A stretch of 64,000 nt of DNA from Allosphingosinicella indica. GTDB lineage: Bacteria > Pseudomonadota > Alphaproteobacteria > Sphingomonadales > Sphingomonadaceae. The position numbers and the translations under genes were made by a program. Shown here one piece after another: positions 1 through 64,000 of this stretch. Location of the stretch: positions 2,037,501-2,101,500 of the forward strand of contig NZ_LT840185.1 in NCBI RefSeq assembly GCF_900177405.1. The letters run 5' to 3'. The number at the start of each line of letters is the position of its first letter. Within the stretch, counting starts at the first letter, position 1. The notes beneath the pieces were generated by a model. The model was not told the origin of the DNA and made no database searches. It worked only from the letters and a program-made list of their open reading frames with translations.

Positions 1-1
1 A

Positions 2-88
2 CACCGTGTCCGCGCCGCCGAACGTCTCGGCATCTCCGAACGCACGCTCCGCTACCGGCTCGCCGGGATGCGGGCTGAAGCCGCCTGA
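2..88 (+). CDS. C-terminal end of a Fis-type sigma-54 activator (partial)
   Basis: Only the last 28 codons are in the window. They encode a helix-turn-helix of the Fis type (RAAERLGISERTLRYRL), the usual C-terminal DNA-binding domain of NtrC-family activators, and stop at TGA 86-88. The stop lies 11 bases upstream of fliE, so the gene reads into the flagellar block. This position suits a flagellar regulator of the FlbD/FleQ kind, but the ATPase domain that would prove it lies outside the window. A second activator of this family is encoded at 14961-16067. Confidence 0.6.
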   Translation, partial: HRVRAAERLGISERTLRYRLAGMRAEAA

Positions 89-99
89 GGAACTGGAAG

Positions 100-450
100 A
101 TGACCAGCATAGACGCCAACCGGTTGCTCGCCATGCGGGCTTCCATCCTGGAGCAGAACAGCGCTCTCCAGCGCGCTGCCAATGCCGATCTCGGCAACGC
201 CGGCCAGATGGGCGGCACCGACTCCGCCAAGAGCGATTTCGGCGACGCCTTCAAGAGCGCGCTCACGAGCGTCAACGCAGCGCAGGCGCAGTCCTCCGCC
301 GCATCGGAGGCCTATGAGCGCGGCGAGACCAGCGACATCGCCGCGGTGATGCTCGCGCGCCAGCAGGCGTCGATCGGTTTCGAGGCGACCCTGCAGGTCA
401 GGAACAAACTCCTCTCCGCCTACAAAGACATCATGAGCATGCCGGTCTGA
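100..450 (+). CDS. fliE: Flagellar hook-basal body protein FliE
   Basis: This 116-residue protein matches FliE, the small adaptor that joins the MS ring to the proximal rod and is exported by the flagellar type III apparatus. The conserved C-terminal half is visible: an amphipathic helix with AVMLARQQASIGFEA, then a QVRNKLLSAYKDIMSMPV ending. The length fits the family (about 100-115). It is the first complete gene of the cluster, and fliF starts 2 bases after its stop, which indicates co-transcription and probable translational coupling. Confidence 0.95.
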   Translation: MTSIDANRLLAMRASILEQNSALQRAANADLGNAGQMGGTDSAKSDFGDAFKSALTSVNAAQAQSSAASEAYERGETSDIAAVMLARQQASIGFEATLQVRNKLLSAYKDIMSMPV

Positions 451-451
451 T

Positions 452-2170
452 ATGAGCGAGATAGCAGCAAACCCCAACGACATCGTCGCCGCGCCGGTGC
501 GCGCGCCGGCGGCCCGTCCCGCCGGTTCGAACATGAAGCTGGAAGGCGTCATGAGCAATGTGCGCGGCTTCACTTCGCAGCCCGCGGTCGCGAAGTCGCT
601 GCCGGCGATCGCGTTCCTCGCGCTGATCGGCATCGCCGCGCTCGTCTGGTCCTATGCCAGCCAGGCGCCGGGCCGCGATCTCTTCCGCGGGCTTCCCGAC
701 GAGGACAAGGCCGCCGTCGCTTCGGCGCTTACCACGGCGGGAATCAAATATAACGTCGATCGCTCGACCGGCGCGCTGACCGTCGGCGAGGATGATTATT
801 ATCAGGCGAAGATGCTGCTTGCGTCGCAGGGGTTGCCCAAAGGCGCGCCAGACGGGACGCAGGTTCTCGACAGCCTGCCGCTCGGCGCCAGCCGCGCGGT
901 GGAAGGCGAGCGCCTGCGCGGTGCGCGCGAGATGGATCTCGCCCGCACCATCGAGGCGATCGATGCGGTGCAGTCCGCGCGCATCCACCTTGCCGTCGAG
1001 CAGCCGAGCGCGTTCCTGCGCGATCGCTCCAAGGCCGCCGCGTCCGTCATGCTGACGCTCGCGCCGGGCCGCCAGCTCGGCGATGCGCAGGTGCAGGCGA
1101 TCGTCCACCTCGTCGCCTCGTCGGTTCCGGGTCTCGCGCCCGAGAATGTCTCGGTCGTCGATCAGAATGGCCGGCTGCTGTCCAGCGACAGCGACGGCAG
1201 CAGCGGCGCTTCGGACCGCCAGGTCGCGATCCAGGCGAAGATCGAGGATCGCTATCGCGACGCGCTGGTTCGCATGCTGACGCCGATCGTCGGCGCCGAC
1301 AATTTCACCGCGCAGGTCCATGCCGACGTCGATTTCTCCGAGACGCAGGCGACCCGCGAGCAATTCCCCAAGGACGCCACCGTGCTCACCTACGAGCAGG
1401 GCGCCTTCACCACCGACGGCGGTGCTGCTGGCGGCGAGGCGGGCGGCATTCCCGGCGCACTCTCCAACCAGCCGCCGCCTGCCGCGCAGGTCGCTGCCGC
1501 TCCGGGCGGCGCGATGACCCCGCCGGTCCCCGGTGCCTCGGGCGAGACCGCCGAAGCGGCCGCCAAGCGCACCGAGAATTACAACCGCACGTTCGCAGTG
1601 GGTCGTGAAGTGTCGGTCACCAAGGAGCAGATCGGTTCGGTGAAGCGTCTGTCGGTCGCCGTCGCGCTCAAGAATCCCGAAGGCGGCAAGCCGCGCGGCA
1701 AGGACGAGATCGCGGCGATCGAGGCGCTGGTGAAGGGTGCGGTCGGCTTCGATCAGAACCGCGGCGACGTGGTGGCGATCAACGCCCGCAGCTTCGCGCC
1801 GATCGAAACCGAAGAGGCGAGCTGGTGGGAAGCCGGCTGGGTGTCGCTGCTGGTCCGCAACATCACCGCGCTGGGCCTCGCCGCGCTCGTCATCTTCGGC
1901 ATCGCCCGCCCTCTGATGAAGAAGGGCACCGCCGCGCTCGCCAAGCGCGCCGAGCACAGCAAGGTCAACGTCGGCAGCCAGATCGCCGCCGCCATCGCCG
2001 ATCAGGCGCAGTCCGATCCCACCACGCGGATCACGCTGGAAATGATCGAGGCGGCGCCCGGTTACGAAGCCCGCGCCGCGCTCGTCCGCAATTTCGTCCG
2101 CCAGGATCCGGCGCGCGCCGCACTCGTCGTGCGCGATCTGATCCGCGCCGACTCCAAGGAAGGAAACTGA
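452..2170 (+). CDS. fliF: Flagellar MS-ring protein FliF
   Basis: FliF (572 residues) forms the MS ring in the inner membrane on which the motor and export gate assemble. A first membrane segment is visible near residues 47-67 and a second near 468-485, bracketing a large periplasmic part. The periplasmic part contains the YscJ/FliF fold (RDLFRGLPDEDKAAV; LAPENVSVVDQNGRLL) and a low-complexity Gly/Ala/Pro stretch around residues 325-365, as is usual. The cytoplasmic tail that binds FliG follows the second segment. fliG starts 4 bases downstream. Confidence 0.97.
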   Translation: MSEIAANPNDIVAAPVRAPAARPAGSNMKLEGVMSNVRGFTSQPAVAKSLPAIAFLALIGIAALVWSYASQAPGRDLFRGLPDEDKAAVASALTTAGIKYNVDRSTGALTVGEDDYYQAKMLLASQGLPKGAPDGTQVLDSLPLGASRAVEGERLRGAREMDLARTIEAIDAVQSARIHLAVEQPSAFLRDRSKAAASVMLTLAPGRQLGDAQVQAIVHLVASSVPGLAPENVSVVDQNGRLLSSDSDGSSGASDRQVAIQAKIEDRYRDALVRMLTPIVGADNFTAQVHADVDFSETQATREQFPKDATVLTYEQGAFTTDGGAAGGEAGGIPGALSNQPPPAAQVAAAPGGAMTPPVPGASGETAEAAAKRTENYNRTFAVGREVSVTKEQIGSVKRLSVAVALKNPEGGKPRGKDEIAAIEALVKGAVGFDQNRGDVVAINARSFAPIETEEASWWEAGWVSLLVRNITALGLAALVIFGIARPLMKKGTAALAKRAEHSKVNVGSQIAAAIADQAQSDPTTRITLEMIEAAPGYEARAALVRNFVRQDPARAALVVRDLIRADSKEGN

Positions 2171-2174
2171 ACAG

Positions 2175-3191
2175 ATGCTCGACGCTGAAGCGTCCGCCAC
2201 GCAGCCCGACGGGTGCGAGGCCGCCGCGATCCTGCTGATGCTATTGGGTGACGAGGAGGCCGCCGAAGTGCTGAGCCGCCTCGATCCCGCCGAGGTCGAG
2301 CGTCTCGGCAGCGCGATGTTCGACGTCGCCGATGTCAGCGAGGCGCAGGTCGACGGCGTGTTCGATCTGTTCATGTCGCGCGCCAAGGCGCGCACCACCA
2401 TCGGCTTCGGCGCCGCGCCGCGGATCCGTGCGGTGATGGAGCATGCTCTGGGCGCCGAGCGCGCGGACGGTGTCCTCGCCCGCATCACCCCGCCGACCCG
2501 CAGCCATGCGATGGATTCGCTGCGCTGGATGGACGCCAAGACCATCGCCGGTCTCATCGAGCAGGAGCATCCGCAGATTGCGGCGCTGGTCCTCGCGCAT
2601 CTCGAGTCGCCGATCGCGGCGGACGTTCTGCAGCTCCTTCCGGCGGACGTGCAGCCCGACGTCATCTATCGCGTCGCGACGCTCGACACCGTCTCCGCGG
2701 AAGCCATCGAAGAGCTGGAGCGGATCCTGGTCCGCGAGGTCGCGACCACCAATTCGACGCCGGCGACGGCGCGCGGCGGCGCTTCGGAAGCCGCCAAGAT
2801 CATGACCAACACGCGCCCCGGAACCGACCAGCGCATCATCCGCTCTCTCACCAAGATCGACAAGAAGATCGCGCAGGTGATCGAGGACGAGATGTTCGTT
2901 TTCGACGATCTGCTCGAGATCGACGAGAAGAACCTCGGCGTGCTGCTGCGCAACGTCGAGAACGACGTGCTGGTTGTCGCGCTGAAGGGGGCGGACGGGC
3001 GCCTCCGCGACAAGATGTTCGGCTGCATGTCGGCGCGCGCCGCCGACTCGATCCGCGACGAGATGGAAGAGCGCGGACCGATGCGCCTCACCGAAGTGCA
3101 GGAAGCGCAGAAGGCGATGCTCGCCATCGCGCGCCGCCTCGCCGACGACGGCACCATCATGCTCGGCGGTCGGAGCGACGATTATGTCTAA
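2175..3191 (+). CDS. fliG: Flagellar motor switch protein FliG
   Basis: FliG (338 residues) is the switch component that contacts the stator and generates torque. The N-terminal domain has the typical AILLMLLGDEEAAEVLSRLD; the middle domain carries the EHPQ motif (EQEHPQIAALVLAHL) that binds FliM; the C-terminal domain has the charged torque helix. Between middle and C-terminal parts is the MFVFDDLLEID segment seen in most FliG proteins. The last 8 bases overlap the start of fliH. Confidence 0.96.
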   Translation: MLDAEASATQPDGCEAAAILLMLLGDEEAAEVLSRLDPAEVERLGSAMFDVADVSEAQVDGVFDLFMSRAKARTTIGFGAAPRIRAVMEHALGAERADGVLARITPPTRSHAMDSLRWMDAKTIAGLIEQEHPQIAALVLAHLESPIAADVLQLLPADVQPDVIYRVATLDTVSAEAIEELERILVREVATTNSTPATARGGASEAAKIMTNTRPGTDQRIIRSLTKIDKKIAQVIEDEMFVFDDLLEIDEKNLGVLLRNVENDVLVVALKGADGRLRDKMFGCMSARAADSIRDEMEERGPMRLTEVQEAQKAMLAIARRLADDGTIMLGGRSDDYV

Positions 3192-3801
3192 CCTGTGGAC
3201 CGGCGAGTTCAGCCGCTCGGCGGAAAGCCTGGGCAGCTTCGCGGTGCATCGCGCCATGCCGATGTTCACGCCTTGGGGGCAAGGCAGCGGAGACGACGAC
3301 GCGCAGGGCGAGCGTCCGCGCTCGACCGACGTCGAAGCCATCCGTGCCGAAGCCTTTGCCGAAGGCTATGAGGCCGGCCATCGCACCGCCGAACTGACGC
3401 TCGCGGCCGACAAGGAAGCGCTGGCGAAGCTGCTCGAGGCGGTCGAGGCGCTCCGCCCCGAGCCGACCGATGCGCTCGCGGCCCTGCTCGCCGAAGCGGT
3501 CGAGCGGCTGGTGCACCAGATCGTCGGCACCGTCGAGATCGACGCCGCGCTGCTCCGCGAGCGTGCCGAGATGGCCGCAGCGATGATCGGCGAGGATAAT
3601 GACGCATCGCGCCTGATGGTGCATCCGGACGATGTTCCGCTGCTCGAAGGCGCGCCCATTCCGGTGGAAATCGTCGGCGATCCGTCGCTGCCGCGCGGCA
3701 CCGTGCGGCTGGAGACGGGCAGCGGTTGGATCGAGGATGGCCCCGCCATCCGCCTCGACCGGCTGCGCACCGCGCTGGGCAAGATGGGGGCAGGCGAATG
3801 A
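3184..3801 (+). CDS. fliH: Flagellar export stator FliH
   Basis: This 205-residue protein is in the fliG-fliI slot and has the composition of FliH, the peripheral stalk that holds the FliI ATPase at the export gate and restrains it. It shows an acidic, Ala/Glu-rich helical middle (residues about 45-110) and a C-terminal domain ending in a RLDRLRTALG helix. Sequence conservation in this family is low, so the call rests mainly on gene order and architecture. Its stop overlaps the fliI start (ATGA). Confidence 0.85.
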   Translation: MSNLWTGEFSRSAESLGSFAVHRAMPMFTPWGQGSGDDDAQGERPRSTDVEAIRAEAFAEGYEAGHRTAELTLAADKEALAKLLEAVEALRPEPTDALAALLAEAVERLVHQIVGTVEIDAALLRERAEMAAAMIGEDNDASRLMVHPDDVPLLEGAPIPVEIVGDPSLPRGTVRLETGSGWIEDGPAIRLDRLRTALGKMGAGE

Positions 3802-5126
3802 GCGGCCTCGCGTCGCGCGCGTCCGCGCTGCTCGCCGGCATCGACGTTTCCGAAAACCGGCCGCGCCGCGTCGGCCGGCTGTCATCCTATGACGGGCTGA
3901 TGCTCGAGGCGACTGGCTTTGGCCAGCCGATCGGCGCCGGCGCCCGCGTCATCGCCGCCGACGGCCACGCCGCGCGCGCCGAGGTCGTCGGCTTCCGCGG
4001 CGATCGTACCTTGCTGATGGCGCTCGACGGCGAAGCCGCGCACGCCCACGGGTCGCGCGTCGAGCCCGACCACGGCGGCGGCATGGCCGATGTCGGCCCG
4101 GCGCTCCTTGGCCGCGTCGTCGACGCGCTCGGCAATCCGCTCGACGGCAAGGGCCCGATCGCGACCGCCGAACATTGGCCGCTCGCCGGCCGCCCCGGCA
4201 ATCCGCTCGATCGTGACCGTGTGACCGAAAGCTTCGACATCGGCGTGCGTGCGGTGAACGCCATGCTCACCGCCGGCATCGGGCAGCGCATCGCGATCAT
4301 CGCGGGCTCGGGCGTCGGCAAATCGGTGCTGATGGGCCAGATGATCGCCGGCGCGGACGCCGACGTGATCGTCGTCGGCCTGGTCGGCGAGCGCAGCCGC
4401 GAGGTCAGCGACTTCCTCGCCACCAAGCTCAACGGCGAGGTGCGCGATCGTTCGGTCGTCGTCGCGGTTCCGGCCGATCATGCGCCGCTGCTGCGCCTTC
4501 GCGCCGCGATGCGCGCCACTGCCATCGCCGAATATTTCCGCGCGCGCGGCCTGCGCGTCCTCCTCCTTCTCGACAGCCTCACCCGCGTCGCCCACGCGCA
4601 GCGCGAGATCGGCCTGTCGCTGGGCGAGCCGCCAACCGTGAAGGGCTATCCGCCTTCCGCCCTCGGCCTCATCCCGCGGCTCGTCGAGCGCGCCGGCGCC
4701 TGCGCCAAGTCCGGCGGCTCGATCACCGCGCTCTACACCGTGCTCGCCGACGGCGACGATACCGACGATCCGATCGTCGATGCCACCCGCGCGATCGTCG
4801 ACGGGCATATCATCCTGTCGCGCTCTTTGGGCGAGCAGGGGGTCTATCCCGCGATCGACATCGGCAAGTCCTTGAGCCGCGTGATGCCCGACATCGTCGA
4901 TTCCGAACATCTCGCCGCCGCCGCGGCGATGCGCCGTTTGTGGTCGGCCTACGAAGAGAATCGCGATCTCATCCTGATGGGCGCTTATGCCGCCGGCAGC
5001 GATCCCGCGATCGACGCGGCGATCGTGCGCCGTCCCGAAGTGCTCGACTTTCTCCGCCAGTCTCCCGGCGAGCGCATCGGCTTCGACGAAGCCCGCGGCG
5101 TGCTGATCGAGAATTTCGGATCATGA
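3798..5126 (+). CDS. fliI: Flagellum-specific export ATPase FliI
   Basis: FliI (442 residues from the chosen ATG) hydrolyses ATP to aid export of rod, hook and filament subunits. It has the F1-like fold: Walker A GSGVGKS near residues 169-175, a Walker B region with LLLLDSLTRVAHAQREI, and the GYPPSALGLIPRLVERAG stretch typical of FliI/YscN. An in-frame ATG exists upstream at 3726, but the start at 3798 overlaps the fliH stop and matches family length. fliJ overlaps its 3' end by 4 bases. Confidence 0.97.
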   Translation: MSGLASRASALLAGIDVSENRPRRVGRLSSYDGLMLEATGFGQPIGAGARVIAADGHAARAEVVGFRGDRTLLMALDGEAAHAHGSRVEPDHGGGMADVGPALLGRVVDALGNPLDGKGPIATAEHWPLAGRPGNPLDRDRVTESFDIGVRAVNAMLTAGIGQRIAIIAGSGVGKSVLMGQMIAGADADVIVVGLVGERSREVSDFLATKLNGEVRDRSVVVAVPADHAPLLRLRAAMRATAIAEYFRARGLRVLLLLDSLTRVAHAQREIGLSLGEPPTVKGYPPSALGLIPRLVERAGACAKSGGSITALYTVLADGDDTDDPIVDATRAIVDGHIILSRSLGEQGVYPAIDIGKSLSRVMPDIVDSEHLAAAAAMRRLWSAYEENRDLILMGAYAAGSDPAIDAAIVRRPEVLDFLRQSPGERIGFDEARGVLIENFGS

Positions 5127-5551
5127 CCAAATCCGCTCAGAGAGCCCGCATCGCGCGCGTCCGCACGCTCCAGCATGGCATCGCCGCCACCGCCGCCGCG
5201 CAGGCGGCCGCGCGCGTGCGCGAGCTCGAGGACAGCGCCGAGCGGCTCGGCCTCATCCACAGCAGCCTGCGCCCCGCCGACGGGCTCAACCCCGGCGCGC
5301 GGATCGCCAGCCTCGGCGAACTCGCGATGCGTCTCGACGACGCGCGCGAGGGGCTGAAGCGCAGCATCGGCTTCGCCCGCCAGGCCGCCGACGCACGCGA
5401 AGGCAGCCGCCTCGTCGCGCGCCGCGATCAGGAGGGCGCCGAGCGCCTGCACGGCCGCGCACTCGCCGCCGAAACCCGCGCTGCCGAGCGCCGGATCGCC
5501 GGCCTGCCGCCGCGCCGCAACCGATTTGGAATCAATGGAGACCCGATGTGA
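5123..5551 (+). CDS. fliJ: Flagellar export chaperone FliJ
   Basis: This 142-residue, Arg/Ala/Glu-rich, almost wholly helical protein lies directly after fliI with an ATGA overlap, the standard place for FliJ, the coiled-coil central stalk of the export ATPase. The family is recognised by length, charge pattern and position more than by fixed motifs. The start at 5123 was chosen because it abuts the fliI stop; longer reading frames upstream only shadow fliI. The stop (5549-5551) overlaps the start of the next gene. Confidence 0.8.
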   Translation: MTKSAQRARIARVRTLQHGIAATAAAQAAARVRELEDSAERLGLIHSSLRPADGLNPGARIASLGELAMRLDDAREGLKRSIGFARQAADAREGSRLVARRDQEGAERLHGRALAAETRAAERRIAGLPPRRNRFGINGDPM

Positions 5552-7089
5552 TGGCAGTCGAAACCCATCCGCGCATTGCCGCCCGCACGGGCGATGCGGC
5601 GCTGCCCGCCAAAAGCGGCGACGCCGAGCTCGGTGACATGTTTTCCGCACTGCTCACCGGCGCCACGCTGCCGGAAGAGGAGGGCGCTGCGCCGGAGGGT
5701 GAGGGCGAGCCCGCTCTGGAGACCGTCCCGTCGGACGAAACCGAAGCGCCCGTCGATCCGCTGATCGGCATCGCGCTGGCGACCATTTCCGCCGACCACC
5801 CAGTCGCGTCGGCGAAGGTGTCCGCGGCCGAGCCGGGTGCCCCCGCGAAGACCGCGATGGCGTCGCAATCTGCTGACGCGGATCGCGCGCCGGTGAAGAT
5901 CGCCCAGCCGACGGCGGAGATCGAAGCGGGCGATCCGAAGCCCACGGACGAGGCCGATCCCGCCGCGGTGGCGCCGTCGCGCACGCGTCCGTTCATCGGC
6001 CCGCAGGTTTCGCTGCCGGTCGACGACGACGGACCTGCCAAGCCGTCCGGCAAGCCGACCGTCGAAACGCCTGTTTCCATGATCGCGCCGCAGCCGCAGC
6101 CGCAGAACTCGAGCGCGACCCCGACGCCGGGAACGCGCCCTGTTGCCGACCCGCAGGTCATGCGCCCCGTCGAAGGCGCTGATGCCACGCCGAAAGCGGC
6201 GCCGCAGCCCACCGGCGAACAGCCCAAGCCTGCTGCGACCGAAACCGCCGTCGCGCCGCCGACGATCGGCAAGACGCGCATCCTCGCCGAGCCGCCGGTG
6301 ATGCGCCCCACCCATGACGGCGCGCAGCCCGCCGCAGCCCAGCCCGCGACGCCGCCGCAGCAGCAGGCACCCGATCCGGCACACGCGCCGCAGACCGCGC
6401 TCCAGGCCATTCTCGCTCAGGCCGGTCTCGCTGCCGCTCCGGACGCACGCGGCTCACGCATCGGCGCGGCCGAAACGCCGAAGCTCGCCAAGGCCATCGA
6501 CGCCATTGCAGCCACCACGCCTGGCACCGCGGCTCCGGTCGCGCAGCCGCTGCCCGAATCGCTCCAGATGATGGTCGCGCCGGTGCAGCAGCCGCAGGCG
6601 ATCGACGTGCGCGCCGCGGCGCCGGCCAGCCAGCCGCAGCCGCTCGAGCAGCTTGTCGAACAGCAGCTCGATCTCGCGCATGAAAGCGAGTGGCTCGATC
6701 GGCTCACGCGCGACATCGCCGGTGCCGGCGCGAAGGACGGCACGATGCGCTTCCGTCTGGCGCCCGAGCATCTCGGCAACCTTCATGTCGAACTCAAGCA
6801 GCAGGCCGCGGGCGCCGCGATCCGCCTGACCGCCGAGACCGAGGCCGCGCGCGCGATTCTCGCCGATGCGCATCCGCGCCTGATCGCCGAGGCGCGTGCG
6901 CAGGGTGTCCGCATCGCCGAGGCGCATGTCGATCTCGGCTCCGGCCGCAGCCCGCAGCAGGAGGCGGCGGACCAGCGCCGCCAGGATCAGCCCGGCCATC
7001 CCGCGGGACAATCGGTCCTGCGCGGTAAGAAGTCGGTAACCAATTCCGCGTTAACCATGACGCCAAGGACGGCGGATCGCTTCGCCTAG
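5551..7089 (+). CDS. fliK: Flagellar hook-length control protein FliK
   Basis: FliK (512 residues) measures hook length and switches export specificity. The first 350 residues are a low-complexity Pro/Ala/Gln/Thr-rich ruler region. The C-terminal hook-length domain (about residues 370-470) is recognisable from GTMRFRLAPEHLGNLHVELK and AHPRLIAEARAQGVRIAEAHVDL. The ATG at 5551 overlaps the fliJ stop; a GTG one codon earlier is an alternative. The repetitive N-terminal region is expected to vary strongly in length between strains. Confidence 0.9.
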   Translation: MAVETHPRIAARTGDAALPAKSGDAELGDMFSALLTGATLPEEEGAAPEGEGEPALETVPSDETEAPVDPLIGIALATISADHPVASAKVSAAEPGAPAKTAMASQSADADRAPVKIAQPTAEIEAGDPKPTDEADPAAVAPSRTRPFIGPQVSLPVDDDGPAKPSGKPTVETPVSMIAPQPQPQNSSATPTPGTRPVADPQVMRPVEGADATPKAAPQPTGEQPKPAATETAVAPPTIGKTRILAEPPVMRPTHDGAQPAAAQPATPPQQQAPDPAHAPQTALQAILAQAGLAAAPDARGSRIGAAETPKLAKAIDAIAATTPGTAAPVAQPLPESLQMMVAPVQQPQAIDVRAAAPASQPQPLEQLVEQQLDLAHESEWLDRLTRDIAGAGAKDGTMRFRLAPEHLGNLHVELKQQAAGAAIRLTAETEAARAILADAHPRLIAEARAQGVRIAEAHVDLGSGRSPQQEAADQRRQDQPGHPAGQSVLRGKKSVTNSALTMTPRTADRFA

Positions 7090-7104
7090 AAGGACTTTTG
7101 AGAC

Positions 7105-7677
7105 ATGAGCGACCAGGAAACCGAGCCGCAGCCTAAGAAAAAGAAGGGCGGCAAGAAGAAGCTCCTGCTGCTCGTCGTGGCCGCGCTCGTGATCGGGGGC
7201 GGCGGTGTCGGCGGCGGGCTTTATGCGTCCGGCATGATCGGCGGCCACGGCGGCCCGGCCGAGGATCCGAACAAGCCCAAGCTCGTCGCGCGCGAAGGCG
7301 CCGACAAGGGCAAGGTCGCAGCGGCGTCGCACGCCAACAAGGCCGATCCGCAACTCTTCCAGGCGACCTATTATCCGATCAAGGACGGTTTCACCGCCAA
7401 TCTCAACGACGGCGGCACCTTCATCCAGCTCGGGCTCGGCGTCTCGACCTACTATGACGAGCGCGTCATCCAGGCCGTCGAGCGGCACGAGATGGCGATC
7501 CGCTCGGCGGTGCTGATGACGCTCTCGGGCGAGGATCCGCTCGCCATCGCCAGCCCCGGCGGAAAGGCGGAACTGCAGAAGCATTTGACCAGCGCGGTCA
7601 ATGACGTGCTGAAGCAGAAGGAAGGCTATGCCGGCGTCGTCGACGACGTCTACTTCACGAGCTTCGTGCTGCAATGA
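7105..7677 (+). CDS. fliL: Flagellar basal body-associated protein FliL
   Basis: FliL (190 residues) is a single-span inner membrane protein that surrounds the stator and supports torque. It begins with a Lys-rich cytoplasmic stretch (PKKKKGGKKK), then one hydrophobic helix near residues 20-40, a linker, and the periplasmic FliL domain with PIKDGFTANLND and a stator-like fold to the end (DDVYFTSFVLQ). It starts 15 bases after fliK with an AAGGACTTTTGAGAC leader and ends by overlapping fliM (ATGA). Confidence 0.93.
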   Translation: MSDQETEPQPKKKKGGKKKLLLLVVAALVIGGGGVGGGLYASGMIGGHGGPAEDPNKPKLVAREGADKGKVAAASHANKADPQLFQATYYPIKDGFTANLNDGGTFIQLGLGVSTYYDERVIQAVERHEMAIRSAVLMTLSGEDPLAIASPGGKAELQKHLTSAVNDVLKQKEGYAGVVDDVYFTSFVLQ

Positions 7678-8645
7678 GCGACGCCGCCAACCTTTCCGGC
7701 GACGAGGTCAGCGCGCTGATGGACGGTCTCGGCGAGGCGGATGCCGCCGCCGGCAAGCCGTCCGCGGAGCTGCGCGCCTACACGTTCGGCAAGGAAGCGG
7801 TCCGCCCCATGGCGGCGCTGCCGGCGCTCGATCGCATGAACGAGCGGCTCGAGCGGCGTCTGCGCGGCATCGTCGAGCCGCTGGCGCGATCGAAGCCGCG
7901 TATCCACGCCGAGGCGATCGCGGTGCAGAGCTTCGATGGCTGGCGCGCGGAGCATCCGGAATTCATCAGCCTCAGCCTCTATCGCTTCGCGCCGCTGAAG
8001 GGCGGCGTGCTGGTCGCCATGGGCGCCGATCTCGTCGGTCGCCTGGTCGACGCCTTCTACGGCGGCACCGGCGCGCTGCGCGATTCGCGCGCCAAGGAAT
8101 TCACGCCGACCGAAGAGCGGCTGATCGTCCGCATCAACGAAGGTCTCGTCGCCGCGCTCACAGAGGTGTGGAACGAGATCCTGCCGGTCAAGCCGCAACT
8201 CGTCGCGCGAGAGACCAACACCGCTTACGCTCCGCTGGTGCGCGGCGACGAAGCAGTCGCCATCGTGCGCTTCGGCATCGCGCTCGGCGGCGCGCGTCCG
8301 GCGTCGATCGACATTCTCTATCCCGTCGCCGCGCTCCGCGCCGTCGAAGGGCTGCTCTCGAACAAGGCGTCCGACGACGGCAGCCTCGCGGCCAGCGAAT
8401 GGCGGCACAAGCTTGCCGACGCGCTCGGCGACGTCCGCGTCCAGGCGCGCAGCGTTCTCGCCCGGCCCGAGATTTCGGTGTCCGAACTCGTCCGTCTCGC
8501 GGAGGGCGATGTCATTCCCGTTTCGCTGCCGGCCAGCGTGCCCCTGCTCGTCGAGGGGCGCGTCATCGCGCGCGGCCAGATCGGCGATCAGGACGGACGC
8601 GCTGCGCTCCGCATCGAAAAGCTTCACACTGGGGGTAATATATGA
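7674..8645 (+). CDS. fliM: Flagellar motor switch protein FliM
   Basis: FliM (323 residues) forms the middle of the C ring and binds phosphorylated CheY. The start carries the short DEVSALMDGL segment that corresponds to the CheY-binding peptide, the middle is the CheC-like domain (residues about 45-225), and the C-terminal SpoA domain follows (about 240-315). Overlapping start and stop codons with fliL and fliN show that the switch genes are translated as a unit. Confidence 0.93.
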   Translation: MSDAANLSGDEVSALMDGLGEADAAAGKPSAELRAYTFGKEAVRPMAALPALDRMNERLERRLRGIVEPLARSKPRIHAEAIAVQSFDGWRAEHPEFISLSLYRFAPLKGGVLVAMGADLVGRLVDAFYGGTGALRDSRAKEFTPTEERLIVRINEGLVAALTEVWNEILPVKPQLVARETNTAYAPLVRGDEAVAIVRFGIALGGARPASIDILYPVAALRAVEGLLSNKASDDGSLAASEWRHKLADALGDVRVQARSVLARPEISVSELVRLAEGDVIPVSLPASVPLLVEGRVIARGQIGDQDGRAALRIEKLHTGGNI

Positions 8646-8959
8646 GCACGAACCCGGAAACGGCGGTCGCCGAGCCGGTGGCCGAGGGCGGCCGCAACTT
8701 CCGCCTGCTCGCTGACATTCCGCTGCGGCTGTCGGTCGAGGTCGGCAGCGCCGCGCTCCGCCTGTCGGAGCTCATGGAGCTTAGCGAAGGCGGAGTGGTC
8801 GAGCTCGATCGCCAGGCGCACGAACTGCTCGACATCATGGTCAACGGCACCCTCGTCGCCAAAGGCGAAGTCGTCACGGTCAACGGCCGCTTCGGCATCC
8901 GGGTGGTCGAGATCGTCAACGCCGATGCGCGCCTAGCCGGGCTGGAGCGCCGCAACTGA
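8642..8959 (+). CDS. fliN: Flagellar motor switch protein FliN
   Basis: FliN (105 residues) forms the base of the C ring and binds FliH. It is essentially one SpoA domain: DIPLRLSVEVGSAALRLSEL, GGVVELDRQAHELLDIMVNG, then LVAKGEVVTVNGRFGIRVVEIV. The length is at the short end for the family. It overlaps fliM by 4 bases, and its stop overlaps the fliO start by 1 base. Confidence 0.95.
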   Translation: MSTNPETAVAEPVAEGGRNFRLLADIPLRLSVEVGSAALRLSELMELSEGGVVELDRQAHELLDIMVNGTLVAKGEVVTVNGRFGIRVVEIVNADARLAGLERRN

Positions 8960-9255
8960 TGACGACCTACATTCTCAAGCTGCTGATCCTGCTGCCGCTG
9001 GTCGGCGGCATGGCGTTCGCTGCGCTCTGGCTGTGGCGCCGCGCCCAGCCGGGCATGGCGATGGGCCAGCGCGAGCGGATGGTGAAGGTGGTCGATGCGG
9101 TGCCGATGGGCACCGGCGGCCGTCTCGCCGTCGTCGAGTTCGCCGACAAGACCTTGCTCGTCGCGGTCTCGCGCGCGGGCATCAGCTTGGTCGCGGAAGC
9201 CGGCAATCGCCCGTCGTTCAACGCCGCGCTCGCCAAGGCGAACGCTCATGAATGA
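8959..9255 (+). CDS. fliO: Flagellar biosynthesis protein FliO
   Basis: This 98-residue protein has one N-terminal membrane helix (residues about 5-27) followed by a short cytoplasmic beta-rich domain ([28 protein letters not shown]) typical of FliO. FliO helps assemble the FliP ring of the export gate and is often short and poorly conserved. Position between fliN and fliP supports the call. Its last bases overlap the fliP start. Confidence 0.88.
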
Positions 9256-10108
9256 CGTCATGACGTCACTTTCACGGCTGCGCTTCGCGTGGGCGCTGCT
9301 GATCGGGCTCATGCTCGCGGCGCTGGCCTTCGCCTTCGTCGAGCCCGCCGCCGCGCAGACGGCGTCGCCCGCCGCGCCGACTGCACAAGCCGCGCCTACA
9401 CCTGCCACGCCGACGGCGGGCGGCCAGCCCGGCGCGCTGGATCGCGCCGTGAACACGCTCGCCGGCGATGGCCGCCCGCTGTCGCTGTCGCTCCAGATTC
9501 TCGTCCTCATGAGCCTTTTGACGGTGCTGCCGTCGCTGATCCTCATGATGACCAGCTTCACCCGCATCATCATCGTGCTGTCGATCCTGCGGCAGGCGCT
9601 CGGCCTCCAGCAGACGCCGCCCAATCAGGTTCTCGTCGGCCTGGCGCTGTTCCTGTCGATCTTCGTGATGCGGCCGGTCATCGAGCAGGTGAACGCCACC
9701 GCCTACACGCCGTATGGCGACGGCCAGATCACCATCGAGGAAGCGGTGTCGCGCACCGGCGACGCACTGCACGGCTTCATGGTCCGCCAGACGCGGCAGC
9801 AGGATCTCAAACTCTTCTCCGATCTCGCCGAAGCCCCGCCCTTCGCGTCGTCGCGCGACATTCCCTTCTCGATCCTGATGCCGGCCTTCGTCACCTCGGA
9901 GCTGAAGACCGCATTCCAGATCGGCTTCCTCATCTTCCTGCCGTTCCTCGTCATCGATCTCGTCGTCGCATCGACGCTGATGGCGCTCGGCATGATGATG
10001 CTCTCGCCGACGATCGTGTCGATGCCCTTCAAGCTGCTGCTCTTCGTCCTGGTCGACGGCTGGGCGCTGACGATGGGCTCGCTCGCCGCCTCCTTCAGCG
10101 GAGGCTAG
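9248..10108 (+). CDS. fliP: Flagellar export gate protein FliP
   Basis: FliP (286 residues) forms the pentameric core of the export gate. It starts with a cleavable signal-like segment (residues about 9-36, ending AAAQ), which FliP proteins share, then conserved blocks [40 protein letters not shown] and [22 protein letters not shown]. The start at 9248 was taken because it overlaps fliO and has the expected signal sequence; the longer frame upstream is a shadow of fliO. Confidence 0.97.
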
Positions 10109-10110
10109 CG

Positions 10111-10383
10111 ATGGACGGTCCCGATTATTTCATCGGCGTCGCGCAGCAGGCGCTCTGGATTCTCGCGCTGGCCGCCGCGCCGGTGCTCATCCCGGCGCTG
10201 CTCTGCGGCATCGTCATCGGCATGGTGCAGGCGGCGACCTCGATCAACGAGGCGACGCTCACCTTCGTCCCCAAGCTGATCGTCGTCGGGATCTGTCTCG
10301 CGCTCTTCGGCAGCGCGATCCTGATGCTGATGGTCGATTTCACGCAGGACATCTTCGCGCGCATCCCGGAGATCACGCGCTGA
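10111..10383 (+). CDS. fliQ: Flagellar export gate protein FliQ
   Basis: FliQ (90 residues) has two membrane helices and packs around FliP and FliR in the export gate. The family signature is clear: QALWILALAAAPVLIPALL, then MVQAATSINEATLTFVPKLI and a second helix. It starts 2 bases after the fliP stop, and its stop overlaps the fliR ATG (TGATG). Confidence 0.95.
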   Translation: MDGPDYFIGVAQQALWILALAAAPVLIPALLCGIVIGMVQAATSINEATLTFVPKLIVVGICLALFGSAILMLMVDFTQDIFARIPEITR

Positions 10384-11162
10384 TGCCAGCGGGATTCGCC
10401 GGACTGGAAGCGCAGCTCTGGATCTGGCTGGTGGCGATGATCCGGCCGGGCGCCGCGTTCATCGCCGCGCCGATCTTCGGCGCCGCGTTCGTGCCGGTGC
10501 AGATCCGCCTCATCATCTCGCTCGCCGTCGGTATCCCCGCGATGGCGGCGACCAATTTCCAGCTTCCCGCCGAGGGCATCGTCTCGATGGCGGGCTTCTT
10601 CCTGGTGCTGAGCGAAATCCTCGCCGGCCTCGCGATCGGCTTTGCGGTGCAGATCGGCTTCTCGGCCGCGATGATCGCGGGCGAGACGATCGGCAATGCG
10701 ATGGGCCTCGGCTTTGCATCGATGATCGATCCGCAGAGCGGCCAGTCGACCCCGGCGCTTGCGCGCTTCCTCTCGATCCTCGCGACCTTCCTGTTCCTTG
10801 CTTCAGGCGCGCATCTCGCGCTGATCGCGACGGTTGTGGAAAGCTACCGCGCGCTGCCGCCCGGCGATGCGTGGATGAGCTTCGAGAGCATCCGCGGCCT
10901 GGCGCTGTTCGGCGCCGTTCTGTTCGCTGCGGGCCTGTCCATCGCGCTCCCCATCGGCTTCGCGATCCTGCTCGTCCAGATCGTGATGGGTACGCTTGCG
11001 CGCTCTGCGCCGCAGCTCAACCTCTTCGCGGTCGGTTTCCCCGCCGCCGCGCTCGCCGGCGTCGTCCTTCTCGCCATCGCCTCGCCCGTGATGAGCGAAG
11101 CCATTCTGTTCGTCATCCAGCAGGGCCTCGAGCAGGCCCGCGACGTCGCGCTCGGGAGGTAG
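10383..11162 (+). CDS. fliR: Flagellar export gate protein FliR
   Basis: FliR (259 residues) completes the FliP5-FliQ4-FliR1 gate. It shows the usual five to six hydrophobic segments and conserved stretches such as MIRPGAAFIAAPIFGAAFVP, AGETIGNAMGLGFASMIDPQ and GFAILLVQIVMGTLARSAPQ. It overlaps fliQ by one base and is followed 3 bases later by flhB. Confidence 0.95.
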   Translation: MPAGFAGLEAQLWIWLVAMIRPGAAFIAAPIFGAAFVPVQIRLIISLAVGIPAMAATNFQLPAEGIVSMAGFFLVLSEILAGLAIGFAVQIGFSAAMIAGETIGNAMGLGFASMIDPQSGQSTPALARFLSILATFLFLASGAHLALIATVVESYRALPPGDAWMSFESIRGLALFGAVLFAAGLSIALPIGFAILLVQIVMGTLARSAPQLNLFAVGFPAAALAGVVLLAIASPVMSEAILFVIQQGLEQARDVALGR

Positions 11163-11165
11163 CCG

Positions 11166-12308
11166 ATGTCGGACGCACCGGAGAAAGACCAGAAAACAGA
11201 AGACCCCACCCCGAAACGCAAGAGCGAGGCGGTTCGGAAGGGTGACGTTCTCCAGTCGCGCGAGCTCGGCACTGCGATGATCATTATGGCCGGTGCCGCG
11301 TGGATCGCGCTCGCCGGGCCGATGCTGATCGGCGCGCTCGAAACGATGCTCAAGACCGGCCTCTCGATCGATGCCGATGCGATCCGCAATTTCGATCCGC
11401 TCGGCACCTTCGGCAAATTGCTCGCCATTGTTGCCATCCCGCTGATCATCCTGTTCGGGCTGACCTTGGCGGCGGCGATCGGCACCCCCGCGGCGCTCGG
11501 TTCGCTCGGCTTCCGCGGCGAGGCGATCGGCTTCAAGCCTGCGAAGATGAACCCGTTGAGCGGCATGAAGCGCATCTTCTCGGTGCGCGGGCTGATCGAG
11601 CTGGTGAAGTCGCTCGCCAAGGTCATCCTCCTCGGCTCGGTCGGCATCTGGCTGCTGCTCGACCAGGCGCGCTCGCTCATCGGGCTGACGTCGCAGGATC
11701 TGAAGCGCGCGATCGGCCATGTCGGCGACACCTTCCTGCTCGCCGTCATCGTCATGGCCTTCGCCCTTGCGCTCATCGCGCTGATCGACGTGCCCGCGCA
11801 AATGTACCAGCGCACCAGTCGGCTCAAGATGAGCAAGCAGGAAGTGAAAGACGAGGCGAAGCAGACCGACGGCTCGCCCGAGATGAAGGGCGCGATCAAG
11901 CGCCGCCAGATGGAGGTGCTGCGCGGCGGCGCCCGCGCCGCGGTGGCGGAGGCGACCGTGGTGCTCACCAACCCGACCCATTTCGCGGTGGCGCTGCGCT
12001 ACGACACCGATCGCGATGCCGCCCCCGTCGTCGTCGCCCGCGGCCGCGGCGCGACCGCCGAGGCGATCCGCGAGCTGGCAAAGGAGAATGGCGTCCCGCT
12101 GCTCAGCTATCCGCAGCTCGCACGCGCCATCTATTTCACCGCGCAGACCGGCCAGATGGTCCGCGAGGATCTCTACCTCGCGGTCGCCACCGTGCTGGCC
12201 TTCGTCTTCAATATCGATGCGACGATGGGGGCGACAGCAGCGCCGCAGCCGGCCGTCAACGTGCCCAAGGGGGCGCGTTTCGACGAACGCGGGATGCCCG
12301 AAGCCTAA
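11166..12308 (+). CDS. flhB: Flagellar export switch protein FlhB
   Basis: FlhB (380 residues) has four membrane helices and a cytoplasmic domain that cleaves itself to switch export from hook to filament proteins. The charged N-terminus (EKDQKTEDPTPKRKSEAVRK) is diagnostic, and the autocleavage motif Asn-Pro-Thr-His is at residues 269-272, the same position as in well-studied FlhB. Partner FlhA is not in the window. FlhB closes the tightly packed fliE-flhB block; an 87-base gap follows. Confidence 0.97.
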   Translation: MSDAPEKDQKTEDPTPKRKSEAVRKGDVLQSRELGTAMIIMAGAAWIALAGPMLIGALETMLKTGLSIDADAIRNFDPLGTFGKLLAIVAIPLIILFGLTLAAAIGTPAALGSLGFRGEAIGFKPAKMNPLSGMKRIFSVRGLIELVKSLAKVILLGSVGIWLLLDQARSLIGLTSQDLKRAIGHVGDTFLLAVIVMAFALALIALIDVPAQMYQRTSRLKMSKQEVKDEAKQTDGSPEMKGAIKRRQMEVLRGGARAAVAEATVVLTNPTHFAVALRYDTDRDAAPVVVARGRGATAEAIRELAKENGVPLLSYPQLARAIYFTAQTGQMVREDLYLAVATVLAFVFNIDATMGATAAPQPAVNVPKGARFDERGMPEA

Positions 12309-12395
12309 ACATTCAGTTTCCGCCGCCGTTATCTGTATCCGGAAGAATGGGCGGCCGATGTCGTGGCGGTCCATCCGGCGTAGGAGGACGGCGAC

Positions 12396-12698
12396 GTGAA
12401 GGCCCCGCTTTCCGGAGCGATCGAGCGGATCGAGGCGGCGCTTCGATCGGCGCTGTCGGCGCGCGGCGAAGCGCGACGGGCCAATGCGCGCGAGGCGCTG
12501 GCCGGCGATTCCGGCTCCAACGTTCATCTCGAAGCCTGGCTCGAGGCGGTCGCGGTCGAGCTGCAATCGGGGCGGAGCGCGATGGTGCCCGATGACATGG
12601 TCGATGTGATCGCGCAGCGCATGCTCGCGGACCGCGGCCGATCGCTCGGCGCGCATGCCCAGCTCGATGCCGTATCGGCCCGCAATTTGATCCGCTGA
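12396..12698 (+). CDS. Hypothetical protein inside the flagellar locus
   Basis: A 100-residue, Ala/Arg-rich, probably all-helical protein with no motif I recognise. The GTG start is preceded by a good ribosome binding site (AGGAGG, 12383-12388). Third codon positions are GC-rich, as in its neighbours, so it is probably a real gene. It lies between flhB and the sigma-28 candidate promoter of fliD. The size, helicity and place would suit a small flagellar chaperone or regulator, but that is only a guess from context. Confidence 0.5.
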   Translation: MKAPLSGAIERIEAALRSALSARGEARRANAREALAGDSGSNVHLEAWLEAVAVELQSGRSAMVPDDMVDVIAQRMLADRGRSLGAHAQLDAVSARNLIR

Positions 12699-12703
12699 AC
12701 GCC

Positions 12704-12730
12704 TAAAGAAACGCCGCTTCGTGCCGTTCT
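12704..12730 (+). promoter_or_regulatory. Candidate sigma-28 (FliA) promoter for fliD-fliS
   Basis: TAAAGAAA at 12704-12711 and GCCGTTCT at 12723-12730, separated by 11 bases, resemble the FliA consensus TAAAGTTT-N11-GCCGATAA. It lies 24 bases upstream of fliD, a gene that belongs to the late flagellar class in other bacteria. fliA itself is not in the window. Confidence 0.5.
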
Positions 12731-12743
12731 TTCAAGAGAACGG
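12724..12743 (+). repeat. 7-bp inverted repeat overlapping the fliD promoter
   Basis: CCGTTCT (12724-12730) and AGAACGG (12737-12743) are a perfect inverted repeat with a 6-base spacer. It overlaps the -10 element of the proposed sigma-28 promoter and the first transcribed bases, and ends just before the fliD ribosome binding site. It could be a regulator site or a 5' hairpin. Confidence 0.45.
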
Positions 12744-12754
12744 AAGGAACGCGC

Positions 12755-14374
12755 ATGGCCTCGTCGATCGGATATAGCCTGGGCATCGGATCGGGCATCG
12801 ACACCAAGTCGCTCATCGCCGACCTGACGGCCGCTGCGAAGGGCCCGAAGGAAGCGCTGATCAAGCAGCGCGAGGAGCGCAACACCGCGCAGCTCTCGAC
12901 GCTGAGCCAGGTCGCCGGTGCGATCGATTCCTTCGCCACCGCGCTCTCGAGCCTCGTCTCGGGCGGCACGCTCTACAGCCAGCCCGCGGTTTCCGATCCG
13001 ACGATGTTCACCGCCAAGTCGCTTGCCGGCGCGCGTCTCGGCGGGCTCTCGGCCGAGGTCGAGGTCAAGCAGCTCGCCAAGGCGCAGTCTCTGGTCTCGA
13101 CCCCGCTCGCCTCGGCGACCACGGCGGTGGGGCAGGGGACGCTCACCATCGGCGTCGGCACCAAGACGTTCGACGTCGTCATCGGCGCCGGCAACGACAA
13201 TCTCGACGGCCTCGCCCGCGCGATCAACGCCGCCAAGTCGGGCGTCACCGCTTCGGTCATCACCGAGGCGGGCAGCGCGCGGCTGGTGCTGCGCGGCGGC
13301 GTCGGCGAGGCGCAGGCCTTCACCCTCTCCGTGCCCGATGGCACCGACTCGGGCCTCGAGCGCTTCGCCTATGGCCCGTCGGTCACCGGCGGCATGGCGC
13401 TGACCCAGGCGGCGCAGGACGCGATTGTCAGCCTCGACGGCGTCGACGTGAAGCGCCCGTCCAACACGATCAACGATCTCATCGACGGCGTCGAGTTCAG
13501 CCTGCTGCGCGCCGAGCCCGGCAAGACGGTCACCGTCGGCGTCAGCCGCCCGACCGCCGCGATCGAGCAGGGCGTCAACGATTTCGTCGCCGCCTATAAC
13601 GAGCTTCACTCGATGCTCGCCGAGGCGACCAGGATCGGTACGCCGGGCAAGGGCGACGGCGGCGTGCTGCGCGGCGATCTTTCGGTGCGCGAGATGCAGC
13701 GTCAGCTTTCGCAGCTCACCTCGAAGGTGCTCAACAACGGCGGCGAGGGGCCGCGCACGCTCGCCGACATCGGCGTCGCCACCAATCGTGACGGCACGCT
13801 GCGCGTCGATGCGTTCCGCCTCAAGGCCGCGCTCGAGACCAATGCCGAGGGCGTCGAGGCTTTGTTCAACCCCGGCCAGTCGAGCAGCAGCCCGTTCGTG
13901 TCGATCGTCAGCAAGGTCGGCAAGGTGAAGCCGGGCGCCTACCAGCTCACCGATCTCGTTCCGCCCAACGGCTCGACGCCGGGCAGCGGCAAGGTCAACG
14001 GCGTCGCGATGATCTGGTCGGGCTCCAGCCTGGTCGCGCCGGCGGGTTCGCCCGCGCTCGGCCTCACCGTCCGGCTCGCCGAAGGCGCGCCCGCGACCGC
14101 GACGATCAACGTCGATTTCGGCCTCGGCGGCGCCTTGCAGGCGGTGCGGGATTCGCTCCGTTCGCGCACCGGCCCGTTCACGTCGAGCCAGGAGCGCCTC
14201 AACGCCGAGGCCGAGTCGATCGCCGATGCGCGTGAGAAAATGGAGATGCGCTCGGAGGCTTATTACAATCAGCTCGTCAAGCAGTTCGGCGCGATGGAAA
14301 GCCGCGTTTCGGCCTTCAAGGCGACGCAGAGCTATCTCGAGCAGCAGATCAAGATGTGGACCGCGGGCAAGTAA
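12755..14374 (+). CDS. fliD: Flagellar filament capping protein FliD
   Basis: FliD (539 residues) is the HAP2 cap that folds flagellin at the filament tip. The N-terminal exported coil starts with IGYSLGIGSGIDTKSLIADL, the classic FliD start. FliD core domains follow, with D2/D3 insertions in the middle, and a C-terminal coiled coil (residues about 480-535, ending SRVSAFKATQSYLEQQIKMW). It follows its own candidate promoter and precedes fliS by 29 bases. Confidence 0.93.
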   Translation: MASSIGYSLGIGSGIDTKSLIADLTAAAKGPKEALIKQREERNTAQLSTLSQVAGAIDSFATALSSLVSGGTLYSQPAVSDPTMFTAKSLAGARLGGLSAEVEVKQLAKAQSLVSTPLASATTAVGQGTLTIGVGTKTFDVVIGAGNDNLDGLARAINAAKSGVTASVITEAGSARLVLRGGVGEAQAFTLSVPDGTDSGLERFAYGPSVTGGMALTQAAQDAIVSLDGVDVKRPSNTINDLIDGVEFSLLRAEPGKTVTVGVSRPTAAIEQGVNDFVAAYNELHSMLAEATRIGTPGKGDGGVLRGDLSVREMQRQLSQLTSKVLNNGGEGPRTLADIGVATNRDGTLRVDAFRLKAALETNAEGVEALFNPGQSSSSPFVSIVSKVGKVKPGAYQLTDLVPPNGSTPGSGKVNGVAMIWSGSSLVAPAGSPALGLTVRLAEGAPATATINVDFGLGGALQAVRDSLRSRTGPFTSSQERLNAEAESIADAREKMEMRSEAYYNQLVKQFGAMESRVSAFKATQSYLEQQIKMWTAGK

Positions 14375-14403
14375 GCCGCGGCCCCAAGAACATAAGGGAA
14401 GGA

Positions 14404-14808
14404 ATGACGGTGCAGATGTACATGCAGCCTGCGCGGCTGGGCGCGGCCCGGGCTCAGTATCAGAATGTCGATTTCCAGAGCCGCGTCGAGGGCGCCTCGC
14501 CGCACCGGCTGGTCGGCATCCTGTTCGAGGAGCTGATCAAGTCGATCGACGCGATGGCGGCGGCGTGCCGGCGCGGCGATTATGTCCAGCGCGGCGTGCG
14601 CCAGTCGCGCGCGCTCAACATCCTGCACGGACTGGAAGGCAGTCTCGATTTCGAAAAGGGCGGTGAGATCGCGGTCGATCTGGCAGCCATCTATCGCGAG
14701 ACGCGCCGCTTGGCGCTGGAAGCGGGCCGTGACAACGACCCGGCCCACCTAGTCCGCGCCCGCGAAATGCTTGCCGAGATCGCAACCGCCTGGGACCAGA
14801 TAGGCTAA
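14404..14808 (+). CDS. fliS: Flagellin export chaperone FliS
   Basis: FliS (134 residues) binds the C-terminus of flagellin before export. Family features are visible: a Tyr/Gln-rich start (YMQPARLGAARAQYQNVDFQ), EGASPHRLVGILFEELIKSI, then a helical bundle with RALNILHGLEGSLDFEKGGE. The ATG at 14404 has a ribosome binding site (AAGGGAAGGA) directly upstream and removes a 16-codon leader that shadows fliD. The flagellin gene is not in the window. Confidence 0.93.
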   Translation: MTVQMYMQPARLGAARAQYQNVDFQSRVEGASPHRLVGILFEELIKSIDAMAAACRRGDYVQRGVRQSRALNILHGLEGSLDFEKGGEIAVDLAAIYRETRRLALEAGRDNDPAHLVRAREMLAEIATAWDQIG

Positions 14809-14960
14809 GGAGAGCGCCGCTGTCCTACAGCACCAGCGTCTGCGATGATCGGCCAGTCCGGCTCTTTGTTATCGTCCGCTCACGCTGACCACAGGATCGC
14901 ACTGAAAAATAGAGGTTCGATTCAATCCATGGTCAGTGCGAACATTGGGAACATTCGCGC

Positions 14961-16067
14961 TCAGGCCGCCTTGGCGCTCAGCTCATACTTCCGCATCTTT
15001 TCGATCAGCGTGGTGCGCTGAAGCGTGAGCATGCGGGCGGCATCGGCGACGACGCCGCTGCTGAGGCGGAGTGCCTCTCCGATGAAGTCGCGCTCGAACT
15101 CGGCGACCATCGACTTGAGGTCGATCGGGCCGTCGCCGAGCAGCGGGCCCCCGCCGGCCGCGGGCTGCGGCTCGTTGGCGGGGGTCGGCAGGATGATCGG
15201 CGCGGCAAGCTCGGTTGCTTCCCACAGTGCCGCGCGCTCGGCGACCGTGGTGCGGCCGCGGCGGTGGAGGATGAGGTCGATCTGCTCGGCGCCCACCATG
15301 TCGCCCGGAAACAGGATCGTCGCACGCTCGACGACGTTGCGCAGTTCGCGCACATTGCCCGGCCAGTCGTGCGCAACCAGCTTATCCATCGCCGCCTGGG
15401 TGAAGCGCACGGTGCGCTTCTTGTCGGCGATGGTGCGCAGGAAATGCTTGACCAGCAACGGCACGTCCTCGCGGCGGTGACTGAGCGGCGGCAGGTCGAT
15501 CGGAAAGACCGACAGCCGGTAGAAGAGGTCTTCGCGGAAGCGCTGATCGGTGATCGCCTGATCGAGATCGCGGTGCGTCGCCGAGACGATGCGCGTGTCG
15601 ACCGCGATCTGGCCGCGCCCGCCGACGCGCTGGATCGAGCGCTCTTCGAGCACGCGGAGCAGCTTCACCTGCATGTCGGCCGGCATGTCGCCGATCTCGT
15701 CGAGGAAGAGGGTGCCGCCGTGGGCATCCTCGAAGCGGCCGCGGCGCTGCGTCACCGCGCCGGTAAACGAGCCCTTTTCGTGGCCGAACAGCTCGGATTC
15801 CAGAAGATCGCGCGGGATCGCGCCGCAATTGACCGCGACATAGGATTTTGCGGCGCGGACGCTTTCGGCGTGGATGGCGCGAGCCACCACTTCCTTGCCG
15901 GCGCCCGACGGGCCGGTGACGATCACCGAAGCATTGGTCGGCGCGACGTGGCGCACCAGGCGGCGCAGTTCGTCCATGCCGCGGCTCTCGCCCACGATCA
16001 GGCTGTCCGCGCTCATGCCGTCCGCCTTGATATCGGTCATCATCGTCATCGCCGTCTTGAACCCCAT
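14961..16067 (-). CDS. Sigma-54 activator, receiver-less, flagellar regulator candidate
   Basis: This 368-residue protein (from ATG 16067) is an NtrC-family AAA+ activator. It has Walker A GPSGAGKE near residues 48-55, the sigma-54 contact loop as GSFTGA rather than GAFTGA, Walker B GGTLFLDEIGDM, and a C-terminal Fis-type helix-turn-helix (VVADAARMLTLQRTTLIEKM). The N-terminus is too short for a receiver domain, so activity may be set by a partner or by level. The frame stays open 65 codons further (to 16262), but that part is not recognisable. Its place beside the flagellar locus suggests a FleQ/FlbD-like role (inference). Confidence 0.8.
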   Translation of the reverse strand: MGFKTAMTMMTDIKADGMSADSLIVGESRGMDELRRLVRHVAPTNASVIVTGPSGAGKEVVARAIHAESVRAAKSYVAVNCGAIPRDLLESELFGHEKGSFTGAVTQRRGRFEDAHGGTLFLDEIGDMPADMQVKLLRVLEERSIQRVGGRGQIAVDTRIVSATHRDLDQAITDQRFREDLFYRLSVFPIDLPPLSHRREDVPLLVKHFLRTIADKKRTVRFTQAAMDKLVAHDWPGNVRELRNVVERATILFPGDMVGAEQIDLILHRRGRTTVAERAALWEATELAAPIILPTPANEPQPAAGGGPLLGDGPIDLKSMVAEFERDFIGEALRLSSGVVADAARMLTLQRTTLIEKMRKYELSAKAA

Positions 16068-16348
16068 CCGTTTGGCGGCGTCGAAAAGCCACCCCCGTTG
16101 CGTCGGGAATTTGACGCTCAGACGTTGGGAAATAGTTAACGCCGGTAACGAACGGATTTCGGCGCGCTTTTCCGCCGCTGCCGCGACATGCTCGTCGGCT
16201 GAAAGCGCGGATTCGTCGCGCCGCAGACGCTTTCGTAGCGGGATCAGGTGGCTTAGCCGCATGACACACGCCTCCGGAAATCGCCCCGCTTAACAGCCGC
16301 CTCGCACCGGACGCAGCAAGCGCACCGGACATTCGACTTCACATCAAA

Positions 16349-16366
16349 AGCCGCCGGGGGGCGGCT
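16349..16366 (+). other. GC-rich hairpin in the leader of the outer membrane protein gene
   Basis: AGCCGCC (16349-16355) and GGCGGCT (16360-16366) form a perfect 7-bp stem with a GGGG loop. It lies 23 bases upstream of the ATG at 16390 and just before the ribosome binding site (AAGGGGAA). It lacks a T tract, so a role in leader stability or translation is more likely than termination. Confidence 0.4.
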
Positions 16367-16389
16367 CACATCCAAGGGGAATTTTTGAA

Positions 16390-16965
16390 ATGCGTAAGTA
16401 TATCGTCGCGTCTGTTGCTTCGCTTGCTCTCGCCGCCGCCGCTTCGCCGGCTGCCGCCGAAGGTTTCCGCGCCGAGATCCACGGCGGCTACGACATCACG
16501 AATGCCGACGGCCCGGGCGACACCGATGCGGACGGCTTCATGTACGGCGTCGGCTTCGGCTATGATTTCGACATCGGCAAGGCCGGCTTCATCGGCCCCG
16601 ACTTCAGCATCGACGACAGCAGCGCCCGCGAATGCGGCAGCAGCGTCCTCCTCGCCGGCGATCGCCTCTGCGTCCGCGCCGGCCGCGATCTGGCGGCGGG
16701 CATCCGCGGCGGCGTGAAGGTCAGCGAGAACGGCAAGCTCTATGCGCTCGCCGGCTACACCAACGCGCGCTTCGTTTCGAGCTACACGACCCCGGCCGGC
16801 GTCCGCATCCGCGACGGCGAGAACCTGGACGGTTTCCGTATCGGCGCCGGCTACGAGCACAGCTTCGGCGGCAATCTCTACGCCAAGGGCGAGTATCGCT
16901 ACTCCAACTACGAAGCGGGCGTCGATCGCCATCAGTTCCTGATGGGCGTCGGCATGAACTTCTAA
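16390..16965 (+). CDS. Small outer membrane beta-barrel protein
   Basis: A 191-residue exported protein with a signal peptide of about 23 residues (cleavage after SPAAA). The mature part alternates beta-strand-like stretches (FMYGVGFGYDFDIG; KLYALAGYTNARF; YAKGEYRYSNYEAG) and ends in phenylalanine (MGVGMNF), the standard outer membrane assembly signal. This fits the 8-stranded OmpA/opacity-like barrels common in Alphaproteobacteria. The pair CGSSVLLAGDRLC could form a loop disulfide. Function beyond membrane structure is unknown. Confidence 0.85.
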   Translation: MRKYIVASVASLALAAAASPAAAEGFRAEIHGGYDITNADGPGDTDADGFMYGVGFGYDFDIGKAGFIGPDFSIDDSSARECGSSVLLAGDRLCVRAGRDLAAGIRGGVKVSENGKLYALAGYTNARFVSSYTTPAGVRIRDGENLDGFRIGAGYEHSFGGNLYAKGEYRYSNYEAGVDRHQFLMGVGMNF

Positions 16966-17044
16966 GCCTTCATCGGGCGGGGAGGGCGCACGGCAGCGTC
17001 CTCCCCATTTCGCCCGGACCGATTTCAAAGTGGGGAACTATCCA

Positions 17045-17815
17045 ATGCGCAAGATCACCTTGCTCGCCGCGCTCGCCGCGACCATGCTCACCGCCACCGT
17101 GCCGGCGCTCGCCCAAGGCAAGTCGTCGGGCCGCAAGGCGCAGGAAAGGGGCGTCGCCGAAATTCCGGTGTGCACCCAGAAGCTCGGCACCATCGCGATC
17201 GTCGAGCCCGACAACAATTGGTGGCAGGGCCTCGGCCTCGGTAGCCCCGAAGCGGTCATCAAGATGTTCGTGATGAAGTCCGGCTGCTTCGGCCTGGTCG
17301 ATCGCAACAAGGGTCTGGCCAGCCGCAACATCGAGCGCGCGCTCGCCGACAATGGCGAATTGCAGCAGGGCTCCAACATCGGCCGCGCGCAGGTGAAAGC
17401 CGCCGACTATTTCATCGTCCCCGACATCGTCAGCCAGAACGCGAACAGCGGCGGCGGCGGCTTCGGCGCGGCGCTCGGCGGCCTGCTCGGCAGCAGCACG
17501 GTCGGCGCGATCGCCGGCGGCATCTCGGTCAGCAAGAAGGAAGCGAACGTCATGCTGACGCTCGTCAATTCGCGCACTACTGAGCAGGAGCGTCTGACCG
17601 AGGGCTATGCCCGCAAGTCGGACTGGAGCTTCGGCGGCGGCGCCGGGGCGGGCAGCTTCTGGGGCGGCTATGGCGGCATCGCCGGCGGTGGCTATCAGAA
17701 CACCGACATCGGCCAGGTGATCGTGCTCGCCTATCTCGATGCCTATAAGCAATTGGTCAGCCAGCTCGGCGGTCTCCCCGCCAACCCAAGCGCAGCCGCG
17801 CCGGTTGCCCGCTGA
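17045..17815 (+). CDS. CsgG/HfaB-like exported protein
   Basis: A 256-residue protein with a signal peptide (about residues 1-22, cleavage after ALAQ) and features of the CsgG/HfaB family: VIKMFVMKSGCFGLVDRNKG, SRNIERALADNGELQQGSNI, a Gly-rich membrane-like segment (about 135-165), and VMLTLVNSRTTEQERLTEGY. CsgG proteins form outer membrane secretion channels. Unlike CsgG it has no lipobox, and the first mature Cys is far from the N-terminus (IPVCTQKL). It may be a periplasmic relative. No curli or holdfast genes are nearby. Confidence 0.65.
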   Translation: MRKITLLAALAATMLTATVPALAQGKSSGRKAQERGVAEIPVCTQKLGTIAIVEPDNNWWQGLGLGSPEAVIKMFVMKSGCFGLVDRNKGLASRNIERALADNGELQQGSNIGRAQVKAADYFIVPDIVSQNANSGGGGFGAALGGLLGSSTVGAIAGGISVSKKEANVMLTLVNSRTTEQERLTEGYARKSDWSFGGGAGAGSFWGGYGGIAGGGYQNTDIGQVIVLAYLDAYKQLVSQLGGLPANPSAAAPVAR

Positions 17816-17822
17816 GACGGCC

Positions 17823-17851
17823 GGAGGGCCGCCCGCCGAGGGTGGCCCTCC
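17823..17851 (+). terminator. Hairpin after the CsgG-like gene
   Basis: GGAGGGCC (17823-17830) and GGCCCTCC (17844-17851) form a perfect 8-bp stem, 8 bases after the stop. There is no T tract, so it may act as a weak terminator or mRNA 3' end stabiliser. Confidence 0.5.
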
Positions 17852-18036
17852 AACTCTTGGATGAGACGGAGCCAGGGGGCGCGAAGATGACGGATTTGTC
17901 GCACGCTCCCGCACTTTCGTCTTGCGGCCCTGTTCCGGCCGAAGCCGCGGCGCGATCCATCGGGAATCGTGGGCGCCGTAGGCTGATGCTTATGCTGGGT
18001 GACAGTATCGCTGCTCTTCGGCACAAGGGCGCAGCG

Positions 18037-19140
18037 ATGCGGCCCGATACGATCATCCCCCGGCCATCGGCCAAGGCGGACGCCCGCTGGCGCGAGGCGA
18101 TACGCCTCACCGTCGCTTTGTGGAGCTTCGTGCTCCTCATCTTCATGCCCGCGATCCTGCGCCGTCACGACGCCGGCGGCTTCGGCTCGATCCTGCTCGA
18201 CAGCGCAACCATCTTCTATTCCATGTTGCTCGGGATCGCGCTCTTCATCCCGTTCCGCGCGACCATCGATCGACCCAACCGCGTCCGCGTCGCGATCCTC
18301 CTGATGTCCGCGCTCGCCGCCGCGATCGCCAATGCGATATTCGATCTCGTCTACACCGCGATCGTCGCCGACAGCTTCGACGAGACGTTCGCCAGCTTCG
18401 CGCTCGACTTCAACCGCGGCTACGAATCCGCCTTCCGCTATCTGATGGTGTTCGTCGTCAACCTGGCGCTGTTCCAGCTCGCCTTCTCGATGCGCCGGAC
18501 GATCGGCACCGAGCGCCAGCTCGTCGAGGCGCATACAACGGCGCAGCAGGCGCAGCTCACCGCGCTCCGCTATCAGCTCAATCCGCACTTCCTGTTCAAC
18601 GCGCTCAACTCGATCTCGGCGCTGATCGTCACCAAGCGCAACGACGACGCCGAGCAGATGACCGACAAGCTGTCGAGCTTCCTGCGCTCCTCGCTCGCGA
18701 CGGATCCGGCTGCGCTCGTGCCGCTCGCCGAGGAGCTGTCGCTGATCGAGGAATATCTCGACATCGAGGCGGTGCGCTTCGGCGACCGGCTCAACGCCAC
18801 CGTCGAGTGCGAGCCCGATGCGAGCGAGGCGCTGGTGCCGGGCTTCCTCGTCCAGCCGCTCGTCGAGAATGCGATCAAGCATGGCGTGTCGCGGTCCAAA
18901 GGGACGGTCGATATCGATATCCGCGCTTCGGTCGATCACGGCGATCTGTGCATCACCGTCGAGAACGACCGGGTCCGCGACACCACCCGGCCGCCGGGTG
19001 CGCGGGCGGGTGTCGGCCTGCTCAACGTCCGCCAGCGGCTGCAGGCGGTCTATGGCGATTCCGCCACGCTCAAGATCGAAGGGCGGGCCGACAGCTTCTG
19101 CGCGACGATCTGCATTCCCGAAATCCAGCAAAGACACTGA
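18037..19140 (+). CDS. LytS/YehU-type sensor histidine kinase
   Basis: A 367-residue histidine kinase of the His_kinase (PF06580) class. Four hydrophobic segments lie in the first 150 residues. The phosphoacceptor block LNPHFLFNALNSISALI follows, then an ATPase domain with LVQPLVENAIKHGV and GVGLLNVRQRL. The frame is open from 17842, but third-position GC drops sharply before 18037 and the first ATG lies inside a hairpin, so 18037 is preferred over 17887. It is paired with the LytTR regulator 97 bases downstream. The signal sensed is unknown. Confidence 0.87.
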   Translation: MRPDTIIPRPSAKADARWREAIRLTVALWSFVLLIFMPAILRRHDAGGFGSILLDSATIFYSMLLGIALFIPFRATIDRPNRVRVAILLMSALAAAIANAIFDLVYTAIVADSFDETFASFALDFNRGYESAFRYLMVFVVNLALFQLAFSMRRTIGTERQLVEAHTTAQQAQLTALRYQLNPHFLFNALNSISALIVTKRNDDAEQMTDKLSSFLRSSLATDPAALVPLAEELSLIEEYLDIEAVRFGDRLNATVECEPDASEALVPGFLVQPLVENAIKHGVSRSKGTVDIDIRASVDHGDLCITVENDRVRDTTRPPGARAGVGLLNVRQRLQAVYGDSATLKIEGRADSFCATICIPEIQQRH

Positions 19141-19237
19141 ACGACAAGGGCTTCGTCCGGCTTTGGTCCGGATGGGTCTTTTCCTGAAAGCGCGTCCGGG
19201 TTACGTCTCGACGCGGATGGGGAGGAGAGATTCCGAC

Positions 19238-20005
19238 ATGCGTGTTCTGCTCGTGGACGATGAGAGCCTGGCGCTCGATCGGCTGCGGACCTTCTTCGAG
19301 AATATCGAGGGCACCGAAGTCATCGGCCAGGCACAAGATGGCGACGAGGCGCTGGAAAAGATCGATGCCTTGAAGCCCGATCTCGTCATCCTCGATATCC
19401 AGATGCCCGGCCGCAATGGCCTGCGCACCGCTGCGGCGCTGCAGACCGAGCCGCGGCCCGAGCTCGTCTTCGTCACCGCGCACGAACATTATGCGCCCGA
19501 TGCCTTCGACGTCGACGCGGCGGATTATCTGCTGAAGCCGGTGCGGGTCGATCGGCTCCGCCAGGCGGTCGATCGCGCCCGCCGCCGCCGCGCGATGCGC
19601 GATCAGGCGGCGCGTGCCGGCCAGCTTGAAGAGGAAGTCGAGGCGCTGCGCGCCGGCGGCAGCGTCAAGGCCGGCGACGACGACGGCTTCTGGGTGCCCG
19701 AGCGCCATGGCCAGCGCCGCGTGCCGATCTCCGCAATCGACTGGATCGAGGCGGCGCGCGACTATGTGCTGCTACACACTGAGCTCAGAAGCTATCTGCT
19801 GCGCACCACCATGTCGGCGCTGGAAGAGAAACTGGCGGGCAGCCCGCTGCTGCGCGTCCACCGCTCCGCCTTCGTCCGCCCCGAGAAGGTGACCGAAGTG
19901 AAGCGGGCGAACCGCTCGCTGACCTTAGTGCTTGCCGATGGAGCGAACGTACAGGTCGGTCCAAATTACGTCGCGACCGTCAAGTCCGCGCTGCATTTCG
20001 ACTGA
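19238..20005 (+). CDS. LytTR-family response regulator
   Basis: A 255-residue regulator with an N-terminal receiver (acidic pocket DD at residues 7-8, phosphoacceptor Asp53 in LVILDIQMPG, Lys100) and a C-terminal LytTR DNA-binding domain (about 150-255; SAIDWIEAARDYVLLHT; LRVHRSAFVRPEKV). A linker of about 30 charged residues joins them. The ATG at 19238 is preceded by GGAGGAGA. It forms a two-component system with the kinase upstream; LytTR domains usually bind paired direct repeats, which were not located here. Confidence 0.92.
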   Translation: MRVLLVDDESLALDRLRTFFENIEGTEVIGQAQDGDEALEKIDALKPDLVILDIQMPGRNGLRTAAALQTEPRPELVFVTAHEHYAPDAFDVDAADYLLKPVRVDRLRQAVDRARRRRAMRDQAARAGQLEEEVEALRAGGSVKAGDDDGFWVPERHGQRRVPISAIDWIEAARDYVLLHTELRSYLLRTTMSALEEKLAGSPLLRVHRSAFVRPEKVTEVKRANRSLTLVLADGANVQVGPNYVATVKSALHFD

Positions 20006-20117
20006 GGGTTCGCGCCGCGCTTCGGCCGGCGCCCCGAACAGGCCCGCGGCCGGCCGGTCGCGGCCGGGCAGCGGGCTCGGAAGATTTCGTGAAGTCTCGC
20101 GCGGCATCGTCAGCACG

Positions 20118-20219
20118 TCAGATCATCACCGGGCCGGAGGCGGCGGCGATGATCAGCATGGCGGTGACATAGGCGCCGGCGATCCAGGTCGAAACCAGGC
20201 GAAAGCTGTTGGCGGTCAC
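20118..20219 (-). CDS. Possible 33-residue single-span membrane protein
   Basis: A short frame starting with GTG (20217-20219) after a GGGAG ribosome binding site. It encodes TANSFRLVSTW, then a hydrophobic stretch of about 20 residues (IAGAYVTAMLIIAAASG) and ends at TGA. It would span the membrane once. It sits in the otherwise empty 369-base gap between the LytTR regulator and the DUF3297 gene. No family is recognised; the call rests on start context and hydrophobicity only. Confidence 0.4.
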   Translation of the reverse strand: MTANSFRLVSTWIAGAYVTAMLIIAAASGPVMI

Positions 20220-20374
20220 GTTTCCCACTCCCTTGGCGAAAAGGCTCTGCGGCCTCGTCATCGGGGAGTAGGAAAGGGCGTCCGAGCGCGCAGCGGCGGC
20301 GCGACCGCCGCACCCGCGTTAGCGATTAGTTTACCGTCCGCGCGACGAAGCGCGCACGCCAGCCGACGAAGGCG

Positions 20375-20644
20375 TCAGTCTTCCTTCGCGTCGGCGTCCT
20401 TGGCGTCTGCGTCGGTGAAATAAGGCTCGACCTCGCCCTTGAGCTTGATCGTCAGCGGCTGGCCCTTGCGATCGACGGTCTTGCCCACCTGCACGCGGAT
20501 CCAGCCCTCGCTCACCGAATATTCCTCGACGTCCTGCCGCTCGGCGCCGCGGAAGCGGATGCCGACGCCGCGCTGAAGCGTCTCGGCATCGAAATGCGGG
20601 CTCGAGGGATTGAGCGAGAGGTGATCGGGAGGCGTGTCGGACAT
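20375..20644 (-). CDS. DUF3297 family protein
   Basis: An 89-residue protein matching the DUF3297 pattern: SDTPPDHLSLNPSSPHFD, LQRGVGIRFRGAERQDVEEY, SEGWIRVQVGKTVDRKGQPL and a KLKGEVEPYF end. The C-terminal tail is acidic (DADAKDADAKED). The family is small, cytosolic, conserved in Proteobacteria and of unknown function. It lies downstream of the DUF885 peptidase gene on the same strand, 115 bases away, and may be expressed on its own. Confidence 0.85.
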   Translation of the reverse strand: MSDTPPDHLSLNPSSPHFDAETLQRGVGIRFRGAERQDVEEYSVSEGWIRVQVGKTVDRKGQPLTIKLKGEVEPYFTDADAKDADAKED

Positions 20645-20719
20645 GAAAGATTCCTGAGATGATCGCGGAAGAGGCGAGGCGGCCGAGCACAGGCCCGGCC
20701 GCCCTTGCGCCGCCCCTTA

Positions 20720-20748
20720 CCCTCTCCCGACGTTCCGACGGAAGAGGG
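20720..20748 (-). terminator. Imperfect hairpin after the DUF885 gene
   Basis: CCCTCTCCC (20720-20728) and GGAAGAGGG (20740-20748) pair with one mismatch, 12 bases beyond the stop of the gene on this strand. It may terminate transcription. Its sequence also resembles the GC-rich palindrome family seen near 55871, so it could be a decayed repeat. Confidence 0.35.
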
Positions 20749-20759
20749 AAGCGGCGGGT

Positions 20760-22607
20760 TCAGCCCTTCGCGCGGGCGATATAGGCGTCGACTTCCTGCT
20801 CGAGCACGTCGAGCGGCAGCGCGCCCTGGCCGAGCACTGCCTCGTGGAAGGCGCGGATGTCGAACCGGTCGCCCAAAGCCGCTTCGGCCTTCCGCCGCAG
20901 CTCGATGATCTTGAGCTGGCCGATCTTGTAGCTCGTCGCCTGGCCCGGCCAGTTGATGTAGCGCTCCACCTCGCGGACGATGTCGGCTTCGCTGAGCAGC
21001 GAATTCTGCTGGAAATATTGGATCGCCCGCTCGCGGCTCCATCGCTTCGAGTGGAGGCCGGTATCGGTGACGAGCCGCACCGCGCGCCAGAGCTCTAGGC
21101 TGAGGTGGCCGAACTCCGAATAAGGATTCTGATAGAAGCCCATCTCCTTGCCGAGCCGCTCGGCGTAGAGACCCCAGCCTTCGACATAAGCGCCATAGCC
21201 GCCGAACAGCCGGAACTTGGGAATGCCGGTCAGTTCCATCTGGCGGGCGAGCTGGAAATGATGGCCGGGCGCACCCTCATGATAGCTGATGCCCTCGATC
21301 TGGGGCTTCAGCACCTGCGTCATGTCGGCGAGATTGACGTAATAGATGCCGGGCCGCGACCCGTCCGGCGCCGGGCGGTTGTAGAAGGCGACGGAGGCCG
21401 TGCCCTCGCGGAACTTCTCCACCGCGCGCACCTCAAGCGGTGCCTTGGGCAGCCGCTCGAACCATTGCGGCGCCTTGTCCATCACCTGCGCGATGAAGGC
21501 CTTGGCGTCGGTCAGATATTGCTGCCGGCCCGCTTCACTGTTCGGATATTTGAACTGCTTGCCGGTCTTGATGTGCTGGAAGAATTGTTGGAGCGTGCCC
21601 TTGAAGCCGACCCGCTGCTTGATCGCCTCCATCTCGCCCTGGATGCGCTTCACCTCGTCCAGCCCGATCTGGTGGATCTGGTCGGCGGTGAGGTCGGTGG
21701 TGGTGAACATGCGCAGGCGATTGGCGTAATATTCGTCGCCGCGCGGCAGGCTCCAGACGCCGTCATTGCCTTTCGCCTGCGGCTCGATCTCGTCGAGGAC
21801 GGAGAAGAAGGTTTGGTAGCCCTGGCGGAACGGGCCAGTGAGCGCGGTGCGTGCCTCGCCGATCAGCCGCTCCTTCTCCGCCGCGGGGGCGTCGAGCTTG
21901 CCGACCTTCGTCTTGAAATCGGCGAAGAGGGCGCTGTCCGCGCCTTTGTCGAACGGCGCGCCGGTGACGATCTTCTTCGCATCCGCGCGCACCGGCGCGA
22001 AGTTGAGCTTGGGCGGCACGATCCCCATGCGCGCCTGGCCGCGCATCTCGTCCGCCACCTCGCGCATCACCCGATCGACCGCCTTCAGCCGCGACACATA
22101 GGCTTCGGCATCGGCGACGCTGTCGATGCGGTGCTGGTTGATGAGTAGGACGGGGATGTCGCCCGCAGGGCTGCCGTTGGTGGAGACGGGGAAGCCATAG
22201 CGCCGCCACTCGAAATTCTCGCGGCCATTTGTCACCTGCTGCTCGTAGAGCCGGTAGCTGAGCTGGCCCGCCGGGCTGAGACCCTCCAGCGTGAATTGCG
22301 ATTTCATCGCCGCGAGCTGTGCGTCCGCCATCGCCCGCTGCCGCTGCGCTTCGGCATCGGTATAGTCGTCGAGTTCGCCGTAGCGCTCCTTGCTGCCCAG
22401 CGCGGTCAGCGATTCCGGGCTGCGCGCGACCATCTCGTCGAAGCCCTTGTCGAGGAAGGCGAGCAGTCGCGCATCCTCGGCGGCCGGATCGGCGGCGGGC
22501 TGCGTCGCTGTGGCCGACGGCGGCGCACCGGCGACCGAAGCGCCCTGCGGCGCGGTCGCGCAGGCGGTGGTGGCGAGCAGGAGGGCGGCGATCGAAAGCT
22601 GCTTCAA
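20760..22607 (-). CDS. DUF885 family exported metallopeptidase-like protein
   Basis: A DUF885 (PF05960) protein of 615 residues from the preferred TTG start at 22607, which has an AGGGGAAG ribosome binding site and gives a clean signal sequence (KQLSIAALLLATTACATAPQ). The frame is open to 22649. The Cys in that segment may be a lipid attachment site, though the lipobox is poor. The family metal motif HEGAPGHH is present in the C-terminal half. These proteins are periplasmic or surface peptidases of undefined substrate. Confidence 0.88.
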   Translation of the reverse strand: MKQLSIAALLLATTACATAPQGASVAGAPPSATATQPAADPAAEDARLLAFLDKGFDEMVARSPESLTALGSKERYGELDDYTDAEAQRQRAMADAQLAAMKSQFTLEGLSPAGQLSYRLYEQQVTNGRENFEWRRYGFPVSTNGSPAGDIPVLLINQHRIDSVADAEAYVSRLKAVDRVMREVADEMRGQARMGIVPPKLNFAPVRADAKKIVTGAPFDKGADSALFADFKTKVGKLDAPAAEKERLIGEARTALTGPFRQGYQTFFSVLDEIEPQAKGNDGVWSLPRGDEYYANRLRMFTTTDLTADQIHQIGLDEVKRIQGEMEAIKQRVGFKGTLQQFFQHIKTGKQFKYPNSEAGRQQYLTDAKAFIAQVMDKAPQWFERLPKAPLEVRAVEKFREGTASVAFYNRPAPDGSRPGIYYVNLADMTQVLKPQIEGISYHEGAPGHHFQLARQMELTGIPKFRLFGGYGAYVEGWGLYAERLGKEMGFYQNPYSEFGHLSLELWRAVRLVTDTGLHSKRWSRERAIQYFQQNSLLSEADIVREVERYINWPGQATSYKIGQLKIIELRRKAEAALGDRFDIRAFHEAVLGQGALPLDVLEQEVDAYIARAKG

Positions 22608-22665
22608 GAGACTTCCCCTTTTTCGGACCACGGCTTTGTAGCGGCTCACCCCCGCACGTCCACCG

Positions 22666-23604
22666 TCAGCCGCGATGCTCTTCCATCCAGCACGGATCCC
22701 AAGACGGCTCGGGGCCGAAGCGCGCGGCGAGGAACTCGACCAAGGCGCGGACCCGCGCCGTCGTCGCGCGGCCGGGCGGCATCACGACGTGGAGGCCGTT
22801 TTCCTCGAGCGGATAATCGAGCAGGATCGGAACGAGCGTCTTGGCCTCGATGGCGGGGGCGGCGATGAAGGTCGGCAGGATGACGATGCCGAGCCCCGCG
22901 ACCGCCGCCTCGCGCAGCAACTCGCCATTGTCGGCGCGCAGCCGCGTCGCGCCGCGCACCGTCTCCCAGGCATTGCCGATGCGGAAGCGCCACTGGTTGC
23001 CGCGGCCGCTGTTGCCGTAGACGAGCAGATCGTGGCCTGAGAGTTCGCGCGGATGCTTCGGCGTGCCGCGCGCCGCGAGATAGGCGGGGCTGGCGAGGAG
23101 GACGGCACGGACCGGCGCGATCTTGCGGGCGATGAGCGCGGAATCGGGCAGCGATCCGATCCGCACGGCGAGATCGAAGCCGCCGCCGACCAGATCGACG
23201 GTGCGGTCGTCGAGCGAAATGTCGAGCTCGACCCGCGGGTGCGCGGCGGCGAATTCGGCCAGCGCGGGGGCGAGATGCTCGACGCCGAAGGAGAGGGGGG
23301 CGGCGATGCGGATCGGCCCCGCGATCTGCGTCACCGCATCGGCCACCACCTCGCGCGCCGCATCGAGATCGGCAAGGATGTTGGACGCGCGCTCGTAATA
23401 GGATTGGCCGATGTCGGTGGGCTGCGCGCCCTGCGCACTGCGCGTCAGCAGCCGGGCGCCGAGCTGCTCCTCGAGCCGCGCGACGCGGCGGCTGAGGATC
23501 GATTTGGAGACGCCCATCCGTTCCGCGGCCCGCGCGAAGCCGCCCGCTTCCACGACCCGGACGAAGCCGAGCACATCCACGAGATCGATCGATTGCCGTT
23601 CCAT
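22666..23604 (-). CDS. LysR-family transcriptional regulator
   Basis: A 312-residue LysR-type regulator: N-terminal winged helix-turn-helix (VRVVEAGGFARAAERMGVSK), then a type 2 periplasmic-binding-like effector domain (about 90-295). It belongs to the CrgA/YafC-like branch (GGGFDLAVRIGSLPDSALIAR). It is transcribed away from the azoreductase gene, the usual arrangement for a LysR regulator and its target. The ATG at 23604 is preferred over one five codons upstream. Confidence 0.93.
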   Translation of the reverse strand: MERQSIDLVDVLGFVRVVEAGGFARAAERMGVSKSILSRRVARLEEQLGARLLTRSAQGAQPTDIGQSYYERASNILADLDAAREVVADAVTQIAGPIRIAAPLSFGVEHLAPALAEFAAAHPRVELDISLDDRTVDLVGGGFDLAVRIGSLPDSALIARKIAPVRAVLLASPAYLAARGTPKHPRELSGHDLLVYGNSGRGNQWRFRIGNAWETVRGATRLRADNGELLREAAVAGLGIVILPTFIAAPAIEAKTLVPILLDYPLEENGLHVVMPPGRATTARVRALVEFLAARFGPEPSWDPCWMEEHRG

Positions 23605-23631
23605 AAGATGCAACACCATGATGACGGATGC

Positions 23632-23645
23632 TTGCCTATCGGCAA
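23632..23645. promoter_or_regulatory. Candidate LysR operator in the lysR-azoR gap
   Basis: TTGCC (23632-23636) and GGCAA (23641-23645) are a perfect inverted repeat with a 4-base centre, lying in the 87-base gap between the divergent regulator and azoR. Size and symmetry suit a LysR-type site (T-N11-A class). Confidence 0.45.
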
Positions 23646-23691
23646 CACTGCTAGCCGCCTATCTCGCTCTCCACAAGGACAGGAGGCGAAT

Positions 23692-24318
23692 ATGCAGAAG
23701 TTTCTGGTCATCGACAGCGCGGTCACTGGCGCGCAATCGGTGTCGCGCAAGCTGACCGACGGCCTGGTCTCCGCGCTTGCGGGCGAAGAGGGTGCCGTCG
23801 TGACGCGGCGCGATGTCGGCCACACGCCGATCCCGCACCTCACCGAAGCGACCGTCGGCGCGATCCGCGGCGCCGAGGCGGAAAGCGCAGAAGCACGCGC
23901 CGCGCTGGCGCTGTCAGACACGCTGGTCGCCGAATTGTTCGATGCCGATGTCATCGTCGTCGCGGTGCCGATGTACAATTTCGGCATGCCCTCGACGCTG
24001 AAGGCGTGGTTCGATCATGTGCTGCGCGCCAAGGTCACCTTCCAATATGGCGCCAACGGAGCAGAGGGCCTGCTCAAGAACAAACGCGCGATCATCGTTT
24101 CCACCCGCGCCGGCGGCTATGCCGAAGGCGACGGCGCGGCGATGGACTCGCAGGAACCGCACGTGCGCACCCTGCTCGGCTTCATGGGGATCACGGACGT
24201 TGAGGTGGTGCGCGCCGAGAAGCTCGCGTTCGGACCCGAAGTCGCGGAGACCGCGATCGCTGATGCCGGGCATGCGCTCGGCCGCGCCGTCCGCGCCCCG
24301 CTCGCACTCGCCGCCTGA
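23692..24318 (+). CDS. azoR: FMN-dependent NADH:quinone reductase / azoreductase
   Basis: A 208-residue AzoR-type flavodoxin-like enzyme that reduces quinones and azo compounds with NAD(P)H. Visible features are the N-terminal FMN phosphate region (IDSAVTGAQSVSRKLTD), the flavin-binding PMYNFGMPSTLKAWFDHVLR block, and STRAGGYAEG. The ATG at 23692 follows AGGAGG. The divergent LysR gene and the pirin gene 30 bases downstream suggest a response to electrophiles or quinones. Confidence 0.93.
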   Translation: MQKFLVIDSAVTGAQSVSRKLTDGLVSALAGEEGAVVTRRDVGHTPIPHLTEATVGAIRGAEAESAEARAALALSDTLVAELFDADVIVVAVPMYNFGMPSTLKAWFDHVLRAKVTFQYGANGAEGLLKNKRAIIVSTRAGGYAEGDGAAMDSQEPHVRTLLGFMGITDVEVVRAEKLAFGPEVAETAIADAGHALGRAVRAPLALAA

Positions 24319-24348
24319 CGCGGCCAATAGGATAGAGAGGAGAATATC

Positions 24349-25047
24349 ATGATCGACATTCGCCCCTTCGCTTCGCTCGGCCACGCCGATCATGGCTGGC
24401 TCGACGCGCGGCATCATTTCTCGTTCGCCAGCTACCACGACAATGATCGCATGGGCTGGGGCGCGATCCGCGTCTGGAACGACGATACGATCGCCGCCAA
24501 GTCCGGTTTCCCGCCGCACCCGCACTCGGACATGGAGATCATCACCTATGTCCGCTCGGGCGCGATCTCGCACCGCGACTCGATGGGCAATGAAGGCCGC
24601 ACCGGCGCGGGCGACGTGCAGGTGATGTCGGCCGGCACCGGCGTTACCCATGCGGAGTACAATCTGGAGGACGAGGCGACGACGTTGTTCCAGATCTGGG
24701 TGCTGACCGACGAGCGCGGCGCAAAGCCGAGCTGGGGCGCCAAGCCCTTCCCGAAGGACGAGCGCGCCGGCAGCTTCGTGACGCTGGCGAGCGGCTTCGA
24801 CGAGGACGGCGATGCGCTCAAAATCAACGCCGCCGCCCGCGTTATGGGCGCGACGCTGAAGGCAGGCGAGAGCGCCGAACTCAGCCTCGATCCGGCGCGG
24901 CACACCTATCTCGTTGCGGTCGGCGGCGCGGTGGAGGTCAATGGCCAGCGGGCCGAGCCGCGCGACGGCATTGCCGTTACCGGCGAGGCGGCGATCGCGA
25001 TCCGTGCGATCGACGATGCCGAGATCGTGCTGGTCGACGCGCGCTGA
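24349..25047 (+). CDS. Pirin family protein (YhhW-like)
   Basis: A 232-residue bicupin of the pirin/YhhW family, some members of which are quercetin 2,3-dioxygenases. The N-terminal cupin has the metal ligands in PPHPHSDMEIITYV and SAGTGVTHAEYN; the HHFSFASYHDNDRMGWGAIR start is typical. It follows azoR closely with an AGAGAGGAGA leader, so both are probably in one operon under the LysR protein. Confidence 0.92.
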   Translation: MIDIRPFASLGHADHGWLDARHHFSFASYHDNDRMGWGAIRVWNDDTIAAKSGFPPHPHSDMEIITYVRSGAISHRDSMGNEGRTGAGDVQVMSAGTGVTHAEYNLEDEATTLFQIWVLTDERGAKPSWGAKPFPKDERAGSFVTLASGFDEDGDALKINAAARVMGATLKAGESAELSLDPARHTYLVAVGGAVEVNGQRAEPRDGIAVTGEAAIAIRAIDDAEIVLVDAR

Positions 25048-25054
25048 AATGACC

Positions 25055-25084
25055 GGCGGCCGAGGCGTTCGTGCTCCGGCCGCC
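25055..25084 (+). terminator. Hairpin after the pirin gene
   Basis: GGCGGCCG (25055-25062) and CGGCCGCC (25077-25084) form a perfect 8-bp stem, 7 bases after the pirin stop. There is no T tract. Probably the 3' end of the azoR-pirin transcript. Confidence 0.5.
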
Positions 25085-25118
25085 ACCCATGTCGGATGGT
25101 CGGCGGGGCCAAAATGCC

Positions 25119-25212
25119 CTATAAGGACGACCAAGCGTTGGCGACTCGCTACCTGGTGCCCACCCCGCAGCGTGTCGCCCGGCCCCGGCCGGGGGAGGCC
25201 GGGGCCTTTTGT
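25119..25212 (+). ncRNA. Candidate small RNA with intrinsic terminator
   Basis: A CTATAAGG motif (25119-25126) could be a -10 box. Downstream are CCAAGCGTTGG (25131-25141, self-complementary) and a longer stem made of GGCGAC (25140-25145) with GTCGCC (25174-25179) and CGCT (25147-25150) with AGCG (25169-25172), capped by a loop rich in CCTGGTGCCCACC. A strong terminator ends the unit at 25181-25212. The predicted transcript is about 85 bases. It carries no SRP, 6S or tmRNA signature that I recognise. The -35 region is not obvious. Confidence 0.45.
25181..25212 (+). terminator. Strong intrinsic terminator
   Basis: GGCCCCGGCC (25181-25190) and GGCCGGGGCC (25197-25206) form a perfect 10-bp stem with a 6-base loop, followed by TTTTGT. 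The T tract lies on the + strand side only. It is too far (134 bases) after the pirin stop, and behind another hairpin, to be its simple terminator. Confidence 0.8.
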
Positions 25213-25307
25213 ATGCGCTTTAGGCGATGCGCCCGATCCCCGATTGCGCTATAAGGCTGTTGCAGCTTTGCATCGCGGCGCTCCCATCGTGGGACATCCC
25301 CAAAAGA

Positions 25308-25332
25308 GGGTATGCGCCGCTATGCGGCACCC
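25308..25332. other. Hairpin between the candidate RNA and the glycosylase gene
   Basis: GCCGC-TAT-GCGGC (25316-25328) forms a perfect stem, extended by GGGT (25308-25311) pairing with ACCC (25329-25332). It lies 42 bases beyond the 3' end of the minus-strand glycosylase gene and may terminate it, or belong to a second structured RNA starting near the CTATAAGG at 25249. Confidence 0.35.
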
Positions 25333-25373
25333 TGCTATTTCCACGGTATCGCAGCCGATGTCCGCTGCGGCTG

Positions 25374-25991
25374 TCAGAGTACGGGAGTCTTGTAGTGATG
25401 CCAGGTGAAGATCGCGAGAGCACCCCGGTGCGGGCGCCAGGCCTCGGCAAGCTCGCGCACCCGCCGCTCGCTGGGCTTTTCGGGGAGGCCCAGCAGACGA
25501 CCTACCTCGTGCTGGACGGCAAGGTCCCCGGCCGGCCAGATATCCCCTCTGCCTTCGGCAAAAAGGAGATAGATCTCGGCACTCCAGCGGCCGATGCCGC
25601 GGATGACGACGAGCTGGGCGATGGCGGCTTCGTCAGCTTCAGCTAGATTGTCGAGATCGAGCCGGCCGGACGCGATTTCCTCGGCTAGGCTGCGCGCATA
25701 GCTCATCTTCTGGCGCGACAGGCCGGCGCCGCGCAACGCTTCGTCGCTCGCCGCCGCCAGTGCCGCGGGATCGGCGATGTCGCCCACCGCCGCTTCCAGC
25801 TTCGTCCAGATCGACCGTGCCGCATGGACGCTCACCTGCTGGCCGATGATCGTTCGCAGCAACGTGACATAACCGCGCTCGCTCACCCGCGGTTCGGGAT
25901 AGCCGACGCGCTCCAGCGCCGCCGCGAAGCGCGGCTCGATCTTCGCCAGCGCGTCCAGCGACTCGTTCAGCGCTTCCTGGCTCAGCCCCAT
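25374..25991 (-). CDS. DNA-3-methyladenine glycosylase (AlkA-like, HhH-GPD)
   Basis: A 205-residue helix-hairpin-helix glycosylase for base excision repair of alkylated bases. The motifs are clear: [20 protein letters not shown] near residue 45, the hairpin and catalytic loop [15 protein letters not shown], and the catalytic aspartate in WPAGDLAVQ. The short length fits the AlkA/MAG II class without the extra N-terminal domain of E. coli AlkA. It is transcribed away from the ferredoxin gene. Confidence 0.92.
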
Positions 25992-26077
25992 CGATTTTCG
26001 TCCTGCCCTTGATCCCGAGCATGCCGCCTAGCATAGCCGCGCCGCCCGCCCACTCCCGTTTCTTGCGAAGGATCGCC

Positions 26078-26395
26078 ATGCCCCGCCTCACCATCGTCAC
26101 CCGTGCCGGGGACGAGCATGTCATCGACGCCCGCGCCGGCTACAGCGTGATGGAAGCGATCCGCGACGCGGGGTTCGACGAACTGCTGGCGCTGTGCGGC
26201 GGCTGCCTCTCGTGCGCGACCTGCCACGTCCATGTCGATCCCGAATGGACCGGCCGCCTGAAGCCGCGGAGTGAGGACGAGGACGATCTGCTCGACGCTT
26301 CCGATCACCGCACCGAGGAGAGCCGCCTGTCCTGCCAGATCGAACTCGACGACGGCCTCGACGGCCTTCGCGTCACCATCGCGCCGGAGGATTGA
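26078..26395 (+). CDS. 2Fe-2S ferredoxin
   Basis: A 105-residue plant/adrenodoxin-type ferredoxin. The cluster ligands are in [15 protein letters not shown], spaced C-x5-C-x2-C, with the fourth ligand in [16 protein letters not shown]. It resembles the ISC/adrenodoxin branch used as electron donor for P450 or Rieske enzymes and Fe-S assembly. An additional Cys lies within the first spacing (CGGC). No partner reductase is adjacent. Confidence 0.93.
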
Positions 26396-26401
26396 GCGCC
26401 G

Positions 26402-27085
26402 CTACTTCGCGAAGCGAACGACGGCGGTGGGAACGGTCTGGCTGGTCGGCGTCACCTCCCAGACGACCTTGGTTCCGGGCCCGGGCGCGGTGCCGGATTC
26501 ATTGTTCTGCATCAGCAATTCTGCGTCGGTGGTGAAGGTGAAGCTGCCGGCGCGCTCCTTCATGCCGTCCTTGTCGGGGGAGACGCCCATATCGTTGGGG
26601 CTGGTCTCCTTGCCGAATGCCGGCGCCTTCACTCGCGCCGTGCCGTCGCGCCGCACCTCGACCGCCACCCAGGGGACGATCGCGCCGGCGTCGCCATTGA
26701 ACGGAAAGACGAAGCCGCGGTCGAGCGTGCCCGACAGCGCATAATCGACGCGGAACTTGCCGCCGCCCAGATATTCGGCCGATCGGTAGCCGACCTCCTT
26801 GGCCAGCGCCTCGGCGATCGCGCGGCGCTTGGCGATCTCGTCCCCGGTCTCGACCTTGGGCGTCGGCGCAGCCTTGGGAGCGTCGCCGTCCTCGGTGGAC
26901 GGTGAGGAGTTCATCTCGGCGGCCGGATCGAGCAGGATCGCCTCGCCGGCATAAGTGAAGGTGAAGCTGCGGTCCTTGCGGATGTCGAGCGTGGAGGTGA
27001 AGCGCCCCGGTGTCAGCAGGCACGAGGCCAGCAGACACGGTGCCACCAGCGCCAGCACGAACCGTCCCATTCGCCCCATTCGCAT
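26402..27085 (-). CDS. Putative lipoprotein of unknown function
   Basis: A 227-residue protein with a lipoprotein signal (FVLALVAPCLLASC, Cys near residue 22). The mature part has a beta-rich segment (LDIRKDRSFTFTYAGEAIL), a low-complexity acidic and Pro-rich stretch (about 60-80), and further beta segments (GKFRVDYALSG; SFTFTTDAELLMQNN). I do not recognise the family. It is 16 bases downstream of rlmB on the same strand, so the two may be co-transcribed. Confidence 0.7.
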   Translation of the reverse strand: MRMGRMGRFVLALVAPCLLASCLLTPGRFTSTLDIRKDRSFTFTYAGEAILLDPAAEMNSSPSTEDGDAPKAAPTPKVETGDEIAKRRAIAEALAKEVGYRSAEYLGGGKFRVDYALSGTLDRGFVFPFNGDAGAIVPWVAVEVRRDGTARVKAPAFGKETSPNDMGVSPDKDGMKERAGSFTFTTDAELLMQNNESGTAPGPGTKVVWEVTPTSQTVPTAVVRFAK

Positions 27086-27101
27086 AGCCCGATCCCCCCG
27101 G

Positions 27102-27848
27102 TCAGCGCGCTCCCGTCACCGCCGCATATAGCGCGATCGCGGCGGCGTTGGAAACATTGAGGCTCTCGATCCGCTCGGAGATCGGCAGCTTCGCCAGGGC
27201 GTCGCAATGCTGCGCCGTGTTCTGACGCATTCCTTCGCCCTCGGCGCCCAGCACCAGGGCGACGCGCGGCGGACCGATGGCCTCGCCGAGCGTCATCTCC
27301 GCCTCACCGGCGAGCCCGATCCGCCAGAAACCGGCCTCAGCGATGTCTTCGAGCGCACGGGCAAGGTTCACCACGCGTACCCACGGCACCAACTCGAGCG
27401 CGCCGCTCGCCGCCCGTGCCAGCGCGCCGGATTCGGGCGGCGCGTGCCGGTCCTGCGTGACGATGCCGAGCGCGTTGAACGCTGCCGCCGAGCGCAGGAT
27501 CGCGCCGACATTGTGCGGATCCGTGACCTGATCGAGCACCAGCAAGGGGCGCCCGTCTTCGGCCTGATCCAGCAGATCGGCGAGGTGGATGTCCTCTAGC
27601 GGATCGGCTTCGAGCACCAGCCCCTGATGCGGCGCATCGTGCGGCACCAGCCGCCCGAGATCGGCGACATCGGCATAGGTGACCTGCAATCCGTCGGGGA
27701 TGACGATCTTCGATGCCGCCTCGTGCGTCGCCCAGAGGCGCAGCAGCCGCCGGTCGGGATTGTCGAGCGCGGCATAGACGGCGTGCCGCCCCCACAGCCG
27801 CGGCTTGCCGGGGGTGCCTTTCTGCGGCTTGGGTCCACGCCGCCTCAT
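27102..27848 (-). CDS. rlmB: TrmH-family 23S rRNA 2'-O-methyltransferase (RlmB-like)
   Basis: A 248-residue SPOUT methyltransferase. It has an N-terminal RNA-binding domain (LWGRHAVYAALDNPDRRLLR) and a C-terminal knot with the three SpoU motifs: DPHNVGAILRSAAAFNALG, ALVLGAEGEGMRQ, and LPISERIESLNVSNAAAIAL. RlmB methylates G2251 of 23S rRNA in E. coli. The start overlaps the stop of the upstream M28 peptidase gene by 4 bases. Confidence 0.9.
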   Translation of the reverse strand: MRRRGPKPQKGTPGKPRLWGRHAVYAALDNPDRRLLRLWATHEAASKIVIPDGLQVTYADVADLGRLVPHDAPHQGLVLEADPLEDIHLADLLDQAEDGRPLLVLDQVTDPHNVGAILRSAAAFNALGIVTQDRHAPPESGALARAASGALELVPWVRVVNLARALEDIAEAGFWRIGLAGEAEMTLGEAIGPPRVALVLGAEGEGMRQNTAQHCDALAKLPISERIESLNVSNAAAIALYAAVTGAR

Positions 27849-29458
27849 TCGCCCGGCTTCGCATATTCGAAGGGATCGGCCGGGGCAGGGCGCGCCGGGA
27901 CCGGCATCCGCGGTAGCGGTTCGTCGGCGTTCGCCGCCTTGAGAAGCAGCGAGGCGAGTACGAGCGCGGCCTGGCGCAGATCCTCGGCCTTCAAATGGTC
28001 ATACGTATCGAGATTGGTGTGGTGGATGCGGCTGCCGTAATCGAGCGGATCCTGGATGAACTGGAAGGCCGGGATGCCGACCGCCGACATGAAGAGATGG
28101 TCGGTCCCTTCCGTCGGCTGCGGTGAGACCGTCGTCACGCCCATGCCCGCGAAGGGCGCAATCCATTCGCGCAGCGTCGGCATCGCCGCGACATTGCCCT
28201 CCGCATAGATGCCGCGCAGCTTGCCCGAGCCGTTGTCGATGTTGAAATAAGCGGTCAGGTCACGGTGGCCCGGCTTCGGTGTGACCGGCCAGCGCAGCCG
28301 CCACGTGTAATAAGGACTGAGCGCCGCCTGCGCCGGATCGGTCAGCTCTGGCCGGCTCGCCAGATATTTTTCGACATAGGCGATCGATCCGAGCAGCGCC
28401 TGCTCCTCGCCGTTCCAGAGCGCGAAGCGGATCGTGCGCTTGGGGTGCACGCCGAGCGTCGCGAGGATGCGCGCGGCTTCCATCACGACGGCACTGCCCG
28501 CCGCATTGTCCTGCGCGCCGTCGCCCGCGACCCAGGAATCGAGGTGCGCGCCGGCCATGACATAGCCCGCACGGGGATCGCTGCCCGGCAGATCGGCGAG
28601 GATATTGTAGGCCTTGGTGTCTTCGTCGTGGAACCGCACGTCGCTGCTGATCGCCAGCGTGGGCGGGGTCGCGGTGAGCGCGAGACGCGCCAGCCGCCGA
28701 TAATCCTCCGCCGCCATCTCCATGCCGGACAGCGCCGGGGTACGGCCAACCTGATAGCTATAGCCGGTGCCGTGCAGCAGTCCGCCGTCGCGCGGAGAGA
28801 TCCGCACCCAGGCGAGCGCGCCCTCCTGCTTCAGAAAGGCGTCGCGCTGCTCCTCGAACGCCGCCTGCTTCAATTGCTTGGCGATCTCGGTTTCGGAAAA
28901 TGCAGGCTGCTCATAATCGCCGAGCTTGGCCAGGTCTTCGCTGGTCAGGCGGCGAAAGGCGGGCCGCTCGGGCTCCGAGCCTGCCCCGGGGTGCGACACA
29001 AGCACGATCTTGCCGGAGAGCTTGCCGCGCCATTGGGCGAAATCCTCGGCCTCCTTCATCGGCGCCACGACGATCTGGGCAGAGACCGTGCCGTCGGTCG
29101 GCGGCGTCCAGGCGACCGGGATGGCGCGCAGATTGATCCTCCGCGGCGCCGTCATCACGGCGCTCGACGACACTATAGACCAGCCGCGGCCGAACTCGAA
29201 CGGATCGGCGCGGACGTTGGAAAGGCCCCAGTCGCGGAATCGTTGCTGCGTCCACCGCTCCGCCTCGCGCATCTGCGGGCTGTTCGTCATCCGGCCGCCG
29301 ATGGAATCGGTGAGATGCGCCGCGGTCTGCATCACTTCACTGTGGTTGAGCGCCTGATCGATGATCCGGTTCTGGACCGGCGTGTCGGGGGCTTTTTGCG
29401 CGATTGCCGGCGCCGCGAGGGCGATGGCGGCGATGGCGGCAGCAAGGCGGAAGCGCAT
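27845..29458 (-). CDS. M28 family zinc aminopeptidase, exported
   Basis: A 537-residue peptidase with a signal peptide (FRLAAAIAAIALAAPAIAQ). The M28 zinc ligands are visible: GAHLDSW with the downstream DGAQDNAAG, the Glu pair in FALWNGEEQALLG, the Asp in AYFNIDNGSG, and the His in GSRIHHTNLDTYDHL. A protease-associated region lies in the first 300 residues. It probably trims peptides in the periplasm. ATG 29458 is chosen because it starts the signal peptide; the open frame extends to 29572. Confidence 0.92.
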   Translation of the reverse strand: MRFRLAAAIAAIALAAPAIAQKAPDTPVQNRIIDQALNHSEVMQTAAHLTDSIGGRMTNSPQMREAERWTQQRFRDWGLSNVRADPFEFGRGWSIVSSSAVMTAPRRINLRAIPVAWTPPTDGTVSAQIVVAPMKEAEDFAQWRGKLSGKIVLVSHPGAGSEPERPAFRRLTSEDLAKLGDYEQPAFSETEIAKQLKQAAFEEQRDAFLKQEGALAWVRISPRDGGLLHGTGYSYQVGRTPALSGMEMAAEDYRRLARLALTATPPTLAISSDVRFHDEDTKAYNILADLPGSDPRAGYVMAGAHLDSWVAGDGAQDNAAGSAVVMEAARILATLGVHPKRTIRFALWNGEEQALLGSIAYVEKYLASRPELTDPAQAALSPYYTWRLRWPVTPKPGHRDLTAYFNIDNGSGKLRGIYAEGNVAAMPTLREWIAPFAGMGVTTVSPQPTEGTDHLFMSAVGIPAFQFIQDPLDYGSRIHHTNLDTYDHLKAEDLRQAALVLASLLLKAANADEPLPRMPVPARPAPADPFEYAKPGE

Positions 29459-29607
29459 GCGACGTGTCTCCGGGGGGATTCGGACGGTGGTGGGTGGCTT
29501 ACCATCGGATCGTGCGCAGACAATCCTTCGCCGCTCCGCGCAATTGTTGACAGCGCGGGGTGCGAGCGTCATTTAGCCGCCTCCCGCCGATCCCGGCGCG
29601 GCCCCAA

Positions 29608-29693
29608 GGACAGGTGGCCGAGTGGTTAAAGGCAGCAGACTGTAAATCTGCCCGCGCAAGCGTACGCTGGTTCGAATCCAGCCCTGTCCACCA
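29608..29693 (+). tRNA. tRNA-Tyr (GTA)
   Basis: A full cloverleaf: acceptor GGACAGG (29608-29614) pairs with CCTGTCC (29683-29689). The anticodon GTA is in GACTGTAAATCT, the long variable arm typical of bacterial tRNA-Tyr follows, then the GGTTCGAATCC T-arm and an encoded CCA. Confidence 0.97.
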
Positions 29694-29728
29694 TATTCGC
29701 CCGGAGACAGCCGGTACGGAGCCCGACG

Positions 29729-29929
29729 ATGAGCAAGACAATCACGCTGGTTCTGAGCGAGGATGAGGCCGAGATCATCGTCGATGCGCTCGAGACCGAC
29801 TTCGAGGGCTATAACGACGCAGCCAAGGACGCGCGGGCGAACGGCGCGCGCGCCGATGTCGCGACCTTCACCGAAGCCGCGACGCGGATCACGGCGGTGA
29901 AGGACAAGGTTCGCGCCGCAATCGGCTGA
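29729..29929 (+). CDS. Small conserved-looking hypothetical protein
   Basis: A 66-residue acidic, helical protein (SKTITLVLSEDEAEIIVDAL then AATRITAVKDKVRAAIG) with a GGAG ribosome binding site 8 bases before the ATG and codon use like its neighbours. It lies 35 bases downstream of tRNA-Tyr on the same strand. The amphipathic pattern suggests a compact helical domain. No family is recognised. Confidence 0.6.
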   Translation: MSKTITLVLSEDEAEIIVDALETDFEGYNDAAKDARANGARADVATFTEAATRITAVKDKVRAAIG

Positions 29930-29932
29930 GCC

Positions 29933-30526
29933 TCAGGCGATCCCCTCGGTTTCCATTGCCTTTCGGATCGAAGGCCGCTCCTTCAGCCGCGCGTAATAAG
30001 CATCGAGCCGGGCGGGGAGGGAGATCTTGGCGACCTCCTTCGCCCAGCGCAAAGTGACGAACAGATAACAGTCGGCAATGCTCATTTCGTCCTCGACGAT
30101 ATAGTCGCGGTCGCCCAGCCGCTCGTTGAGATAAGCGAAGCGCTTGTCCAATATGTCGCGTGCCTCGGCCTTGCGCTTGTCGTCCGCATCGGGGGAGAAG
30201 AACGGCTTGAAGTTCTTGTGCACCTCGGTCGAGACGAAGGCCGTCGTCTCCAGCACGCGCCAGCGCCGCATGCCGTTGTCGGGCAACAGGCTTCCGGCGC
30301 GATCGGCGAGATAGCTCAGCACCGCGATATTCTCGGTCAGTACCGTGCCGTCCTCCAGCCCCAGCGCGGGGACATAGCCTTTGGGGTTTATCGCGGTAAA
30401 ATCGGCGCCGCTCTCGGTGCGCTTGGCCTTGAGATCGACCTTTTCGACATCGAACCGCTCGCCGGTCTCGATCAGCGCAATATGGTCGGCAAGGCTACAC
30501 GCGCCGGGGGCGTAGTAGAGCTTCAT
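29933..30526 (-). CDS. Glutathione S-transferase (beta-class like)
   Basis: A 197-residue glutathione transferase: thioredoxin-like N-terminal domain with the catalytic Cys region YYAPGACSLADHIALIE, the cis-Pro GYVPAL, DGTVLTENIAVLSYLAD, and an all-helical C-terminal domain with DEMSIADCYLFVTLRW. This matches the bacterial beta class. The ATG at 30526 begins the conserved MKLYYAPGACS; the open frame continues upstream but overlaps the TetR coding region. Stress detoxification is likely. Confidence 0.92.
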   Translation of the reverse strand: MKLYYAPGACSLADHIALIETGERFDVEKVDLKAKRTESGADFTAINPKGYVPALGLEDGTVLTENIAVLSYLADRAGSLLPDNGMRRWRVLETTAFVSTEVHKNFKPFFSPDADDKRKAEARDILDKRFAYLNERLGDRDYIVEDEMSIADCYLFVTLRWAKEVAKISLPARLDAYYARLKERPSIRKAMETEGIA

Positions 30527-30582
30527 GGGATAGGTCTCCTGCTGTCGGCAGGACAACGAAGCGGCCTGGGCGCGGTTGCGGG

Positions 30583-31230
30583 TCAGGCGATGCGGAAGCG
30601 ATCGATGAAGGGCTGAAGCCGCCAGGCGAGCTTGGCGCGCTCGGTCGGCTCGGGCGGCGCGCCGAGCATAGCGCGCATGGGCGCGTCGCACATGACGGTA
30701 GAGAAATAGAGTTCGGCGGCGGCAAGCGGATCGTCGATCTCGGCTTTGCCTTCCGCATTCCAGCGCTCGAAACATTCGGCAACGCCGTGGAGATGGCAAT
30801 CATGCATGTCGTGGTGAAATGCCTGCCCGAAATCGGGATCGCGCAGGCTCTCGCCGATCACCAGCCGCAGAAAGTCCACTGAGCGCGGGTCGGCTGCGAA
30901 GCCATGATAGCGTTCAGCCACGGTGAGTAGGATGTCGGCGGGACGCGAAGCCGAACAGGCGATCTCTTCAATATCGCCTAGACCGCGGTCCCGGTGGCGG
31001 TCCACCACCGCGCGGAGCAGGCCCTGCTTGTTGCCGAAAAGCTCATAAACAGTAGCCAGCGAACCGCCGGAGCGCCGGACGATCGCCTGCAAGGAGACGC
31101 CGGTGAAGCCATGTTCGAGGAACAGACTTTCCGCGGCGTCCAGAATTGCTTGCCGCCGTGCGGCCTGCCTTTCCGACTCCGCGGCGACCACCCGGCCGTA
31201 GCATGACGCCATCATTTGATCCGTTTTCAT
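30583..31230 (-). CDS. TetR-family repressor of the adjacent efflux operon
   Basis: A 215-residue TetR regulator with an N-terminal helix-turn-helix (RQAILDAAESLFLEHGF; SGGSLATVYELFGNKQGLLR) and a C-terminal ligand domain of the AefR-like type. It is divergent from the RND operon, with a palindromic site in the shared 105-base gap, which strongly suggests control of the pump (inference). ATG 31230 is preferred over a TTG two codons upstream. Confidence 0.92.
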   Translation of the reverse strand: MKTDQMMASCYGRVVAAESERQAARRQAILDAAESLFLEHGFTGVSLQAIVRRSGGSLATVYELFGNKQGLLRAVVDRHRDRGLGDIEEIACSASRPADILLTVAERYHGFAADPRSVDFLRLVIGESLRDPDFGQAFHHDMHDCHLHGVAECFERWNAEGKAEIDDPLAAAELYFSTVMCDAPMRAMLGAPPEPTERAKLAWRLQPFIDRFRIA

Positions 31231-31248
31231 CGACAACCCGTGTTGACC

Positions 31249-31264
31249 TGTAATAGACGTTACA
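31249..31264. promoter_or_regulatory. Candidate TetR operator at the efflux promoter
   Basis: TGTAA-TAGACG-TTACA is a perfect 5-bp inverted repeat over 16 bases. It sits directly after a -35-like TTGACC (31243-31248) in the gap between the repressor and efflux genes. The -10 element is unclear (TATCGG would be at 17-bp spacing). A bound repressor here would block the promoter. Confidence 0.55.
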
Positions 31265-31335
31265 CTATCGGCGCAACCACCGCACTTGGTTCGATCCGTT
31301 CGAACCGCGGGGGCAATTTTCGGGAAGTCTACTCT

Positions 31336-32508
31336 ATGCGCCTGTTCTGGAAGCTGAATGGGGCCGCGGCCGCCGCGGCGCTGCTTGCCGGGTGCGCGCA
31401 GGAAGCTCCACCCGCGCCGCCGCCGCCCGAGGTGGAAGTCTTCGTCGTCCGCACCCAGACGGTACCGAACGAGGTGGTTCTGCCCGGCCGCATCCAGGCG
31501 ATTCGCACCGCCGAAGTGCGTGCGCGGGTGGACGGCATCGTCCAGCGCCGCCTCTATGACGAGGGTTCGGACGTCCGCGCCGGTCAGGCTCTGTTCCAGA
31601 TCGATCCGCGCGAACTGCGCGCCGCGCTGAGCGGCGCGCAGGCCGCGCTATCGCGCGCGCAGGCTACCGCCGCCAATGCCCAGCAGGACGTCAACCGCTA
31701 CAAGCCGCTGCTCGCCGACCAGGCGGTCAGCCGGCAGGAGAATGACGCCGCCGTCGCGCGGCTGCGTACCGCCAATGCCGATGTCGCGCAGAACCGCGCG
31801 CAGGTGGAGGCGGCGCGTCTGAACCTCAGCTATGCCACCGTCACCGCGCCGATCTCGGGCCGCGCCAGCCGCGCCGAAGTGACCGAAGGGGCGCTGGTCA
31901 GCGCCGGCAGCGGAACCCTGCTGACCCGGATCGAGCAGATCGACCGCATCTACGTCAATTTCGGCCAGTCGAGCTCCGATCTGCTGCAGATCCGCCGCGA
32001 TGCGGCGAGCGGCAAGCTCAACCTGCCCAACATCAACAATGTCGAGGTGAAGCTCGAGCTGGAGGACGGCAGCACCTATGGCGTTGTCGGCCGCATCGAC
32101 TTTCTCGATCTCGCCATTGATCCCGAGACCGGCACCGCCGCGCTCCGCGCCGAATTCCCTAATCCCGGCCAGCTGCTGCTGCCTGGACAGTTCGTCCGCG
32201 CACACATCTTCCTCGGCACGCGGCCCGACGGCATTCTCGTGCCGCAGCGCGCGGTGAAGGTGGCTGCGCAGGGCGCGAGCGTGATGGTGGTGGGCGAGAA
32301 AAACGTCGTCGCGGCGCGCCCCGTCCAGCTCGGCCCGCTGATGGGCGGCAATTGGGTTGTGCGCTCGGGTCTCAAGCCCGGCGACCGGATCATCGTCAAC
32401 GGCCTCCAGAAGGCGATGCCGGGCCAGCCGGTATCGATCGCCAAGCCCGGCGCATCGCCCGCGCCAGCCGGTGGCCAGCCCGCGGCCCAGCCGGCGCCCA
32501 AGGGATAA
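31336..32508 (+). CDS. RND efflux periplasmic adaptor lipoprotein
   Basis: A 390-residue membrane fusion protein of the AcrA/MexA type. It has a lipobox (AAALLAGC, Cys near residue 20), a Pro-rich linker, the lipoyl half-motifs (IRTAEVRARVDGIVQRR and LSYATVTAPISGRASR), a coiled-coil hairpin between them (about 95-165), and beta-barrel and membrane-proximal domains. It links the inner membrane pump to the outer membrane channel. The pump gene starts 6 bases downstream. Confidence 0.95.
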   Translation: MRLFWKLNGAAAAAALLAGCAQEAPPAPPPPEVEVFVVRTQTVPNEVVLPGRIQAIRTAEVRARVDGIVQRRLYDEGSDVRAGQALFQIDPRELRAALSGAQAALSRAQATAANAQQDVNRYKPLLADQAVSRQENDAAVARLRTANADVAQNRAQVEAARLNLSYATVTAPISGRASRAEVTEGALVSAGSGTLLTRIEQIDRIYVNFGQSSSDLLQIRRDAASGKLNLPNINNVEVKLELEDGSTYGVVGRIDFLDLAIDPETGTAALRAEFPNPGQLLLPGQFVRAHIFLGTRPDGILVPQRAVKVAAQGASVMVVGEKNVVAARPVQLGPLMGGNWVVRSGLKPGDRIIVNGLQKAMPGQPVSIAKPGASPAPAGGQPAAQPAPKG

Positions 32509-32514
32509 TCGCCG

Positions 32515-35500
32515 ATGGCGCCGCGTTTCTTCATCGATCGCCCGGTCTTCGCCTGGGTCATTGCGCTCGGCATCCTCCTGTCGGGGATCATCGCGCTGCG
32601 CGCACTGCCGGTGGAGCAGTATCCGACGGTCGCGCCGCCGACACTTACCGTGAACGTCACCTACCCCGGCGCCGATGCGGAGGTGCTGGCGGAGAACGTC
32701 ACGCAGGTCATCGAGCAGGAGCTCAACGGCGTCGACGGCTTCCTCTACATGAATTCGTCGAGCCAGGCGAACGGCACGGCGAGCATCACCGTCACCTTCG
32801 ATCCCGGCACCAACATCGATATCGCCAAGGTCGACGTGCAGAACCGCCTGCGCCGCGTCGAGCAGCGCCTGCCAGAGGAAGTGCGACGCCAGGGCATCCT
32901 CGTCGACGAAGCGCAAAGCTCGTTCCTGCTCATCGTCGCGCTCACCTCCAAGAGCGGCGAGACCTCGTCGCTCGATCTCGGCCATTTCGCCACCACGCGG
33001 GTGATCGACGAGCTGCGCCGTCTGCCCGGCGTCGGCAACATCCAGTCCTTCTCGCCCGAATATGCGATGCGCATCTGGTTCGATCCGGACAAGCTCGCGA
33101 GCTACAACCTCTCGCCGGCCGATGCGCTGCTCGCCGTGCAGGAGCAGAACAGCCAGTCGCCCGGCGGCGCGCTCGGCGATCAGCCGGTGGCGATGGGGAG
33201 CGAGCTCAACGCCTCGATCCTGACGCAGAGCCGCTTCACGACGCCCGAGCAGTTCGCGCAGATCATCCTGCGCGCCAATCCCGACGGCTCGTCGGTGCGG
33301 CTCGGCGATGTCGCGCGGGTCGAGGTCGGCGCCGCGAGCTATCTCTTCAGCTCGACCCTCTCGGGCAAGCAGATGGCGGGCATCGCCGTCCAGCTCCAGC
33401 CGGGTGCCAACGCGCTCTCCGCAGCGGGCGCGATCGAAGACCGGATGAAGGAGCTGGAAGGCGGCTTCCCGCCCGACATCGCCTGGTCGATCCCGTTCAA
33501 CACCACGCCGTTCATCTCGACCTCGGTCGAGGAAGTGGTGATTACGCTGGTCGAGGCGATGGCGCTCGTCTTCCTGGTGATGTTCCTCTTCCTCCAGAAT
33601 TTCCGTGCGACGCTCATCCCCACCGTCGTCGTGCCGATCGCGCTTGCGGGCGCGTGCCTCGGCCTGTGGATGCTCGGCTTCTCGATCAACACGCTGACGC
33701 TGTTCGGCATGGTGCTGGCGATCGGCATCCTCGTCGACGACGCGATCGTCGTGATCGAGAATGTCGAGCGCATCATGCGTGACGAGGGGCTGCCGCCCTA
33801 CGAGGCCACGGTGAAGGCGATGACGCAGATCACCTCGGCGATCATCGGCATCACGCTGGTGCTCGTCGCGGTGTTCATCCCGATGGCCTTCTTCCCGGGC
33901 ACCACGGGCGGCATCTACCGCCAGTTCTCGGTGACGCTCGCCATTTCGATCGCCTTCTCGGCACTGCTCGCGCTGACACTGACGCCGGCGCTCTGCGCGA
34001 CCTTCCTGAAGCCGCACGAGCAGGGCGATGTGCCCGGCAATAACCGCGTAGCGCGGGGGCTCGGGCGCTTCTTCCACCGCTTCAACGCCTGGTTCGGCCG
34101 CATCACGGATCGCTACCAAGGCGTCGTCGGCCGCATCCTCGGCGTGCCGCTGCGTTTCCTCGCCATCTTCGCGCTGCTCGTGGGCCTCACCGCTTTGCTC
34201 TTCTTCCGCCTGCCGGGGAGCTTCCTGCCGCAGGAGGATCAGGGCTTTCTCATCACCGTCGTCCAGGCGCCGGCCGGTTCGACGACCGAGCGGACCAACG
34301 AGGCGATCGCCAAGGTCGAGGAATTCTACAAGGCGCAGCCGCAGGTCGCGTCCTACGTCATGGTCCGCGGCTTCAGCTTCTTCGGTCAGGGCCAGTCGAA
34401 CGCCATCGCCTTCGTCTCGCTGAAGCCGTGGGAGGACCGCAAAGGCAAGGAAAACAGCGCCGACACGATCGCCGGCAAGGCGATGGGCGTGCTGATGCAA
34501 GTGAAGGAAGCCTTCATCTTCAGCCTCAATCCGCCGTCGATCCCGGAACTTGGCGTTGCCAGCGGCTGGACGTTCAAGCTGCAGGACCGTTCCGGCCAAG
34601 GCTATCAGTCGCTGGTCGCTGCGCAGGGCCAAGTGCTTGGCCAGGCGATGCAGAGCCCGATCCTCGCCGGAGTCCGCCCCGAGGCGCAGGAGGATGCGCC
34701 GCAACTCCGCGTCGAGATAGACAGGATCAAGGCGCGCGCGCTCGGCCTTTCGATCGGCGACGTCAACGCGACGCTCGCGATCGCCTTCGGCAGTGCCTAC
34801 GCCAACGACTTCAGCCGCGACGGCCGCATCCTGCGCGTCCTGCTCCAGGCCGATGCGCCGCATCGAATGACGCCGCAGGACGTGCTCGACCTCCGCGTTC
34901 GCAGCGCGAATGGCGATATGGTGCCATTCGGCGCGTTCACGACCACGTCGTGGACGGCGGGCCCGCCGCAGCTCCAGCGCTACAACGGCTATCCGGCGAT
35001 GACGATCTCCGGCACGCCCGCGCCCGGCTATTCGACCGGCGAGGCGATGGCCGAGATGGAGCGCATCGCACAGACGCTTCCCCAGGGCTTCGGCTTCGAA
35101 TGGACCGGCGTCTCCTATGAGGAACAGCAGGCAGCGGGGCAGATTGGCCTGCTGCTCGGCCTCTCGCTGGTCGTCGTCTTCCTGCTGCTCGCCGCGCTCT
35201 ATGAAAGCTGGGCGGTGCCGCTCGCGGTGCTGCTCGTCGTGCCGCTCGGCGTGCTCGGATCGGTGCTGTTCTCGATGGCGCGCGGGCTGGAGGCGGACGT
35301 CTATTTCAACGTCGGCCTCATCACCATCATCGGCCTCTCCGCCAAGAACGCGATCCTCATCGTCGAATTCGCGATCGAGGCGGAAGCCGAAGGCAAGTCG
35401 CCGTTCGATGCGACGATGGAAGCAGTGAAGCTGCGCCTTCGTCCGATCATCATGACCTCGATGGCGTTCATCCTCGGCATGGTGCCGTTGGTCATCGCGA

Positions 35501-35706
35501 GCGGCGCCGGCGCCGCCAGCCGCCGTGCGGTGGGTTCGGGCGTGATGGGCGGCATGATCACTGCCACATTGCTCGGTATCTTCTTCATCCCGGTCTTCTA
35601 CCTCGCGGTGCGGCGCTGGCTGACCCGCCGCCGCCCGCCTGCGCCGGGGGAGATCCGCCACGGCACGCATCCGCACACGCCGGCCCCGGAGGCGCCCCAT
35701 GCGTAA
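32515..35706 (+). CDS. RND multidrug efflux transporter (HAE1, AcrB/MexB-like)
   Basis: A 1063-residue proton-driven pump with 12 membrane helices and two large periplasmic loops. The proton-relay Asp pair is at about residues 408-409 (GILVDDAIVVIEN). Other family markers are PTVAPPTLTVNVTYPGADAE near the start, FFPGTTGGIYRQFS, and GLSAKNAILIVEFA in the second half. It is full length for the family. Overlap with the outer membrane channel gene (8 bases) shows a single operon. Substrates cannot be read from sequence. Confidence 0.97.
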   Translation: MAPRFFIDRPVFAWVIALGILLSGIIALRALPVEQYPTVAPPTLTVNVTYPGADAEVLAENVTQVIEQELNGVDGFLYMNSSSQANGTASITVTFDPGTNIDIAKVDVQNRLRRVEQRLPEEVRRQGILVDEAQSSFLLIVALTSKSGETSSLDLGHFATTRVIDELRRLPGVGNIQSFSPEYAMRIWFDPDKLASYNLSPADALLAVQEQNSQSPGGALGDQPVAMGSELNASILTQSRFTTPEQFAQIILRANPDGSSVRLGDVARVEVGAASYLFSSTLSGKQMAGIAVQLQPGANALSAAGAIEDRMKELEGGFPPDIAWSIPFNTTPFISTSVEEVVITLVEAMALVFLVMFLFLQNFRATLIPTVVVPIALAGACLGLWMLGFSINTLTLFGMVLAIGILVDDAIVVIENVERIMRDEGLPPYEATVKAMTQITSAIIGITLVLVAVFIPMAFFPGTTGGIYRQFSVTLAISIAFSALLALTLTPALCATFLKPHEQGDVPGNNRVARGLGRFFHRFNAWFGRITDRYQGVVGRILGVPLRFLAIFALLVGLTALLFFRLPGSFLPQEDQGFLITVVQAPAGSTTERTNEAIAKVEEFYKAQPQVASYVMVRGFSFFGQGQSNAIAFVSLKPWEDRKGKENSADTIAGKAMGVLMQVKEAFIFSLNPPSIPELGVASGWTFKLQDRSGQGYQSLVAAQGQVLGQAMQSPILAGVRPEAQEDAPQLRVEIDRIKARALGLSIGDVNATLAIAFGSAYANDFSRDGRILRVLLQADAPHRMTPQDVLDLRVRSANGDMVPFGAFTTTSWTAGPPQLQRYNGYPAMTISGTPAPGYSTGEAMAEMERIAQTLPQGFGFEWTGVSYEEQQAAGQIGLLLGLSLVVVFLLLAALYESWAVPLAVLLVVPLGVLGSVLFSMARGLEADVYFNVGLITIIGLSAKNAILIVEFAIEAEAEGKSPFDATMEAVKLRLRPIIMTSMAFILGMVPLVIASGAGAASRRAVGSGVMGGMITATLLGIFFIPVFYLAVRRWLTRRRPPAPGEIRHGTHPHTPAPEAPHA

Positions 35707-37159
35707 CCGCAGCCTCGCCGCGCTCGGTCTCTCGGTGCTGGTCGCCGGGTGCCAGCTCGCGCCGGATCACGTCCGCCCGGCTCTGCCGACGGCGCCAGCC
35801 TATCCGGTCTATGGCGATACGGTGGTTATCGGCCAGCGTGCGACGGACATCGGCTGGCGCGACTTCTTCGCCGATCCGCGGCTGGCCGAGCTGGTCGCCG
35901 CCGCGCTGGAGCGTAACCGCGACCTTGCTGTAGCGGTCGCGCAGATCGAAGAAGCCCGCGGGCTTTACCGCATCCAGGCCGCCGACCGGCTGCCGACGCT
36001 GGGCGCCAGCGCCGACGTGATCCGCAGCCGCACCTCCGGCTTCGGCGTCGATGGCACCGGGGTTCCAACGGCGGGCGCCACCACCTTCACGCGTTATTCG
36101 GTGGGCGTTGCGGTCTCCAGCTTCGAACTCGATTTCTGGGGCCGCGTCCGCAATCTCGCCGAAGCTGCGCGCTCGGAATATCTCGCGACGATCGAGGCGC
36201 AGCGTGCCTTCCGTCTCGCGCTCATCCGCGACGTCGCCTCGGCCTATTTCGCCGGCCGCGAGGCGGAGGAGCGGATCGCGCTCGCCGAAGCGACGGTGAA
36301 AAGCCGCCAGGAAGGCGTGCGCGTCGCCAAGCGGCGGCTCGACGCGGGCGTCACCTCCGCGCTCGACTTCCGCCAGGCCGAGTCGCTGCTGACGCAGGCC
36401 GAGACCGATCTCGCCGGGCTCCGCCTTGCCAAGGCACAGTCGGACAATCTGCTCTCCGTGCTAGTCGGCGGGACGGTGCCCGATGCTCTGCCGGCGGCGC
36501 TGCCGCTCGCGCACCAGAAGAGCGGCCCGGCGCTCGCCGAAGGGCTGCCGTCCGATCTTCTCGTCGCACGGCCGGACGTGCTCGCGGCCGAAGAGCGGCT
36601 CCGCGCCGCCCGCGCCAATATCGGCGCCGCCCGCGCGGCATTCTTCCCGACGATCTCGCTCACCGGTGCGCTCGGCTTCGCGTCCACCGCGCTGGGCAAC
36701 CTGTTCGATGGTGACAGTTTCAACTGGAGCATCGGCCCGACCCTGGGCCTGCCGATTTTCGACGGCGGTCGGACGCGCGCGAACCTCACCGTCGCTCAAG
36801 CCCGCGAAAATATCCAGGTCGCGACCTATGAGCGCACCGTGCAAGGCGCATTCCGCGAAGTCGCCGACGCGCTCGCCGGCCGCCGCTGGCTGGCCGAACA
36901 GGTCGCCGCACAGACCCGCGCCACCGTGGCACAGCGCGAGATCGCCCGCATCGCCCGCATTCGTTATCGCGAGGGTGTCGCCAACTATCTCGAAGTGCTG
37001 GATGCCGAGCGCAACCTGTTCGCCGCGGAACAGGCGCTCATCGCACTCCGCCGGATAGAGCTCGACAATCTGGTCTCGCTCTACGTCGCGCTCGGCGGCG
37101 GCGCGATCGAGCGGACGGGCGATGTGGCGCAACCAGCAGGAGCGGGCTGGAGCGGGTAA
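35699..37159 (+). CDS. Outer membrane efflux channel lipoprotein (NodT/OprM type)
   Basis: A 486-residue TolC-like channel with a lipobox (LSVLVAGC), two OEP repeats, and the family phrases SFELDFWGRVRNLAEAARSE and FFPTISLTGALGFASTALGN. It completes the tripartite pump. Its stop codon TAA (37157-37159) lies inside the acceptor stem of the convergent tRNA-Gly gene, so the last 4 codons are antisense to the tRNA 3' end. Confidence 0.95.
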   Translation: MRNRSLAALGLSVLVAGCQLAPDHVRPALPTAPAYPVYGDTVVIGQRATDIGWRDFFADPRLAELVAAALERNRDLAVAVAQIEEARGLYRIQAADRLPTLGASADVIRSRTSGFGVDGTGVPTAGATTFTRYSVGVAVSSFELDFWGRVRNLAEAARSEYLATIEAQRAFRLALIRDVASAYFAGREAEERIALAEATVKSRQEGVRVAKRRLDAGVTSALDFRQAESLLTQAETDLAGLRLAKAQSDNLLSVLVGGTVPDALPAALPLAHQKSGPALAEGLPSDLLVARPDVLAAEERLRAARANIGAARAAFFPTISLTGALGFASTALGNLFDGDSFNWSIGPTLGLPIFDGGRTRANLTVAQARENIQVATYERTVQGAFREVADALAGRRWLAEQVAAQTRATVAQREIARIARIRYREGVANYLEVLDAERNLFAAEQALIALRRIELDNLVSLYVALGGGAIERTGDVAQPAGAGWSG

Positions 37160-37221
37160 CGGGGATCGAACCCGTATCACAAGCTTGGAAGGCTAGTGCT
37201 CTACCATTGAGCTATACCCGC
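37148..37221 (-). tRNA. tRNA-Gly (TCC)
   Basis: Read on the minus strand: acceptor GCGGGTA (37221-37215) pairs with TACCCGC (37158-37152). The D-arm is TAGCTCAATGGTAGAGC, the anticodon TCC is in GCCTTCCAAGC, the T-arm is GGGTTCGATCCC, and an encoded CCA closes at 37148. Its 3' end overlaps the efflux channel gene. Confidence 0.97.
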
Positions 37222-37281
37222 GCCGAGGGCGATCTCTGCCCTGACCGCGGAAAGCCGTCAACCGCATGCATCGACCATTTT

Positions 37282-37367
37282 CGTCACCCTGAACTCGTTT
37301 CAGGGTCCATGCTGAAGAGGGTGGTGATCGTCATCGAAGTGGATGCTGAAACAAGTTCAGCATGGCG
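37282..37367. repeat. Dispersed palindromic repeat, family A, copy 1
   Basis: Two hairpins form the ends: CCCTGAA-CTCGT-TTCAGGG and ATGCTGAA-ACAAG-TTCAGCAT, with a variable middle. A second copy of the same layout is at 62926-63011 with near-identical ends and an unrelated middle. Such paired hairpin repeats are common between genes in sphingomonads. Confidence 0.8.
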
Positions 37368-37375
37368 ACTTGCGA

Positions 37376-37567
37376 TCAGTGCTTGGTGACGTCCTGCCAG
37401 CGGCCGAAGGTGTGCTGCTCGCCGTCATCCTCGATGATGCGGATCGGCATGCCGGGGCGGAAGCTGCTCGCTGGTTTCGCCGACGACGCCGGGACAACGG
37501 CGTGGAGCCGCAGCATCGCCAGCGTGGGGATGTCCTCGGGAAACGGGATGAGAGCACGACTTGCCAT
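37376..37567 (-). CDS. Small hypothetical protein
   Basis: A 63-residue protein beginning ASRALIPFPEDIPTLAMLRL, with a Pro-rich middle and a beta-like end (MPIRIIEDDGEQHTFGRWQD). Codon use fits a real gene; the ribosome binding site is weak. It stands between the family A repeat and the PilZ gene. No family recognised. It is a better candidate than the overlapping frames on both strands. Confidence 0.5.
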   Translation of the reverse strand: MASRALIPFPEDIPTLAMLRLHAVVPASSAKPASSFRPGMPIRIIEDDGEQHTFGRWQDVTKH

Positions 37568-37647
37568 GCCGCGTTAGCGCGCAAGATGGTAAATTGTTCC
37601 AGCAGCGATGGCGTGATCGCGCCGAACCCTGGCGCGAAATCAGCGGC

Positions 37648-38304
37648 TTATTCGGTGCGCAGCCAGCGCATCAGTTCGCGGAACGGCACCAGCTCGTTGA
37701 ACGAGATGCCGCACAGTCCTTCGGCGTACCAGCGGACGGTGCCGTGGATCGGGCGGAAGCGGTCGAGCGTCAGCACCACCGGTGCGTCGGGCTCGAGCGG
37801 GTGATCGGTCTCGACCTTGACGCCGCCCTGCGAGATGTCGCGGGTCGAGACGCCCAGGACACGCGCGCCGACCCGGAGCGTCGCCAGCCGGTCGACTTCG
37901 ACGCGCGGCAGACGCGGGCGCCAGCCGTCATCGGTGCTTTGTGCCGCGAGCAGATCCTCGACGTCGATGGGGGTATCGAAGGCGACGCCGATATTCGCCT
38001 CGCTCGTCCAGCTCACGCGGCCGGGAATGCGCTGGTTGGTCTTGAGCTCGACCTCGAGCACCTGGCCCTCGTGGAACAGCGAATAGACATGCGCCATTAA
38101 CCCGCCGGCCGAAATGTTGCGGACCAGGCAAAGCTCACGGCGGCCGTCGATGATCAGGCTGCCGACGCGCAGAATCGTCATATGACGGCGTGCGCCGCGG
38201 CGCTCCGGCGGCTGCGGTGCCTCCCGCGAGAAGGAGAAAGTGGTCTCCTCTACCGCATTGCTGCTGAGCACGATCCCGATCCTCGTCTTGTACGGCGGCC
38301 ACAC
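37648..38304 (-). CDS. Tandem PilZ-domain protein
   Basis: A 218-residue protein with two PilZ-like domains. The first (about 33-115) has the RRGARRH arginine motif and NISAGGL, matching the c-di-GMP-binding RxxxR and (D/N)xSxxG signatures. The second (about 130-215) keeps DISQGGV but has a degenerate arginine motif, so it probably does not bind c-di-GMP. It may tune motility or surface behaviour. The start is uncertain: a GTG at 38304 is used here, and a later start near HMTILRVG is possible. Confidence 0.8.
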   Translation of the reverse strand: MWPPYKTRIGIVLSSNAVEETTFSFSREAPQPPERRGARRHMTILRVGSLIIDGRRELCLVRNISAGGLMAHVYSLFHEGQVLEVELKTNQRIPGRVSWTSEANIGVAFDTPIDVEDLLAAQSTDDGWRPRLPRVEVDRLATLRVGARVLGVSTRDISQGGVKVETDHPLEPDAPVVLTLDRFRPIHGTVRWYAEGLCGISFNELVPFRELMRWLRTE

Positions 38305-38453
38305 TCCGTCCTGGAGTTCGGTATGCGGCGAGAACTTTTAAGAACCTCTTACGCGCGCGCCGCGGGCAACCCGCGTGTCGGTCGAGCGCCGATTGGTCGA
38401 GCGCCGGGAGTGTTGACGGCTTGCTTACCAGTTGCGCGCTAGAGCGGGCGGCG

Positions 38454-39773
38454 ATGAACGTTCAGTCCAGGATCGAGCCCGCCAAGGGTGTCAGCGACGC
38501 GCGTCCGCGCTCCGCGGTCAGCGGCGCCGTGGGCTTCGTCGGTCTGGCAGGCCTGGTGGCGTGGGCAGCGTTGTCGCGCGCTTACGGCTTTTCGGGGCCA
38601 GACGCGTCGCTGGTCGCGCTGTTGGCTTGTGCGGTGCCGATGATCCTCTGGTCGCTGCTTGTCGATCGTGTTCATCGCAATCCGACGACGGGGATCGACT
38701 GGGACGCGCCACCGCGTGCTGTCCGCGAGACGATCGATGTCACCCTCGTCAAGATCACCGGCATCTGGACGATCTGGGGGACGATCGGCGCGCTCTATTG
38801 CATCGGGCGCTGGTATTGGGCGCCGCCCTATCTCTATGCGATGGAGTTGTTCGCTTATTCGGCCGTGCCGATGCTCGCTCTATCGGTGCCTTACGTGCTG
38901 TGGATCGACCGGCGGCTGCGGGAACCGCGCGACGGCGCCTGGCACTTCGGCCGGCTGGTGATCGGCCGGCCCGACGGAGTGGATCGCGAGGCAGTTTACG
39001 ATTTCCTCCGTTCTTGGGCGATCAAGGCCTTCTTCCTCGCCTTCATGGTCTCGATTGTTCCCGGCAACTGGGCCGATCTGGTGCGCGCGACGGGCGAGGA
39101 CATCGCCGCGGATCCGATCAGCCTCGCGCGCTGGCTGATCAGCGCGATGTTCCTGATCGACGTCGCCTTCGCCACGGTCGGCTACGCGCTGACGATGAAG
39201 CCGCTCGATGCGCATATCCGCTCCGCCAATCCTTACGCATCGGCGTGGATGGCGGCGCTGATCTGCTACCCGCCGTTCATCATGATGTCGCCCGGCGGGC
39301 CGCTCGATTACCATCCCGGCACCGCCGACTGGATTCACTGGCTGGAGGGCATGCCGCTCGCGTCGGCGGCGATGGGCGCGGTCCTGGTGGCGCTCACCGC
39401 GGTCTATGCCTGGGCCACGGTGGCGTTCGGCATCCGCTTCTCCAACCTCACGCATCGGGGCATCCTGACCCACGGCCCCTATGCCTGGTCAAAGCACCCT
39501 GCCTATCTTTCGAAGAACATCTTCTGGTGGCTGGCGACGCTGCCCTTCCTCGCGACATCCGGAAATCCGGTCGACATGATCCGCAACACCGTGGTGCTGG
39601 CGCTGGTCAGCGGCGTCTACTACTGGCGCGCGCGAACCGAGGAGCAGCACCTCTCCGCAGATCCCGATTATGTCGCCTATGCGCGCTGGATGGATCGGCA
39701 CGGGCCGGTGCCGCGCGCTTTCGCTGCCTTGCGCGGTGTGATCGCGCGCCGCGCATCGGCGCCTGCCGCATAG
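38454..39773 (+). CDS. Membrane protein with ICMT/PEMT-type methyltransferase end
   Basis: A 439-residue integral membrane protein with about nine hydrophobic helices. The C-terminal part has the signature of isoprenylcysteine/phospholipid methyltransferases: THGPYAWSKHPAYLSKNIFW, then RARTEEQHLSADPDYVAYAR. The upstream two thirds are extra helices not found in small ICMT proteins. It may methylate a lipid or small hydrophobic substrate in the inner membrane; the substrate is unknown. Confidence 0.75.
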   Translation: MNVQSRIEPAKGVSDARPRSAVSGAVGFVGLAGLVAWAALSRAYGFSGPDASLVALLACAVPMILWSLLVDRVHRNPTTGIDWDAPPRAVRETIDVTLVKITGIWTIWGTIGALYCIGRWYWAPPYLYAMELFAYSAVPMLALSVPYVLWIDRRLREPRDGAWHFGRLVIGRPDGVDREAVYDFLRSWAIKAFFLAFMVSIVPGNWADLVRATGEDIAADPISLARWLISAMFLIDVAFATVGYALTMKPLDAHIRSANPYASAWMAALICYPPFIMMSPGGPLDYHPGTADWIHWLEGMPLASAAMGAVLVALTAVYAWATVAFGIRFSNLTHRGILTHGPYAWSKHPAYLSKNIFWWLATLPFLATSGNPVDMIRNTVVLALVSGVYYWRARTEEQHLSADPDYVAYARWMDRHGPVPRAFAALRGVIARRASAPAA

Positions 39774-39774
39774 A

Positions 39775-39799
39775 AAAGACCGCGGAAAACCGCGGCCTT
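39775..39799. terminator. Bidirectional intrinsic terminator
   Basis: CCGCGG-AAAA-CCGCGG (39780-39795) is flanked by AAAG on the left and CTTT on the right, so it can stop transcription from both sides. It lies between the convergent methyltransferase-like gene and the Pro-rich protein gene. Confidence 0.8.
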
Positions 39800-39824
39800 T
39801 CCCTTGTCAGCGATGTTGTGCCGC

Positions 39825-40055
39825 TTAACGGAGCATGCCCGGATCGGGCTGATCGTCCGGCGTCGGGGTCGGCGACGGCGTGGGGTCCGGCTGCGGAGCA
39901 GGCTCGGGGGCGGGCCCCGGATCGGGCGTGGGGGCAGGCTCTTCGGTCGGCCCCGGCTGCGGTACCGGTGCTACCTGGGAAATGCCCGGGCTAGCGAAGG
40001 CGAGAGCCGTCGCGCCGGCAGCGGTCAGGAAAAGCATCCGGTTCATATTGCGCAT
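39825..40055 (-). CDS. Small secreted Pro-rich protein
   Basis: A 76-residue protein: signal peptide (MLFLTAAGATALAFASPGIS) followed by about 50 residues made almost only of Pro, Asp, Glu, Thr, Gln and Ala in imperfect repeats of the PDPGPAPEPAP kind. It is expected to be an extended periplasmic chain. The ATG is preceded by AGAGG. No function is known for such proteins. Confidence 0.7.
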   Translation of the reverse strand: MRNMNRMLFLTAAGATALAFASPGISQVAPVPQPGPTEEPAPTPDPGPAPEPAPQPDPTPSPTPTPDDQPDPGMLR

Positions 40056-40196
40056 CGGTCTTTAACCTCTTTGTTTCTTGATCTTCAGTTCAGTCGAAAC
40101 GGTATCGCGTACCGAGATCCCCAATATGGGTGAGACTATGTGGGCTGTCTTGCTTCGTGCGGGGAACTGCGGCCTGAGCGCGGCTGACGACCCTTT

Positions 40197-40220
40197 CCGT
40201 TCGTTACGCGCGACGAACGG
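40197..40220. other. 8-bp hairpin between gshA and the Pro-rich gene
   Basis: CCGTTCGT (40197-40204) and ACGAACGG (40213-40220) form a perfect stem with an 8-base loop. It lies 27 bases beyond the gshA stop on the minus strand, without a T tract. It is probably the gshA transcript end. The remainder of this 191-base gap shows only a minor palindrome at 40100-40114. Confidence 0.5.
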
Positions 40221-40246
40221 AGCCGAATTCTGCAGTCGGACGAGAT

Positions 40247-41620
40247 CTAAAAGCTCTGCTCGGCGTAGATGCGGCTGATATCGCCGCCCCATTCGCCGTG
40301 GAAACGGTCGAGAAGCCGCTCCGCCGGTGTCTTCCCGGTCGCGATCACATCGCGCAGCGGATCGAGAAAGCCGCTTTCATTGTCGCCTGCGGCATTGGTT
40401 TTGGCGCGCGCATTGAGTCCGGCCTCTGCGATGGCGAGGATGCGGCCGCCCAATTCCCGCAACCTACCGCCGCCCGGAACCGCCGCCTTCAGCGCCTGCT
40501 CTGGCACCGCATCACGTAGCGTCTGGCGCTCGGCGATCGTCCAGTGCTTCACTTCGTCCCACGCCGCGTCGAGCGCGGCATCGTCGTAGAGCAGCCCGAC
40601 CCAGAGCGCGGGCAGCGCGCAAATCCGGCTCCAGCGTCCGCCGTCGGCTCCGCGCATCTCGAGAAAGCTCTTCAGCCGTACTTCGGGGAAGGCGGTGGAA
40701 AGATGGTCGTGCCAGTCGGAGCGGCGCGGCTTTTCGCCGGGGAGCTCCGGAAGCTTGCCTGCAAGGAAATCGCGGAACGAGCGGCCCGCGACATCGATGT
40801 AGCGACCGTCGCGGAACACGAAATACATCGGCACGTCGAGCATATAGTCGGCGTAGCGCTCGTAGCCGAAGCCATCCTCGAACACGAAGGGTAGCATGCC
40901 CGTCCGGTCGGGATCGGTGTCGGACCAGATGTGGCTGCGGAAGGAGAGGAAGCCGTTGGGCTTGCCCTCGGTGAACGGAGAATTTGCGAACAGCGCGGTC
41001 GCGAGCGGCTGCAGCGCAAGGCCGACGCGGAACTTCTTCACCATGTCCGCCTCGCTCGCATAGTCGAGGTTGGTCTGGATGGTGCAGGTGCGCAGCATCA
41101 TATCGAGGCCGAGCGAGCCGACCTTGGGCATGTAGTTGAGCATGATTCTGTAGCGGCCCTTGGGCATCACGGGGAGGTCGGCGCGCGTCTTGTCCGGCCA
41201 CATGCCGAGCCCCAGGAAGCTGATGCCGAGCCGATCGCCGATCGCCTTGACCTGTTCCAGATGGCGTCCGGCCTCGGCGCAGGTCTCGTGCAGGTGGCGC
41301 AGCGGCGCGCCGGAGAGTTCGAGCTGCCCCGCGGGCTCCAGGCTGATCGTGCCGTCAGGCCCCGAGAGCGCGATGACGTTGCCATTCTCCTCGACCGGCA
41401 CCCAGCCGAACTCGGTCATCGCCATGAGGAGGTCGCGGATGCCGCCCGGCTCGGCATAGGAGGGCGCACGATGATCATCGCGGCGGTAGACGAACTTCTC
41501 ATGCTCGGTGCCGATGCGCCACGCGTCGCGCGGCTTCTCGCCCTTGGCGAAGACGGCGAGCAGATCGTCGCGGCTTTCGATGATCGGATCGAAGCTGTGG
41601 GTGCCGGTGCGCGTCGTCAT
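40247..41620 (-). CDS. gshA: Glutamate-cysteine ligase (alphaproteobacterial/plant type)
   Basis: A 457-residue gamma-glutamylcysteine synthetase, first step of glutathione synthesis. It belongs to the plant-like class: WRIGTEHEKFVYRRDDHRAP near the start, SLEPAGQLELSGAPLRHLHE, LGMWPDKTRADLPVMPKGRY and MMLRTCTIQTNLDYASEADM. Length is normal. The rsmE gene lies 50 bases upstream on the same strand, a pairing often found in Alphaproteobacteria. Confidence 0.95.
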   Translation of the reverse strand: MTTRTGTHSFDPIIESRDDLLAVFAKGEKPRDAWRIGTEHEKFVYRRDDHRAPSYAEPGGIRDLLMAMTEFGWVPVEENGNVIALSGPDGTISLEPAGQLELSGAPLRHLHETCAEAGRHLEQVKAIGDRLGISFLGLGMWPDKTRADLPVMPKGRYRIMLNYMPKVGSLGLDMMLRTCTIQTNLDYASEADMVKKFRVGLALQPLATALFANSPFTEGKPNGFLSFRSHIWSDTDPDRTGMLPFVFEDGFGYERYADYMLDVPMYFVFRDGRYIDVAGRSFRDFLAGKLPELPGEKPRRSDWHDHLSTAFPEVRLKSFLEMRGADGGRWSRICALPALWVGLLYDDAALDAAWDEVKHWTIAERQTLRDAVPEQALKAAVPGGGRLRELGGRILAIAEAGLNARAKTNAAGDNESGFLDPLRDVIATGKTPAERLLDRFHGEWGGDISRIYAEQSF

Positions 41621-41670
41621 CGCCGCGCTCTAGCCGCGCCCGTTGAGCCGCGCCAGCCGGTTTCGCATTG

Positions 41671-42399
41671 CTACCCGTTCCAGTCCCCGGCCGCCGCCAT
41701 CCAGACCGCGATCGCAGCGATGGCGGCCGTGTCGGCGCGCAGGATGCGTGGGCCAAGGCTCACCGCACGCGCCGCCGGATGCGCGCGGATCGCGGCGCCT
41801 TCCTCGTCGGTGAAGCCGCCTTCGGGACCGATCAATATCGCTGCCGGGCCGGGGGATGGCGCAAACGCCACGCCGCCGCGCTCGTCGGCGAAGTAGAGCG
41901 CGCGATTCTCGGGCCAGCCCTTCAGCGCCGCTTCCAGCGGTTGCAGCGGTGCGAGTTCGGGCAGCGCCGTCCGTTCACACTGTTCGGCCGCCTCGACAAC
42001 GTGCGCCTCAAGCCGCTCCATGTTGAGCTTGTCGACGATCGTTCGCCGCGTCGTCACCGGCATAAGTCGCGCGACGCCCATCTCGGTCGCCTTCTCGATC
42101 ATCCAGTCGATCCGCCCGCGCTTGATCGGCGCGAACAGCAGCCACAGGTCGGGCACCGGCTCGCGGTCGCGCAGCTTGTGTGTGACGGTCAGAATCGCCC
42201 GCCGCTTCCCGACCTCGACGATCTCGGCGAGCCATTCGCCGGTGCGGTCGTCGAACAATTTGACTTGGTCGCCCGGCCCGAGCCGGAGCACGGCGCCGAG
42301 ATAGGAACCTTCGACCGTGATCGAGAGGCCTTGGGCCAGCGTATCCTGCACGAACAGGCGGGGCAGGCTGTGCGGCGGCCAGGCGGGGGTTGCGGGCAT
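41671..42399 (-). CDS. rsmE: 16S rRNA m3U1498 methyltransferase RsmE
   Basis: A 242-residue SPOUT methyltransferase that modifies U1498 of 16S rRNA. It has an N-terminal PUA-like domain (LRLGPGDQVKLFDDRTGEWL) and the C-terminal knot with ILIGPEGGFTDEEGAAIRAH and SLGPRILRADTAAIAAI. The start is 104 bases from the divergent ubiA start, with an inverted repeat between them. Confidence 0.93.
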   Translation of the reverse strand: MPATPAWPPHSLPRLFVQDTLAQGLSITVEGSYLGAVLRLGPGDQVKLFDDRTGEWLAEIVEVGKRRAILTVTHKLRDREPVPDLWLLFAPIKRGRIDWMIEKATEMGVARLMPVTTRRTIVDKLNMERLEAHVVEAAEQCERTALPELAPLQPLEAALKGWPENRALYFADERGGVAFAPSPGPAAILIGPEGGFTDEEGAAIRAHPAARAVSLGPRILRADTAAIAAIAVWMAAAGDWNG

Positions 42400-42414
42400 C
42401 CGGCTGACCTACCC

Positions 42415-42486
42415 GCTCGTCCCGAGCGAAGTCGAGGGGCGTTGGTCGCGACGTAAGAGTGCCCTCGACTTCGCCCACGACGAACG
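42415..42486. repeat. Imperfect inverted repeat between rsmE and ubiA
   Basis: GCGAAGTCGAGGGGC (42426-42440) is mirrored by GCCCTCGACTTCGC (42461-42474). The outer flanks (GCTCGTC on the left, GACGAAC on the right) also pair in part. It fills much of the promoter space between the two divergent genes and is unlike the other repeat families in the window. Confidence 0.7.
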
Positions 42487-42502
42487 TAGTAGAGAGGTCG
42501 CC

Positions 42503-43417
42503 ATGGTCCATAGCGACGACATCGTTCCTGACAGCGAGCGGCGCGGATTGATCGGCGCCTTGCCGGCACCGCTGCGTCCCTATGCCTCGCTGATGCGGCT
42601 CGATCGCCCGATCGGTGCCTGGCTGCTGTTCTGGCCCGGAGCCTGGAGCGTCGCGCTGGCGGGGCTCGGCGGCAACGGCATCGCGCTCATCCTCTGGCTC
42701 GCGCTCGGCGCCTTCGCGATGCGGAGCGCGGGCTGCGTCTACAACGACATCGTCGACCGCGAACTCGACGCGAAGGTGGAGCGCACGCGGCTCCGGCCGC
42801 TCGCCAACGGACGGGTGTCGCTGAAAGGGGCCTGGGCGCTACTGATCGGGCTTAGCCTCGTCGGCCTGATCGTACTGCTCCAGCTTCACCGCACCGCGCG
42901 GATCGTCGCGCTGGCCAGCCTCGCGCTAGTCGCGGCTTATCCTTTTATGAAGCGGATCACCTGGTGGCCGCAGGCGTGGCTCGGACTGGTCTTTTCCTGG
43001 GCGGCGCTGGTCGGCTGGCCGGCGGTGACGGGCAGGATCGAGGCGCCGGCGCTGTGGCTCTACGCCGGCTCCATCCTGTGGGTGATCGGCTACGATACGA
43101 TCTACGCCTTGCAGGACCGCGAGGACGATGCGCTGGTCGGCGTCAAATCCTCCGCCCGCGCGCTTGGGCGACATACGCGGCTCGGCATTGGCATCTGCTA
43201 TGCCGGTGCGCTGCTGCTCTGGTCGGTCGCGATCGGCTCGGTGCGTGACGACTGGCTCGCGCAATTGGCTTTGGCGCCCGTCGCGATGCACCTTCTCTGG
43301 CAGGTCGCCGCGCTGAAGCCCGATGATGGCGCCGACGCGCTCGCCAAATTCCGCTCCAATCGCTTCGCGGGCCTGCTGGTGTTTCTCGGCTGCCTGGTCG
43401 TTGGGACGAGCGGCTGA
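42503..43417 (+). CDS. ubiA: 4-hydroxybenzoate polyprenyltransferase UbiA
   Basis: A 304-residue inner membrane prenyltransferase for ubiquinone synthesis. Both Asp-rich motifs are present: NDIVDRELDAKVERTRLRPL and DTIYALQDREDDALVGVKSS. The start (RLDRPIGAWLLFWPGAWSVA) is typical. About eight helices are expected. ATG 42503 is used because the upstream part of the open frame is repeat DNA. Confidence 0.95.
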   Translation: MVHSDDIVPDSERRGLIGALPAPLRPYASLMRLDRPIGAWLLFWPGAWSVALAGLGGNGIALILWLALGAFAMRSAGCVYNDIVDRELDAKVERTRLRPLANGRVSLKGAWALLIGLSLVGLIVLLQLHRTARIVALASLALVAAYPFMKRITWWPQAWLGLVFSWAALVGWPAVTGRIEAPALWLYAGSILWVIGYDTIYALQDREDDALVGVKSSARALGRHTRLGIGICYAGALLLWSVAIGSVRDDWLAQLALAPVAMHLLWQVAALKPDDGADALAKFRSNRFAGLLVFLGCLVVGTSG

Positions 43418-43470
43418 ACCTGCCGGCTCGCGCCTTTGCCTTTTCGCCGCGCGCGGCCTAAGCGCTCGCG

Positions 43471-44817
43471 ATGCTTAGTGTGAAGGATGCCGAGGCGCGC
43501 GCCGCCGGTCTGGTCGAGCGCGCGGTCCAGGCGGGTGCCGACGCCGCCGATGCGCTTTACGTCGGCGATGCCTCGACCAGTGTGAACGTGCGCCTGGGCG
43601 CGCTGGAAAGCGTCGACCGGTCTGAGGGCGAGGAGATCGGCCTCCGCCTCTTCGTTGGCCGCCGATCGGCCAGCGTTTCCTCTTCCGACCTGTCGGACGC
43701 CGCCCTGGGCGCGCTGGTCGAGCGCGCGGTCGCGATGGCACGCGAGGCGCCGGAGGACCCCTATGCGGGACTCGCCCCGCGCGACCGGCTGATGCAGAGC
43801 CATGGCGTCGACGTCGACGGTGATGACGGCGCCGACCCGTCCCCCGCCGATCTCAAGACGCGCGCTTTGGAGACCGAGGAAGCGGCGCGCGCCGTCGCCG
43901 GCATCACCAACAGCGAAGGCGCTGGTGCGAGCGCGGGGCGGAGCAGCATCGCACTGGCGACCAGCGACGGGTTCGCGCGTGGCTATTCGACCAGCGGTTA
44001 CAGCGGCGGCGCGAGTGTCGTCGCAGGGTCGGGCGGGGCGATGCAGCGCGATTATGCCCAGCACAGCGCGCGACACTTGGAAGACCTAGATCCAGCGGAG
44101 GAGACGGGGCGCTTGGCGGGCACGCGTGCGGTCGCACGGCTCAACCCCGTCCGCGTGCCCAGCGGCGCGATGCCGGTGGTGTTCGATCCGCGCGTCGGCG
44201 GGTCGCTCGTCGGGCATCTGATTTCCGCCATCAACGGCGCGGCGATCGCGCGGCGAACAAGCTTCCTCCTCGACCGCGAAGGCGATCGCATCTTTGCGGA
44301 AGGCATTACCATCCGCGACGATCCGCACCGGCCGCGCGGGCTGCGCTCCAAGCCGTTCGATGGCGAGGGACTGCCGACCCGCGCCAGCGATCTCGTCGCA
44401 GACGGCCGCCTCACCGGCTGGCTGATGGACAGCGCCACGGCGCGCCAGCTCGGCCGCGAGCCCACCGGTCACGCCGCGCGCGGCGTCGGCGGATCGCCGG
44501 GCGTCAGCGCAACCAACGTCGATCTGCTGCCTGGCCGCATCGGTCGCGACGCGCTGCTCGCCGATATCAAGCGCGGCATTTACGTCACCGAACTGATCGG
44601 GCAGGGCGTCAATCCGGTCACCGGTGATTACAGCCGCGGCGCATCCGGCTTTCTCATCGAGGACGGCGCGATCGGCCCTGCGGTGGCGGAGATCACGATC
44701 GCCGGCAACCTCGTCGAGATGTTCGCCGCGCTCGTCCCTGCCGACGATCTTGAGCATCGCCGCGCGGTTAACGTGCCGACGCTCCGCATCGACGGGATGA
44801 CGATCGCCGGTGCTTGA
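43471..44817 (+). CDS. pmbA: TldD/PmbA family protein (PmbA/TldE)
   Basis: A 448-residue protein of the modulator-of-gyrase family. PmbA (TldE) pairs with TldD to form a protease acting on unfolded peptides. The PmbA-type C-terminal part is visible: GVGGSPGVSATNVDLLPG, GIYVTELIGQGVNPVTGDYS and GFLIEDGAIGPAVAEITIAG. The HExxxH metal motif of TldD is not present, as expected for PmbA. The end overlaps the next gene by 8 bases. Confidence 0.9.
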   Translation: MLSVKDAEARAAGLVERAVQAGADAADALYVGDASTSVNVRLGALESVDRSEGEEIGLRLFVGRRSASVSSSDLSDAALGALVERAVAMAREAPEDPYAGLAPRDRLMQSHGVDVDGDDGADPSPADLKTRALETEEAARAVAGITNSEGAGASAGRSSIALATSDGFARGYSTSGYSGGASVVAGSGGAMQRDYAQHSARHLEDLDPAEETGRLAGTRAVARLNPVRVPSGAMPVVFDPRVGGSLVGHLISAINGAAIARRTSFLLDREGDRIFAEGITIRDDPHRPRGLRSKPFDGEGLPTRASDLVADGRLTGWLMDSATARQLGREPTGHAARGVGGSPGVSATNVDLLPGRIGRDALLADIKRGIYVTELIGQGVNPVTGDYSRGASGFLIEDGAIGPAVAEITIAGNLVEMFAALVPADDLEHRRAVNVPTLRIDGMTIAGA

Positions 44818-45574
44818 GGCGGTCTCTCATATCGCCGCGGAAGCGGGCGCGATGGCGGCGGCGCGCTGCGGCGGCGAGTTTCGCCGCTGGGAGAAGGTGC
44901 CAGGCCATCCGGTCTGCGACATCGATCTCGAAGTCGATTCCTTCCTGCGCGAGAAATTGTCCGCGCTTGATCCCGAAGCGGGCTGGCTTTCGGAAGAGAC
45001 GCTAGACGACAGCCATGCGCGCATCGGCCGCCGCCGGATATGGGTCGTCGATCCGATCGACGGCACCCGCGACTATCTGCGCGGCCGCCCCGGCTGGTGC
45101 GTGTCGGTCGCGCTGGTCGAGGATCGGGTGCCGCTGATCGGCGTGCTCGATGCGCCGGCGCGCGGCGAGCATTGGTGGGCCGAGCGGGGGAAGGGGGCAT
45201 TTCGGAACGGTGTGCCGCTCCGCGCTAGCGATCGCGTGGCGCTGCCCGGCGCGCGCGTTCCCGCCGACACGCTACCCCAAGTCGATCGCGATCTGGAGGC
45301 GGTGTTCAAACCCAATTCGATTGCGCTGCGCATCGGGATGGTGGCCGCGGGCGAGGCCGATCTGGTCGCGACTCTGCGCTGGGGCTTCGAATGGGACATC
45401 GCCGCCGCGGCACTGATCGCCAGTGAAGCGGGCGCCACCGTCAGCGGTGCGCTCGGCCAGCCGCTGACCTTCAACACCGCATCGGGCGAGGCCTTCGGCG
45501 TGCTTGTCGCCGCCCCCGGCATCCACCGCGCCGCCGTGGAGCGCCTCCGCGAGCGGGCGGAAGCGGCGGTTTAG
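44810..45574 (+). CDS. cysQ: Inositol monophosphatase family phosphatase (CysQ-like)
   Basis: A 254-residue Mg-dependent phosphatase with the family motifs WVVDPIDGTRDYLRGRPGW, the earlier acidic LSEET site, and WDIAAAALIASEAGATVS near the end. This matches CysQ-type 3'(2'),5'-bisphosphate nucleotidase or a related inositol phosphatase; the substrate cannot be fixed from sequence. It is translationally linked to pmbA. Confidence 0.8.
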   Translation: MLEAVSHIAAEAGAMAAARCGGEFRRWEKVPGHPVCDIDLEVDSFLREKLSALDPEAGWLSEETLDDSHARIGRRRIWVVDPIDGTRDYLRGRPGWCVSVALVEDRVPLIGVLDAPARGEHWWAERGKGAFRNGVPLRASDRVALPGARVPADTLPQVDRDLEAVFKPNSIALRIGMVAAGEADLVATLRWGFEWDIAAAALIASEAGATVSGALGQPLTFNTASGEAFGVLVAAPGIHRAAVERLRERAEAAV

Positions 45575-45582
45575 CGTCTCAT

Positions 45583-45648
45583 GTCATCCCCGCGAAAGCG
45601 GGGATCCATAGCACGGCACGACTGGGTTCCCGCTTTCGCGGGAATGAC
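45583..45648. repeat. Dispersed palindromic repeat, family B
   Basis: Two hairpins, CCCCGC-GAAA-GCGGGG (45588-45603) and TTCCCGC-TTTC-GCGGGAA (45627-45644), lie within an overall inverted layout GTCAT...ATGAC. It sits just after cysQ, between convergent genes, where it may also serve as a terminator. Its layout resembles family A but the sequence differs. Confidence 0.75.
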
Positions 45649-45674
45649 AAATTAGAAGTTACGCGCGGCCTTGC

Positions 45675-47345
45675 TCACTTCCCCGTCCAGCCCGGTCCAC
45701 GAACCGCGCGGCCGGGCTTGGCGCCGGTATGCTCGCCGTCCTTCAGCACCGCGATGCCGTTCACCAGCACGTCCCTCACGCCCACCGCATATTGGTGCGG
45801 CTTCTCGAAGGTCGCCTTGTCGGCGATCGCCTTCGGATCGAACACGACGATGTCGGCATAAAAACCGGGCTTGAGCTGACCGCGCTCCTTGATCTTGAGC
45901 TGCGCGGCCGGAAGCGCGGTCAGCCGCCGGATCGCCTCGGGCAGCGGGATCACCTTTTCGTCGCGGACATATTTGCCGAGGAAGCGCGCGAAGGTGCCGT
46001 AGGCGCGCGGGTGCGGATTGCTGTTGAGGAAGAGGCCCTCGGTTGCCACGCTTCCCGCGTCCGAACCCACCATCGTCCACGGCCAAGCGATGTTGCGGCG
46101 GATATTCTCCTCGCTCATGTGGAAGAAGGCGGCGCCGACCCGGCTGTCGTCCTCGATGATGAGGTCGATGATCGTGTCCTCGGGGCTGGTGCCCCGCTCC
46201 TTGGCGACGGCGGCCAGCGTCTTGCCGGTCAGCGGTTGCAGCTTCGGGTTTTTGAAGTCGAGCAGCAGCACCTTTTCCGGCCCGCCCGCGTCGCGCATCA
46301 GATTCTCCCAGCCCTCTGGCTCCGCGCGCATCTCGGCGATCACCTTGGCGCGCGTCGCGGGATCCTTGAGCCGCGCGACCCAGGCGTCGTGTCCGCCCTC
46401 CTGCACCCACAAGGGCATCGTCGCGTAAAGGCCGGTCGCGCCGGCGATATATGGATAGATGTTGGCGGTGACGTCGATCCCGTCCTCGCGCGCCTTGCTG
46501 AGCTTCGCGAGCATCGGCGCGGACTTGTGCCAGTTCGCCTGCCCGCCCGGCTTCATATGATAAATCTGGACGGGCGCGCCGGTGCGGCGGCCGATTTCCA
46601 GCAGTTCGTCGACCGCCTGCTCGTAGCGCCCGGATTCGCTCCTGAGATGCGAGATATAGCCGCCTCCGAACTCGTGCGCGGCAGCGGTGAGCGCGACCAG
46701 CTCGTCGGTATCGGCGAAATTGCCCGGCGCGTAGATCAGCGAGGAGCCGACCCCCATTGCGCCCTCGCGCATCGCCTGGCGGACGAGATCCTGCATCGCC
46801 ACCATCTGTTCGGGCGTCGCCTTCCTGTTGTCGCGGCCGACCTCGTGGATGCGCACGGTGGCGGCGCCGACGAACGAGGCGATGTTGGTGGAGATGCCGC
46901 GCTTCTCCATATAGGTCAGATAATCGCCGAGGCTGGTCCAGCCGATGTCGAACTTGAACGCGTCCTGGCCCTTGGTTTCGACCGCCTTCATCTCGTCGTT
47001 CCATGGCCCCATCGACCAGCCTTCGCCCATCACCTCGAGCGTCACGCCCTGCTTGATGTCGCTCATCGAGCGGCCGTCCTGGATCAGCGAGACATTCGCC
47101 CAGCTCAGCATGTTGATGAAGCCGGGGGTGACGGCCATGCCATTGGCGTCGATGAGGCGATCGGCGGTCTTGCCCTTGAGATCGCCGATCGCCGCGATCC
47201 GGTCGCCTTCGACTGCGACGTCCGCCGCGACCGGCGCGGCGCCGGTCCCGTCATAGACGCTGCCGCCGCGGATGATGATGTCATAGTCCGCGGCCAGCGC
47301 GGGCGAAGCCGCCGCGAGCGCAAGCGCGATAATCGATCTCAACAT
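45675..47345 (-). CDS. Exported D-aminoacylase-like amidohydrolase lacking the HxH motif
   Basis: A 556-residue amidohydrolase with a signal peptide (LRSIIALALAAASPALA). The fold markers are present (DVAVEGDRIAAIGDLKGKTA; metal ligands YISHLRSE, QIYHMKPGG and TMVGSDAG). The usual first-strand HxH (PGFIDxHTH) is replaced by TPGFINMLSWANVSL. D-aminoacylases use a Cys and the later His residues, so activity may persist with altered metal use. It likely hydrolyses N-acyl-D-amino acids or cyclic amides in the periplasm. Confidence 0.8.
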   Translation of the reverse strand: MLRSIIALALAAASPALAADYDIIIRGGSVYDGTGAAPVAADVAVEGDRIAAIGDLKGKTADRLIDANGMAVTPGFINMLSWANVSLIQDGRSMSDIKQGVTLEVMGEGWSMGPWNDEMKAVETKGQDAFKFDIGWTSLGDYLTYMEKRGISTNIASFVGAATVRIHEVGRDNRKATPEQMVAMQDLVRQAMREGAMGVGSSLIYAPGNFADTDELVALTAAAHEFGGGYISHLRSESGRYEQAVDELLEIGRRTGAPVQIYHMKPGGQANWHKSAPMLAKLSKAREDGIDVTANIYPYIAGATGLYATMPLWVQEGGHDAWVARLKDPATRAKVIAEMRAEPEGWENLMRDAGGPEKVLLLDFKNPKLQPLTGKTLAAVAKERGTSPEDTIIDLIIEDDSRVGAAFFHMSEENIRRNIAWPWTMVGSDAGSVATEGLFLNSNPHPRAYGTFARFLGKYVRDEKVIPLPEAIRRLTALPAAQLKIKERGQLKPGFYADIVVFDPKAIADKATFEKPHQYAVGVRDVLVNGIAVLKDGEHTGAKPGRAVRGPGWTGK

Positions 47346-47420
47346 GCTGCCTCCCTGTTATGCAAGCGAGGCTAGCGCGGGCAGCGGCATCCGTCACCCC
47401 AGTCCCCGGCGCACAAGAAG

Positions 47421-47448
47421 GCCGGCCGTTTTTTTAGGAACGGCCGGC
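47421..47448 (-). terminator. 10-bp hairpin downstream of the PspC gene
   Basis: GCCGGCCGTT (47421-47430) and AACGGCCGGC (47439-47448) form a perfect stem. It lies 52 bases beyond the PspC stop on the minus strand and before the amidohydrolase gene. The tail on that strand (CTTCTTG) is only partly T-rich. Confidence 0.55.
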
Positions 47449-47499
47449 TCAAAAAGGCAAAGCGGCACGGGCGGATGGGGCACGCCCGCGCCGTGGGGA

Positions 47500-47790
47500 T
47501 CAGGCGGCGAGGGGCAGCGCCTCCACAGGCTGCGTGATGACCGCGGCGTCCGCCTCCACCTCCGCCTCGACGGCGGGCCGGCGCGGATCGGGCGCGAGCA
47601 GGCGGGAGGCGAGAACGATCAGCCCCGCGCCGAAATAACCCGCGATGGTTGCCACCGGCTGGAAGAACAGCAGCAGCGGCAGCGCGATGCGAAGATAGAT
47701 CGGGTTGAACCCGAAGTCCTGCCCCAGCGCCTCGCACACGCCGAACAACGTATCCTGCCGGGTGAAAAGGTTGCGCCGCTCGTTCTGCAT
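47500..47790 (-). CDS. PspC-domain membrane protein
   Basis: A 96-residue protein that is little more than one PspC domain: RRNLFTRQDTLFGVCEALGQ, then a hydrophobic segment (YLRIALPLLLFFQPVATIAG) and a second one. PspC proteins sense envelope stress. The C-terminal 30 residues are acidic and Ala-rich. No pspA or pspB is nearby, so it is probably a stand-alone relative. Confidence 0.85.
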   Translation of the reverse strand: MQNERRNLFTRQDTLFGVCEALGQDFGFNPIYLRIALPLLLFFQPVATIAGYFGAGLIVLASRLLAPDPRRPAVEAEVEADAAVITQPVEALPLAA

Positions 47791-47912
47791 CGTGCTGGTC
47801 CTTCGCTACCGGCGGTCCCTACCGCCTCATGCCCTCCACTGAGCACGGACCGTGCCAGTTTTTCTGGCCTAAAGTTTTCAAGGGGTTAGCGCGCTCAAGA
47901 TGTAAGAACTGC

Positions 47913-47928
47913 TGTCCGATAGCGGACA
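47913..47928. promoter_or_regulatory. Perfect 16-base palindromic site upstream of the TrmH-like gene
   Basis: TGTCCG-ATAG-CGGACA is a perfect 6-bp inverted repeat in the 236-base gap between the divergent PspC and TrmH-like genes. It is a possible regulator site. TAAAGTTT at about 47870 matches a sigma-28 -35 box, but the -10 match is poor. Confidence 0.35.
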
Positions 47929-48026
47929 AAGGGCCGAATGTTGGGAATCTACGCCAACTGACCGCCTCGCGCTCGTGCGCATTGCGGAGCGAACCCGTTG
48001 CGAACTGCACAAGGAGCAGGCATTCA

Positions 48027-48695
48027 GTGAAGATGGAACCGGTAGCCGACATGAAAGACGAAGCAAAAAGCGTGAAGAGTTCTGCGCGGCTGCGCGCCGA
48101 CGAGATCAAGCCGTTCCGCTGCAAGAACCTGATCGCCGTCATCGAAAATCCGAGCGACATCAAGAATATCGGTACGGTGATCCGCAACGTGAATGCGCTC
48201 GGCGTCGAGAAGGTCTATGTCGTCGATACCCGCCGGTCTTTACCTGACGACTGGCAGGAATTGCGCGATCAGCGGGCGGTATCGAAGACCTCGGTCTCGG
48301 CCGTCAAATGGACGTTCGTACGGCGTTTCGACAGTACCGACGATTGCTTCGACCATCTCGAGACAAATGGCTTCACGTCGATCGTCACTTCGCCGCACGT
48401 GAAAGGCAAGGCTAGCATCTTTCTCCACGAAGGCGATTACACCGCCCACACCAAGCTTGCGGTATGGTTCGGCAGCGAAGCAGTCGGCATCAGCGATCGT
48501 GCGGTGGAACGCAGCGCGATGTGCGTCTGCATTCCGATGTTCGGAATGATCGAAAGCCTCAACCTCGGTACGAGTTCGGGAATCGTCCTTTACGAAGTCG
48601 CCAAGCAGCGCCGCGAATATCAGAGTCGATATCGGCTCCGAAAAAAGCGGGGTGAGCGGGCGACGCCCCTGCCGACGGTTTTGCCGCCCAAATAG
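48027..48695 (+). CDS. TrmH-like RNA 2'-O-methyltransferase
   Basis: A 222-residue SPOUT methyltransferase with all three SpoU motifs: NPSDIKNIGTVIRNVNALG, LAVWFGSEAVGISD, and IPMFGMIESLNLGTSSGIVL. The layout resembles TrmH (tRNA Gm18) with a basic tail (RYRLRKKRGE). GTG 48027 is preferred because AAGGAG lies 10 bases upstream; ATG 48033 is an alternative. Codon use is less GC-biased than neighbouring genes, which may indicate transfer. Confidence 0.85.
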   Translation: MKMEPVADMKDEAKSVKSSARLRADEIKPFRCKNLIAVIENPSDIKNIGTVIRNVNALGVEKVYVVDTRRSLPDDWQELRDQRAVSKTSVSAVKWTFVRRFDSTDDCFDHLETNGFTSIVTSPHVKGKASIFLHEGDYTAHTKLAVWFGSEAVGISDRAVERSAMCVCIPMFGMIESLNLGTSSGIVLYEVAKQRREYQSRYRLRKKRGERATPLPTVLPPK

Positions 48696-48817
48696 CCGCC
48701 GCGCATGTCCGGCCCATGCTAAAACGGCATCTTCAAAGCAGCTTAGCGCAATCTTAATCGTCCGAAATGCATATAAATTCCCGGGCCGTGTCTTTGGCAT
48801 CCGGGGGAGCGCTCAGC

Positions 48818-50692
48818 ATGCGATGGATAGGATGTGCCGAGCGCGACGCTCGGGCGCACAAGCCGGGCTTATTGCGTCGCCTGCTGCGCGATCAGCGCGG
48901 TACCACCCTCGCGATGATGACCGCGGGCCTGTTTCCGGCCATTGCTGCCGTCGGCTCCGCGGTCGATCTCGGGCGCGTCTTTCTCGTGCGCAGTCAAATG
49001 CAGGCGGGCGTCGACGCCGCTGCTTTGGCCGGCGCGCGATCGTTCGGCGTGACCGACGCGTCTCGCGTCGATTCCCGCGACCAGCAGGTGAATGCCTATT
49101 TCCGGGAGAATTTCCCGGACGATTTCCTGGGTTCAGGGGAGATCAAGCCCAAGCCCACCTTCAACACCGTGCGCGGGATCAACGTCACGCGGGTCGATGC
49201 CAGTACCGACTTGAAGATGGTCTTCATGCAGATCTTCGGCGTCAAGCCGAAGAAGATCAGCGTGGTGGCGGTGGCGGAGCTCCAGCCCAAGCCGCTCGAG
49301 GTCATGGTCGTCCTCGACGACACCGGATCGATGCAGACGAAGCTCGGCAGCAGAAGCCGCATGGCCGCGCTCCAGGACGCGATGTACGACTTCATCAACA
49401 TCCTCCACCAGGGGTCCGAACAGCGCAAGGAACTGGCGCTCGGCATGGTGACCTATACGGTGACGACCAATGTCGGCGGCATTTTAAAGTCCGCCGGGGT
49501 GCCGATCGAAAATCGCGACGGTTTCATCAACGTCGGCAGCTATACCGGAGGCGTCAGCAGCTTCCCGGACAATCCGCTGGGCTGGAAGGGTTGTGTCGAG
49601 AATGACAAGACCGTGCGCGACGTCGGCAACACCGCGACGGTGTTCGAGGACGGCGCTTGGGACGTCGACAAATATCTTCCAGGCGAGACTGACGCGAAGG
49701 GCGTCGTGCGGGACAACGCGCGGCCCTACCATTATCCGCCGAGCACCAATTCGAACGGCTCGTTCGTCACCACGGCGAAGGTCGCGACCGATTATCGGGC
49801 GAGCCATGCGAACACCGATACAAGCGACGGGCGCCGCAACAACCTCTATTATCTTCACACCGCGGGCAACATGGCCGGGGGCGAGGCGCTCGCCAATGCG
49901 CCGGCCTACCGGCAGCATTTCTACGACATGTATATCGGGCTCAACGCAAATGCGTCGAACCCGGCGGACGACGTCATCGTCAAGAATGACGGGACCGACG
50001 GCTATTATGCGCCCGGCTCCGGCCCCGGCTGGAAGGTAAAATATTCGCGCATCCCGTATATAACCGACACGCGCGACTGGTCCTTCGCCAACCCGAAATA
50101 CGGCTATCCGACCGCCACCGGCTACACGCTCAAGATGACGACGCCCAACTGGCAGTGCCCGGAGCCGTCGATGGACGTGCAGTATAACCGGCCGAAGTCC
50201 GACTATACCAATTACATTCGCGACAAGAATTATCCGCTGATGCCGGCCAGCGGCACGCTGCATCATATCGGCATGCTCTGGGGCTACCGGCTGCTCACGC
50301 GCGACGATCGCTTCACCCGCGTCAACCCGGTGCCGTCCGAGCGGCCACTTCGCGCGCTTGTGTTCATGACCGATGGCGACACCCAGGCCAATGGTGATGC
50401 CATGTGGTACGGCTCCTACGGGTCACTCCGCGAGAAGCGCATCACCAACAGCACGGACGCGAACACCTTCAAGACGCAGATCATGCGCCGCTTCGCAAAG
50501 GTCTGCGAGAATGCGAAGCGTGATGGCATCGCCGTCTATATCGTGTCGCTGCTGCCGGCACCGGGCGGGACGCGCGATTATTTCCGCGGCTGTGCCGGCT
50601 CCAACTATCTCGAGACGGACTCCGCGGAGACGATCAAGAACGCCTTCCAGCAAATCGCGGTCGACCTCGTCGACCTCCACCTGGTGCAATGA
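48818..50692 (+). CDS. TadG-like pseudopilin protein with vWA domain
   Basis: A 624-residue protein. The N-terminus has the Tad pseudopilin helix (DQRGTTLAMMTAGLFPAIAA) that anchors it in the inner membrane. A von Willebrand A domain follows with a MIDAS-like VVLDDTGSM near residue 165 and LVFMTDGDTQANGD later; a large insertion separates them. Such proteins accompany Tad/Flp pili and may help assembly or adhesion. ATG 48818 has a GGGGGAG leader. The next gene overlaps by 4 bases. Confidence 0.85.
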   Translation: MRWIGCAERDARAHKPGLLRRLLRDQRGTTLAMMTAGLFPAIAAVGSAVDLGRVFLVRSQMQAGVDAAALAGARSFGVTDASRVDSRDQQVNAYFRENFPDDFLGSGEIKPKPTFNTVRGINVTRVDASTDLKMVFMQIFGVKPKKISVVAVAELQPKPLEVMVVLDDTGSMQTKLGSRSRMAALQDAMYDFINILHQGSEQRKELALGMVTYTVTTNVGGILKSAGVPIENRDGFINVGSYTGGVSSFPDNPLGWKGCVENDKTVRDVGNTATVFEDGAWDVDKYLPGETDAKGVVRDNARPYHYPPSTNSNGSFVTTAKVATDYRASHANTDTSDGRRNNLYYLHTAGNMAGGEALANAPAYRQHFYDMYIGLNANASNPADDVIVKNDGTDGYYAPGSGPGWKVKYSRIPYITDTRDWSFANPKYGYPTATGYTLKMTTPNWQCPEPSMDVQYNRPKSDYTNYIRDKNYPLMPASGTLHHIGMLWGYRLLTRDDRFTRVNPVPSERPLRALVFMTDGDTQANGDAMWYGSYGSLREKRITNSTDANTFKTQIMRRFAKVCENAKRDGIAVYIVSLLPAPGGTRDYFRGCAGSNYLETDSAETIKNAFQQIAVDLVDLHLVQ

Positions 50693-51297
50693 CGATGCGT
50701 CGCCTCCACCGGCTCTTCGCCCACAAGCACGGCATCGCCGCAGTAGAGTTCGCCGTCCTCGCGCCGGTCATGGCGTTGCTGATTGCGAGCACGGTCGAGG
50801 CCGGCCAGATCATGATGATCCGCACCACCCTGGAGGGCGCGGTCGGCGAAGCCGCAAGGGCGGCGATCGCCGACCTCGCGCTGTCCGACGATGATCGCGA
50901 TACCGCGATGCGCGCCTACATCGGCAAGCGCATGTCGCCCTACAATATGGTCGAAGGCGGCGAACTCGAGATCGAAACCAAGGTCTTCCGCACCTTCGGC
51001 AGCGCGTATCCGGAGGCGTATCAGGATTTGAACGGCAACGGGCAGTATGATCCGCCGACCGAAAGCTTCCCGGGCGAGCCTTTCGACGATCGCAACCGCA
51101 ATGCGACGCGCGATCTTGCCGTGCCGGTCGAGGGCAAGCTCGGCGGCCCCGGCGACGTCGTGGCTTACACCGCCGTATTCCCAGCCCGGGTCTATTTCGG
51201 GTTTCTTTCGGGCATATTCGGCAAGGATGGCGGCTTCACCGTCCGCGCGAGCGCCGTCGTCCGGAACGAGCCGGTCGTCAAGGCGGCGACACTTTGA
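50689..51297 (+). CDS. TadE-like pseudopilin
   Basis: A 202-residue protein with the TadE N-terminus (HGIAAVEFAVLAPVMALLIA): a short basic leader, a Glu at the fifth position of the helix, and one membrane span. The rest is periplasmic, with an Asp/Asn-rich loop (DLNGNGQYDPPTE) that could bind calcium. It overlaps both neighbours, so the three pseudopilin genes form one operon. Confidence 0.85.
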   Translation: MTMRRLHRLFAHKHGIAAVEFAVLAPVMALLIASTVEAGQIMMIRTTLEGAVGEAARAAIADLALSDDDRDTAMRAYIGKRMSPYNMVEGGELEIETKVFRTFGSAYPEAYQDLNGNGQYDPPTESFPGEPFDDRNRNATRDLAVPVEGKLGGPGDVVAYTAVFPARVYFGFLSGIFGKDGGFTVRASAVVRNEPVVKAATL

Positions 51298-51971
51298 TGC
51301 GCGCTTTCATCACGCTGGGCAGGTTTGAACGAAGCCGTAACCTGCGGGAGAACGACGCGGGCATCTCGTTCGTGGAGTTCGCTCTGATCCTTCCGCTCTT
51401 CATCGGAACGATGGCGGCGGGGCTCGAGATGGCCAATCTGCTGCTCGCCAACATGAAGGTGCAGCGTCTCGCGACGATGACCGCCGACATGGTCGCGCAG
51501 CGCGGCGCGTCTGAAAAGCAGATATCGGAGATGCAGCTCTACGACGTCCTGTCGGCGCTCGATATTGCGGCGGACCCGCTCGACGTGCGCGAGCGGGGAA
51601 GGGTGATCGTCACCGCCGTGCTGGGCGAGGACAGCAACGCGGACGGAACTGTCGACGTCAACCGCATCAAATGGCAGCGGTTCGACGGCAAATATGTCGG
51701 CGCCGTCCCCATTCTCGGCTGCCACACCGCGGTGACGTCTGCGACGCTTCAGCACGCTAGAGCACTGATCTTGAACGAAGCGATGTTCCACGCGCAGGTG
51801 ACGTATCGCTACGAGCCGATCTTCGACATCGGTGCCGTGGAGTTCTTCAACGTGCCGACGACGATCACCCGCACCGCCGCCTTCCGCGGCCGCGGGTCGA
51901 TTTTCAAGCCGGTGCTGTCGGTCGAAGGCTATCCGCCTAAGCAGAATTGCACGTCCGCCAACGGGCTTTGA
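51297..51971 (+). CDS. Second TadE-like pseudopilin
   Basis: A 224-residue protein with the same start (DAGISFVEFALILPLFIGTM) and a single span, followed by a periplasmic domain with LLANMKVQRLATMTADMVAQ. ATG 51297 overlaps the stop of the previous gene; a TTG one codon earlier is also possible. No other tad genes (prepilin, secretin, ATPase) are in the window, so this small operon would depend on a pilus machine encoded elsewhere. Confidence 0.83.
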   Translation: MRAFITLGRFERSRNLRENDAGISFVEFALILPLFIGTMAAGLEMANLLLANMKVQRLATMTADMVAQRGASEKQISEMQLYDVLSALDIAADPLDVRERGRVIVTAVLGEDSNADGTVDVNRIKWQRFDGKYVGAVPILGCHTAVTSATLQHARALILNEAMFHAQVTYRYEPIFDIGAVEFFNVPTTITRTAAFRGRGSIFKPVLSVEGYPPKQNCTSANGL

Positions 51972-51993
51972 CCTGCCCGATAGCGGCTCGCGA

Positions 51994-54009
<2,016 letters not shown>

Positions 54010-54029
54010 CTAGACGCCTTAATCCATTT

Positions 54030-55844
54030 TCAGCCCGCGTCGCCTTCGACCAGCGTCGCGAGCTGCCTGTCCGCCTCATCCTTCGCCGCGCGGAGCCGCT
54101 GCTGCTCCAGAAACGCGGCTTCCTCACCGGTCTCCTTCAGCCGGGCCGTGGCGGCACCGAGCGCCGCGTCGATCCCCGGCCGCGCCGCCAGACTGTCGAT
54201 CACCAGAACGAGATCGCGTCGCGCGCGTTCCGGGTCGGCATCTCGGCGGTTGAAGGAAAAGGCCAGTCCACTGAGGCGCAGATCCTCCGCAAGAGCACCC
54301 ACGCCAGCTTGCGCCAATATGGTATTTAGCGCCTCGCTATCAAGATAGCTGTTCGCCATCGCCGCATCGATCAGCGAATCGCGCAGCCGCATGTCGTCGC
54401 GAGCGGCGAGCGGCAGCGCCGCAATGGCTTCGCTGTGCGCCGCAATCAGGTCTGGATGACGGAGCAGTCCGGCCAGCGCGGCGCGGCCGCTCACTCCGGC
54501 GAGCGAGTCCCCCGGCACGGCGCGGACAGTGCGCGGCCCTGCCGAAAAGCGACGTCCGGGGCCGCCCGGCGACCATTGCCGCTGAGGGCGGACCAGCGCG
54601 TCGTAGCGGCCGAGCAGTTCGGCGCGGTAGCGTTCGCGGACATCGCCGTCGCCGACCGTGCCGCTGAGGTCGAGCAGGCGGCGGCGAAGGCCCGCCTTCT
54701 GCTCGGGTGTGATGAGCGGCTCGGCGTCGCGCTCGTGCCGCCAGAGCCGGTCGACGAGATGCTCGGACGCGGCGAGCAATGTCTCCAGCGCGTCGCGTCC
54801 GCCGCCGCGCACCAGATCGTCGGGATCCTGGCCAGCGGGCAGGGTGATGAAGGCGAGGCTCCGTCCTGGCCCGACGTGCGGAAGCGCCCGAAGCGCGGCG
54901 CGGATCGCGGCCTTCTGCCCCGCGGCGTCGCCGTCGAAGCAGAGCAAAGGGGCAGGGGAGAGCTTCCACAGCCGCGCGAGTTGTTCCTCGGTCAGCGCGG
55001 TGCCCAGCGGGGCCACCGCCTCGCCGATCCCCGCCTGGTCGAGCGCGATCACGTCCATATAGCCTTCGACAACGATCACGCGCCCCGCAGTGCGCGATGC
55101 GGCGGCGGCGCGGTCGAGATTGTAGAGCGTCCGCCCCTTGTCGAAGAGCGGCGTGTCGGGGGAGTTGAGATATTTGGGCTCACCGGCGCCGAGGATCCGC
55201 CCGCCGAACGCGATCACGCGCCCGCGCGGATCGCGGATCGGGATCATCAGCCGCCCGCGGAACCGGTCATAGGGCTCGCGATCGTCGTCGGGCTGGATCA
55301 GCAGCCCCGCCTCGATCAGCGCCTCATTGCCGAAATCCCGTAGCGCGCTCTTGAGACGCCCGCGCGAATCGGGGGCATAGCCGATGCCGAAGGCGCGCCG
55401 CGCCGCATCGCTTATCCCGCGCCGCTCCAGATAGGCCCGCGCTTCCGCACCATCGAGCCCGCCCAACTGCTCCTCGAACCAGTTGGCCGCGGCCTCCATC
55501 ACGCCATAGAGGCCCGAGGCGCGCTCGGCACGGGCCTGCGCGCGGGGATCGGCGGCGGGGACGTCCATGCCGGCGGCGTCCGCCAGTTCCTTCACCGCAT
55601 CGATGAAGGGCAGACCGCGCTGATCGGTCATCCAGCGGATCGCATCGCCATGCGCGCCGCACCCGAAGCAATGGTAGAAACCCTTCTCGTCGTTGACCGT
55701 GAAGCTCGGCGTCTTCTCGTTATGGAACGGGCAGCACGCCTTATACTCGCGCCCCGCCCGGATGAGCTTCACCGACCGGCCGATCAATACGGATAGCAGA
55801 GTGCGCGCGCGAAGTTCGTCGAGAAAGGCGGGTGAGAGGGTCAC
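54030..55844 (-). CDS. dnaG: DNA primase DnaG
   Basis: A 604-residue primase. The CHC2 zinc finger (CCPFHNEKTPSF and FYHCFGCGAHGD), the catalytic core (RFRGRLMIPIRDPRGRVIAF) and the Toprim motif (VIVVEGYMDVIALDQAG) are present, followed by a helicase-binding C-terminal part. The start is GTG (55844) and overlaps the stop of the DUF559 gene by 4 bases, so translation may now be coupled to that gene. Confidence 0.97.
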   Translation of the reverse strand: MTLSPAFLDELRARTLLSVLIGRSVKLIRAGREYKACCPFHNEKTPSFTVNDEKGFYHCFGCGAHGDAIRWMTDQRGLPFIDAVKELADAAGMDVPAADPRAQARAERASGLYGVMEAAANWFEEQLGGLDGAEARAYLERRGISDAARRAFGIGYAPDSRGRLKSALRDFGNEALIEAGLLIQPDDDREPYDRFRGRLMIPIRDPRGRVIAFGGRILGAGEPKYLNSPDTPLFDKGRTLYNLDRAAAASRTAGRVIVVEGYMDVIALDQAGIGEAVAPLGTALTEEQLARLWKLSPAPLLCFDGDAAGQKAAIRAALRALPHVGPGRSLAFITLPAGQDPDDLVRGGGRDALETLLAASEHLVDRLWRHERDAEPLITPEQKAGLRRRLLDLSGTVGDGDVRERYRAELLGRYDALVRPQRQWSPGGPGRRFSAGPRTVRAVPGDSLAGVSGRAALAGLLRHPDLIAAHSEAIAALPLAARDDMRLRDSLIDAAMANSYLDSEALNTILAQAGVGALAEDLRLSGLAFSFNRRDADPERARRDLVLVIDSLAARPGIDAALGAATARLKETGEEAAFLEQQRLRAAKDEADRQLATLVEGDAG

Positions 55845-56254
55845 AGTCGCGCCGGACGCGCAATCGCGCTCCCCTCCCGCTCGCGGGAGGGGCTGGGGGA
55901 GGGTCTGTCCGTCAAAATCTCTGCGATCCGCACCACAACGCCATCGATATTCGCAAGCACGTCATTGTTCCAGAACCGGATGACCCGATAGCCCTGGCTT
56001 CGGAGATAGGCGGCGCGGCGAGCGTCTTCTTCCGATCGCTCCGCATGCTGCCCGCCATCGACTTCGATAATCAATCGCGCGGAGCGAGACACGAAATCGC
56101 AAATGAATGGACCGATCGGGAACTGGCGATTGAAGCGGACACCTTCAATTCGGCGAGCGGAAAGATGTCGCCAGAGCAGACGCTCGGCTTCGGTGGCGTT
56201 GGCGCGCAATTCGCGGGAGCGGGCCGTCGGGCGCTTGTATCCCTTGTCCAACAC
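55841..56254 (-). CDS. DUF559 endonuclease-like protein bracketed by REP palindromes
   Basis: A protein of the DUF559 family (restriction-endonuclease/Vsr-like fold): NATEAERLLWRHLSARRIEG, FNRQFPIGPFICDFVSRSAR, LIIEVDGGQHAE and YRVIRFWNNDVLANIDGVVV. The likely active site is the Asp/Glu set around CDF and EVDGGQH. GTG 56254 is preferred; the REP just upstream supplies a GGGGGAGGG ribosome binding site. The open frame runs to a TTG at 56278 inside the palindrome. The last ~22 residues (TDRPSPSPSREREG...) are encoded by the other REP. The stop overlaps dnaG. Confidence 0.85.
   Translation of the reverse strand: MLDKGYKRPTARSRELRANATEAERLLWRHLSARRIEGVRFNRQFPIGPFICDFVSRSARLIIEVDGGQHAERSEEDARRAAYLRSQGYRVIRFWNNDVLANIDGVVVRIAEILTDRPSPSPSREREGSAIARPARL
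55871..55911. repeat. REP palindrome, family C, left of the DUF559 gene
   Basis: CCCCTCCCGC-TC-GCGGGAGGGG (55871-55892) is a perfect 10-bp palindrome, followed by CTGGGGGAGGGTCTGTCCG. The same arrangement, with three changes in the tail, is at 57481-57521 inside carA. It lies within the 3' end of the DUF559 frame. Confidence 0.88.
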
Positions 56255-56288
56255 GCCCTCCCCCGACCCCTCCCGCAAGCGGGAGGGG
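56251..56288. repeat. REP palindrome, family C, right of the DUF559 gene
   Basis: ACACGCCCTCCCCCGA leads into CCCCTCCCGC-AA-GCGGGAGGGG (56267-56288), a perfect 10-bp palindrome. Its flank points the opposite way to the copy at 55871, so the two copies form an inverted pair around the DUF559 gene. It ends 8 bases from the YqeY stop. Confidence 0.88.
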
Positions 56289-56296
56289 AGTCTGAT

Positions 56297-56749
56297 TCAA
56301 GACAGCGCTGCTTTCACCAGGCCGCTGGCCTTGCCCATGTCCATGCTGCCGGCGTGGCGCTCTTTCACCAGCGCCATCACGCGGCCCATGTCCTTTACGG
56401 ACGCGGCGCCGGTCTCGGCGACGATGGCGGCGATCGCGGCCTTCGCCTCGTCCTCGCTCATCTGTTGCGGCAGGAAATCCTCGATCACCGCGACTTCGGC
56501 CCTCTCGGCCTCGGCAAGCTCGGCGCGGCCGCCTTTGTCGTACATCTCGATCGATTCGCGGCGCTGCTTGACCATTTTCTGCAGCACCTCGGTCACCAGC
56601 ACGTCGTCGTCCGGCTTCGCGGAGGCGGTGCGCAGCTCGATATCGCGGTTCTTGATGGCGGACTGGATGAGGCGGATGGTGGCGGTGCGGCTCTTGTCGC
56701 CGCCCTTCATGGCGGAGACCAGCGCCGCCTTGATATCGTCGCGAATCAT
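56297..56749 (-). CDS. GatB/YqeY domain protein
   Basis: A 150-residue helical protein of the GatB/YqeY family, related to the tail domain of amidotransferase subunit GatB and thought to bind tRNA. The start (IRDDIKAALVSAMKGGDKSR) and end (VKERHAGSMDMGKASGLVKA) are typical, with FLPQQMSEDEAKAAIAAIV in the middle. It normally stands directly before dnaG-rpoD; here the REP-DUF559 unit separates it from dnaG. It is divergent from carA. Confidence 0.93.
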   Translation of the reverse strand: MIRDDIKAALVSAMKGGDKSRTATIRLIQSAIKNRDIELRTASAKPDDDVLVTEVLQKMVKQRRESIEMYDKGGRAELAEAERAEVAVIEDFLPQQMSEDEAKAAIAAIVAETGAASVKDMGRVMALVKERHAGSMDMGKASGLVKAALS

Positions 56750-56893
56750 GCGTTGTGTGCCCTGGATTTCATCGGGAAAGCGCCACGATAGCCCGACCCA
56801 AGCGGATTTGACAGATTGACGCTGCGCCTCATCGTCTCTAGCGGACGGCGCTTAGCGACATCGCCGACAAACCGACAAGGAGTGCCCGCCACC

Positions 56894-58141
56894 ATGGCCG
56901 ACGCCAAGCCTACGCCTGCGCCGAACGGAGCGACGGGCGTATTGGTATTGGCCGACGGCACAATCGTCTGGGGCAAGGGCTTCGGCGCCGAGGGCGATGC
57001 GGTGGGCGAGGTGTGCTTCAACACTGCGATGACCGGCTATCAGGAGGTGATGACCGATCCCTCCTATGCGGCGCAGATCATCACCTTCACCTTCCCGCAT
57101 ATCGGCAACGTCGGCGCGAACTATGAGGATGTCGAGGCGGACAATCCGCATGCGCTGGGCTGCATCGTCCGGCAGGACGTCACAGCGCCGAGCAACTTCC
57201 GCGCCGCCACCGGTTTCGTCGAATGGATGCGCTCCAACGGGCGGATCGGCCTCGCCGGCGTCGACACCCGCGCGCTGACCCGCCGCATCCGGCTGGCGGG
57301 CGCCCCCACCGGCGTGATCGCGCACAATGCGGGGGGCGAGTTCGACATCGACGCGCTGCTGGAAAAAGCGCGGAGCTGGCCCGGGCTGGAGGGCATGGAC
57401 CTCGCCAAAGAGGTGTCGTGCCGCCAGATGTACCGCTGGAGCGGCGGGCTGTGGAAGCTTGGCGAGGGCTATGAGGAATTCCCCTCCCGCGAGCGGGAGG
57501 GGCTAGGGGAGGGCCTGTCCGACGCCTCCACAAGCTCTCCCCCGGCCCCTCCCGCAAACGGGAGGAGAGGTGATCTCCCGCACATCGTCGCGATCGACTA
57601 CGGCTCGAAGCGCAACATCTTCCGCAACCTCGCCGATGCCGGCGCGCGGGTGACGGTGCTGCCGGCGACCGCGACCTTCGACGAGGTGATGACGCACGCG
57701 CCCGACGGCTTCTTCCTCTCCAACGGCCCCGGCGATCCCGCCGCCACGGGCGCCTATGCGGTGCCGGTGATCCGGCAGATGCTGGAGACCGGCAAGCCCC
57801 TGTTCGGCATCTGCCTCGGCCACCAGCTCCTCGGGCTTGCGGTCGGCGCGAAGACGGTGAAGATGCACCAGGGCCACCGCGGCGCGAACCATCCGGTAAA
57901 GCGGCTGGCGGACGGCCGCGTCGAGATCACCAGCATGAACCACGGCTTCGCGGTGGAGGCGGAAAGCCTGCCCGCCAATGCCAGGCCGACGCACGTGTCG
58001 TTGTTTGATGGCAGCCTCGCCGGCCTCGAACTCACCGACCGCCCCGCATTCAGCGTCCAATATCACCCCGAGGCGAGCCCCGGCCCGCAGGACAGCGTGT
58101 ATCTGTTTGGAAAATTTGTGGAAATGATCGGAGAGGAATGA
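56894..58141 (+). CDS. carA: Carbamoyl-phosphate synthase small subunit CarA with in-frame repeat insert
   Basis: CarA (415 residues from ATG 56894) supplies ammonia from glutamine to CarB for arginine and pyrimidine synthesis. The N-terminal domain (FNTAMTGYQEVMTDPSYAAQ) and the class I glutaminase domain (nucleophile in LFGICLGHQLLGLA; catalytic HPEAS) are intact. Between them, residues about 196-224 (FPSREREGLGEGLSD...) are encoded by two inverted REP palindromes at 57481-57565. This makes the protein about 30 residues longer than usual for the family. The frame is preserved. Confidence 0.96.
   Translation: MADAKPTPAPNGATGVLVLADGTIVWGKGFGAEGDAVGEVCFNTAMTGYQEVMTDPSYAAQIITFTFPHIGNVGANYEDVEADNPHALGCIVRQDVTAPSNFRAATGFVEWMRSNGRIGLAGVDTRALTRRIRLAGAPTGVIAHNAGGEFDIDALLEKARSWPGLEGMDLAKEVSCRQMYRWSGGLWKLGEGYEEFPSREREGLGEGLSDASTSSPPAPPANGRRGDLPHIVAIDYGSKRNIFRNLADAGARVTVLPATATFDEVMTHAPDGFFLSNGPGDPAATGAYAVPVIRQMLETGKPLFGICLGHQLLGLAVGAKTVKMHQGHRGANHPVKRLADGRVEITSMNHGFAVEAESLPANARPTHVSLFDGSLAGLELTDRPAFSVQYHPEASPGPQDSVYLFGKFVEMIGEE
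57481..57565. repeat. Inverted pair of family C REP palindromes inside carA
   Basis: The first palindrome CCCCTCCCGC-GA-GCGGGAGGGG (57481-57502) has the tail CTAGGGGAGGGCCTGTCCG. The second, CCTCCCG-CAAA-CGGGAGG (57548-57565), is preceded by CTCTCCCCCGGC and faces the other way. The pair has the same architecture as the two copies around the DUF559 gene but with only about 25 bases of other DNA between. Confidence 0.9.
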
Positions 58142-58368
58142 TGGCAACTGTCCGGACGTTCGAAGTTGAGCATTTGGACAAGGCGACGCCTCATGACGAG
58201 GTAGCTTCAGCCACCGTTCGACTAGTGAACTGCGGCCGGGAGAAGTTCATTCAAATCGACACCTATGGACGTGATACCCGTGAAAGGCCTGGCAAACTTT
58301 CGCAGACCATCCGCCTCGACAAAGCGGCTTTCGAAAAGCTGGTAGCACTTGGACGTAACCATTTCTGA
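58141..58368 (+). CDS. Small hypothetical protein between carA and carB
   Basis: A 75-residue protein (76 if the ATG at 58138 is used) that starts on the last base of the carA stop and ends on the first base of carB. It has beta-like segments ([40 protein letters not shown]). Codon use is less GC-rich than carA and carB (TTG, CTA, GTA codons), suggesting later acquisition. No family is recognised. Tight coupling implies co-expression with CarAB. Confidence 0.75.
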
Positions 58369-61300
58369 TGCCTAAACGCACCGACATCTCTTCCATCCTC
58401 ATCATCGGCGCGGGCCCCATCGTTATCGGGCAGGCGGCGGAGTTCGATTATTCGGGGACGCAGGCGGCCAAGGCGCTGAAGGCGGAGGGGTTCCGCATCG
58501 TCCTGGTCAATTCCAATCCGGCGTCGATCATGACCGACCCCGAGTTCGCCGACGCAACCTATATCGAGCCGATCACGCCCGATTTCGTCCGCCGCATCAT
58601 CGAGAAGGAGCGGCCGGACGCGGTGCTGCCGACGATGGGCGGGCAGACGGCGCTCAACACCGCGCTTGCGCTCGCCAAGGACGGCACGCTCGATCGGCTG
58701 GGCGTCCAGCTCATCGGCGCCGACGCCGAAGCGATCGAGAAGGCGGAGGACCGCCTCAAGTTTCGCGAGGCGATGGACCGGATCGGGCTCGAATCGCCGC
58801 GCTCGGCGATCGCCCACAGCCTCGACGATGCGCTCTCCGCGCTCGATCAGGTGGGCCTCCCCGCCATCATCCGCCCCAGCTTCACGCTCGGCGGCACCGG
58901 CGGCGGCATCGCCTACAACAAGGACGAGTTCGTCCAGATCGTCACCGGCGGGTTGGAAGCATCGCCTACCACCGAGGTGCTGATCGAGGAATCGGTGCTC
59001 GGCTGGAAGGAATATGAGATGGAGGTGGTCCGCGACCGCGCGGGCAATGCCATCATCATCTGCTCGATCGAGAATGTCGATCCGATGGGCATCCACACGG
59101 GGGACTCGATCACCGTCGCGCCGGCGCTGACGCTGACCGACAAGGAATATCAGATCATGCGCAACGCCAGCATCGCGGTGCTGCGCGAGATCGGTGTGGA
59201 AACAGGCGGTTCCAACGTGCAGTTTGCGGTCAATCCGAAGGACGGCCGCCTCGTCGTCATCGAGATGAACCCGCGCGTGTCGCGCTCGTCCGCGCTTGCC
59301 TCCAAGGCTACCGGCTTCCCGATCGCCAAGGTCGCGGCGAAGCTGGCGGTGGGCTATACGCTCGACGAGATCGACAATGAGATCACCGGCGCGACGCCGG
59401 CGAGCTTCGAGCCGACGATCGACTATGTCGTCACCAAGATCCCGCGCTTCGCCTTCGAGAAGTTCAAGGGCTCCGAAGCGACGCTCGCCACCGCGATGAA
59501 ATCGGTGGGCGAGGTGATGGCGATCGGCCGCAGCTTCCACGAGAGCCTCCAGAAGGCGCTGAGGGGCCTGGAGACGGGGCTGATCGGCCTCGACGGCGTG
59601 CGCGAGCTGTACGGCGCGCCCAAGGACGAGATCCTCGCCGCGCTGGCGGTGCCGTCGCCGGACCGGCTGCTGGTCGCCGCGCAGGCGCTGCGCGAAGGGC
59701 TGACCGTCGTCGAGATCCACGCGGTCGCCAAATACGATCCCTGGTTCCTCGACCGCCTCGCCGAGATCGTCGCGGCGGAAGAGAGCATCTGCTCGAACGG
59801 CGTGCCGCAGGATGCCGAAGGCCTCCGCGCGCTGAAGGCGATGGGTTTTTCCGACCGGCGCATCGCCGAGCTGGCGCTGAAGGCCGCCAACGTCCGCGGC
59901 GATGCGGTGAAGACGCGCACGCGCTCGTCGGGGCTGCTCCACGACGCGGTGCGCGCGATGGTCGGCGCGACGACCGAGGACGAAGTGCGCGCGCTCCGCC
60001 ACAAGCTCGGCGTGCGCCCCGTCTTCAAGCGCATCGATACCTGCGCCGCCGAATTCGAGGCGAAGACGCCCTACATGTATTCGACCTACGAGGCGCCGAG
60101 CTTCGGCGAGGCCGAGGACGAGAGCGCGCCGACCGACCGCCGCAAGATCATCATCCTCGGCGGCGGCCCGAACCGGATCGGGCAGGGGATCGAGTTCGAT
60201 TATTGCTGCTGCCACGCCTGTTTCGCGCTCGACGAGGCCGGCTACGAGACGATCATGATCAACTGCAACCCGGAGACGGTGAGCACCGATTACGACACGT
60301 CCGACCGTCTCTATTTCGAGCCGCTGACGGCCGAGGACGTGCTGGAGATCATCCACGCCGAGCAGCAGAACGGCGAGCTCGTCGGCGTCATTGTTCAGTT
60401 CGGCGGTCAGACCCCGCTGAAGCTCGCCGCGGCGCTCGAGAAGGCGGGGGTGCCCATCCTCGGCACCTCGCCCGACGCGATCGACCTCGCCGAAGACCGC
60501 GAGCGCTTCGCCAATCTGGTCGACAAGCTCGGCCTCAAGCAGCCCGCCAACGGCCTTGCGCGCAGCCGCGACGAGGCGATCGCGGTGGCGGAGCGGATCG
60601 GCTATCCGGTCCTGACCCGCCCGTCCTATGTGCTCGGCGGCCGCGCTATGGAGATCGTCGACGGCCCGGCGCAGCTCGACGATTATATCCACACCGCCGT
60701 CCAGGTATCGGGCGAGAGCCCGGTGCTGATCGACCAATATCTGCGCGATGCGATCGAGGTCGACGTCGATGCCATTTCGGACGGTAAGGACGTCGCCGTC
60801 GCGGGCGTGATGCAGCATATCGAGGAGGCGGGCGTCCACTCGGGCGACAGCGCCTGCTCGTTGCCGCCCTACAGCCTCGAACCCGCGATCATCGCCGAGA
60901 TCGAGCGCCAGACGCGCGAGCTGGCGCTGGCGCTGGGCGTCGTCGGGCTGATGAACGTCCAGTTCGCTGTGAAAGACGGCCAGGTTTATCTGATCGAGGT
61001 CAATCCGCGCGCGAGCCGCACCGTGCCGTTTGTCGCCAAGGCGCTCGGCACGCCCATCGCCAAGATCGCGGCGCGGGTGATGGCGGGCGAGCCGCTGATG
61101 CACTTCCTCCCAATCCACCGCGACATCAAGCATATCGCGGTGAAGGAGGCGGTCTTCCCCTTCGCGCGCTTCCCCGGCGTCGATCCCGTGCTGTCGCCCG
61201 AAATGAAGTCCACCGGCGAAGTGATGGGGATTGCCGACACTTTCGCGCCCGCCTTCCTCAAGTCGCAGCTCGGCGGCAATGTCGACCTGCCGCGCGAAGG

Positions 61301-61703
61301 CACCGTCTTCGTCTCGGTCAAGGACAGCGATAAGGTGCTGATCCTGCCCGCGATCCGCGCGATCAGCGAATTGGGCTTCAAGGTCATCGCGACGGGGGGC
61401 ACCGCTGATTATCTCGCCGCGCACGATGTTCCGGTGGAGCGGGTCAACAAGGTTGCGCAGGGCCGCCCGCATATCGTCGACCGGATCAAGGACGGCGCGG
61501 TTGATCTGGTCTTCAACACCACCGAGGGCTGGCAGAGCCACAAGGACAGCGCCTCGATCCGCCGCTCGGCGCTGATGGCCAAGGTTCCGATCTTCACCAC
61601 CGCCGCGTCCAGCGCCGCCGTGGTGCGGGCGATTGCCGCTCTCCGGGACGAACATCTTGAAGTCCGCTCCCTCCAGGACTATTATTCCGCTTCCAGAGCG
61701 TAA
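58368..61703 (+). CDS. carB: Carbamoyl-phosphate synthase large subunit CarB
   Basis: CarB (1111 residues) makes carbamoyl phosphate from bicarbonate, ammonia and 2 ATP. Both ATP-grasp halves are visible ([20 protein letters not shown] and [40 protein letters not shown] and [20 protein letters not shown]), with an oligomerisation domain between, and a C-terminal allosteric MGS-like domain ([20 protein letters not shown]). Length is normal for Alphaproteobacteria. Confidence 0.98.
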
Positions 61704-61726
61704 GATCCTCACAATCAAAATGGATC

Positions 61727-61753
61727 GGGCCGTCTCGTTTTAAGGGACGGTCC
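61727..61753 (+). terminator. Hairpin between carB and greA
   Basis: GGGCCGTC (61727-61734) pairs with GACGGTCC (61746-61753) through one G-U pair, followed shortly by TTTCTTTT. It may end the carAB transcript, 24 bases after the stop. Confidence 0.55.
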
Positions 61754-61784
61754 TCGCGGATTTCTTTTACGAAAGGCTTGTGTG

Positions 61785-62264
61785 ATGGCGACGGTGGAAA
61801 AGATGCCGATGCTGGCCGAGGGCTACGAACGCCTGAACGCCGACGTGCGCCATCTGAAGACCGTGGAGCGCCCCGCGATCATCGATGCGATCGAGGAAGC
61901 GCGCGCGCACGGCGATCTTTCGGAGAATGCCGAATATCATGCCGCCAAGGAGCGGCAGGGCCAGATCGAGGCGCAGATCGCCGATATCGACGACCGGCTG
62001 AGCCGCGCGATGGTGATCGATCCGACGACGCTCAGCGGCGACAAGGTCGTGTTCGGCGCGACCGTCCACCTGCTCGACGAGAACGACAAGAAGGTGAAAT
62101 ACCAGATCGTCGGCGAGACGGAGGCGGACGCCAAGGTCGGCCGCATCTCCTACAATTCCCCGCTCGGCCGCGCGCTCATCGGCCGCAACGTCGGCGACGA
62201 GGTGGAATTCTCGGCGCCGTCGGGCGATCGTTACTTCGAGATCGAGAAGCTCGAGTTCATCTGA
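61785..62264 (+). CDS. greA: Transcription elongation factor GreA
   Basis: GreA (159 residues) rescues backtracked RNA polymerase by stimulating transcript cleavage. The N-terminal coiled coil with the acidic tip ([20 protein letters not shown]) and the C-terminal FKBP-like domain ([20 protein letters not shown]) are clear. ATG 61785 is preferred to the GTG one codon earlier. Confidence 0.96.
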
Positions 62265-62274
62265 TCCCGGCCCG

Positions 62275-62916
62275 GTGCGCACTCCGCAAAGCTGGCAGAA
62301 CGCACGACTGACGCTGGTCTTCGCCGGCGCGAGCGCGGCGGCGTGGATCCTGGCGACCGCGCTCGGCCTCGATCAGATGGCGGCGGTGTGGGGTGGTTTC
62401 ATCCCGGCGCGGTTCGACGGCGTGGCGAGTGAACTTCCGCTTGCACCCTTGGCGCTGACCCCGCTCACCGCGACGCTGGTCCACGGCGGCATCGTCCACC
62501 TGGGTTTCAACCTGCTCATCCTGCTGTTCTGCGGCCGTGCGGTCGAAAGCATCATCGGCAGCCGCCAATATGCCGCGCTGTACCTGATCGGCGCCTATGC
62601 TGCCGCCGCGGCGCATTACGCCTCCGATCCGCATTCGACGGTGCCGATGGTCGGCGCCAGCGGCGCGATCTCCGCGGTGATCGGCGCTTATGCGATCATG
62701 TTCGGGCGCAATCGCGTGAAGGTCGCCAACCCGACGGCGGCGCTCTGGCTCAACGCGCTCTGGCTCGCCGCCGCATGGGTCGCGCTCCAGCTTCTCATCG
62801 GCGCGACATTCGAGACGAGCGGCGCCCGCATCGCCATCGCCGCGCATATCGGCGGCTTTCTTGCCGGCCTGCTGCTCGCGAAACCGCTGCTCCTGCTGCG
62901 CTATCGCGGAGCTTAA
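62275..62916 (+). CDS. Rhomboid family intramembrane serine protease
   Basis: A 213-residue membrane protease with about six helices. The active site is complete: HGGIVHLGFN with the oxyanion Asn, GASGAISAVIG carrying the nucleophilic Ser, and the catalytic His in IAIAAHIGGFLAGLL. It starts with GTG at 62275, 10 bases after greA, and is probably co-transcribed with it. Substrates are unknown. Confidence 0.92.
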   Translation: MRTPQSWQNARLTLVFAGASAAAWILATALGLDQMAAVWGGFIPARFDGVASELPLAPLALTPLTATLVHGGIVHLGFNLLILLFCGRAVESIIGSRQYAALYLIGAYAAAAAHYASDPHSTVPMVGASGAISAVIGAYAIMFGRNRVKVANPTAALWLNALWLAAAWVALQLLIGATFETSGARIAIAAHIGGFLAGLLLAKPLLLLRYRGA

Positions 62917-62925
62917 TCCCGCGTT

Positions 62926-63011
62926 CGTCACCCTGAACTTGTTTCAGGGTCCATTGAGGAGACGGTCGCGATCCTCACCGGCATGGATGCTGAAACAAGT
63001 TCAGCATGACG
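62926..63011. repeat. Dispersed palindromic repeat, family A, copy 2
   Basis: The ends match the copy at 37282-37367: CCCTGAA-CTTGT-TTCAGGG at the left and ATGCTGAA-ACAAG-TTCAGCAT at the right. The middle differs. It lies between the convergent rhomboid and DUF4170 genes. Confidence 0.85.
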
Positions 63012-63018
63012 GAAGGAA

Positions 63019-63243
63019 TTACCCTTTTGCGTCCAGCTCCGGCTCGAGCAGACGGTGGAGGTGGACAACGACATATTTCATCTCGGCATCGTCGACCGTG
63101 CGCTGCGCCGCGGAGCGCCAAGCGTCCACCGCGCTCGCATAATCGGGATACATGCCGACGATATCGAGAGCCCCGAGGTCGACGAAATCGAGCCCGCGCG
63201 GATCGCGAACGCGGCCGCCGAACACCAGGTGCATCTTACTCAT
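63019..63243 (-). CDS. DUF4170 family protein
   Basis: A 74-residue protein with the DUF4170 pattern: KMHLVFGGRVRDPRGLDFVD, LGALDIVGMYPDYASAVDAW and a KYVVVHLHRLLEPE end. It is a small cytosolic protein of unknown function, conserved in Alphaproteobacteria. ATG 63243 is used; the longer frame upstream adds an unlikely basic leader. It lies downstream of mlaC on the same strand. Confidence 0.83.
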   Translation of the reverse strand: MSKMHLVFGGRVRDPRGLDFVDLGALDIVGMYPDYASAVDAWRSAAQRTVDDAEMKYVVVHLHRLLEPELDAKG

Positions 63244-63326
63244 GGAAAATATCTTCTTGGCTGAAGGGGGAAGGATCGGCGCCCGGTTAGGCGCGGGCGC
63301 CGATCGGTTCAACCCCGCCGCGGCCG

Positions 63327-63926
63327 CTAGCCGCGCTTCTTCATGAATTCGACGAGCGCATCGAAGCCGTTGCGCTGCGCATAGCTGTTGAAATCGGCCG
63401 CCTGCGACATCGCCAGGTTGACGCCGCCCACGGTCAGATTGTTGACCTTATAGGCATTGCCGACCTTGGTGAGCGACCAGATGACGTTCACCGGGCGCGC
63501 TCCGGGCCTGGTGACTGTGCTGAGCACGGCGGCGCCGTTGCCCTGGTTCTGCACACGCACCACCTTCAGGTCCGCTCCCGAATAATCGTATAGCCGGTCG
63601 GCATAGGTGCCGATGATGAAATTGGGGAAGGCGGCCTTGTAGGCAGCATATTGCGCCTGGCTGATCTTGGGGCGCCATTGCTGGATCAGCCGGTCGCCGA
63701 TCGCATCCACCGCGAAATGCTGGGCGAGGAGGGCACGGAACTGGCCGCGCGCCGCCTGGCGGTTGCCCTTGAGCGCGCCAAAGCCGCGATCGGCGATGGC
63801 ATCGACGAACTTGCCGGGATCGGTGTTGGGGATCGCCTGCGCAGCGGCGGGCGCGAAAGCGGCAGGCGCGGCGATGCCCGCGAGGGCGACGCCGGCAGCG
63901 GCGAGGAGACGGGAAGCACGGTTCAT
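63327..63926 (-). CDS. mlaC: MlaC-type phospholipid-binding periplasmic protein
   Basis: A 199-residue Ttg2D/MlaC family protein with a signal peptide (RLLAAAGVALAGIAAPAAFA). The mature part has FRALLAQHFAVDAIGDRLIQ, AYKAAFPNFIIGTYADRLYD and VNVIWSLTKVGNAYKVNNLT. MlaC ferries phospholipids between the outer membrane MlaA complex and the inner membrane MlaFEDB. ATG 63926 is chosen because a GGAG ribosome binding site lies 10 bases upstream; the ATG at 63935 is too close to it. Confidence 0.92.
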   Translation of the reverse strand: MNRASRLLAAAGVALAGIAAPAAFAPAAAQAIPNTDPGKFVDAIADRGFGALKGNRQAARGQFRALLAQHFAVDAIGDRLIQQWRPKISQAQYAAYKAAFPNFIIGTYADRLYDYSGADLKVVRVQNQGNGAAVLSTVTRPGARPVNVIWSLTKVGNAYKVNNLTVGGVNLAMSQAADFNSYAQRNGFDALVEFMKKRG

Positions 63927-63952
63927 TTCAAGCATACTCCGGATGGATGAGA

Positions 63953-63989
63953 GAGGGGCCGCAAGCGCGGAAAACGCTCGCGGCCCCTC
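63953..63989 (-). terminator. Strong hairpin upstream of mlaC
   Basis: GAGGGGCCGC and GCGGCCCCTC, with AGCG and CGCT inside, form a stem of about 14 bp around a CGGAAAA-type loop. It lies between mlaC and whatever precedes it beyond the window, so it probably ends the transcript of a minus-strand gene upstream. mlaC would then use its own promoter in the remaining ~27 bases or rely on read-through. Confidence 0.55.
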
Positions 63990-64000
63990 ATGATTAATGC

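Follow-up and report, generated by a model that had tools for sequence, protein, structure and literature searches.

Within the 64,000-nucleotide stretch of Allosphingosinicella indica DNA analysed here (the window), a gene encoding a DUF559 protein lies between yqeY and dnaG, together with two inverted copies of a palindrome, REP-A. The features of the locus are as follows.

55841..56254, minus strand: DUF559 coding sequence, 137 aa, GTG start (Pfam match; start matched to the ATG of relatives)
56267..56288, minus strand: REP-A palindrome on the 5' side of the gene, CCCCTCCCGCAAGCGGGAGGGG, 22 bases
55871..55892, plus strand: REP-A palindrome on the 3' side of the gene, inverted relative to the 5' copy, CCCCTCCCGCTCGCGGGAGGGG, 22 bases
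56256..56264, minus strand: G-rich tail GGGGGAGGG of the 5' repeat, likely also the ribosome binding site (direct reading; relatives)
55895..55903, plus strand: gene-facing G-rich tail GGGGGAGGG of the 3' repeat (direct reading; orientation census of other loci)
56297..56749, minus strand: yqeY, neighbour of the insertion (PF09424, E = 8e-47)
54030..55844, minus strand: dnaG, on the other side of the insertion, with its start overlapping the DUF559 stop
57482..57566, no strand assigned: gene-less repeat doublet of the same family within the carA reading frame (a dispersed copy, with mismatches in the second palindrome)

The initial annotation had placed the gene between two inverted 22-base palindromes with mirrored flanks, and our reading of the sequence agrees: the inner flanks are GGGGGAGGG at 55895-55903 and CCCTCCCCC at 56256-56264, and the G-rich tails of both repeats point toward the DUF559 gene. 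The GTG start at 56254 follows the GGGGGAGGG tail by one base on the minus strand, and an ATG follows the equivalent tail in several relatives at the yqeY-dnaG junction, so that one palindrome copy likely supplies the ribosome binding site, as had been proposed. Translation could also begin at a TTG further upstream, at 56278, although the GTG is more likely. The second palindrome encodes part of the DUF559 C-terminus (PSPSREREG), as annotated, but does not reach the dnaG start, as had also been claimed; it ends 26 nt short, and it is the open reading frame that overlaps dnaG, by 4 bp (55841-55844). The 20-base core, with up to 3 mismatches, had 4 matches in the window versus 0.30 expected, the maximum in 100 shuffles being 3. 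Hairpin folding z-scores of the window repeats were modest (-0.8 to -1.8).

The window protein matched DUF559 (PF04480) with E = 4.8e-40 and 136.3 bits, against a curated cut-off of 20.6, and dN/dS for DUF559 was 0.09-0.16 in seven pairs of relatives. It belongs to the PD-(D/E)XK superfamily with a homing-endonuclease/Vsr-like fold, matching the structures 3hrl (DUF559), 3r3p (homing endonuclease I-Bth0305I) and 1cw0 (Vsr). The 3r3p match (Foldseek E = 4.1e-5) is accompanied by a weak sequence-profile match (E = 1.7e-4), and the Vsr sequence profile matched at E = 0.56 only. The protein is related in fold and sequence to homing endonucleases of the I-Bth0305I type; unlike I-Bth0305I and Vsr, the DUF559 gene here is chromosomal and lies between palindromes.

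Exact REP-A cores occur 33 times in the genome, and the reversed control 0 times. All three DUF559 genes of the genome lie inside repeat pairs, which belong to two families; these are the only exact-match pairs 200-1000 bp apart in the genome, and elsewhere both families form mostly short doublets. The window copies follow the BoxC (PIT, intrastrand triplex) plan of a pyrimidine arm, a short loop, a purine arm, 2-4 nt and a G-rich third strand, as set out in an extract of PMC4666352, but have a longer GC stem and fall outside the strict E. coli consensus CCCTCNCCC N3-6 GGGNGAGGG N3 GGGNGAGGG, of which five copies occur elsewhere in this genome. According to the same extract, such motifs are dispersed as intergenic copies in many bacteria (>260 genomes), and as of 2015 no mobility function had been found around them. 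No partner gene was known.

It is scarcely credible that these repeats are RAYT-driven REPs with the DUF559 gene as a passenger. Y1 genes are present in 11 of the 26 genomes of the genus, and four of the six Y1 loci viewed carry their own inverted repeats (score ≥15 in 400-bp flanks, no control run). However, PF01797 (Y1) had no match in this genome or in 14 others of the genus, and a triplex-type hairpin flanked none of the six viewed Y1 loci on both sides; a RAYT as the driver of the repeats was rejected on these two grounds. The Y1-less genomes include REP-A-rich ones (e.g., G011, G022 and G004), and the GTAG tag is absent from the window repeats on direct reading, for which copies elsewhere in the genome were also viewed.

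Across the genus, 119 DUF559 places were located, of which 112 were fetched and 108 were testable; the seven left out were fragments, a contig-end match and weak matches, and four fetched loci lay too close to contig ends. Matched inverted repeats reached a score of ≥15 at 97 of the 108 loci versus 5 of 620 shifted controls, and of ≥20 at 90 versus 0, both cut-offs having been picked while viewing the data and the controls scored alike. None of 242 neighbouring ORFs in the genus reached 15, and cross-paired flanks, upstream from one locus and downstream from another of the same genome, reached 20 in only 37 of 492 cases. With each site counted once, 45 of 54 testable sites scored ≥20; 11 of the 108 loci scored <15. 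A named set of relatives from several phyla, the best 80 of 573 confirmed candidates, gave matched inverted repeats at 65 of 76 loci versus 2 of 293 controls (of the 80, three could not be tested and L268, an N-run artefact, was removed), and 33 of 49 loci in a phylum-wide sample were bracketed. The gene and the palindromes are associated far above chance, and a REP-associated nuclease was the right kind of reading; the chance-level association that the initial annotation had named as speaking against it was not found.

The repeats also have a preferred orientation. A triplex-type motif (≤4 substitutions) in plus orientation upstream and minus orientation downstream was found at 49/108 genus, 20/49 phylum-wide and 50/76 named loci (best 80 of 573), with 0/207, 0/97 and 0/144 in the controls. 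The opposite orientation also occurs in the three sets (upstream minus at 14, 12 and 18 loci; downstream plus at 23, 17 and 26). Triplex-type hairpins stand on both sides of 82/108, 35/49 and 68/78 DUF559 loci, respectively, the last again from the best 80 of 573. Individual loci depart from the scheme: in Azospirillum both repeat copies are upstream of the gene, and in N. gonorrhoeae the copies nearest to the gene on its two sides point the same way. In G002, whose genome has just one further exact core, the bracket persists. The Azospirillum region is present in all seven matched Azospirillum records and therefore carries no information on within-species polymorphism.

Across 92 loci, repeat similarity tracks protein identity between different sites (Spearman 0.47, Mantel p 0.001), and repeats from the same genome are no more similar than repeats from different genomes; repeat type goes with the nuclease lineage, not with the host genome. 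Per genome, the strict motif and a strong DUF559 match co-occurred with an odds ratio of 15 (42/15/38/204), a strong match being absent from 15 of the 57 strict-motif genomes and the strict motif from 38 of the 80 genomes with a strong match, all without phylogeny correction. Alternatively, DUF559 could be a repair nuclease of an ordinary Vsr-like kind, with palindromes that are kept as regulatory elements (ribosome binding site, terminator or operator) to control its expression. The repeat tail that likely serves as a ribosome binding site fits this, as does Caulobacter VsrA, which has a DUF559 domain and is DNA-damage-induced according to an extract of PMC12907096. This alternative is nevertheless unlikely, since it leaves unexplained the dispersed gene-less doublets, the 3' mirror copy, the match of repeat to nuclease lineage and the like plan of other repeats around GIY-YIG genes; moreover, earlier work cited in the extract of PMC4666352 found triplex motifs without promoter or terminator activity.

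In E. coli, the DUF559 gene ycjD also lies beside triplex-motif copies, one of them, worn, at its 3' end and another, complete, further downstream; unlike the window gene, it has no copy upstream. The gene is variably present (3,365 of 5,426 E. coli genomes). In the ycjD-less strains viewed, an efflux operon stands in its place (extract of PMC12817139), and these strains were therefore rejected as a clean empty site.

The proposed insertion between yqeY and dnaG is borne out by compact junctions in relatives. Of the 25 genus genomes in which yqeY could be located, four (G006, G013, G020 and G021) have the two genes side by side: the yqeY stop is separated by 24-34 bp from FLDELR, a conserved motif close to the N-terminus of DnaG. 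Sister species differ in what stands at this junction (DUF559, GIY-YIG, remnants or no insert). Relatives with DUF559 there carry the palindromes, so the other outcome that the initial annotation had named as refuting, DUF559 at this place in all relatives without a REP, did not occur. It is also occupied in 14 of 79 named loci (best 80 of 573), including Sphingopyxis, Novosphingobium, Sphingobium and Sphingomonas. The 112 genus loci occupy at most 58 sites, a maximum since neighbouring genes are out of view where a contig ends. In the protein tree, a single 19-row branch (96/88) contains all nine yqeY-dnaG copies of the genus and ten other-site copies, so moves occurred at some time; sites s0 and s5 form separate clades, and the branches that hold s1, s2 and s4 also include other-site copies. 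For 57 of 70 copies at shared sites, the closest relative occupies that site too, which gives no sign of frequent arrival from other places. The DUF559 unit is an old insertion that has been passed down vertically and at times lost or replaced.

Active transposition of an IS-like element with short inverted ends is very improbable. The matched inverted ends, the many sites, the compact empty sites and the past moves in the yqeY-dnaG branch would suit such an element. However, the fold is that of a nuclease and not of a transposase, and near-identical copies at different sites, as expected of insertion sequences, are absent (maximum identity 0.80 among 109 proteins). No recent move was seen, and recent transposition was rejected on this 80% ceiling. 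No target duplication was recognised at junctions read by eye between species too diverged for base-level alignment. Of the two readings offered in the initial annotation, mobile or domesticated, current mobility is not supported and domestication fits better.

Small GIY-YIG nuclease genes show a like plan with other repeats, CGTC-type REPs among them. From 94 places, UvrC included, 30 GIY-YIG loci of the genus were taken, and 29 came from the wider set. Triplex-type hairpins flanked none of these (0/30 and 0/29) on both sides. The CGTC-type stem (GTCATTCC...GGAAT, ≤2 substitutions) stood on both sides of the gene at 6/30 and 4/29 loci versus 1/58 and 1/57 controls, and at none of the 108 genus, 49 phylum-wide and 78 named DUF559 loci (best 80 of 573). 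The GIY-YIG family is mixed as to bracketing, only 9 of 29 loci beyond the genus being bracketed. At six of the 30 genus GIY-YIG loci, the genes on both sides are those that also flank a DUF559 locus; five of the six lie at yqeY-dnaG. This sharing, the varied contents of that junction and the closest solved fold of known function, I-Bth0305I, would suit a selfish homing-type cassette, whose nuclease would cut empty intergenic sites and enter them through homologous repair, DUF559 and GIY-YIG competing for places such as yqeY-dnaG. Such a cassette is rather improbable, since terminal palindromes are not required for known homing, which also leaves no scattered doublets, and the same-site relationships of shared-site copies also speak against it.

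We favour, with a probability of roughly 60%, a resident nuclease-REPIN system, in which DUF559 sits within its own inverted repeats, gene-less doublets are dispersed and repeat variants match the nuclease lineage. Bracketing, locus specificity, preferred orientation and protein-repeat co-divergence were observed, as were specificity versus the other nuclease family, compact empty sites and old vertical inheritance. As in RAYT-REPIN systems (REPtrons), an enzyme gene lies between inverted REPs, gene-less inverted doublets are dispersed, the enzyme gene is mostly vertical and the repeat is matched to the enzyme. In contrast to those systems and their GTAG REPs, the enzyme is DUF559 rather than a Y1/HUH tyrosine transposase, the window repeats are untagged and several nuclease lineages can share one genome. 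By analogy, DUF559 and its repeats may work like a domesticated RAYT with REPINs, built on an unrelated homing-endonuclease/Vsr-fold enzyme. The nuclease would recognise its own repeat, which might be folded into a hairpin or triplex while the DNA is single-stranded or replicating, and would nick or cut it; through repair or template switching, doublets might then very rarely be copied to new places, the gene itself moving seldom.

The initial observation is true and extends beyond what was first noted. The pairing of DUF559 with like repeats in many distant bacteria suggests that widespread unexplained repeats have a dedicated enzyme partner. BoxC/triplex motifs (PMC4666352, in extract) and CGTC REPs (PMC3733652) were both published without an enzyme; the latter, alphaproteobacterial REP doublets, were said to have no dedicated transposase, and the 2013 paper closes on the question of their enzyme. 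No report linking DUF559 or GIY-YIG genes with such repeats was found among the open-licence papers listed. We tentatively propose, at somewhat less than even odds, that bacterial "orphan" palindromic repeats are generally nuclease-driven. In many phyla, the dedicated partner of the C-rich BoxC/triplex-motif REPs would be DUF559, and the missing partner of CGTC REPs and related GAGC...GTCGA repeats would be small GIY-YIG proteins. These would be replicators parallel to RAYT-REPINs, with independent origins on two or more nuclease folds, competing for the same intergenic sites. The cross-phylum gene-level association gives testable partners, one being YcjD in E. coli K-12. If the proposal is true, a nuclease acting on its repeats could account for the frequent rearrangement of triplex-motif loci, and the RAYT-REPIN way of life would have evolved more than once.

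On the minus strand of the window, the gene order is yqeY, DUF559 gene, dnaG and rpoD.

56297-56749, minus strand, yqeY
55841-56254, minus strand, DUF559 gene
54030-55844, minus strand, dnaG
51994-54009, minus strand, rpoD

As described in the initial annotation, the sequence places the DUF559 gene between mirror-oriented 22-bp palindromes (REP-A family; 56267-56288 and 55871-55892), both with a G-rich tail (GGGGGAGGG) pointing towards the gene. The 5' tail likely serves as its ribosome binding site, and part of the protein C-terminus lies in the 3' palindrome, both as proposed earlier. The palindrome core is enriched in the window (4 matches vs 0.30 expected). A REP-A doublet, two inverted copies without a gene, also lies in the carA reading frame (57482-57566), where it seems to add in-frame residues, and a doublet of CGTC-type repeats (PMC3733652), the kind that brackets the GIY-YIG gene L179 elsewhere in the genome, is located at 45583-45648.

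The structure predicted for the window DUF559 protein (mean pLDDT 80) matched the DUF559 protein NGO0050 (3hrl; E=3.9e-8, sequence profile 4e-37) and the I-Bth0305I homing endonuclease catalytic domain (3r3p; E=4.1e-5, sequence profile 1.7e-4); the match to Vsr (1cw0) was weaker (E=4.6e-3), with no agreement from the sequence profile (0.56). An excerpt of PMC1189080 assigns YcjD to the PD-(D/E)XK superfamily. Residues D53, E64, D66, H70 and D77 of the DUF559 protein are invariant or nearly so and are presumably catalytic. The gene is under purifying selection, dN/dS being 0.09-0.16 in 7 pairs (dS near or above 1 in several).

The source genome, one contig of 2.81 Mb, contains 33 copies of the exact REP-A core CTCCCGCNNGCGGGAG (reversed control, 0). 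These form 12 pairs spaced 67-121 bp and one pair, spaced 396 bp, that encloses the window DUF559 gene; of the 7 cores without an exact partner, 5 have an inexact one. The core flanks make up mirror-image doublets of several subtypes. Two further DUF559 genes are each enclosed by an inverted pair from a second repeat family, of two-hairpin type (GGGGGACC...GGTGGAGGGG); its 25 exact matches comprise 4 bracketing these genes, 14 in 7 doublets (spacing 46-59 bp) and 7 single copies. The exact-match counts of both families therefore place 3/3 DUF559 genes of the genome within repeat pairs, bearing out the association suspected earlier, and in both families exact-match pairs 200-1000 bp apart are only those enclosing DUF559 genes. 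The DUF559 locus L002, with repeats of the two-hairpin type, lies directly ahead of an apparent glyS. No match to a Y1 (RAYT) gene was found in this genome.

DUF559 genes are present in 25/26 genus genomes, at 119 places by the matches column, 112 of which were fetched and 108 of which have 200-bp flanks on both sides. An inverted repeat scored at least 15 in 97/108 and at least 20 in 90/108 loci, compared with 5/620 and 0/620 shifted-position controls from the same loci; among neighbouring-ORF controls, 0/242 reached 15 and 13 reached 12. With each site counted once, 45/54 testable sites scored at least 20. Few swapped flanks (upstream of one locus vs downstream of another) reached 20 (37/492 same-genome and 89/648 other-genome pairs), so the repeat ends are matched locus by locus. 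Across different sites, loci with more identical proteins tend to have more similar repeats (Spearman 0.47, Mantel p 0.001, 92 loci), and two loci of a single genome have repeats no more similar (mean 0.291) than two loci from separate genomes (mean 0.303).

Bracketing extends to 33/49 DUF559 loci of a phylum-wide sample (16/29, controls 2/115; 17/20, controls 1/80). In the named set (best 80 of 573 confirmed candidates; 77 testable), 66/77 loci scored at least 15, or 65/76 without one N-run artefact (controls 2/293), including loci from Chloroflexi, Desulfobacterales, Planctomycetota, Nitrospirae, Rickettsiales, and beta- and gammaproteobacteria. The repeats share a common plan (CCCTCTCCC, short loop, GGGAGAGGG, 2-4 nt, GGGGTGAGGG), the same as that of the BoxC/intrastrand triplex motif, which passages of PMC4666352 report from over 260 genomes and associate with rearrangement, no mobility function having been found near it. 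With up to 4 substitutions, this motif occurs upstream in + and downstream in - orientation at 49/108, 20/49 and 50/76 loci (genus, phylum and named sets; controls 0/207, 0/97 and 0/144). On single sides this orientation is preferred, not exclusive (upstream + vs -, 53/14, 25/12 and 55/18; downstream - vs +, 60/23, 30/17 and 67/26). Of 299 genomes, 42 combine the strict motif with a strong DUF559 hit (E<=1e-10), 15 have the motif alone, 38 have DUF559 alone and 204 lack both (odds ratio 15 and p 6e-17 without phylogenetic correction). Among the matches listed, all four +/- strict-motif pairs with a spacing of 300-600 bp (two in G088, one each in G184 and G248) enclose a DUF559 place. Four genomes (G165, G079, G224, G287) have 14-121 strict motif copies and no strong DUF559 hit; the partner may have been lost or be a different one.

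Some loci are arranged differently. The E. coli DUF559 gene ycjD, flanked by sapF and fabI and found in 3365/5426 genomes, has a worn motif copy overlapping its 3' end, a full copy downstream and none upstream. No motif was found from sapF to fabI in a ycjD-less strain (L359), or on the sapF side of three ycjD-less strains except a weak hairpin match within sapC in two. On Azospirillum chromids (L352, L353) both copies are on the 5' side of DUF559, which adjoins a gene matched to prfA by blastn. At N. gonorrhoeae DUF559 (L354), a copy lies upstream, and triplex-type motifs form a tandem array downstream (period about 281 bp), in which the copy nearest the gene shares the orientation of the upstream one.

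A second nuclease family, GIY-YIG, lies between copies of another repeat at yqeY-dnaG in some relatives. GIY-YIG loci are bracketed in 28/30 fetched from the genus (controls 2/58) and 9/29 of the phylum sample (controls 0/114). Two-sided repeat types are distributed as follows.

Loci with two-sided repeats, by type
Triplex-type hairpin: DUF559 82/108, 35/49, 68/78 (genus, phylum, named); GIY-YIG 0/30, 0/29 (genus, phylum)
CGTC-type: DUF559 0/108, 0/49, 0/78; GIY-YIG 6/30, 4/29 (controls 1/58, 1/57)
GAGC...GTCGA type: DUF559 1/108, 0/49, 1/78 (genus controls 10/211); GIY-YIG 14/30, 1/29 (genus controls 1/58)

CGTC REPs are reported in PMC3733652 to be doublets of alphaproteobacteria with no dedicated transposase. 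The CGTC-bracketed own-genome gene L179 shares both neighbours with the DUF559 locus L070 of genome G020, a second place where the two families replace each other. Genus Y1 (RAYT-type) genes (L158, L159, L160, L162) have their own inverted repeats, of a type other than triplex.

The initial annotation took the unit to be an insertion, and the yqeY-dnaG junction indeed occurs with and without it among the 25 genus genomes having yqeY. It is compact in 4/25 (24-34 bp between the stop codon of yqeY and the FLDELR motif of DnaG) and contains bracketed DUF559 in 9/25, GIY-YIG in 5/25, a lone REP-A plus GIY-YIG in 2/25, REP-A plus half of the other repeat in 1/25, REP-A only in 1/25 and other content in 2/25. 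In the remaining genome, G008 (L132; 1/25), an apparent decayed DUF559 with worn palindromes was read by eye; it is the sole one of 26 genus genomes without a DUF559 match. REP-A stands there without a nuclease gene in G017 (L148) and G018 (L134), probably as the remnant of a lost unit. Sister species differ at the junction, e.g. DUF559 in G002 vs GIY-YIG in G025, and 14/79 named loci (best 80 of 573) have DUF559 there. The 112 genus loci represent at most 58 sites. In a tree of 109 proteins, copies of the large sites s0 and s5 each form their own clade, those of s1 (yqeY-dnaG), s2 and s4 occupy one branch each, shared with 10, 8 and 1 copies from other sites, and s3 requires two changes. The nearest relative is at the same site for 57/70 copies at shared sites, and no copies at different sites among the 109 proteins are >80% identical. 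The tree and these identities therefore indicate that moves of the gene between sites took place, long ago.

Passages of PMC8049555 describe RAYTs as single-copy genes under vertical inheritance that replicate REPINs, dispersed REP doublets, at very low rates. The DUF559 unit resembles RAYT-REPIN in its way of working; RAYT-REPIN has a Y1 enzyme and a GTAG tag, whereas the DUF559 unit has neither and is therefore not a member. A resident DUF559 nuclease-REPIN system is the best explanation, with a probability of roughly 60%, slightly reduced because other-site copies sit inside the yqeY-dnaG tree branch. By analogy with RAYTs, the DUF559 protein would recognise its own repeat, as supported by co-divergence and cross-specificity. 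It may then cut or nick the repeat, whose repair would rarely spread doublets, while the DUF559 gene itself would persist within one doublet.
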